Assembly: GCA_028690365.1 (NCBI GenBank) | Contig: JAQVBK010000005.1 | Location: forward strand, 1-37,979 | From: Candidatus Cloacimonadota bacterium | GTDB taxonomy: Bacteria > Cloacimonadota > Cloacimonadia > Cloacimonadales > JAQVBK01 | Length of the DNA stretch: 37,979 bases | Direction: 5' to 3' | In this document: one piece after another, positions 1 through 37,979 of the stretch | Layout of the letters: the number at the start of each line of letters is the position of its first letter | Position numbering within the stretch: the stretch's first letter is position 1 | Made by a program: the position numbers and the translations under genes | The notes under the pieces: generated by a model | What the model saw: only the letters and a program-made list of their open reading frames with translations | Told to the model about the DNA's origin: nothing | Databases searched by the model: none

Positions 1-284
1 GCTGCTGTTATCAAAGCCTGTTGCCGTTTGTATATGAGTTCGGGAATATCATCAACAGATTCTGAAACTGATATTTCAGTAACCTTAAAAAGGTAAAATG
101 AATTGAGAAAGGCAACAATTTTCTCTGAATCTTGTAATGTATGTGCTTTAAGCAACATTTCTGAACTCTCTGTTTCCAGAGTCCATGGGAGAACATTTTC
201 AAAAATTGTATTCAGTTCCTTAGCACCATTTTGAATCGCTTCTTCGTTATTTTTAGGTATTATTCCTTTTGTATCCTGATCCAT
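1..284 (-). CDS. Partial CDS running off the left edge; second gene of the dynamin-like operon
   Basis: Open frame from ATG at 284 (MDQDTKGIIPKNNEEAIQNGAKELNTIFENVLPWTLETESSEMLL...), no stop to the window edge; starts 1 nt after the stop of the upstream GTPase gene. Missing from the ORF track because it is truncated by the edge. Confidence 0.7.
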   Translation of the reverse strand, partial: MDQDTKGIIPKNNEEAIQNGAKELNTIFENVLPWTLETESSEMLLKAHTLQDSEKIVAFLNSFYLFKVTEISVSESVDDIPELIYKRQQALITA

Positions 285-285
285 A

Positions 286-2466
286 TTATACTTCTCCAAT
301 TGTATCTATGCATTTATCAATTTTTGCTGTTATATCTGTTTTTTTTCCGTTTAATCCAACAATCTCATCTCGTATTCTTTTGTCTTTGGACTTTTTGATA
401 TCCAGTTCGGTTTGTTGATTCTTAAAATACTCAGTATAAACATTCTTGTATGATTGTGCTTCGTTACTGTAAAATTCGGATAACTTTCCGATATTATCTT
501 CTAATGAATTTCTATATTCTTCTAGTTCTTTCATAAGTTGAGCAGATTGTGCATCTATATACCTTGATATGTCTTCAAGGATTAATTCTTTACTTTTATC
601 TTTTGAATAACTGCGATAGATATACTTCTCAACAAAACTTAGATTCATTTCATTAGGATTTCTTTTTTCTGAAATAAATAGATGGTCAAAACCTAATTTT
701 CCTTCAAAATCAATATTTCCAATTGAGTATTCTCTATGCTCATTAATTGGTTGAGTTTCAATTCCAAATTGAAGCATTTTTTGGGTCAGCTTCTCATAAG
801 ATTCCAGTGATATGCTTTTTAATCCAGAAGATGTTGATGCAAAAATTGAAGAAATAATGCTCTTCATTGAATTTATCTGTGATTCCGTAGAATTGAAAAG
901 TCCTTCAGAGAATTTCTTAATCAAACATAGCTGTTTATCAGTAAACCAATTTTTCTTATGAACTACTATCGTTACTTTTTGATTTTGGAGAAATACATTA
1001 AAATCGTTAATTAAATCATCATAATTTTTCTTACAACATTCAATGGTTTTTAATGTTTTAGTGAATTCCTTTTGAAGTTCCCCTTTTTTCTGGGTATGAA
1101 GTTTTTGTTTTTTTTCGGTTAAATCCTTATACATGGTTTCGAGTTCCATGCACTTGTTGTTCAAATCATTTTGTTGCTGAAAAAACCATTGAGTTTCAAT
1201 GGTCAGCGCACGTTTTTCTTTGATTTGTTCTGAAATGGAGTCTTTCTGTTCTTCAAGCTTTTTTATCATTTCATTTAGAAAACCTCTGAGTTGTTCATTG
1301 AGGGCATTTCCTAAAAAAGCATTCAATTTGGTTTCAAAGGTGTCAAAGTTTGAATATTTTTCAAGGAGAGTTTGAAATTTTATTGGGTCTTTTTTTGATT
1401 CGTCTTCAGCAAGGAGGCAAGCAGCACGATAATGTAGAGCAAGTTTATTAACAAAATCAAATATATCATATTCTGTCTTTTTATCTTCGCACTCATTTTT
1501 GTAATCCTTAATCTTTTGTCTGCTTAATTCTTGTATGCTGTCGATAACATAAATTTTATTATCATGGTATTCCTTTGGTAAATTATGTTTCGTGTTTTCA
1601 AGAATCTTCTCTCTAAATTTTAGTCTCTCTACATCTGTCGTAGGTAACAATATAAATGTGTTATTCTCTGCAAGTTTTGATATTCCACTTTTTACAAAAT
1701 CATAAAGAGTTTTTTCTGCGGGATCGTCCTTATGTAAATACAGAATAGCATCTGCTTTAGATATGTATTCCTTAGTTTCTGCATCAAGTCCACTGATTGT
1801 TTCAAGTCCGGGAGTGTCTACTATAATAGTCTCTTTAAGTTTAAAACGATGAGGATAATGGAGTTGGATTTTTACAGGTATTTTGGCACCATTTTTATTT
1901 GAGTCTATATATTGCTTTATATTGTTCTCGATATCCTCACCCTTTTGCTTAAACGGTGCTGGTAACTCTTTATCTATTAGGCTGCGAAAATCATTATCTG
2001 TATAGGTAACTTCTTTCTTTGAGGAGTCATAATTTTTTTTTAAAAAACGATTTATTTGAAACAATGGTAGATTATCATCTCTTCTAACCGTAATTTCTTC
2101 TAACTTTGCTTTAATATTACCATCATGGAATGTTATGGTATTTCCATCCAGATATTCTACAGAAAGAGATTTATTCTCACTATAGTGTATCTCAATGATG
2201 GCTGCGGTTGTCTCAAGAACACCGGTGGGAAGAAGCTCCTCTTGCAGTAGTGCATTTATAAATGTAGATTTCCCTGATTTTACCTTTCCTAAAACTGCAA
2301 TTGTGTATCGCTTATTACTTATACTTTCAAATCGTTCTTTCATTTCTTCAGAGAAATCAGTGTTGTAATTGTCTTTAAGAAATTTGTAGATCTCAATTGC
2401 AAGATTGATATGCCCTTTGTATTTTTGGTAAAAATCTGCTTCATTTTGATTTGTTTTTAAATTCAT
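286..2466 (-). CDS. Dynamin-like large GTPase
   Basis: 726 aa; P-loop GKVKSGKST, DTPGLETISG G3 motif, LPTTDVERL G4-like motif, long coiled-coil C-terminal half. Confidence 0.85.
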   Translation of the reverse strand: MNLKTNQNEADFYQKYKGHINLAIEIYKFLKDNYNTDFSEEMKERFESISNKRYTIAVLGKVKSGKSTFINALLQEELLPTGVLETTAAIIEIHYSENKSLSVEYLDGNTITFHDGNIKAKLEEITVRRDDNLPLFQINRFLKKNYDSSKKEVTYTDNDFRSLIDKELPAPFKQKGEDIENNIKQYIDSNKNGAKIPVKIQLHYPHRFKLKETIIVDTPGLETISGLDAETKEYISKADAILYLHKDDPAEKTLYDFVKSGISKLAENNTFILLPTTDVERLKFREKILENTKHNLPKEYHDNKIYVIDSIQELSRQKIKDYKNECEDKKTEYDIFDFVNKLALHYRAACLLAEDESKKDPIKFQTLLEKYSNFDTFETKLNAFLGNALNEQLRGFLNEMIKKLEEQKDSISEQIKEKRALTIETQWFFQQQNDLNNKCMELETMYKDLTEKKQKLHTQKKGELQKEFTKTLKTIECCKKNYDDLINDFNVFLQNQKVTIVVHKKNWFTDKQLCLIKKFSEGLFNSTESQINSMKSIISSIFASTSSGLKSISLESYEKLTQKMLQFGIETQPINEHREYSIGNIDFEGKLGFDHLFISEKRNPNEMNLSFVEKYIYRSYSKDKSKELILEDISRYIDAQSAQLMKELEEYRNSLEDNIGKLSEFYSNEAQSYKNVYTEYFKNQQTELDIKKSKDKRIRDEIVGLNGKKTDITAKIDKCIDTIGEV

Positions 2467-2502
2467 TTCTATATGCTCCTTAGTGAATTTGCACTTCTTG
2501 GT

Positions 2503-2680
2503 TCACTTTACCCCATTATCTAATAGACTCTTCATCCTGCCTTTTGCTGATGTTTTTATGTGAGCACATAATTTCGGAAGTTTCAGAATTCTTATATCCA
2601 AGAAGTTCTTGATTTAATCTCAAACCTGTGCTACTCTCCAGCTAACGAGTAGCAAAACTATACCTTAATAAATGAACTGA
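2503..2680 (-). pseudogene. Remnant of tyrosine recombinase/integrase C-terminal catalytic domain
   Basis: Reverse-strand conceptual translation SVHLLRYSFATR*LESSTGLRLNQELLGYKNSETSEIMCSHKNIS..(frameshift)..KSLLDNGVK* resembles the family pattern [38 protein letters not shown]; contains a stop and a frameshift, N-terminus missing. Confidence 0.7.
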
Positions 2681-2768
2681 CGCAAAATTGTTTACATTCT
2701 ATTTTTGTAAAGTACTTTTTAACTAATGTTTAAGCAGGAAAAAGGGTGAAATGTATCTGCTCCGGTTT

Positions 2769-2927
2769 CAAACTTGGGGAGAATAGGGAATTAGAGACCA
2801 TAGCTGGTTACAGAAATAATGTTGGGGATAAAAAACTGGCGGAGAGTCAGGGATTCGAACCCAATAGCTAGCTACAGCAATAATAGTAGTGGATAAAATA
2901 CTGGCGGAGAGTCAGGGATTCGAACCC
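2769..2927. repeat. Tandem imperfect ~64-bp repeats carrying copies of the tRNA-Ser 3' end (att-like)
   Basis: 28-bp exact match actggcggagagtcagggattcgaaccc at 2835-2862 and 2900-2927 (the latter inside the tRNA); flanking atagctRgYtacagMaataat is also repeated; a more degenerate third copy (aaacttggggagaatagggaattagagacc) around 2770-2799. Confidence 0.8.
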
Positions 2928-2991
2928 TGGGTGGACGTAAATCCACAACGGTTTTCGAGACCGTCCCGTTCAACCACTCCGGCAACTCTCC
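2902..2991 (-). tRNA. tRNA-Ser (anticodon CGA), CCA encoded
   Basis: Reverse strand GGAGAGTTGCCGGAGTGGTTGAACGGGACGGTCTCGAAAACCG...GGGTTCGAATCCCTGACTCTCCGCCA; 7-bp acceptor, long variable arm, T-loop GGTTCGAATCC. Confidence 0.96.
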
Positions 2992-2992
2992 G

Positions 2993-3457
2993 CTATCTTT
3001 TTTTCTTAAAAAAATCTCTTAACAAGGCAGCTGATTCTTCAGCCAATAGTCCACTACAAACTTCGGGATTCCAATTAAAATCTTTGTTACGCAGAGCATT
3101 GTAAATAGAACCAACACATCCTGCCTTGGAATCATGAGCACCAAAAATTATCCTGGGTATTCTTGACAAGATAATTAATCCGCTACACATTATGCAGGGC
3201 TCCAGAGTAACATACAATGTACAATCACTCAGATATTTAAGTCCGTCCTGCAACGCTCTTTCAATCACTAATTTCTCGGCATGCGCCAGAGAATTTTTCA
3301 GTTCTGCAGTTCGGTTATGGTCAGCTGCGAGCAGTTCAGTTCCATCTCTGATCAGAACAGCTCCCACCGGTACTTCATCTTTATCAAAAGCTTCTTTTGC
3401 CAGCTGCAAAGCCAGCTTCATCCATTGAAAATCCCGGTCAGATACTTCCAAAGCCAA
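2993..3457 (-). CDS. tadA: tRNA-specific adenosine deaminase
   Basis: HAE...PCIMCSG zinc deaminase motifs, 154 aa, TTG start. Confidence 0.9.
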   Translation of the reverse strand: MALEVSDRDFQWMKLALQLAKEAFDKDEVPVGAVLIRDGTELLAADHNRTAELKNSLAHAEKLVIERALQDGLKYLSDCTLYVTLEPCIMCSGLIILSRIPRIIFGAHDSKAGCVGSIYNALRNKDFNWNPEVCSGLLAEESAALLRDFFKKKR

Positions 3458-3458
3458 A

Positions 3459-4781
3459 CTACAATCTGCCTATACCAAAATATGTAAATCCCAGACTTCT
3501 CATTTTCTGAGGATCGTACTGGTTTCTTCCGTCAAAGATAACAGTTTCTTTCATTATTTTTTTCATCTTTTCGAAGTCAGGATTTCTAAACTGATGCCAT
3601 TCTGTCACCAGAATCAAAGCATCTGCATCTACCAATGCTTCATAATTCCCTTTGACATACTCAATTCCGTTATTGTCTGCAAAAACCTGTTTTGCAGTTT
3701 CTGTGGCAACCGGATCGAATGCCCGGATTTTTGCCCCTGCCTGAGTCAGCCCATTTATAATTTCAATTGCCGGAGCTTCTCTCATATCATCTGTTTGTGG
3801 CTTAAAAGCCAATCCCCAAACTGCAAAAGTCTTACCTGAAAGATTCTCTCCAAAATGGTTTTTAACTTTACCTACCAATACCTTTTTCTGATCCTCATTA
3901 ACCTCTTCAACAGCTTTGAGAACGCGTGCAGAAGATCCTACTTCTTTTGCCATCTGTATCAATGCTTTAACATCTTTGGGAAAACAGCTTCCACCATATC
4001 CTACGCCAGGATAGATAAACTTGTAACCAATTCGCGTGTCAGAACCGATTCCGTGTCTGACTTCTGCAACATCTGCGCCCAATTTTTCGCACAATTGAGC
4101 AATATCGTTCATGAAAGAAATTTTGGTTGCTAACATCGCATTGGCTGCATATTTAGTCATTTCGGCTGAACGAACAGACATAATGACAACCCTGTCAGAA
4201 TTTCGGTTGAAAGGCGAGTATAGCATCTTCATAAGTTCAGCCACTCTCACATTATTTGCTCCCACAATTACTCTGTCCGGTTTCATGAAATCATCAATTG
4301 CCATACCTTCCTTCAGAAATTCAGGATTGGAGACAACATCAAACTCCAGATTAACTTTTCGTTCATCCAGCACTTTCTGCATTACTTCAGCAACTAAATC
4401 GGCAGTTCCTACCGGTACAGTAGACTTATCCACAACTACTTTGTAGTCATTCATATAGGTAGCTATATTTTTAGCTACAGCCAAAACATACTGCAAATCT
4501 GCTGAACCGTCTTCACCGGGAGGAGTTCCCACTGCAATGAAACAAATCAATGAATTTTCTACAGCAGTCTTAATATCAGAAGTAAAACTCAATCTACCTT
4601 CTGCTGTATTTCTTTTCACCATTTCTTCCAGTCCCGGCTCATATATTGGGATTCCGCCATTATTCAATAAATCGATTTTGGACTGGTCGTTATCAACACA
4701 GATGACATTATAGCCCATTTCTGCAAAACATGTTCCGGTAACCAATCCGACATATCCGGTACCAATAACTGTCAATTTCAT
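3459..4781 (-). CDS. ugd: UDP-glucose 6-dehydrogenase
   Basis: [20 protein letters not shown] Rossmann motif, [12 protein letters not shown] catalytic Cys motif. Confidence 0.92.
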
Positions 4782-4817
4782 TTACTAACTCCTTAATGTA
4801 CTATTTCAGAGACTACT

Positions 4818-5741
4818 TCATTTCTTAAGAAACTTGTAATAATCGCTGTCTGTACCCAAAATCAATATATTTTTGTCGTTTATTGTCTTTTTATAAGTTT
4901 CAAGAGTCTTCAGGAATTCGTAGAAATCGGGATCACGATTATAAGCATTTGCATAGATATTGCTTGCTTCGGCGTCTGCTTTTCCGATTATTTCCTGAGC
5001 TTGTCTGTATGCTTCTGAGTTAATACTATTCAGTTCTCTTTCCATCTTACCAAGTGTTTCAGCAGCCCTTCCCTCTCCCCTGGATCTGTATTTAGCTGCA
5101 ATTTTCTGTCTTTCGGTACTCATTCTCTGGTAGACTTGTGTTCTAACCTGATCGATGTAGTTTACTCTTTTAATCTGAACATCCACCAATTCTATACCAA
5201 ATTGCTTCATTACAGGTTTTGATTGAACACATATAGAGTCTGCAATTTTTTTCCTTCCAACTTTTATTTCAGCTCCCAGGTCTTCGTAAAAACTGCTATC
5301 AAAATCTATTGTGAATTGCATTTCCCTATTAGAATTTCTGACAATTTCTATCAAATCGTGCAGGGAAACGATATCCCTGGTTATTCCATCTATAATGTCA
5401 TCAAGGCGACTATGTCCGAATCTTTCACTTCTGGTGGTTTGAAAGAAAAGCAAAGGATCTTCAATTCTCCATCTGGCGAAAGTATCTATCCAGATAAATT
5501 TCTTATCTGCGGTTGGAACTTGATTCGGTTCCCCATCCCACTGAAGAATTCTTTTTTCAAAAAGGTGTACTTTTTGTATGAAGGGAATTTTTCCGTAAAT
5601 ACCCGCTTCCTGATAATTTCCGCCTACGGGATCACCAAACTGAGTAATAATTGCCTGTTCTGTCTCACTAAGGATGAAAAATGAATTAGCCCCGACAATA
5701 ATAAGTATTACTGCAACAATTAGTAATGTGATTCTTTTCAT
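4818..5741 (-). CDS. hflC: HflC protease modulator (SPFH/band 7)
   Basis: N-terminal TM segment, SPFH domain (ILSETEQAIITQFGDPV..), adjacent to hflK with 4-nt overlap. Confidence 0.9.
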   Translation of the reverse strand: MKRITLLIVAVILIIVGANSFFILSETEQAIITQFGDPVGGNYQEAGIYGKIPFIQKVHLFEKRILQWDGEPNQVPTADKKFIWIDTFARWRIEDPLLFFQTTRSERFGHSRLDDIIDGITRDIVSLHDLIEIVRNSNREMQFTIDFDSSFYEDLGAEIKVGRKKIADSICVQSKPVMKQFGIELVDVQIKRVNYIDQVRTQVYQRMSTERQKIAAKYRSRGEGRAAETLGKMERELNSINSEAYRQAQEIIGKADAEASNIYANAYNRDPDFYEFLKTLETYKKTINDKNILILGTDSDYYKFLKK

Positions 5742-6715
5742 TTTGCCCCCTTGTCAAGATTGAGAATTGGCAGCAATCCTTTCTGATTTTCATCTACAAT
5801 GTAGATTTTTTCGACTAATGGAAGCACTTCTTCGTATGTTTCCAGCATCATTCTTTTTTTGGTAACCTGTTTAGCTTTGGTGTATTCCTGCAAAACCTGA
5901 ATGAATCTTTCGGCATCACCACTTGCTCTATTGGTGCGGTTGATAGCATAACCTTCTGCCTGTTCAATTACTTGTTTCGCAATACCTCTCGCTTTGGGTA
6001 TTTCATCATTGTATTTGCGCTGAGCTTCATTCACAATTCGTTCTTCTTCCTGCAAAGCAGCATTTACATCATTGAACGCCGGCTGAACCGGAACTGGTGG
6101 ATTTACATTTTGCAAGTTTATAGTAACCACATCAATCCCTGTTCCATAATCATCCAGATAACTCTGTAAAAGAAGTTTTGCCTGATAAGCAATATCTTGT
6201 CGACTAAGAACGATAGCTTCATCCACACTTCTGTCTCCAATAATCTGCCTGATAGTTGACTCTGATAAATTACGAATGCTTTCTTCAACATCTCTGACAT
6301 TGAAAAGATAAGCTGCCGGATCTTTTATTTGATACTGCACAATCCACTCTACATCAGCAATATTGAGGTCACCTGTTAAAATAAGTGATTCATAGGTATA
6401 ATCTTTTGTAGAGTATCTACTTTGTTTACCAAGTTCTATTGTTCTGAATCCAAACTCTTCTTTAAAAACATGTTTAACTTTTACTTTCGTTAAAGTCTCA
6501 ATTCCCAAAGGAATCTTGAACCTTAATCCTGGTTCAGACAGACGGTTAAATTTACCAAAACGCTGGATCACACCGACCTCTTCAGGCTGGACGGTATACA
6601 GACCCGTTCCTATAAATACACCTGCAATTATGATAATCAGAATTATCATAATTTTGTTCTTATAGGCAGAAGTATTAAAATCTTTTACATTGCCTGCATC
6701 AGCTGATAATGTCAT
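5738..6715 (-). CDS. hflK: HflK protease modulator (SPFH/band 7)
   Basis: GLYTVQPEEVGVIQRFGKF... NPPVPVQPAFNDVNAALQEEERIVNEA, typical HflK. Confidence 0.9.
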   Translation of the reverse strand: MTLSADAGNVKDFNTSAYKNKIMIILIIIIAGVFIGTGLYTVQPEEVGVIQRFGKFNRLSEPGLRFKIPLGIETLTKVKVKHVFKEEFGFRTIELGKQSRYSTKDYTYESLILTGDLNIADVEWIVQYQIKDPAAYLFNVRDVEESIRNLSESTIRQIIGDRSVDEAIVLSRQDIAYQAKLLLQSYLDDYGTGIDVVTINLQNVNPPVPVQPAFNDVNAALQEEERIVNEAQRKYNDEIPKARGIAKQVIEQAEGYAINRTNRASGDAERFIQVLQEYTKAKQVTKKRMMLETYEEVLPLVEKIYIVDENQKGLLPILNLDKGAK

Positions 6716-6753
6716 AATCTCTCCTTTGCTGAGTTACAATTTTAGAAGTCATT

Positions 6754-6782
6754 AATTCAATTTAGAAAATCTAAATTGAATT
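6754..6782. repeat. Perfect 13-bp inverted repeat between hflK and the epimerase gene
   Basis: AATTCAATTTAGA-aaa-TCTAAATTGAATT. Confidence 0.75.
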
Positions 6783-7729
6783 TAAACGAAGTTTTTTTGA
6801 AATTTCGTACTGAAAAAATCTATTGTTTCTCCAATGCCTTTTTCCAGCGAATATTGTGGTTTCCAGCCTAAACCGAGTTTAGCTTTTTGATTTGTCAGAC
6901 AACTTTTTCTGATATCTCCCGGTCGTGCAGGTCCTGGAATTGGCGCTACAAAATAATTCATCTGTCTGCTTATTTCCCTGAAAAGTTCTCCGGTAGATGT
7001 CTCACGGTTTGTTCCAATATTAAAATTATCATTGTCTCCAGTTGAAAGTGCCAGTAGATTAGCCTTTACTACATCCCTGACAAAGACATAATCCCTTATC
7101 ATTCCATCAGGTTCTTCCGCAAATGCATATAGATAACTCTTTTTATCCATAAGAATATTTTCAATGAAAATTGAAACGACGCCTGCTTCTCCATGTGGAA
7201 CTTGTCTGGGACCAAACACATTCGCATATCTGAGAACAGTATATTTTAAACCGTATTGATGTTGATAAAAAAAGAGGTATTTCTCCGCAACAAACTTATT
7301 GATTGCATACGGAGACAAAGGTTCAGGCTGGTAGTTTTCGGATGTCGGATATTCATCAGCTTCTCCATAAACTGCTCCGCCGGATGAAATAACAATTATC
7401 TTACCAGTATTGAATTTTATACAGTTTTGCAGCAGATTAATTAATCCGAGTACATTGGTTTGAGCATCCAGAATCGGATCTTTAACTGAAACCGGAACAC
7501 TTATCTGAGCCGCATGGTGATTAACAATGTCAGGCTTTTCAATTTCAAAAACCTTTTCCAGCTCACGACTGGCGATGTCCATCAGGTAAAACTTTGCCAG
7601 GGGATTAATATTCTCTGTAGAACCCGTACTGAGATTGTCTACAATTACAACATCATGTCCGTTTTTTATATACTCGTCCACTACGTGTGAAGCAATAAAA
7701 CCTGCGCCACCAGTGACCAAAATTTTCAT
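6782..7729 (-). CDS. NAD-dependent epimerase/dehydratase (UDP-glucose 4-epimerase-like)
   Basis: MKILVTGGAGFIASHVVDEYIKNGHDVVIVDNLSTG, SSGGAVYGEA, YAINKFVAEKY. Confidence 0.88.
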   Translation of the reverse strand: MKILVTGGAGFIASHVVDEYIKNGHDVVIVDNLSTGSTENINPLAKFYLMDIASRELEKVFEIEKPDIVNHHAAQISVPVSVKDPILDAQTNVLGLINLLQNCIKFNTGKIIVISSGGAVYGEADEYPTSENYQPEPLSPYAINKFVAEKYLFFYQHQYGLKYTVLRYANVFGPRQVPHGEAGVVSIFIENILMDKKSYLYAFAEEPDGMIRDYVFVRDVVKANLLALSTGDNDNFNIGTNRETSTGELFREISRQMNYFVAPIPGPARPGDIRKSCLTNQKAKLGLGWKPQYSLEKGIGETIDFFSTKFQKNFV

Positions 7730-7743
7730 ATTTTCCTCATTTA

Positions 7744-8313
7744 TTAATTTTCATAAGGTTGAATTATAACTAAGTCTGCAGGATCAGCTTTCATTGAAAC
7801 AGCCTGTCTCAACATCTTTATCTGCAGAACAACTTCGTTCGATTTCGACACTTCTTTAATTAACCCGGAAACACCCTTGAAAGGTCCCTTAGTAAATTTC
7901 ACAGTTAGCCCTGATTCCAGATAAGGATGCGGACAAAACTCTGCTTGCATATCACGTGTAGACTTTATTTGATGCAAGTCGCTCAGAAACTCACTCTCTG
8001 AGTCAATTTTCAGAAAATTTACAATATGCCCGGAATTAACAAGAATTTGCTGCTGCTTGAAATTACATTTTACGAAGAAGTAGCCTGAAAACATAGGTTT
8101 AGTGAAAGTAACTTTTCGATATTGATATAATCTGATACTTTCCATCAAGGGAAGATAGTAAAAAATGTGATTTTTTAGAGCATATTCCGCCAGTTTCTTT
8201 TCACGTTTAGGTTTTGTATGAACAACAGTCCATCGAAGATCATCTTCCGATGGACTTAAGTCGCCATACAATTCCAGAATCTCATCAGAACGAAAACTTG
8301 AATTTCTCTCCAT
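7744..8313 (-). CDS. NusG-family transcription antiterminator paralog (RfaH/UpxY/LoaP-like)
   Basis: NGN-like WTVVHTKPKREKKLAEYALKNHIFYYLPL...FSGYFFVKCN and C-terminal KOW-like TVKFTKGPFKGVSGLIKEV; next to nucleotide-sugar genes. Confidence 0.82.
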   Translation of the reverse strand: MERNSSFRSDEILELYGDLSPSEDDLRWTVVHTKPKREKKLAEYALKNHIFYYLPLMESIRLYQYRKVTFTKPMFSGYFFVKCNFKQQQILVNSGHIVNFLKIDSESEFLSDLHQIKSTRDMQAEFCPHPYLESGLTVKFTKGPFKGVSGLIKEVSKSNEVVLQIKMLRQAVSMKADPADLVIIQPYEN

Positions 8314-8317
8314 GAAA

Positions 8318-9613
8318 CTACAGCTTCACTACTTTTTCCGATTTGATGCCTTTTGTTACTGCTCTGGTGTCCAGAACGAGTTGTGCTTTGTTGATGATAT
8401 CTTTATAATCGTATTTACTATGATCAGTAATAATAATTACAAGATCATAATCCGAGATTTTATCTAAAGAAACTGATTTATAAGTTTTACCATTGAGCTC
8501 ATTTTTAAAACATGGTACATGAGGGTCATTGTAATCGAAGGTAGTCATACTTTTTTCAAGTTCAACTATTACGTTTTCAATTGGTGATTCTCTCATGTCT
8601 TCGATATCTTTTTTGTATGCAGCTCCCAGGAGAAGGATTTTTGCTTTAGAAATAGCTATACCTTTCTGATTTAGCATTCTGACAGCTTTGTTTACTACAA
8701 ATTCAGGCATTGCCATATTGATCTCACCAGCCAGTTCAATCAATCTGGTATGATAGTTATATTCTCTGGCTTTCCAGGTCAGATAGAAAGGATCAATAGG
8801 TATACAATGACCACCTACTCCCGGTCCCGGATAAAAAGCCATAAATCCATAAGGTTTGGTTTTTGCAGCTTCAATTACTTCCCAGATATCGATTTTCATT
8901 TTTTCACAGAGAATTGTCATCTCATTGGCAAGGGCAATGTTGATATTTCTGAAAGTATTCTCGTAAATTTTCTCCATCTCTGCTACAGCAGGAGATGAAA
9001 CAAGATATACTTCTGCATCAAGAATCATTTCATAGAATTTTTTTGAGATTTGATTACACTTCTCTGTTACTCCACCGACAACTTTGGGAGTATTATGAGT
9101 TTTATATTGTAAATTACCCGGATCAACTCTTTCCGGTGAAAATGCTATAAAAACATCCTTTCCTGCTTCAAAACCCATTTCTTTGAATTTCTTCACAATT
9201 ATTTCTTCAGTAGTGCCGGGATAAGTTGTACTTTCCAGAACCACCAGAGTATCTTTTTTCAAGTGCTGAGCCAGAGAATCCGTCGAAGCCTTTATATAAC
9301 TTGAATCAGGCTGATGATATTTATCTAGTGGAGTTGGAACAGCAATCATGATCACGTCAATATCCTTTATGACGGAATAATCGTGAGTAGCTTTTAGCAT
9401 ACCATTCTCTACCAATTTTTTCATCTCATTATCATCAACATCACCGATGTAGTTTTTCCCTTTGTTTACATTTTCTACACAGAATTTACTGACATCAATT
9501 CCAGTTACCTGATAACCTTTTCTGGCAACTGTTACCGCCATTGGCAGTCCTACATAGCCTAAGCCTATAACTGCAACTTTTGCTTCTTTCTTGTTAATTT
9601 TCTCTAACAACAT
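8318..9613 (-). CDS. Nucleotide-sugar (UDP-N-acetyl-hexosamine-type) dehydrogenase
   Basis: KVAVIGLGYVGLPMAVTVARKGY, GPGVGGHCIPIDPFYLTW catalytic motif of the WbpA/WecC type. Confidence 0.88.
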   Translation of the reverse strand: MLLEKINKKEAKVAVIGLGYVGLPMAVTVARKGYQVTGIDVSKFCVENVNKGKNYIGDVDDNEMKKLVENGMLKATHDYSVIKDIDVIMIAVPTPLDKYHQPDSSYIKASTDSLAQHLKKDTLVVLESTTYPGTTEEIIVKKFKEMGFEAGKDVFIAFSPERVDPGNLQYKTHNTPKVVGGVTEKCNQISKKFYEMILDAEVYLVSSPAVAEMEKIYENTFRNINIALANEMTILCEKMKIDIWEVIEAAKTKPYGFMAFYPGPGVGGHCIPIDPFYLTWKAREYNYHTRLIELAGEINMAMPEFVVNKAVRMLNQKGIAISKAKILLLGAAYKKDIEDMRESPIENVIVELEKSMTTFDYNDPHVPCFKNELNGKTYKSVSLDKISDYDLVIIITDHSKYDYKDIINKAQLVLDTRAVTKGIKSEKVVKL

Positions 9614-9644
9614 TCTTTACGCTCCTCCATTCAGTCTTTATTGA

Positions 9645-11048
9645 TTAATACCTGTAATTGTCAGGTTTATAGGGACCTTCAACAGAAATACCAAGGTAAT
9701 TTGCCTGTTCTTGTGTCAAGATAGTCAATTTTACTCCAAGTTTTTCAAGATGAAGTCTTGCAACTTCTTCATCAAGCTCTTTTGGAAGACAATAAACTCC
9801 AATCTCGTAATTATTTCTCCAGAGATCAATCTGAGCCAAAACCTGATTTGTAAAGGAATTACTCATTACAAAAGAAGGATGTCCTGTTGCATTTCCCAGA
9901 TTTACCAATCTTCCTTCAGAGAGAAGAATAATTGAATGCCCATCAGGGAATTTTATCTCGTCGACCTGAGGTTTTACATTGATTTTCTGTATACCAGGTG
10001 TTGCCAAAAGTCTGTAGACTTCTATTTCACTGTCAAAGTGCCCAATATTACATACGATAGCTTTATCTTTCATTTTTTGCATGTGCTCTACTTTGATTAC
10101 TTTACAGCTTCCTGTAGCAGTCACAAAGATGTCTCCCCGTTCAACCACATTGTCCAACAGATTGACCTCATATCCTTCCATTGCTGCCTGTAAAGCACAG
10201 ATCGGATCAATTTCAGTCACAATCACCCGGGCTCCAAAACCTCTCATTGACTGAGCACAACCTTTCCCGACATCACCAAAACCACATACTACAACCACTT
10301 TTCCGGCAACCATTACATCAGTTCCTCTTTTAATTCCATCAGCTAACGATTCACGACAGCCGTAGAGATTATCAAATTTGGATTTAGTTACCGAATCATT
10401 TACATTAATTGCAGGGAATAAGAGTTTTTGGCTTTCCATCATCTGGTAGAGACGATGAACTCCGGTAGTGGTTTCTTCACTAACTCCTTTAATTTTGGTA
10501 GCTATTTTCTGCCATCGATACGGAAATTTTTGCAAATCAGCAATGATCGATTTGTGTAATTCCAGAATATCATTATTTGAATTGTCCGGTACCGGAAGAA
10601 CTCCGTTTTTCTTGTATTCCTTTTCCAGTCTGGCTCCTTCATGAACCATAAGGGTTGCATCACCGCCATCATCAACAATCAGATCCGGACCTGCTTCTTC
10701 AAACAATAAAGCATTTTTGGTACACCACCAGTATTCTTCCAGAGTTTCACCTTTCCAGGCAAAAACAGATACTCCCATATCTGCAATTGCTGCTGCAGCG
10801 TGATCTTGGGTAGAAAAGATATTACAACTTGCCCATCTGACTTCAGCACCCAGAGCAACCAAAGTTTTTATCAAAACCGCGGTTTGAACAGTCATGTGAA
10901 GACTTCCGGTAATCTTGGCTCCGGCAAGAGGTTTTTGTTCGGAATACCTTTCTTTTAGTGCCATTAAACCCGGCATTTCAATTTCAGCAAGCTCAATTTC
11001 CTTGTGTCCGAACGCAGCCAGATTTATATCTTTAATTCTATTTTTCAT
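9645..11048 (-). CDS. ahcY: Adenosylhomocysteinase
   Basis: [70 protein letters not shown]-terminal KPDNYRY. Confidence 0.97.
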
Positions 11049-11082
11049 AGGTACCTCTTACGGGTTTCTCTGACCCTAAGCG

Positions 11083-13239
11083 TTAATTTTCTTCTTTATT
11101 TTCTCTGTTTTTAGAAGACTGTTTTGGGGGTTCAGGGTTCCCTTCGATTCCTTTCATAGAAAGACTTATCTTCCCTTTGTCGATTCCCATAAGCTGTACT
11201 TTAACTTTATCTCCGATTTTGATAAAATCTTCAATTCGGGAGACACGTGATGTGTGTATATTAGAAATATGAACCATTCCATCTTTGAAACCGCTCATGA
11301 ATTTCACGAAAACGCCATAAGATTCTATACGAAAAACAACGCCTTCATAGATTTTCCCTACCGTAGGGACATCTACAATTGCATGGATAATTTCAATAGC
11401 ATTATCCATTGCTTCTCTTGATGTTGAAGCAACTGAAACAGATCCGTCATCATCAATGTTAATCTGTACTCCAGTTTCCTCAATTATGCGTTTAATCATC
11501 TTCCCGCCGGGACCAATGAGTTCGCCAATCTTATCAGTAGGTATAGAGATTACTTCAATTCGGGGAGCAAAAGGTGAAAGTTCTTTTCTGGTAGTATTGA
11601 TTGTTTTCTTAATCTGATCCAGAATATAAAGTCTGGCAGTCTTAGCTTTAGCTAAAGCAATCGTCATAATTTCTTTTGTAATTCCCTCTATCTTGATATC
11701 CATCTGCATTGCAGTAATACCTTCATCAGTTCCGGTAACCTTGAAATCCATATCTCCCAGATGATCTTCCAAACCCATAATATCGGTTAGAACTACAAAT
11801 TTATCACCTTCAAGAATAAGTCCGTTAGCTATACCTGCTACCGGTTTTTTTATGGGAACACCGGCTGCCATTAGTGCAAGTGTACCGCTACAAACAGTTG
11901 CCATTGACGATGAACCATTAGACTCCAGAATCTCCGAGACTATTCTTATTGTATAGGGAAATTTGCTTTTATCGGGAATCACCGGCATCAAAGCTCTTTC
12001 GGCGAGAGCACCGTGTCCGAGTTCTCTTCTTCCCGGAGGTCTCAATCCACCTGCTTCACCAACACTGAAGGGTGGGAAATTATAGTGGAGAAAATAAGTT
12101 TTTTTGTATTCTGTTTCCAATCCATCAATTATTTGCTCATCAGAGCCAACGCCTACAGTAACAGTGCCCAATGATTGAGTTTCTCCTCTTGTGAAAAGAG
12201 CTGAGCCATGAACCCGTGGAAGTATGTCGACTTCGCAGGTAATAGGTCTGATTTCATCCATTGTTCTGCCGTCAACTCTATGATTGTCAAACAAAATTGC
12301 TTCCCTGACAAATTTCCTTAAAGTGTTTTCATACCCTGATTTTATATGTTTTTGAGATATCTCAAATTCTTCCGGAGTCATTTTCTCTTTGAAGAATTCC
12401 AAAGTTCTTGCTTTCAGATTATCAAATGCTTCATATCGTTCCAGTTTACCAAGCAAATGTGCTGCAGAACTTATTTCTCTGCCAAATTCATTCTGAATTG
12501 TTTCAAGAATATTTTTCGGGATTATATCAAGTTCAATCTCGAGCTTCTCTTTGCCGGCTTCAGCAATAAATTCTTTGAGAAAACGATTAATCTTTTTGAT
12601 TTCCTCATGTCCTTTATAAGTTGCTTCCAACATCATTTCCTCAGAAATTTCGGATGCTCCGGATTCAATCATAACTATTGAGGTTTCTGTTCCAGCCACA
12701 GCAAGGTCAAGTTTTGATTGAGTCATCTGCTCAATAGTTGGATAGATTTCTATTTCATCATTAATAATACCAACAGAAACTCCGGCAACAGGTCCATGAA
12801 AAGGAATATCTGAAATTCCCAGTGCAGCCGCAGTGGCTGTTAAAGCCATGATTCCCGGATCATTTTCACCGTCATAAGAGAGTACCGTTATCACTATATG
12901 TACATTGTTTCTGAACCCATCAGGGAAAAGAGGTCTGATTGCCCTGTCAATTAGCCTGGCATTAAGAGTGGCATTAACCGATGGTTTAGCTTCTCTTTTT
13001 ATAAATCCCCCCGGAATCTTCCCGGCTGCATACATTTTTTCTATGTAATCTACCGTTAACGGGAAGAAATCCAGTTCCATATTCGCATCTTTTGAACAGG
13101 TTGCAGTAGCCAGTAAACTGGTGCCACCTATTACCATAAAGACAGCTCCGTTAGCTTGTTTCGCCATTCTGCCGGTTTCTAGAGAGAGTTCTCTTCCGGC
13201 AATTGTGATTGATTTCTTTTTTATATCAAAATTGTGCAT
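11083..13239 (-). CDS. pnp: Polyribonucleotide nucleotidyltransferase
   Basis: Two RNase PH domains, KH (IGPGGKMIKRIIEETG) and S1 (GKIYEGVVFRIESYGVFVKF) domains. Confidence 0.97.
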   Translation of the reverse strand: MHNFDIKKKSITIAGRELSLETGRMAKQANGAVFMVIGGTSLLATATCSKDANMELDFFPLTVDYIEKMYAAGKIPGGFIKREAKPSVNATLNARLIDRAIRPLFPDGFRNNVHIVITVLSYDGENDPGIMALTATAAALGISDIPFHGPVAGVSVGIINDEIEIYPTIEQMTQSKLDLAVAGTETSIVMIESGASEISEEMMLEATYKGHEEIKKINRFLKEFIAEAGKEKLEIELDIIPKNILETIQNEFGREISSAAHLLGKLERYEAFDNLKARTLEFFKEKMTPEEFEISQKHIKSGYENTLRKFVREAILFDNHRVDGRTMDEIRPITCEVDILPRVHGSALFTRGETQSLGTVTVGVGSDEQIIDGLETEYKKTYFLHYNFPPFSVGEAGGLRPPGRRELGHGALAERALMPVIPDKSKFPYTIRIVSEILESNGSSSMATVCSGTLALMAAGVPIKKPVAGIANGLILEGDKFVVLTDIMGLEDHLGDMDFKVTGTDEGITAMQMDIKIEGITKEIMTIALAKAKTARLYILDQIKKTINTTRKELSPFAPRIEVISIPTDKIGELIGPGGKMIKRIIEETGVQINIDDDGSVSVASTSREAMDNAIEIIHAIVDVPTVGKIYEGVVFRIESYGVFVKFMSGFKDGMVHISNIHTSRVSRIEDFIKIGDKVKVQLMGIDKGKISLSMKGIEGNPEPPKQSSKNRENKEEN

Positions 13240-13258
13240 TTATTCTCCTTAAAATAAA

Positions 13259-13280
13259 AAAAGGGGAAATCTCCCCTTTC
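13259..13280 (-). terminator. Hairpin plus U-tract between rpsO and pnp
   Basis: Minus strand AAGGGGA-gatt-TCCCCTTTTTTTATTTT, about 20 nt upstream of the pnp start. Confidence 0.8.
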
Positions 13281-13286
13281 ATAATG

Positions 13287-13556
13287 CTATTTTCTTAATC
13301 CCAGAGCACTGATTAATTTTCTGTAGCGCTCAATGTCCGCCTTCATGATGTAGTTGAGTAATCTTCTTCGTTGTCCGATAATCTTAAGAAGACCTCTTCT
13401 GGAATGAAAATCTTTCTTGTGTACTTTGAGATGCTCAGTTAAATCCTTGATTCGTTGACTCAGTAAAGCTACTTGAACTTCTGGGGAGCCCGTATCTGAA
13501 TCATGGAGTTTAAACTCTGCCATAATTGCCGTTTTGGCTTCGGGTTTTAGTCCCAT
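13287..13556 (-). CDS. rpsO: 30S ribosomal protein S15
   Basis: [53 protein letters not shown]. Confidence 0.97.
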
Positions 13557-13815
13557 TTCTTCCTCCTGTATATTTTTTGCAAAAAAAAGTTTGGCGGTTT
13601 CTTTGTAAAGATTTTTTTCTTATCTATTATAAATAAAAGAGTTAGATATATTTCTCAATGTCCGTAACTGTTCCGCAGTAGGTATCTCTGACAAAATTTG
13701 TGTTTTCTATTGATAAAATTATTTACAATATTGCCTTTTACTATCCATGAAACAGAATGATTAATGGACTTGGAGTTTTCAAATTACTTCTTTCCCTGCA
13801 GAAATCAATACACTA

Positions 13816-14337
13816 CTATGAAGATATTTCTGATTCAGCTTTTTTATCCAATTCTTTTGCAGCAAGTTCTTTCTCCATCTCCTTTCTTTTTTTCTCATTC
13901 TTTATCTTGATTTCTTTGCGTAATTTGTTTATTTCATCATCGGTAATCGTAAGGTATTGCAATTTCAAGTGACGATAACCTTTACTGTTGTCACCAACTT
14001 GATCTATTCTCTCCCATTTAACCGGTGAAGCAATAATTTTATAGAAATATGCTTTTCGGTTCTTTCCAGTTCTCTTCTTGATACAATCAAATGCTGTTTT
14101 CATTAGTAATTTAGCATTGAGTTCGCTTAACTCTGATACTCTCAATGCATTTCTGACTTCTTTTTTTTTGAGTTTAATAGTCTCGGTTTCGATAGTAATA
14201 AATTCCTCATTGACTCTTTCCCATTTGAAATCAGCTTCGGTCTGCCTAAGACAAGTTTCAAACTCATCAGTCAGATCGATTGAAGCGTTTTCTTTGTTGA
14301 TTTTTTCAATCCACTTAGTCAATTCGGTTTCTTTCAT
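13816..14337 (-). CDS. Hypothetical protein, charged
   Basis: 173-aa ORF with Lys/Glu-rich C-terminus; no recognised family. Confidence 0.6.
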   Translation of the reverse strand: MKETELTKWIEKINKENASIDLTDEFETCLRQTEADFKWERVNEEFITIETETIKLKKKEVRNALRVSELSELNAKLLMKTAFDCIKKRTGKNRKAYFYKIIASPVKWERIDQVGDNSKGYRHLKLQYLTITDDEINKLRKEIKIKNEKKRKEMEKELAAKELDKKAESEISS

Positions 14338-14349
14338 CTCCCTAACCTG

Positions 14350-15852
14350 TCATTTTAGTATAATCAACTTTCTCGCAGAAGAATTCCTGTCTGTTTTAAT
14401 TACTGCAAAATATATCCCCGAAGCAATTTTCCCTTTTTTCCCATTTATCTTCCAAATCGCTTCGTGATTACCAAAGTTCTTAATTCCTGTAAAAACAGTA
14501 TCAACTTTTCTGCCCTTAATATCGTAGATTTTAATATCAACATTAGTTTTTTCTTTTAGGGAGAATCTAAGCATCGGGTTATTCCCCGTTCTTTCTGAAC
14601 TCAATCTAAAAGGATTAGGGTAAATCATTAATTCCACTCTTGATTCCACGTTATTGTTTTCAGAACCAATATACGGTTGAAATTCAAAAGCTCCTATATC
14701 AATTTCCGATATTCCATCATCGGAACCATCCACAATACGTTGATTTCCAGCCAGATCACAATCTTCAAGATAGCTTTCGATTCTACTAGAGAAACCTGAA
14801 TCTATGCAAGGAGATAATTCGGAGAGTTGGTAGTCACAGTCAGCAAAATCAAAAAACATTGGATTGTCTGAAATGTTACCTTTACCTGGATATCCTTCTT
14901 CAATACAATTGTAGCTTGTATAGAAAGGCTTTCCCTCCCGAATCTGAATCGGTTCAAAAAAACTAGTGGGATTTTGCCAAATAATGTTGTTTTGAATCGA
15001 AGGCTTAGATAACAAATTGTGAATTACTGCCGTATCATAAGCATATTGATCATTCAGAAGGGTATTTCCTGCAATAGTGTTATTGATAACTTTAGGATAT
15101 GAATCCAGAAAATATAAGGCTGATCCGGCAACCAGAGCATAGTTATTGTAGAAAAGATTCCCGGAAATAACAGGATTGGCAAAGCCTTCTGTGAAAATTG
15201 CAGCACCATAATGAGCATAGTTATTGCGGAATATACAATTTTTTATTTCCAGATTGAAGCTGCCCTTAATCGACAATGCTCCACCATAAGCATCTGAAGA
15301 TAAAGCTTTTGCGTACTCAAAAGTAGTATATTTGAATAAAGATGTTTCATTCAGCGCTGAAGGATAATCAAAAGTAATTCCCTTCCAGCTACCCATAGTT
15401 TGTTCATCAAAATCGAAAAGGAAGGGATATCTGCTGATAAAAAGAATCGGTTCATCAACTGTTCCTTCAGAATATATTGTTCCGAGTACATGGATTCCGT
15501 AAAAATCATTGAACTCGACAACAGTTCCGGGAGCAATGGTCAAAACAGCATCCGATAGGATTGACAATTCTCCGGTTACTCTAATCGTATCGGCATTCCA
15601 GAACTCATCTCCAGCAATCTCTCCGGAGACTTCGATCAGACTTCTTCTGAAACCAAAATCTTTTTTTGGCGAGATGCTTGGGAGATTGTGGATTTGAATT
15701 AACGGTTCTCCCCAGGTCTGACACCCATAATTAACTGCCGGAGAACCCGGTGCTGGTCGGTAATCTCCATTTTCCGGATCAATCAGTTGAGGATCTTCAC
15801 CTATTATATTGTTTGAAGGAGGCAACCCGGCCTCTTCCCATGCCGTAGGCAC
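14350..15852 (-). CDS. C-terminal part of a beta-helix surface protein with a type-A-like sorting domain
   Basis: Repeated beta-helix segments (NCIFRNNYAHYGAAIF..NNYALVAGSALYF..), C-terminal MIYPNPFR...VDIKIYDIKGRKV...GIYFAVIKTDRNSSARKLIILK; GTG start, no signal peptide; in frame with the upstream ORF. Confidence 0.75.
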   Translation of the reverse strand: MPTAWEEAGLPPSNNIIGEDPQLIDPENGDYRPAPGSPAVNYGCQTWGEPLIQIHNLPSISPKKDFGFRRSLIEVSGEIAGDEFWNADTIRVTGELSILSDAVLTIAPGTVVEFNDFYGIHVLGTIYSEGTVDEPILFISRYPFLFDFDEQTMGSWKGITFDYPSALNETSLFKYTTFEYAKALSSDAYGGALSIKGSFNLEIKNCIFRNNYAHYGAAIFTEGFANPVISGNLFYNNYALVAGSALYFLDSYPKVINNTIAGNTLLNDQYAYDTAVIHNLLSKPSIQNNIIWQNPTSFFEPIQIREGKPFYTSYNCIEEGYPGKGNISDNPMFFDFADCDYQLSELSPCIDSGFSSRIESYLEDCDLAGNQRIVDGSDDGISEIDIGAFEFQPYIGSENNNVESRVELMIYPNPFRLSSERTGNNPMLRFSLKEKTNVDIKIYDIKGRKVDTVFTGIKNFGNHEAIWKINGKKGKIASGIYFAVIKTDRNSSARKLIILK

Positions 15853-15867
15853 GACTCAGCCATACTC

Positions 15868-16542
15868 TCAGAGCAAGCCAAATTGTCTTAGTAATTGGGT
15901 ATTGAGAGAATCTGCTGAATGGAAACTCCAATTGTCAATCAATGTAGGAAAACCATAGACTTCCATTTGGATTGATGGAGCATAATTTAGACCTGTAGGT
16001 AACCATGATGTTGAATATCCATTTGTATAGATATAATCCCAGCCAGTATTCTGGGCATCCACCACAATGTTTCTTTCCAAAGTTATTCCTTCACCGGTAC
16101 CCTGTAGTCTAATTCCATAATCATGGGGTTTGTACATGGTCACATATTTAACCGATCCAAACGGTTGAAGCTCATATAGGTCTGCAGTAATTCCACGATA
16201 TCTGATATTTCCGTTGATAATCACACAATCACTTATGTCCAATCTGTTATCACAATACGAAATACATAGCTGTTCACCCTGTAGATCAATAATTGCGCCA
16301 TTACCCACAATTATAACATTGCAGCCATCTTCTCCATAAAGTTCATACTCGTTAGTATTTAGTGACTTCCCGATGAGCAACCCACCAGTATAAATCTGTC
16401 CGGTATTTAGAATAATTACTTTGTTGTAACTAATACCGTTTAACTCACCGGGTTCTGCCATCTCGAAAGCCTGCCTTAGGGTTTGCGCATTTACAAACAT
16501 GACCCAAAGGAGTGCAAAAAATATTGTGATTAGTTTCTTCAT
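15868..16542 (-). CDS. N-terminal part of the beta-helix surface protein (signal peptide)
   Basis: Signal peptide MKKLITIFFALLWVMFVNAQ; ends with TGA in the same frame as 14350-15852, a second in-frame TGA at 15856-15858. Confidence 0.7.
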   Translation of the reverse strand: MKKLITIFFALLWVMFVNAQTLRQAFEMAEPGELNGISYNKVIILNTGQIYTGGLLIGKSLNTNEYELYGEDGCNVIIVGNGAIIDLQGEQLCISYCDNRLDISDCVIINGNIRYRGITADLYELQPFGSVKYVTMYKPHDYGIRLQGTGEGITLERNIVVDAQNTGWDYIYTNGYSTSWLPTGLNYAPSIQMEVYGFPTLIDNWSFHSADSLNTQLLRQFGLL

Positions 16543-16642
16543 ATCTGCCTCTCAGATGAAATAATTCTCTGTTAAAAATACGGTTTCTTTTGTAAAGTGT
16601 TTTGTATATTAAAAATGTTTTTCAGAGTAGTTGGATAATAAA

Positions 16643-16718
16643 TGGTGGAGCATAGCGGGATCGAACCGCTGACCTCCACACTGCCAGTGTGGCGCTCTCC
16701 CAGCTGAGCTAATGCCCC
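16643..16718 (-). tRNA. tRNA-Ala (anticodon GGC), CCA encoded
   Basis: Reverse strand GGGGCATTAGCTCAGCTGGGAGAGCGCCACACTGGCAGTGTGGAGGTCAGCGGTTCGATCCCGCTATGCTCCACCA. Confidence 0.97.
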
Positions 16719-17103
16719 ATTTGCGTAAGCAAAATTTTATTCTCTGTTTTTCAGTCAAGAAATATTTGCCGCATAATGTTTCCTGATTGTCAGGAGTCCC
16801 TTATCCTGAAAGTATTCGGAATGACTTCAGTTGTATATGCCCGAAGTCCCGCAAGAGAATGATCCGACCATGTATTAAGAAATTTCAGTCGTTAGTCTAT
16901 AACTTTACTCATTAGGAAATATTTTTATTGGAGTAATTTAAAATTTTCAATATTATCAGAAAACATTGCTTGCTTTATTTGCTTTAGGGTTTTCCAATTC
17001 TTTTTATTAAATAGTAAATATAGGTGCTTGACACCATTAACTACTTATAAAAATTGGCTTCATCATTTTCGAGTTTTGGATTCTAAAGCGATTGCCATGA
17101 ATT

Positions 17104-17136
17104 CATAACCGATGGGTATAAACGGAAACGGTTATG
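17104..17136. repeat. 8-bp perfect inverted repeat upstream of the P5C dehydrogenase gene
   Basis: CATAACCG-(17 nt)-CGGTTATG. Confidence 0.6.
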
Positions 17137-17248
17137 CCTCCCGTGATAACATGCAAGATCATTATATTGCTGAAATATCAAATTTGGAAAGAAGATGAAC
17201 GTAAATAATATTATTTCTTCTTTCCCTCATTGTATCAAAGGGGGAACA

Positions 17249-18874
17249 ATGAACAATTCTACTTATTATTTCAGAGCACCGCAAAATGAACCAGTTAGGG
17301 CTTATTCAGCGAGTTCGTCTGAACGAAAACTGCTTGTTAACGAATTGGCAACCCATTCTAACAGGCGACTTGAAATTCCTTTAATCATCAATGGAAAAGA
17401 AATCTACACTGGAAAAACCGGAAAAGTAGTCATGCCTCACAACCACAGTCAAACTTTGGCTGATTATCACATTGCTACTCCCAAAGAGATCAATATGGCA
17501 ATTGAAGCCTCTTTGCGGGCTAAAGAGAAATGGCTCAAATATCCATGGGTAGAGCGAGCCTCGATAATGATGAAAGCAGCGGAACTGATTGCGGGGAAAT
17601 ACCGCTATCTTCTAAATGCCACCACGATGCTCTGTCAAAGCAAAACAGCACATCAGGCAGAAATTGATGCAATCTGTGAGACCGTAGATTTTCTGAGATT
17701 CAACTCTTTCTTTGCATCGCAGATATTTGAACAACAACCCGAATCTACTGCAGGCACTTTGAATAGAATCGAGTACAGACCTCTGGAAGGTTTCGTTTTA
17801 GCTATAACACCGTTTAATTTTACTGCCATCGCAGCTAATTTAACAACTTCGGTGGCTCTTATGGGCAATACAGTTGTATGGAAGCCGGCATCTACTTCAA
17901 TCTTATCAAATTATTATTTCATGAAAATTTTACAGGAAGCTGGATTGCCGGACGGAGTTATCAACTTTATCCCATCTTCAGGACAGGAAATATCAGAAGT
18001 TGTACTCAAACATCATGAATTAGCAGGAATACATTTCACCGGATCTACAGAAGTATTTAATAAACTGTGGAAATCGACTTCCGATAATCTGAACTTGTAT
18101 AAAGGATATCCAAAGTTAGTAGGAGAAACCGGAGGTAAGAATTTTGTAATCGTTCATGATTCTGCTAACATAGATGAAGCAGTAACTGGACTTATAAGAG
18201 GTGCTTTTGAATATCAGGGGCAAAAATGTTCTGCTGCTTCCAGAGCTTACATTTCAGAAAAAGTTTGGCCTGAATTGAAAGAAAAAATGTTGTCAGAAAT
18301 GAAAAAAGTAAAAATGGGCGATATCTCTAATTTCGAAAATTTCCTTGGTGCCGTTATTGATAGAAAATCTTTTAATACTATAATGAATTATATAAACCTC
18401 GCTAAATCAGACATTGATACCGAAATTATCTGGGGTGGTAACGGAGATGATTCTGTAGGATTTTTTATTGAACCAACTATAATCCTTACAAGTAATCCGC
18501 AATTCACCACCATGAAAGAAGAAATTTTCGGTCCTGTACTTACAGTATACATCTATAAAGACAAAGATTTTGATCAGGTTCTCGACCTTTGTGATAAAAC
18601 CTCTCCCTATTCTCTCACTGGAGCAATATTTGCCAGAGACAAGTATGTCATTGATGGAGTAATTGATAAACTGCGGTATACTGCAGGAAACTTCTATATT
18701 AACGACAAACCTACCGGAGCAGTCGTTGGTCAGCAACCTTTTGGAGGAGGCAGATCTTCCGGAACAAACGATAAAGCAGGAAGTCACCTTAATCTACTGA
18801 GATGGTTAAATCCCAGAACAATCAAAGAGACTTTCTGTTCACCTGTAGACTTTAGATATCCATTTATGAGTTAG
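17249..18874 (+). CDS. 1-pyrroline-5-carboxylate (L-glutamate gamma-semialdehyde) dehydrogenase
   Basis: Aldehyde dehydrogenase fold with GETGGKNFVIV, FEYQGQKCSAASRAY, QQPFGGGRSSGTNDKAG; ATG at 17249 has a better upstream RBS than the 17195 start of the ORF track. Confidence 0.9.
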   Translation: MNNSTYYFRAPQNEPVRAYSASSSERKLLVNELATHSNRRLEIPLIINGKEIYTGKTGKVVMPHNHSQTLADYHIATPKEINMAIEASLRAKEKWLKYPWVERASIMMKAAELIAGKYRYLLNATTMLCQSKTAHQAEIDAICETVDFLRFNSFFASQIFEQQPESTAGTLNRIEYRPLEGFVLAITPFNFTAIAANLTTSVALMGNTVVWKPASTSILSNYYFMKILQEAGLPDGVINFIPSSGQEISEVVLKHHELAGIHFTGSTEVFNKLWKSTSDNLNLYKGYPKLVGETGGKNFVIVHDSANIDEAVTGLIRGAFEYQGQKCSAASRAYISEKVWPELKEKMLSEMKKVKMGDISNFENFLGAVIDRKSFNTIMNYINLAKSDIDTEIIWGGNGDDSVGFFIEPTIILTSNPQFTTMKEEIFGPVLTVYIYKDKDFDQVLDLCDKTSPYSLTGAIFARDKYVIDGVIDKLRYTAGNFYINDKPTGAVVGQQPFGGGRSSGTNDKAGSHLNLLRWLNPRTIKETFCSPVDFRYPFMS

Positions 18875-18894
18875 TTGGAAAACAAGGAGTAATT

Positions 18895-19389
18895 ATGCAA
18901 AATACTGTTGAAAACGATACCAATCTCTATAAACAATTAGAGGCTGTTATTGAAGAAAAGAAATCGATGCAGAACCCGCTTATAGAAATTCTTAGAATTG
19001 CACAGGATATTTTCGGATATCTGCCTCAGGAGGTACAGGAATTTGTATCCGAAAAACTCGGAGTTCCTATAAGCAAAGTATACGGAGTAGTCACCTTCTA
19101 CAATTTTTTCTCAATGAAACCGCGCGGTAAGTATATTATAAATGTTTGCATGGGGACTGCCTGTTATGTAAAAGGCGCACCCCGACTTCTCAAAATGATA
19201 GAAGACGAACTTAATTGCAAACTAGGCGAGACAACCGAAGATAAGATGTTTACAATCTCTGCGGTAAGATGCGTGGGTGCTTGTTCCCTTGCTCCCGTAT
19301 TTGTTATTGGAGAGGAAACCTTCGGCAGGATAGAAAATCAGAAAAAAGTACATGAAATTCTGGAAAAATATAAAAACAATAAAGATTAA
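18895..19389 (+). CDS. NuoE-like [2Fe-2S] subunit of NAD-linked [FeFe]-hydrogenase (HydC/HndA-like)
   Basis: CMGTACYVKG ... CVGACSLAPV ligand pattern. Confidence 0.9.
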   Translation: MQNTVENDTNLYKQLEAVIEEKKSMQNPLIEILRIAQDIFGYLPQEVQEFVSEKLGVPISKVYGVVTFYNFFSMKPRGKYIINVCMGTACYVKGAPRLLKMIEDELNCKLGETTEDKMFTISAVRCVGACSLAPVFVIGEETFGRIENQKKVHEILEKYKNNKD

Positions 19390-19407
19390 TAAACAATCGG
19401 AGGAATC

Positions 19408-19776
19408 ATGAAAACTTTAGCAGACTTGAAAAAGATCAGAGAAAAAGCACAGGAGGAAATGAAACTCCGCAGTTCTGAAAACAGAGTCAAGGTGGTTGTA
19501 GGAATGGGTACTTCAGGAATTGCAATGGGCGCCAGAGAAGTAATGAAAACATTTCTGGATGAAATAGCCAAAAGACAACTGACTGATGTAATCGTCACAC
19601 AAACAGGAGAAAAGGGATTATCTTCAATGGAGCCGGTTGTAGACATCATTGAGAATGGTAAACCTATAATTACCTACGGCTTTGTAAATAACGAAAAAGC
19701 AAAAAAAATCGTCGCAGAACATATTGTTAATGGCAATGTAGTATCTGAATTTGTAGTTGTTTCCGATGATAAATAG
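19408..19776 (+). CDS. HndB-like small (2Fe-2S ferredoxin-fold) hydrogenase subunit
   Basis: KVVVGMGTSGIAMGAREVMKTFLDEI..., conserved position between NuoE- and NuoF-like genes. Confidence 0.75.
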   Translation: MKTLADLKKIREKAQEEMKLRSSENRVKVVVGMGTSGIAMGAREVMKTFLDEIAKRQLTDVIVTQTGEKGLSSMEPVVDIIENGKPIITYGFVNNEKAKKIVAEHIVNGNVVSEFVVVSDDK

Positions 19777-19784
19777 GAGGACTG

Positions 19785-21647
19785 ATGTCTGTAAATAGAG
19801 TTGATGTCCTACTTTGCTGCGGTTCCGGTTGTATTTCTGCCGGAGCTTTGAAGATCAGGGACAAAATGAAAGAAGTTTTGAAAGAAAAGGATATTTTGCA
19901 TGAAGTAAACATCATTGAAACAGGATGTATGGGTCCTTGTGATTACGGTCCGGTGATGATGATATATCCTGAAGGAATTTTCTATAAAAAGCTGACAGTC
20001 GATGATGTCGAAGAGATAGTTGACGAACATTTTCTGAAGGGTAGACCTGTTAAAAGACTCATGATGACTGAAAACAGTGGCAAAGTCGTAACTGCTACCA
20101 AAGATATACCTTTCTACAAAAAACAGGTAAAAGTGGCTTTGGAAAACTGTGGATATCTTAATCCTGAGAGCATAGAAGAATATATAGCTTTGGGTGGCTA
20201 TGAAGCACTTGGTAAAATACTGACAGAAATGACACCCGAATCAGTAATTGACACAGTAAAAAAATCCGGTCTCAGGGGAAGAGGTGGCGGCGGTTTCTCT
20301 ACCGGTGCAAAATGGGGATTTGTCCGCAGTGCAAAGGGTAGTCCAAAATACGTTATATGTAATGGAGATGAAGGAGACCCCGGAGCTTTCATGGATAGGT
20401 CTCTTTTGGAAGGAGATCCTCACAGAGTATTAGAAGGAATAATAATTGCAGGTTACGCTGTTGGAGCTGAGAAGGCTTTTTTCTACATCAGAGCTGAGTA
20501 TCCGCTTGCTATCAATCGAATTAAATTGGCTATTGCAAAAGCAAAAGAAGTTGGATTGCTAGGTGAGAATATTTTCGGATCAGGCTTTTCATTCGATGCA
20601 GAAGTAAGAACCGGAGCTGGAGCATTTGTATGCGGAGAAGAAACCGCTCTGATTGCATCAATCCAGGGAGAAAGAGGTCAACCGGTATCAAAGCCTCCTT
20701 TCCCTGCTAATAAAGGATTATGGAATCAACCCACTCTTGTCAACAATGTTGAGACAATAGCAAATCTTTCCACTATTTTCAGGAAGGGAGCTGAGTGGTT
20801 TGCCGGAATGGGAACGGAAACAAGTAAAGGTACAAAAGTATTTGCTCTAACCGGTGATTTGAAAAACACTGGATTGGTTGAAGTCCCAATGGGAATAAGT
20901 CTACATGATCTAATTTTTGATGTTGGCGGTGGAATATCCGGTGGCGGAAAATTTAAAGCTGTTCAATTGGGTGGACCTTCCGGTGGGTGTTTAACTTCAG
21001 ATCATCTTGATGTCAAAATCAATTATGAATCTTTGAAAGAAAAAGGAGCAATGATGGGCTCCGGTGGTGTCATTGTCATGAATGACAGCAATTGTATGGT
21101 CAATGTGGCAAAATTCTTCCTGGAATTTTCTGTCGAAGAATCTTGCGGAAAATGTTCCCCTTGTCGTCTTGGCTTAAAACAAATGCACGGAATTCTGGAT
21201 AGGATAACAAAAGGAGAGGGTGAACCAGGTGACATTGAGAAACTGGAAAAACTTGGAAATACGATCAAACAAACATCATTGTGCGGTCTGGGTCAAACTG
21301 CCCCCAATCCTGTTCTTAGTACAATCAGATACTTTAGGAACGAGTATGAATCCCACATTAAAGATAAGAGCTGTGCAGCTAAAGTCTGTACCGCTCTCAT
21401 AAATTTTTCAATTGATAAAGACAAATGTATCGGATGTTCTCTGTGTGCTCAAAAATGCCCTGTTAAATGTATAGATGGTAACAGAGAGAAAAAATACACT
21501 ATTGATCAGATTAACTGTGTTCAATGCGGTAGCTGTATGGATGTCTGTCCGGTCAAAGCAATTAATAAAATTCCCGGAATGCATCCTCTGATGATTGCCC
21601 ACAAACAGAAACTAAAGTTCAATCATTCCAATCTGGATGAAGATTAA
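19785..21647 (+). CDS. NuoF-like NADH-binding flavoprotein subunit with C-terminal 2[4Fe-4S] ferredoxin domain (HydB/HndC-like)
   Basis: [26 protein letters not shown]-terminal CCGSGC...CMGPCDYG, C-terminal CIGCSLCAQKCPVKC and CVQCGSCMDVCP. Confidence 0.93.
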   Translation: MSVNRVDVLLCCGSGCISAGALKIRDKMKEVLKEKDILHEVNIIETGCMGPCDYGPVMMIYPEGIFYKKLTVDDVEEIVDEHFLKGRPVKRLMMTENSGKVVTATKDIPFYKKQVKVALENCGYLNPESIEEYIALGGYEALGKILTEMTPESVIDTVKKSGLRGRGGGGFSTGAKWGFVRSAKGSPKYVICNGDEGDPGAFMDRSLLEGDPHRVLEGIIIAGYAVGAEKAFFYIRAEYPLAINRIKLAIAKAKEVGLLGENIFGSGFSFDAEVRTGAGAFVCGEETALIASIQGERGQPVSKPPFPANKGLWNQPTLVNNVETIANLSTIFRKGAEWFAGMGTETSKGTKVFALTGDLKNTGLVEVPMGISLHDLIFDVGGGISGGGKFKAVQLGGPSGGCLTSDHLDVKINYESLKEKGAMMGSGGVIVMNDSNCMVNVAKFFLEFSVEESCGKCSPCRLGLKQMHGILDRITKGEGEPGDIEKLEKLGNTIKQTSLCGLGQTAPNPVLSTIRYFRNEYESHIKDKSCAAKVCTALINFSIDKDKCIGCSLCAQKCPVKCIDGNREKKYTIDQINCVQCGSCMDVCPVKAINKIPGMHPLMIAHKQKLKFNHSNLDED

Positions 21648-21659
21648 AGAGGAGACAAT

Positions 21660-22121
21660 ATGTACGAAAATATTATTCATAAGCACAAACCTGCCCCAGA
21701 CAATTTGATCTACATACTACATGATATACAGGATTGTCATCCTCAGCATTATATAACAGAAACAGCTGCAACAGAAGTGGCTCACTATCTCAATGTTCCT
21801 GTTTCTCATGTTTATGGAGTTATCACTTTCTACACAATGTTCAGTACTAAACCTAGAGGGAAAAATATTATCAGACTTTGTGAATCACCACCCTGTCACT
21901 TAAAAGGTTCTGACAATATTCTCAGAAAATTGAAAGAATTACTCAAAATAAAGAAGACCGGTGAAACTTCTGCTGATGGATTATTCACTCTTGAAACATG
22001 TGCTTGTCTCGGAGTATGCGGAAATGCTCCGGTGATCATGGTAAATGAAACAGTATATGGTGACCTAACCGAAGATAAAGTGGAAGTAATTATCGAAAAA
22101 GTTCGAGGGGGAAAATCATGA
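21660..22121 (+). CDS. Second NuoE-like [2Fe-2S] subunit
   Basis: HVYGVITFYTMFSTKPRGKN, CESPPCHLKG...CACLGVCGNAPV. Confidence 0.88.
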   Translation: MYENIIHKHKPAPDNLIYILHDIQDCHPQHYITETAATEVAHYLNVPVSHVYGVITFYTMFSTKPRGKNIIRLCESPPCHLKGSDNILRKLKELLKIKKTGETSADGLFTLETCACLGVCGNAPVIMVNETVYGDLTEDKVEVIIEKVRGGKS

Positions 22122-23689
22122 AATTCTACCGAACACACATATTAATCGGAGTAGATGAATACTCAATCCAGTCCGGAGTTGATAAGATTCAGCAAGCTCT
22201 CAGGCAGGAACTGTCAAAGTATAAACTTGAAGATGAGATTGGTATCCTCGAAACTGGATCTCTGGGTTATTTCCGGCAAGGTGTATGTTTCTCGGTCTTC
22301 CCCGATAACATTACTTATGTGAATGTGAAAATTGAAGATATTGCCGAACTCGTCAGTGAACACTTTTTGAAAGGCAGACCTCTGCGACGACTCATTCTCA
22401 AAGAAGTAAAAAACAATTCTTACGACTTCAATTACAAAAAGAGAATAGTGTTAGAAAATTCAGGACTGATAAATCCTGAGAGTATTGATGATTATCTTGG
22501 GGTTGGTGGTTATGAGGCTTTGGAAAAAGCTCTTACTGAAATGAAACCATCTGACATTATCACCGAAGTAAAAAACTCCGGTTTGAGAGGACGTGGCGGT
22601 GCCGGTTTTCCGACCGGTTTAAAATGGAGCTTTACTGCACCTATAGATTCAGATCAGAAATATCTGGTTATAAATGCTGATGAAGGAGAACCAGGAACCT
22701 TCAAAGACAGATTGATTATGGAAGGTGATCCACACAAATTGCTGGAAGGAATAATGATTACTTGTTATGCAATTGGAGCATCTAAAGCTTATATCTATAT
22801 TCGCGGTGAATACAAACTTTGTATTCAAAGATTGCAAAAAGCAATTGATCAGGCAAGAGAATATGGACTTCTGGGTAAGAACATATTTGGTTGTGGACTT
22901 GACCTTGATATTGATATCAAGGTTGGAGCCGGAGCATATGTATGCGGAGAAGAAACTGCACTTATAGAATCTCTGGAAGGGAAAAGAGGTAATCCTCGCC
23001 TAAAACCACCCTTCCCTGGCGTAAAGGGAGTTTGGCAAAAACCTACCGTTGTTAACAATGTTGAAACTATTGCTAATGTACCTTCCATTATAAAAAAGGG
23101 TGCAGACTGGTTTGCTGCAATAGGTCCTAAAAAATCAACCGGTACAAAGGTTTATACTATTATGGGTGATGTTAACATGCCCGGTCTTACTGAAGTAGAA
23201 ATGGGTACGACTCTTAGAACTATTATAGATAATTATGCCGGTGGAATGAAAGATGGAAGCGGTTTCAAAGCTGCTCTGGTCGGTGGAGCTGCCGGAGCTT
23301 TCATCCCTGAAGATCAGCTTGACATTCAAATGGATTATGAGAGTCTGAAAGATTTTTCAGCAGTATTAGGTTCCGGGGCAATATTGGTGCTGAATAAAGA
23401 TACAGACATTACACAGATGCTTTATTCAATCATAAAATTCTTCCGGCATGAATCGTGTGGGAAATGCTCACCTTGTCGCCTGGGAACACAGAAACTGATG
23501 AAATTGATGAAAATTATCAGAAAAGATGGTAACGATAAGCTCTTGGATGAATTGTTAACTACCGCTCAGGTAATGGCAGAAACTTCTTTCTGTGCATTGG
23601 GACAATCACCTATCCTGCCAATAAAAAGTGCTTTAAACAATTTCAGATCAGAGTTTTTAGAAAAGAAAATACAGTCGGAGGAAAAATGA
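22118..23689 (+). CDS. Second NuoF-like flavoprotein subunit lacking the accessory Fe-S domains
   Basis: [35 protein letters not shown]; no C-terminal ferredoxin, and N-terminal thioredoxin-like region lacks the cysteines of the first paralog. Confidence 0.9.
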
Positions 23690-25500
23690 AGATGATATCA
23701 GTAACAATAAATGATGTAACCCTTGAAGTTCAGGAAAACACAACAATTCTTCAGGCAGCTAAGAAAGCCGGATTCTCAATACCCACACTCTGTTATCACG
23801 AAGATTTGAAACCTACTTCCGCATGTGGAATTTGTGTGGTAGAAGTAGAAGGTTCGCCAACTCCTAAAAGATCATGTTCAACCCCGGTTTGGGAAGGGAT
23901 GAAAGTAAAAACTAATACAAAACATTTGCGAGAACTCAGAAAATCATTATTGGAGCTGATTCTTGCAGATCATGACGTCTCCTGTCCTACCTGCGTGGCA
24001 AATGGCAAATGTGAATTACAGAGTCTGGCATATACAATGAACATTGATACAACCAAAATTACACCATTACTCCAGAGACGAGAGGTAGATTACTCAAGCT
24101 ATTCTATCGTGAGAGATCCAAACAAATGTATTAACTGTGGAAGGTGTATTCAGGTATGCAGTGAACTACAAACCGTAAATGCATTAACTTTCTCCGGACG
24201 AGGTTTTGATTCTGTGGTGGATACAGCCTTCAATCTGGGCATGTCTAACAGTGTTTGTGTAAACTGTGGACAATGTACGGTCTATTGTCCTACCGGAGCT
24301 CTACGTGAGAAAGATGATACAGATTTTGTTTGGGAAGCACTTATGGATGAGAAGAAACATGTTATAGTACAGGAAGCACCTTCAATCAGAGCATCTCTTG
24401 GTGAAGAATTCGGAATGGAATTTGCCGAAATCAACATTGGAAAAATGTACGCAGCTCTGAAGAGATTGGGCTTTAATGCTATATTCGATACTAATTTCTC
24501 AGCCGACTTAACAATCATCGAAGAAGGAACTGAAGTTATAAACCGAATTCTGAACAACGGCAAGCTACCGTGCATAACTTCATGTTCACCGGGATGGATT
24601 AAATTCATGGAAACTTTTTTCCCTGATCTGGCCTGCAATGTATCTACCGCAAAATCACCTCAACAAATGATGGGAGCATTGGCAAAAACATACTATGCTC
24701 AGAAACAGGGAATAGATCCCGCCAACATTGTTTCAGTTTCAATTATGCCCTGTACTGCAAAGAAGTTTGAAAGTAAGAGATCAGAACATTCTGATTCCGG
24801 CTATAACGATGTTGACTATGTTCTGACCACCCGAGAATTTATAAGAATGTTGAAAGAAGCAGGGATAAATCTTAAAGATCTTCCGGAAGAAGAGCCCTTC
24901 TACGCTATGTCAGAGCACACAGGTGCCGGTACAATTTTTGGAGCAACCGGTGGAGTTATGGAAGCTGCACTTCGCTCAGTATATTTCTTAACTTCCGGCA
25001 AGAATCTTGAAGACGTAGAAATAAAAGCTGTCAGAGGGTTGAAAGGAATTAAAGAAGCAGAAGTTGATATCCCTCTGAAAAAAGAGGTAGCAGATAAGGT
25101 TGGAGCAGACACTTTTAAAGCAAAGGTCGCAGTTGCTCATGGACTTGGCAATGCCCGAAAATTGATGGAGAAAATTCAGGAACAGATCAAAGAAACCGGC
25201 AAAAGCGAATATACCTTCGTCGAAATTATGGCTTGTCCGGGAGGATGTGTTGGTGGCGGCGGTCAACCTTTTGGAAACTCCATGGCTATGCGTGCCAGAC
25301 GAGGTGAATCTCTTTACAATGATGACAGAAAACTAAAACACAGACAATCTCATGAAAACGACTCAGTGTGGCAGCTTTACAAAGATTTTATCGGAGAACC
25401 CGGATCAGAAAAAGCGCACAAACTCCTTCATACACATTATTATGAAAGAGATCAGTTTAAAGGACAAGTAGTAGAAGAAATTAAGTGTAAACACAGTTAA
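23686..25500 (+). CDS. [FeFe]-hydrogenase catalytic subunit (HydA/HndD-like)
   Basis: N-terminal 2Fe-2S, HC3-type and 2[4Fe-4S] clusters (CINCGRCIQVC, CVNCGQCTVYCP), H-cluster motifs TSCSPGW, MPCTAKKFE, EIMACPGGCVGGGGQP, C-terminal small-subunit-like tail. Confidence 0.95.
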   Translation: MKMISVTINDVTLEVQENTTILQAAKKAGFSIPTLCYHEDLKPTSACGICVVEVEGSPTPKRSCSTPVWEGMKVKTNTKHLRELRKSLLELILADHDVSCPTCVANGKCELQSLAYTMNIDTTKITPLLQRREVDYSSYSIVRDPNKCINCGRCIQVCSELQTVNALTFSGRGFDSVVDTAFNLGMSNSVCVNCGQCTVYCPTGALREKDDTDFVWEALMDEKKHVIVQEAPSIRASLGEEFGMEFAEINIGKMYAALKRLGFNAIFDTNFSADLTIIEEGTEVINRILNNGKLPCITSCSPGWIKFMETFFPDLACNVSTAKSPQQMMGALAKTYYAQKQGIDPANIVSVSIMPCTAKKFESKRSEHSDSGYNDVDYVLTTREFIRMLKEAGINLKDLPEEEPFYAMSEHTGAGTIFGATGGVMEAALRSVYFLTSGKNLEDVEIKAVRGLKGIKEAEVDIPLKKEVADKVGADTFKAKVAVAHGLGNARKLMEKIQEQIKETGKSEYTFVEIMACPGGCVGGGGQPFGNSMAMRARRGESLYNDDRKLKHRQSHENDSVWQLYKDFIGEPGSEKAHKLLHTHYYERDQFKGQVVEEIKCKHS

Positions 25501-25510
25501 TAAACGTTGA

Positions 25511-25527
25511 GTCCCCCTTTGGGGGAC
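25511..25527 (+). terminator. GC-rich hairpin after the hydrogenase operon
   Basis: GTCCCCC-ttt-GGGGGAC followed by a T-rich but imperfect tract. Confidence 0.55.
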
Positions 25528-25665
25528 ATCTTATTGTTTAGTTGTGTATCCTATATAAATATGTTGTTTGTAAATTTGATAAAAAAAGAGATATTTTAAT
25601 CATCTCTAGAAAAAATTACTCTTTTGTTTGATATGAAAGAGCTGAAAATTAATGTAATTAACTTT

Positions 25666-25785
25666 GTCTGTTATCGGATTTTCTAATAACCGGCAATAGA
25701 ATTCTCGGCAACCTAAGGTGCAGGTTAATTCTAACACCAAGGGATGACGGACCCTTACCTTCATCTCTTGGATGGAGGTTTTTTT
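25666..25785 (+). promoter_or_regulatory. Candidate riboswitch/attenuator leader of the [FeFe]-hydrogenase maturation operon
   Basis: P1 GTCTGTTATC (25666-25675)/GATGACGGAC (25743-25752); hairpin AGAATT..AACCT-aaggtgc-AGGTT-AATTCT (25698-25732); antiterminator CCAAGGGATGA (25737-25747)/TCATCTCTTGG (25761-25771); terminator ACCTTCATC-tcttg-GATGGAGGT followed by T7 (25757-25785). Confidence 0.75.
25757..25785 (+). terminator. Intrinsic terminator embedding the RBS of the downstream gene
   Basis: 9-bp stem ACCTTCATC/GATGGAGGT (one G-U) with 5-nt loop and T-tract ending immediately before ATG at 25786. Confidence 0.8.
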
Positions 25786-26034
25786 ATGAGTAAAAGTATT
25801 CATACCATCTCAATCATAATTTATGATAGAGATACCGCATTTAAAGCAGTCACAGCAATTCTGCATGACTTTGCTACCGACATCCTTCTTAGAGTTGGTT
25901 ATCCCATGAAAGAAAAAAACATCGCAATTATTTTTCTAATTACTGAAATGACAAATGATGAAATTGGAGCAATCTCGGGTAAATTAGGGCAGATAGAATC
26001 TGTAAGAGTTAAATCAACCTCATTAAAAATCTAA
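25786..26034 (+). CDS. TM1266-like iron-only hydrogenase system regulator
   Basis: MSKSIHTISIIIYDRDTAFKAVTAILHDFATDILLRVGYPMKEKNIAIIFLI..., ~80 aa, directly upstream of hydG. Confidence 0.82.
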   Translation: MSKSIHTISIIIYDRDTAFKAVTAILHDFATDILLRVGYPMKEKNIAIIFLITEMTNDEIGAISGKLGQIESVRVKSTSLKI

Positions 26035-26044
26035 AGGAGAAAAC

Positions 26045-27583
26045 ATGTCCGACTTAAATGTTAAGGATTGGGTTAAACAAGTTATAAAACAGGATGAAAT
26101 TGATAAATATCTTGTTGACGGTAAAGACTTCATTGATGAAGAAACAATCAAACAGGAATTAGAACATAACAAAAAACCGGATAAATCAAAAATTAGAGAC
26201 ATTATATCTAAATCTCTCGAAATCAAGAGACTTTCTCCTTCAGAAACCGCAGCACTGATTAATGTAAAAGATGAAGAGCTCTGGGAGGAAATGTATGAGA
26301 AAGCACTTGAAGTTAAAAAAAGAGTATATGATAACCGAATCGTATTCTTTGCCCCATTGTACCTTTCAAATCTATGTGTAAATAATTGTTCATACTGTGG
26401 CTTCCGAACTGAAAATTGTAATGAAACCAGAAAAATACTTAGTATGGATGAAATCAAAAAAGAGACTTCAGTTGTAGTATCTGAGGGACACAAAAGAATG
26501 ATTGCGGTTTGGGGTGAACACCCAAGTTCTGACATCGATTATATGGTCGACTCAATGAAAGCAATATATGAGGTTAAAGAAAAAGCACCCAACGGACCGG
26601 GATATGGTTCAATAAGAAGAATAAATATCAATGCAGCTCCCATGAAAACAGCGGATTTAAAAAAGCTGTGGGAAGTTGGCGTTGGCACATATCAGGTTTT
26701 TCAGGAAACTTACCACAAACCTACATATAGAAAAGTACATCCTCCACAGACTATAAAGGGCAATTACCAATGGCGTCTGTATGCTTTGCACCGTGCTATG
26801 GACGCTGGTATTGATGATGTTGCAACTGGAGCATTATTCGGATTGTATGACTGGCAGTTTGAAGTAATGGGTTTGCTTTATCATGCTATAGATTTGGAAC
26901 GACAGTTTGGAATTGGTCCTCACACTGTTTCATTCCCCCGCTTAATGCATGCTGCAGGGTCTGATGTTGCAGAAAAATCCCCATATCTTGTTTCTGATGC
27001 TGATTTAAAGAAGATAATTACCATTTTAAGACTATCTATTCCTTACACAGGGCTAATAATCACCGCCAGAGAAAATGCAAGCCTGAGACGGGATTTAATC
27101 CAGGTTGGCTGTACACAGACTGATGCCTCTACCAGAATAGGAATTGGTGGTTACAATGAAGCGCTAAAAAAATGGAAGGAATTACAGGAAGAATCAGACA
27201 CTCAGGAAGAATTTAAACAGCAATTTGTTTTGGGAGATACAAGAAGACTGGATGCCGTCATCAAAGAATTGACCGAAATGGGTATTATAACTTCATTCTG
27301 TACTGCTGGTTACAGATGCGGAAGAACCGGCGATAAAATCATGAATCTGTTAACTAATTGTATTGAAGGAAAATTCTGCAAACTTAACGCAATTCTCACT
27401 TTCAGAGAGTACCTGGAAGATTATGCAAGTCCGGAAACCAAAAAAGCCGGAGTTCTTCTTCTAGAAAAAGAAATGGCAGAAGTCAGCAAATATGATTGGT
27501 TTACCAAACACCCCGAAATAGTTAAGGAATTCCATAAACTCTATGAAAAGATTTCATCAGGGAAAAGAGACCTGTATATTTAG
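26045..27583 (+). CDS. hydG: [FeFe]-hydrogenase H-cluster radical SAM maturase HydG (tyrosine lyase)
   Basis: CVNNCSYCGFR radical SAM motif, C-terminal CTAGYRCGRTGDKIM...CKLNAILTFREYLEDY. Confidence 0.96.
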   Translation: MSDLNVKDWVKQVIKQDEIDKYLVDGKDFIDEETIKQELEHNKKPDKSKIRDIISKSLEIKRLSPSETAALINVKDEELWEEMYEKALEVKKRVYDNRIVFFAPLYLSNLCVNNCSYCGFRTENCNETRKILSMDEIKKETSVVVSEGHKRMIAVWGEHPSSDIDYMVDSMKAIYEVKEKAPNGPGYGSIRRININAAPMKTADLKKLWEVGVGTYQVFQETYHKPTYRKVHPPQTIKGNYQWRLYALHRAMDAGIDDVATGALFGLYDWQFEVMGLLYHAIDLERQFGIGPHTVSFPRLMHAAGSDVAEKSPYLVSDADLKKIITILRLSIPYTGLIITARENASLRRDLIQVGCTQTDASTRIGIGGYNEALKKWKELQEESDTQEEFKQQFVLGDTRRLDAVIKELTEMGIITSFCTAGYRCGRTGDKIMNLLTNCIEGKFCKLNAILTFREYLEDYASPETKKAGVLLLEKEMAEVSKYDWFTKHPEIVKEFHKLYEKISSGKRDLYI

Positions 27584-27593
27584 GGGAAGTTAT

Positions 27594-27890
27594 ATGAGTA
27601 ACCGTAATGATATTGATCTAGCAACGATAATAAAGTCACTGAATGGAAATGCAATCGGTAAAATGAATCAACTTTCACATATTCTCAAAACAGAATACGA
27701 TATTGAACTCAATTTTTGTAACCTTGTGGGAAGACGCTGGTCATATTTTGCCGGGGAAAAAGACCTGTTCAGAGCGACAAAAAGAATCAAGCTGAATAAT
27801 TCCTTTGGTATTATTACAGATAGTTTCCTGGTACCTGAACTGGAAGAAGAATTAATCACTTTATCAAAGCAACTGTTTGATCTCAATTGA
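27594..27890 (+). CDS. Small conserved-position protein of unknown function inside the hyd maturation operon
   Basis: 98 aa from ATG 27594 with GGGG-type RBS; no recognised family. Confidence 0.75.
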   Translation: MSNRNDIDLATIIKSLNGNAIGKMNQLSHILKTEYDIELNFCNLVGRRWSYFAGEKDLFRATKRIKLNNSFGIITDSFLVPELEEELITLSKQLFDLN

Positions 27891-27976
27891 TGTTTAAGCT
27901 TTTTAAATACAGATATCAAACAAAATAATAGAAGAATCAGAATCGGAAAGCTCTACCACCGAGCAAAGGAGTAAGA

Positions 27977-29023
27977 ATTATCATCTCCAGAAAAGAAATA
28001 ATCGACATGCTTAAATCTGAAAACAACGAGCAGAATGAATTACACAAAAAGGCCTGTCTGGTTAGAAATAAAAATGCAACTAACTCTGTATACTTCAGAG
28101 GTTTGATTGAATTTTCAAACATCTGTCAGAATAACTGCTATTATTGCGGTATCAGAAAATCAAACACAAAAGTTAAACGCTATGAATTGACTGTAGACCA
28201 AATACTGATGTGCGTTGATTCATGTTATAGAAACAGAATCACATCAATAGTCCTGCAGTCAGGCGAAAGAACTGATAAAGAATTCACAGACTTTATTTTT
28301 AAAATTATCAACGAAATAAAAACTAAATTCCCTGATATTTTTATCACTCTCTCTGTCGGAGAATTACCTCGAGAAATATACGAAGAGTTATTCAGATTGG
28401 GCGTACAGCGATATCTGCTGAGAATCGAAACTTCAGATGAGCAACACTACTATAAACTGCACCCGGACACAATGAGTTTTAAAAACCGGCTTCGTTGCCT
28501 CAATGATCTGAAAGAAATTGGATATCAGGTTGGTACAGGAGTAATGATAAATTCCCCATTTCAAAAAATTGAAAATCTGGCTGACGATATACTTTTTTTT
28601 AGAGATATCGACATTGACATGTGCGGAATGGGTCCATTTATTCCTCATTCAGAAACACGGTTTGCCAATTACAATTATAATAGGGAACAATCCTTAAATC
28701 TTGGTCTCAATATGATATCAGCGTTAAGAATAACTATGCCCGATATCAATATTGCTGCTACTACCGCCCTGGAGACAATCTCTAACTGTGGCAGAAAACT
28801 TGGATTGATGGCTGGTGCAAATGTTATTATGCCTCAGTTTTCTCCGTTCTCCACCAGAAAGGAATACTTTTTGTATAACGACAAACCTGTAGGAACTGAA
28901 GACGATACTGACCTTATAAACAGTTTGAAGCAAGTGTGCAAAGAAAGCGGAATGATTCCAGGTTTTGAAGATCCGGGGAGTTCCCTTCATTTCCAGAGGA
29001 GAAGACATGGCAAAATACATTGA
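27977..29023 (+). CDS. hydE: [FeFe]-hydrogenase H-cluster radical SAM maturase HydE
   Basis: IEFSNICQNNCYYCGIRKSN radical SAM motif; start proposed at ATT 27977 (AAAGGAG upstream), ORF track start is 28007. Confidence 0.88.
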   Translation: MIISRKEIIDMLKSENNEQNELHKKACLVRNKNATNSVYFRGLIEFSNICQNNCYYCGIRKSNTKVKRYELTVDQILMCVDSCYRNRITSIVLQSGERTDKEFTDFIFKIINEIKTKFPDIFITLSVGELPREIYEELFRLGVQRYLLRIETSDEQHYYKLHPDTMSFKNRLRCLNDLKEIGYQVGTGVMINSPFQKIENLADDILFFRDIDIDMCGMGPFIPHSETRFANYNYNREQSLNLGLNMISALRITMPDINIAATTALETISNCGRKLGLMAGANVIMPQFSPFSTRKEYFLYNDKPVGTEDDTDLINSLKQVCKESGMIPGFEDPGSSLHFQRRRHGKIH

Positions 29024-30269
29024 TCGATTTAACATAGGAATATTCGGCAGAATGAATGCCGGGAAAAGTTCACTTATGAACCTAATTACACAACACAACA
29101 CCTCAATCGTAGATCCTACTCCGGGCACAACTGCCGACACAAAAACTGCTCTTTACGAGTTACACGGAGTTGGACCTGCCAGAATCTTTGACACTGCCGG
29201 AATTGATGAATCATCTACCCTTGGAGAAAAAAAACGTGATAAAGTTTATTCTGTTTTGAAAGAATCTGATCTTGTACTTTTGGTTATTGATCCTTCAAGA
29301 AAGGACTTCCTGCCCGAAAAGGAGATAGTGGAAGAAGCACGCAACCGTGATAAACAGATGTTTGTTGTATACAACATTTTCAAAGAAAAGGACATGTCTG
29401 AAATCTCCAAAGTGGAAGAAGAAGTTCCACTGCTCAAATTTCATAAAAAAATCATCCTCTCAGCAGACAAGCAGGAATATCGTTTACCTCTGACTGAATT
29501 TATTAAAAATAACTTTGAATATGAAAAAACTGAACAAAAACTATTACCATTTGTTGAGAAAGATGAGTTTTATATAATGATTATTCCTATGGATGATGAA
29601 ACTCCACAGGAGAGATTTTTGCGTCCACAGGCGATGACTGAAGAATATATAACGAGACACTGGGCATATCCTATTGCGTATCGTCTCGACCTGAACGCTG
29701 CCCGTAGTGAAAACAGTTTAAACGAAAGGACTCGTTTCGAAAAACTGATAAACGGACTGGGGAAAAGACCTAAATGTATCATAACTGATTCACAAGCAAT
29801 GGATATCATGTCAAAATGGTGTCCGGAAGATATAGCTCTGACAACGTTTTCCATAATAATGATTCAATTCATGAGTAACGGACGATTGAAGAAATTTGCT
29901 GACGGCATTAAAAATCTTTCTAAGCTGAAGAAAGGTGATTCAATTCTGATCGTGGAAGCCTGCAATCATGACAGGGTATCAGAAGACATTGGAACGGTTC
30001 AGATTCCGGCAATTCTGAATAGGAAGTTCCCCGGCGTTGAAATTGAACACAATTTTGGAAGAGAATTCCAGGAGAACAAATCCTTAGGTAAATACTCTCT
30101 CATCATTCATTGTGGAGGATGCATGATCAGCAAGCAGAAATTAATCTCTCGAATCAGGGATATTGAATCATTGAACATCCCTTACACTAATTACGGAGTC
30201 TTTTTGTCTGCAGTTCAAGGGGAAAATGCTTTGAGGAAAGTGTTGCAGGTTTGGGAAATCAGCATCTGA
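29007..30269 (+). CDS. hydF: [FeFe]-hydrogenase H-cluster maturation GTPase HydF
   Basis: GRMNAGKSS P-loop, DTAGID, C-terminal EACNHD...HCGGCMI Fe-S motif; start with GAGGAGAAGAC RBS, overlapping hydE. Confidence 0.95.
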   Translation: MAKYIDRFNIGIFGRMNAGKSSLMNLITQHNTSIVDPTPGTTADTKTALYELHGVGPARIFDTAGIDESSTLGEKKRDKVYSVLKESDLVLLVIDPSRKDFLPEKEIVEEARNRDKQMFVVYNIFKEKDMSEISKVEEEVPLLKFHKKIILSADKQEYRLPLTEFIKNNFEYEKTEQKLLPFVEKDEFYIMIIPMDDETPQERFLRPQAMTEEYITRHWAYPIAYRLDLNAARSENSLNERTRFEKLINGLGKRPKCIITDSQAMDIMSKWCPEDIALTTFSIIMIQFMSNGRLKKFADGIKNLSKLKKGDSILIVEACNHDRVSEDIGTVQIPAILNRKFPGVEIEHNFGREFQENKSLGKYSLIIHCGGCMISKQKLISRIRDIESLNIPYTNYGVFLSAVQGENALRKVLQVWEISI

Positions 30270-30293
30270 CTTTCTGAATAAAAACTAAAGAAA

Positions 30294-30317
30294 ACAGCTC
30301 CCTAACAAGGGAGCTGT
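30294..30317. terminator. Bidirectional terminator between convergent hydF and sensory hydrogenase gene
   Basis: ACAGCTCCCT-aaca-AGGGAGCTGT 10-bp perfect stem. Confidence 0.85.
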
Positions 30318-30339
30318 ATAATTTCTCACTTACTATAAA

Positions 30340-32574
30340 TTAGTCGTCCAGGAAAGTAGAAAGAGTGTTTTTTACACTATTTGTAGCATCAAATGACTGT
30401 TTTGCTGATTTTCCGACAACTGCCATTTTGTCTTTCAAATCTCTGGAAATCTTCTCAACTATCTGAATCTTTGCTGCTGAATCATGTAGTTCTTCTTTCA
30501 ACATAACAATCTCTTTCTGAGAGTCGTTGACTCTTCTGACAATATCATCAGTAACAGCATTTTGTTCATTGACTGCTGCCGAAATTGTATTACTTATGCT
30601 ATCCAACTCGCTAATAGTTACTGCAATTGAATTGGCACTCTCTACTGTTTTATCAATGGCGTCTTTCATCATATTGATTTTACCCAGAATGTCTTCTGTG
30701 GAAGAGCTTGCTTGTTTAGCAAGGGCCTTTACTTCAGACGCCACAACTGCAAAACCTTTTCCTGCTTCTCCGGCGCTTGCAGCTTCAATAGTTGCATTCA
30801 GCGCTAACAGGTTTGTCTGGTCAGCAATGCTGGTTATCATGTTTACGATTTTGCTTATTTCCACCGCTGTTTGACTTAATTCAGCAATAATTTCTCTGGT
30901 TTTCATTGTTTGCTCATTAGCTTTTGAACTTATTCTTGATGCGTCCAGAGTATTTTTGGAAATTTCGCTTATGCTCATACTCATTTCATTAATCGATCTA
31001 CTCATAATTTCAGAACTTTCAACAAAATTATCCGTATTCTTCAGGGTTAATTCCACCGATTTATTAATCTTTGAAGCTTCCAGAGAAGCAGACTCTGAAG
31101 CTTTTCCTGAATCTTCCGCACGTTGCAAAATGGATTCCACAGAACTACTTATCTCACTGAGAGAATTCAGCATACTGCCTATGAACATCTTTCTTTCTGC
31201 AACTTGACGTTTAAGATTATCTTCCAGTTGTTTAATCTCGTTCTGGTTACTTTCCAGTATGGTTTTCTCAGTTTCTAGTTTTGAAGAAATGTAATGGTGA
31301 CAATTTTCCGGCTTATTAAGTCCATTAAAGATTGCGGTTGCCATATCATCGCAATTTTGATAGCCACAGGAATTGCAATTGTAAATGTCCTTTTCACTCT
31401 GCTTCCCCATCGAATTAAAAATTTTCCATTTTTCTTTTTCTGTAGGCTTCTTTATTGTATTGTTTTCTTTGAGATTTTTGTATCCTCTGCTGTATAATCC
31501 GGGTTTCCAGTATTTGTTCAAAAGTGCTTCAATTGCAGTTTTTGTTCTGTGTTCGGAGGCTATACCTCCTTTCTGATAGAGTTTCTTCATTCGCTGGTTT
31601 CTTTTTTCAATGTGATATTCAAGCTCATCCATTGATTTACCTCTTGAATTTGTTCCTGTTCCACCATTGCATCCAGCTTCACAGTTGAGACAATCAATCA
31701 GGAGAGGTGCATAATTTTTCCTAATCATTTCAGGTAGTTTATCAAGATAGTGATATATCAGGGGAGTCCCTTCAATTTTTCTTGTAACTGAACCAATCCC
31801 TTTGTTTACTCTTTCGGCAGTACGTAAAAGCCCACCGGGAGTAGAAAACAATACAGCTCTTTCTGCCGGCGGATTATCGAAATCGACTTCAGGAAATCTG
31901 TCCAGATCGGTATTGGTTTCTTTCAGATATTTTTCAAAAGCTTTAAAGGTTACATTGAAGTCACCCTGTCCCACTTCATCGAACTCTCTTTTCTTTGCCG
32001 TACAGGGAGAGACTACCAGGATCTTGTGATTGTCGTATTCAGGATAATATTCTCTGATCATTTTTATCGTGTGCATCATCGGACTGTCTGCCGGAGCAAG
32101 ATAAGGAAGAAGTTCTGGCTTATAGATTTCTATATATGTAACAATTGCCGGACACGGTTGAGAAATCACTGTTTTAGGGTGAGCACTTTCCAGGTAATTT
32201 ATATAGGATTTAATTGTGAGTTCTGCTCCAAAACTTACGTCAAAGATTCCATTAACACCTATAGATTTAAGCCACCCATTGAAATTGAGGAATCTCCCCG
32301 GAAAATTTGCTGCTATAGCAGGAGCAACTATGGCAAGGATCTTTTCTCCTTTTTTTAATGCTCCCTTAAATAAATTGAAATCATCAACAATTTGTCTTGC
32401 ATCGTGTTTGCAGGCATCAATACAAGAACCACACCCAATACATAAGTTTTCATTAATGCTGACATGATCACCACTTGCATCATTGCAGAATTTTACGGGA
32501 CAAGCAAGAATACAGGCATGACAGTTTACACATTTCTCGGCATCAACTGTAACTACTTTTGACAATCTTTGCAT
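30340..32574 (-). CDS. Sensory [FeFe]-hydrogenase-like protein fused to methyl-accepting chemotaxis signalling domain
   Basis: N-terminal [12 protein letters not shown] + [12 protein letters not shown]-cluster-like QPCPA / SPCTAKKRE / [21 protein letters not shown] 4Fe-4S domain, C-terminal [27 protein letters not shown] hairpin; start at 32574 preferred (GGAGG RBS). Confidence 0.88.
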
Positions 32575-32726
32575 CTCATTCCTCCTCAAAGAACAAATAT
32601 TCAAAAAAAACTGATAAACACTTTTGAAAATTAATGTTTATCTCTCTTGATTGTACTAATCTCCTCATTTATTCAGATGAAGGTTTTAATCTACACTTCT
32701 GTTTATTCGTTTTCACAAATTAGTAT

Positions 32727-32757
32727 AATCTAAAATCTACAGCTTGTTTTATGTCAA
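32727..32757 (-). promoter_or_regulatory. Possible sigma70-like promoter for the sensory hydrogenase gene
   Basis: Minus strand TTGACA - 19 nt - TAGATT. Confidence 0.35.
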
Positions 32758-32899
32758 GATAATTTTAGAGTGTCGAATCTCTGACTCTGAAATCAATTGC
32801 GATCTCTCTACTAAATCAATTCTTCATGTACTCATTCTCACAGATTAAAAAGTAGATAACCTTTATTTCCTTGTTATAGCATTTCTCTTATCAATCAGT

Positions 32900-32920
32900 A
32901 ATCCTTATCTAATAAGGATT
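32900..32920. promoter_or_regulatory. Perfect palindromic operator-like site in the divergent intergenic region
   Basis: AATCCTTAT-cta-ATAAGGATT, 9-bp arms. Confidence 0.55.
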
Positions 32921-32954
32921 TGCAATTCCTCTCTTAAATTTTCGAAATTTCAAC

Positions 32955-33002
32955 TTGACAACAATCCCTATATTTTTATTTAGGTAATTAAATACTTAAA
33001 TA
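32955..33002 (+). promoter_or_regulatory. Promoter with overlapping near-palindromic Rrf2-type operator
   Basis: TTGACA (32955-32960), 16-nt spacer, TATTTA; TATTTAGGTAATTAAATACTTAAATA (32977-33002) matches its reverse complement at 22 of 26 positions. Confidence 0.6.
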
Positions 33003-33014
33003 AGGACTTGGCAA

Positions 33015-33425
33015 ATGAATAATCTGATTCACATCTCGGAAGCTGCCTCTCTTGCTCTGCACGGACTGGCATTCATAGTATCGCATGATTCCGAATTAGT
33101 AAACATAAAAACCCTGGCTGAAAAATTGGATGCGTCTGAAGCTCATCTTGCTAAAGTATTTCAGAAACTTGCCAAAGCCGGAATCATCAAATCCACTCGG
33201 GGACCCAAAGGTGGGTTCTTATTGAAACGTAATCCCGAAGATCTGACATTTCTGGACATCTATGAAACTGTTGAAGCCAAGGTTATCAAAACTTCTTGTC
33301 CTATGGGAAAAAGCAAATGTATCTTTAAAAAGTGCATATTTACTAATCAACTCGGAGACATCTCGGAGCAGCTTTACAACATCCTTGTGTCTATAAAGCT
33401 CTCCAGCTTTGCAAACAACAAATAA
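33015..33425 (+). CDS. Rrf2-family transcriptional regulator
   Basis: wHTH (LAEKLDASEAHLAKVFQKLAKAGIIKSTRGPKGGFLL) plus C-terminal CPMGKSKCIFKKC cluster-ligand motif. Confidence 0.92.
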   Translation: MNNLIHISEAASLALHGLAFIVSHDSELVNIKTLAEKLDASEAHLAKVFQKLAKAGIIKSTRGPKGGFLLKRNPEDLTFLDIYETVEAKVIKTSCPMGKSKCIFKKCIFTNQLGDISEQLYNILVSIKLSSFANNK

Positions 33426-33449
33426 CCAAATATAGTAACAGGAGGAAAC

Positions 33450-33788
33450 ATGATATCAAGAAACTACAGGAAAAGCAGTCCTGCCCAAACACCTCACGGA
33501 ATTCAGTCAGCAAAAATGTATGACACAGACAACGCAATTATTATGCATTTGCTGCTTCACCCGGGAGAGAGTCTGAAGCCTCATATTACACCGGTAGATG
33601 TAGCTTTTTATGTTTTAGAGGGTACGCCAACTATTATGGTCGGAGAAGAAACTCTGGAATTTAAGAAAGACGACCTCGTAGAAAGTCCTAAAGACATACC
33701 TCATTGTATTTACAACAAAAGCAATGAAATAGTCAGAGTACTGGTTATAAAAGTGCCAAAACCAACCACTCCCACCAAGATGTTATAA
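33450..33788 (+). CDS. Cupin-domain protein
   Basis: HPGESLKPHITPVDVAFYVLEGTPTIMVGEETLEFKKDDLVESPKDIPHCI. Confidence 0.85.
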   Translation: MISRNYRKSSPAQTPHGIQSAKMYDTDNAIIMHLLLHPGESLKPHITPVDVAFYVLEGTPTIMVGEETLEFKKDDLVESPKDIPHCIYNKSNEIVRVLVIKVPKPTTPTKML

Positions 33789-33798
33789 TGGCGGCTCA

Positions 33799-34608
33799 AT
33801 GAAAAGACAAATAATTAAAATAGATGAAGAGAAGTGTACAGGCTGTGGGCTATGTGTACCAAATTGCCCTGAAGGTGCTTTGCAAATAATTGACGGAAAA
33901 GCCCGGTTAGTCAGTGACCTTTTTTGTGATGGACTGGGAGCATGTATCGGCAATTGTCCGGAAGGTGCAATTCTGGTGGAAGAGAGAGAAGCTGAACCTT
34001 ATGATGAAAACCTGGTAATGGAAAATATTGTTAAAGCTGGTACAAACACCATAAAAGCTCATCTGAAACATCTTGCAGATCATGGACAGAAGGAGTTTCT
34101 GGAACAAGCAGTAGCATTTCTCATGAAGCGTAGTCTACCTATTCCAAAATGGGAAGACAGCTGTTCTACGGGCGGATGTCCGGGCAGCACTCACAAGACT
34201 ATCGAAGTAAAACCATTTGCTACAGAATCAGTGGAAACCACATCGCAACTGAGACAGTGGCCGGTTCAGCTACATCTGATTAATCCCAATGCCACATTTC
34301 TGGATAATGCCGATTTGCTGATAGCTGCTGACTGTGCCCCATTTGCCTATGCCAACTTTCATGCAAAATTTATCAAAGACAAAGTCGTTATCAATCTTTG
34401 TCCAAAACTTGACAGCGGAATAGACAGCTACATTGAAAAATTAGCTGTAATTTTTGCCCAAAAGAGTATCAAAAGTATCACCATTGTAAAAATGGAAGTC
34501 CCCTGTTGCGGTGGAATTGAAATGATTATTCGCAGAGCTTTGGAAAAAGCAGGGAAATTCATTTTTGTAAAAACTTTTACTGTCTCCATTAGTGGAGAAC
34601 TAATCTAA
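33799..34608 (+). CDS. 4Fe-4S ferredoxin-domain protein with additional Cys-rich C-terminal region
   Basis: [16 protein letters not shown] ... [16 protein letters not shown]; also CSTGGCPG and PCCGG motifs. Confidence 0.88.
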
Positions 34609-34625
34609 AGATCACAGGAGAGATC

Positions 34626-35816
34626 ATGAGTTTTACAGTAAAGAACAATGTTAAATGGGTCGGGAAAATTGATTGGGAACTGGATAAATTTCATGGAGAA
34701 GAATATTCAACCCACAAAGGATCAACGTATAATTCCTATTTGATTCAGGAAGAAAAAAACGTTCTAATCGATACAGTCTGGAAACCATTTGCTTCAGAGT
34801 TTGTCAATAATCTCAAAAAAGAAATTGATTTGGAAAAAATCGACTTCATCATCGCCAATCATGCAGAAATTGACCATAGTGGTGCATTACCAGAATTAAT
34901 GAAGGAAATTCCGGAAACACCAATATACTGCACAAAGAACGCTCTGGATTCATTAAAAGGGCACTATCATCAGGACTGGAATTTTGTTGTGGTAAAAACA
35001 GGTGATACTTTGGACATAGGCAACGGTAAAAAGCTTATTTTTATAGAAGCGCCCATGCTGCACTGGCCTGACAGTATGTTTGAATATCTTACCGAAGACA
35101 ACATTCTTTTCAGTAATGACGCTTTTGGTCAGCACTATGCCAGCGAATTCATGTTCAATGATCTGGTTGACCAAAGCGAGTTATTTACTGAGTGTCTGAA
35201 ATACTATGCCAATATTCTCACACCTTTCAGCCCGTTGGTTTTGAAAAAGATTGAGCAGTTTGCCGGACTCAATTTACCTCTAGACATGATCTGCACCAGT
35301 CACGGAGTAATCTGGCGAGACAACCCCATGCCAATTGTCGGTAAATATTTGGAATGGGCAGATAAATATCAGGAGAACCAAATCACTATCGTTTATGACA
35401 CCATGTGGAACGGAACTAGAGTAATGGCAGAAAACCTGGCAAAAGGAATAAATGCCGGAGATAGTTCAGTAAATGTAAAATTATTCAATGCCGGCAAATA
35501 TGACAAAAACGATATTATTGCCGAAATCTTCAAATCAAAAGCAATTCTGGTCGGTTCACCCACCATCAACAAAGGAATTTCCACAGCCATCGCAGCTCTT
35601 CTGGAAGAAGTGACAGGACTGAGATTTCAAGGTAAAAAAGCAGCAGCATTTGGCACTTATGGCTGGAGCGGCGAATCACCCAAAGTTATTGAAAACAGAT
35701 TAAAAGAAGCAGGTTTTGAAATTGCATCAGAACCATTAAAAACCAAATGGAATCCCGATAATAACGCCCAAAAAAGTTGTTTCGAATTTGGAAAACAATT
35801 TGTAAAAAAAATCTAA
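34626..35816 (+). CDS. FprA-like A-type flavoprotein (flavodiiron protein)
   Basis: Metallo-beta-lactamase HAEIDHSG diiron motif, C-terminal flavodoxin domain ([17 protein letters not shown]). Confidence 0.94.
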
Positions 35817-35835
35817 TCACAAAAAGGAGAGAAAA

Positions 35836-36273
35836 ATGAAATTGATGAAATTTGACATTACAGCGAAAAGCAAATCAAGGACAAAAGTTGAAGTAGTTGC
35901 AAGAGATTTCAAAATGACTATTGATGAACCAGCCCACTTAGGCGGAGAAGATCACGGAGCAACTCCGGTGGAATATCTGCTTGGCGCACTCGCAGGTTGC
36001 TTGAATGTGGTCGGTCACATGGTGGCAAAAGAAATGAATTTTGATTTTAATGGTTTGGAAATCAAGATTGAAGGCGGTCTTAATCCGGCAAAATTTGTTG
36101 GCAAACCTTCAGACGAAAGAACAGGCTTCCAGTTTATTGACGTAAAAATCAGACCTGAAACCAACGCAAATCCGGAGATTCTTGCTGAGTGGCTGAAAAA
36201 AGTGGAAGAGAGATGTCCGGTAAGTGATAACATCGCTAATGCAACTCCAATCAAAATTGCACTTATGGACTAA
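35836..36273 (+). CDS. OsmC-family protein
   Basis: PVEYLLGALAGCLNVVGHMVAKE ... EERCPVSDNI. Confidence 0.9.
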   Translation: MKLMKFDITAKSKSRTKVEVVARDFKMTIDEPAHLGGEDHGATPVEYLLGALAGCLNVVGHMVAKEMNFDFNGLEIKIEGGLNPAKFVGKPSDERTGFQFIDVKIRPETNANPEILAEWLKKVEERCPVSDNIANATPIKIALMD

Positions 36274-36382
36274 AGTGTAAGTAATTTTAAGGCAGCGAAT
36301 TGCCGGATAAATGTACAATTAACTGAAACTCAGAAACAGATTGATCAAATAGTTTTTCAAAAATATAAAAGGAGGAAAAACG

Positions 36383-37979
36383 ATGAGTATGTTTTGTTAT
36401 CAATGTCAGGAAACTATGGGAAACACCGGTTGCAAATTTGCTGCCGGCGCTTGCGGGAAAAAGGCAGATACGGCAGTTCTGCAGGATACTTTAATCTATA
36501 CTCTCAAAGGTATAGGACATGCATCGGAAAGCAAATATGATCCTAAAAATGGATTGTTTATTGCTCAGGGCTTATTCGCAACTATCACCAATGCCAATTT
36601 TGATGATGAAAGAATAGTGGAATTGATTAAACAGGGACTGGAAATCAGAGATAGTTTGAAATCGGAATGTGACTGTGATTTGATAAAATGGACTGGTTCA
36701 ACAAAAGAAGATTTCATTAAAAAAGGTGAAACTGTCGGAGTCTTATCCACTAAAGATGAAGATATCCGTTCCCTGAGAGAACTTCTGATTTACGGATTAA
36801 AGGGAATCGCAGCCTATGCTGATCATGCTGCAGTTCTTGGCAAAGAAAATGACGATATTTATAAATTTCTGATGGAAGCTCTGGCTTCAACGACAAAAGA
36901 ACTCTCTGTTGATGAAATGGTGGGAATGGTTATGAAAGCCGGCGAATGCGCTGTTAAAGCTATGGCACTTCTAGATGAAGCCAATACTTCTGCCTACGGT
37001 AATCCGGAAATCACCGAAGTGAATATCGGCGTTGGCAAAAATCCGGGAATACTTATCTCCGGTCACGATTTAAAAGATATGGAGCAGCTTCTGGAACAAA
37101 CTCAGGGAACTGGGGTGGATGTTTACACTCATTCAGAAATGCTGCCGGCAAATTATTACCCCGCTTTCAAGAAATATGATAATTTTATTGGAAATTACGG
37201 TAATGCCTGGTGGAAACAGGGTGAAGAATTCGCTTCTTTTAACGGACCAATCCTGATGACTACCAACTGTATAACTCCCGTAAAACCGGCTTATAAAGAC
37301 AGAATATTCACTACAGGAATGGCAGGATATCCCGAAGTCAAACATATCAAAGAAGTAAACGGTAAAAAAGATTTCTCAGAGATAATTGAGCTGGCAAAAA
37401 AATGTCAACCACCTGTCGAAATTGAAACCGGTAAAATTGTCGGCGGATTCGCTCATAATCAGGTGATGGCTCTGGCAGATAAAGTGGTTGAAGCAGTAAA
37501 AAGCGGAGCTATAAAGAGATTTGTCGTTATGGCAGGTTGTGACGGCAGACACAAAGAAAGAAGTTATTTTACAGAAGTGGCAGAGGAATTACCCAAAGAT
37601 ACTGTTATTCTGACTGCCGGTTGTGCCAAATACCGTTACAACAAACTCAATCTCGGCGATATCGGCGGTATCCCGCGGGTTCTGGATGCCGGTCAGTGCA
37701 ACGATTCCTATTCACTGGCAGTTATTGCCCTTAAGCTGAAAGAAGTTTTCGGTCTGGAAGATATCAATCAATTGCCGTTGTCTTTTGACCTTGCCTGGTA
37801 CGAACAGAAGGCAGTTGCAGTTCTGCTGGCGCTGCTGTTCCTCGGAGTCAAAGGAATCCGTCTGGGACCAACATTGCCGGCATTCTTGTCACCAAATGTG
37901 GCAAAAGTTCTGGTGGAAAATTTCGATATTAAACCAACCGGCGAAGTTAAAGCTGACGTTGAAGCGATGATGGCAGGGA
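36383..37979 (+). CDS. hcp: Hydroxylamine reductase / hybrid-cluster protein, truncated by window edge
   Basis: [26 protein letters not shown] ..., open to window end, AGGAGG RBS; missing from the ORF track because it has no stop in the window. Confidence 0.94.

Follow-up and report, generated by a model that had tools for sequence, protein, structure and literature searches.

We analysed the leader and genes of an [FeFe]-hydrogenase maturation operon in a 37,979-nt stretch of DNA from a Candidatus Cloacimonadota bacterium (contig JAQVBK010000005.1; hereafter the window). Profile matches bear out the gene order given in the initial annotation: a TM1266-like gene, hydG, a small open reading frame, hydE and hydF. 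Ahead of these genes lies a leader (25666-25788) in which all the strings and pairings named in that annotation are present. The features of the locus are as follows:

25666..25675, + strand: 5' strand of the initial annotation's P1, a possible local extension only, outside the conserved element (pairs in the window, not general in relatives)
25712..25743, + strand: conserved RNA motif of 32 nt, the proposed "hyd motif" aptamer (covariance models and covariation)
25712-25714/25740-25742, + strand: motif P1, CCU/AGG
25717..25720, + strand: motif P2 5' strand, GGTG (in relatives GATG, GAAG, AGTG, GGTG, TAAT or CAAG, with matching partners)
25735..25738, + strand: motif P2 3' strand, CACC, the pseudoknot partner of the initial annotation (P2 variants in relatives)
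25723-25724/25731-25732, + strand: motif P3 (covariation)
25737..25747, + strand: antiterminator 5' strand, CCAAGGGATGA, overlapping the motif 3' strand (duplex computation, fold)
25761..25771, + strand: antiterminator 3' strand, TCATCTCTTGG (duplex computation, fold)
25757..25785, + strand: intrinsic terminator hairpin with U-run (terminator scan, fold)
25774..25778, + strand: Shine-Dalgarno sequence GGAGG in the terminator 3' arm (fold)
25786..26034, + strand: TM1266-like gene, putative iron-only hydrogenase system regulator, first gene of the operon (PF21699, E 1.5e-26)
26045..27583, + strand: hydG (TIGR03955, 427 bits)
28007..29023, + strand: hydE (TIGR03956, 373 bits)
28965..30269, + strand: hydF (TIGR03918, 320 bits, just below the cut-off of 325.6)

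The TM1266-like protein also scores above the cut-off of TIGR03959 and matches PDB entry 2nzc (E 1.6e-25). Its true start is likely ATG 25786, which follows the buried Shine-Dalgarno sequence, and not the in-frame ATG 25744 of the mechanically called open reading frame. Convergent to hydF, on the minus strand at 30340-32604, the window encodes a protein with ferredoxin-type, [FeFe]-hydrogenase large-subunit C-terminal and methyl-accepting chemotaxis signalling domains, a possible hydrogen or redox chemoreceptor.

As a whole, the leader folds at -58.2 kcal/mol, against -40.4 +/- 4.0 kcal/mol for shuffled sequences (z -4.5). The switch logic proposed earlier, in which an antiterminator competes with a terminator that buries GGAGG, holds up. 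The antiterminator (25737-25747/25761-25771) comprises 11 bp, the terminator arms (25757-25765/25771-25779) are followed by T's up to 25785, and the terminator scan picks up the hairpin (3 found, 0.2 expected). The duplex formed by the motif 3' strand and its tail with downstream sequence reaches -20.9 kcal/mol in the window (z -4.5 against shuffles). The antiterminator and the combination of motif and terminator have nearly equal energies (-21.2 and -20.3), as expected of a switch. By our rule, no sigma-70-like promoter was found just upstream of the window motif. Also upstream of it, a local hairpin is strongly predicted at 25664-25696; considered as a second, degenerate motif copy, it went unscored by either of our covariance models (R1 and R2) with filters off.

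TM1266 was searched in 148 relatives and the upstream regions were extracted. A short motif, e.g. CCTGAGATGAGGGATACGTTCCGGCATCAAGGG, is common to all 49 of the 49 relatives with an adjacent leader that were read; a divergent second TM1266 copy (L083) is preceded by a doubtful version only. The window sequence, CCTAAGGTGCAGGTTAATTCTAACACCAAGGG (25712-25743), scores 37.1 bits (E 1.7e-8) with R1 and 36.2 bits (E 3.4e-8) with R2, and is the sole strong match to these models within the window. The motif is a hairpin interrupted by internal loops, with the layout CCU-(2 nt)-4 bp-(2)-3 bp-loop-(2)-4 bp-A-AGGG and a loop that varies from 3 to >10 nt. Folding of the first 44 nt in the window gives the motif as the structure of lowest energy (-8.7 kcal/mol). 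P2 reads GATG/CATC in most relatives and GGTG/CACC in the window, with further variants GAAG/CTTC (L023, L064), GATT/AATC (L011) and AGTG/CATT (L038). The GGTG and CACC strings, which the initial annotation had joined in a possible pseudoknot, are really the covarying central helix of the motif.

For covariation we scored the structure consisting of CCU/AGG, the 4-bp P2 and the 3-bp P3. Among 27 sequences from the window's order, 98.9% of cells are paired, compared with 31-59% when partners are slid. A second set of 27 sequences, drawn from four lineages, gives 95.9% paired cells, with 39 double-changed cells vs 12.8 after shuffling; such shuffle-based counts are inflated by relatedness, which the slide control preserves. 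For 94 distinct sequences, 94.0% of cells are paired (at most 55% with the partner slid), 181 cells are double-changed vs 75, and the covariation score is 0.466 (at most 0.081 when slid), in an alignment that was fitted to the model, so that both 27-sequence sets are the cleaner covariation tests. When the structure was not named beforehand, five of the six top covarying column pairs were P2 or P3 pairs. At the base of P3, most sequences have a G-U pair (80 of 94), the innermost P2 pair is absent in 18 of 94, and each of two P3 pairs is absent in 12 of 94. The motif's P1 (CCU/AGG) is invariant, and its pairing is therefore unproven by covariation. Judged from these alignments, the leader is a real, conserved cis-regulatory structured RNA with a secondary structure backed by covariation in P2 and P3. 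The examination of relatives' upstream regions recommended in the initial annotation thus yielded homologous leaders with a covarying motif, but not the P1 and P3 drawn there.

R1 detects the motif in 59 of the 125 genomes from the window's phylum, with a single copy in nearly all of them. The same model also matched HydG-recruited loci from Deltaproteobacteria, Atribacteria and Syntrophomonas, and the motif is visible by inspection in Thermosyntropha and Gelria. With R2, it was found in 34 of 63 genomes from the Syntrophomonas class, in 15 of 50 from the Atribacteria phylum and in 16 of 399 from a spread sample of the phylum of Dethiosulfatibacter and Syntrophomonas, while the group of the Deltaproteobacterium yielded a single real case. 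HydG-bearing genomes of Clostridium, Dethiosulfatibacter, Maledivibacter, Odoribacter, other Bacteroidales and Spirochaetes GWF1 gave no match at E 0.1, and a search of viral contigs with TM1266 gave nothing. Five weak model matches (L128, L166, L167, L168 and L183; per-genome E 0.0036-0.07) have no hyd genes and were set aside as chance.

The position of the motif is consistent: it lies 5' of, and on the same strand as, one functional gene group. At all 83 of the 83 strong loci tested, a TM1266, HydG, HydE or HydF gene follows downstream on the same strand, mostly at a distance of 20-200 nt. The first gene after the motif is TM1266 or hydG, or TM1266 is followed by hydE or hydF. In many Syntrophomonas relatives there are two copies, the first ahead of TM1266 and the second between that gene and hydG, and three loci (L140, L141, L154) have two copies in immediate tandem. 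Close tandem copies at these loci and at L189 precede TM1266-hydE, hydE-type and aspA-hydF operons, and the second copy is weak in some of them.

In one genome the motif and a terminator stand ahead of aspA-hydF. The dithiomethylamine ligand was recently shown to receive nitrogen through aspartate ammonia-lyase, an enzyme often encoded close to hyd genes (PMC11736057); because of this role, the aspA-hydF case fits the H-cluster pathway. A motif of the same kind occurs upstream of an ECF-transporter substrate component (PF12822) in seven orthologs from seven genomes (L194-L200), with R2 scores of 19.9-29.3 bits, below those of the hyd leaders. The 3' strand of the motif here closes with AAGGGGG or a comparable purine run, which lies some 10 nt ahead of the start codon and is probably itself the Shine-Dalgarno sequence. 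The transporter component matches a general Pfam family only, with no substrate-specific assignment. Its genes adjoin trpS in most inspected loci, and several of them adjoin branched-chain-type ABC transporter genes.

Expression platforms were compared across lineages. An intrinsic terminator precedes the gene in 32 of 35 leaders of the Syntrophomonas class, 14 of 14 of Atribacteria and the single Deltaproteobacterium leader, so that 47 of 50 leaders outside the window's phylum have a terminator after the motif, compared with about 2 expected in all. In the window's phylum, just 3 of 48 leaders satisfy our strict rule for terminators, most having no U-run, and a -10 hexamer lies 11-17 nt upstream of the motif in about half. 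In Atribacteria and the Syntrophomonas class, the motif can base-pair with an arm or the loop of the terminator. Atribacterial leaders do so through the 5' strand of the motif (mean z -4.4), with 12 of 12 positions complementary in one of them (L126; CCTGCGGTGAGG/CCTCACCGCAGG); in the Syntrophomonas class it is the 3' strand together with the tail (mean z -2.2). The switching step is less certain in Atribacteria, as the lower stem of the terminator might still form alongside the alternative duplex. The expression platform is mutually exclusive with the conserved fold, with alternative pairing that is weak when averaged over the leaders of the window's phylum (mean z -1.1 and -0.8). In some leaders of that phylum (L022, L036) the motif 5' strand pairs strongly with a TCCTTCATC element, which if left unpaired could mask the Shine-Dalgarno sequence. 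In all well-resolved cases, the folded motif is predicted to mean OFF.

In the mechanism that we propose for the window, the motif (25712-25743) would fold first during transcription. The folded motif, presumably with ligand bound, would withhold its 3' strand from the antiterminator; the terminator (25757-25785) would then form, halt transcription and hide the Shine-Dalgarno sequence (OFF). If the motif were unfolded, the antiterminator (25737-25747/25761-25771) would form instead, blocking the terminator and leaving the Shine-Dalgarno sequence free (ON). The folded state should correspond to OFF because the antiterminator overlaps the motif 3' strand and the Shine-Dalgarno sequence is buried once the terminator forms. 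In other lineages, the read-out could run through a terminator arm or loop that pairs with the motif 3' or 5' strand, or through a Shine-Dalgarno sequence located in the motif or downstream of it. The RNA fold, covariation, gene association, terminators and alternative pairing are computed; the direction (OFF) and the small-molecule trigger we infer.

On this comparative evidence, the motif probably represents a new small cis-regulatory RNA class, most likely a metabolite-sensing riboswitch, that controls the genes for H-cluster maturation of [FeFe]-hydrogenases. The earlier suggestion of an unrecognised riboswitch on the maturation operon survives as a conserved cis-acting RNA switch with no Rfam match, and loses its P1/P3 fold. 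Substrates or products of H-cluster assembly are natural candidates for the ligand. More tentatively, the class may sense an intermediate or by-product of this assembly (CO/CN/Fe/dithiomethylamine). It would then be the first RNA sensor devoted to [FeFe]-hydrogenase maturation, and would also serve an ECF-transporter gene whose product may move this compound or a related one; this specific version we hold to be possible rather than probable. A compact RNA that occurs in several phyla and is linked almost exclusively to maturases, aspA-hydF and one transporter would offer a handle on which compound cells monitor while the H-cluster is built, and would also lend itself, as a natural element, to the control of hydrogen production.

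Another account of the same terminator and Shine-Dalgarno switch is that the motif is a protein-binding RNA site, worked by TM1266 (autoregulation) or another protein. The controlled operon often begins with TM1266, a true TM1266 is encoded in 17 of the 20 motif genomes tested (even if not adjacent), and a 32-nt hairpin also matches the size of a protein-binding site. Small hairpins that often occur in tandem are likewise seen in the pan motif, for which protein binding has been proposed (PMC2864571), although tandem copies fit either a riboswitch or a protein site. However, the motif does not always accompany a TM1266 gene: one genome that is 99% complete (G043) has lost TM1266, yet keeps the motif before hydG. 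This is one clear exception, possibly a recent loss; at this locus (L169, contig C149), apparent last codons of TM1266 lie between the intact motif and hydG. Conversely, two genomes (G139 and G141) have TM1266 without the motif, and the motif also stands ahead of the ECF-transporter gene. We favour a metabolite riboswitch over a TM1266-binding site because the motif precedes a transporter and is kept by the genome without TM1266, and we regard a protein site as unlikely.

It is very improbable that the larger P1-P2-P3 architecture of the initial annotation is the real aptamer, be it a divergent member of the SAM clan or a new class. Its outer P1 (25666-25675/25743-25752) does form 10 bp in the window, two of them G-U, beats shuffles (z -3.9) and could enclose the conserved motif. 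It is not general in relatives, however, where P1-like pairing has a mean z of -0.6, and recognisable promoters place the predicted start within a few nucleotides of the motif, leaving no room for it. The P3 of that architecture is not seen in relatives as a conserved fold; it excludes the conserved motif by placing the covarying bases in different pairs. The resemblance to the SAM clan dissolved as well, since cmscan of 25400-25900 returned no SAM family to E = 10. A DNA operator near the start site, with the inverted repeat as a dimer site for a transcription factor, would suit the frequent placement of the motif right after promoter-like sequence in the window's phylum, but is scarcely credible given the variable loop, an orientation that always matches the gene, the copies that sit inside operons of Syntrophomonas relatives, after TM1266 and before hydG, the terminators that follow the motif and the dominance of G-U at one helix position.

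The riboswitch reading was also set against known RNA classes. The Rfam search advised in the initial annotation found, with cmscan, no family matching the leader even at E = 10, and in Rfam 15 no family exceeds its gathering score at the motif in the leader or in relatives' loci. PreQ1-I and HMP-PP (thiS motif) riboswitches are likewise small aptamer-like RNAs in 5' leaders that act through intrinsic terminators or Shine-Dalgarno masking, and HMP-PP switches also embed alternative folds within the terminator (PMC6478431), but the hyd motif differs from both in sequence, fold and regulon and has no cmscan match to them. The SAM-I riboswitch (S-box, RF00162) and its clan have in common with the leader the short strings CGGCAACC and AAGGTGC and the regulation of SAM-using enzymes. 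Unlike the four-way junction with a P2 kink-turn of SAM-I, however, the conserved element is a single interrupted 32-nt hairpin with neither junction nor kink-turn, and relatives do not retain the shared strings. The pan motif, too, is a simple hairpin whose internal loops are conserved, and it is frequently found in tandem before cofactor-related genes (PMC2864571); it precedes different genes, whereas the hyd motif is tied to terminators and antiterminators and lacks an Rfam match. The open-licence papers that we found on [FeFe]-hydrogenase maturation deal with its chemistry, and none of them describes a control RNA for these genes; a 2017 survey of 224 candidate RNAs lay outside this scope.

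The Moco/Wco riboswitch (RF01055) is a further leader RNA linked to a metal cofactor, and tandem Wco copies have been reported before hydrogenase genes (PMC9481103). Its aptamer of about 135 nt is unrelated in structure and does not match the hyd leader. The window itself contains a Moco/Wco copy at 17055-17208 on the plus strand (58.8 bits). It precedes a gene for L-glutamate gamma-semialdehyde dehydrogenase (17195-18874, plus strand), an odd pairing of riboswitch and gene, which is followed by genes for NuoE/NuoF-like proteins and an NADH-dependent group A6 [FeFe]-hydrogenase.
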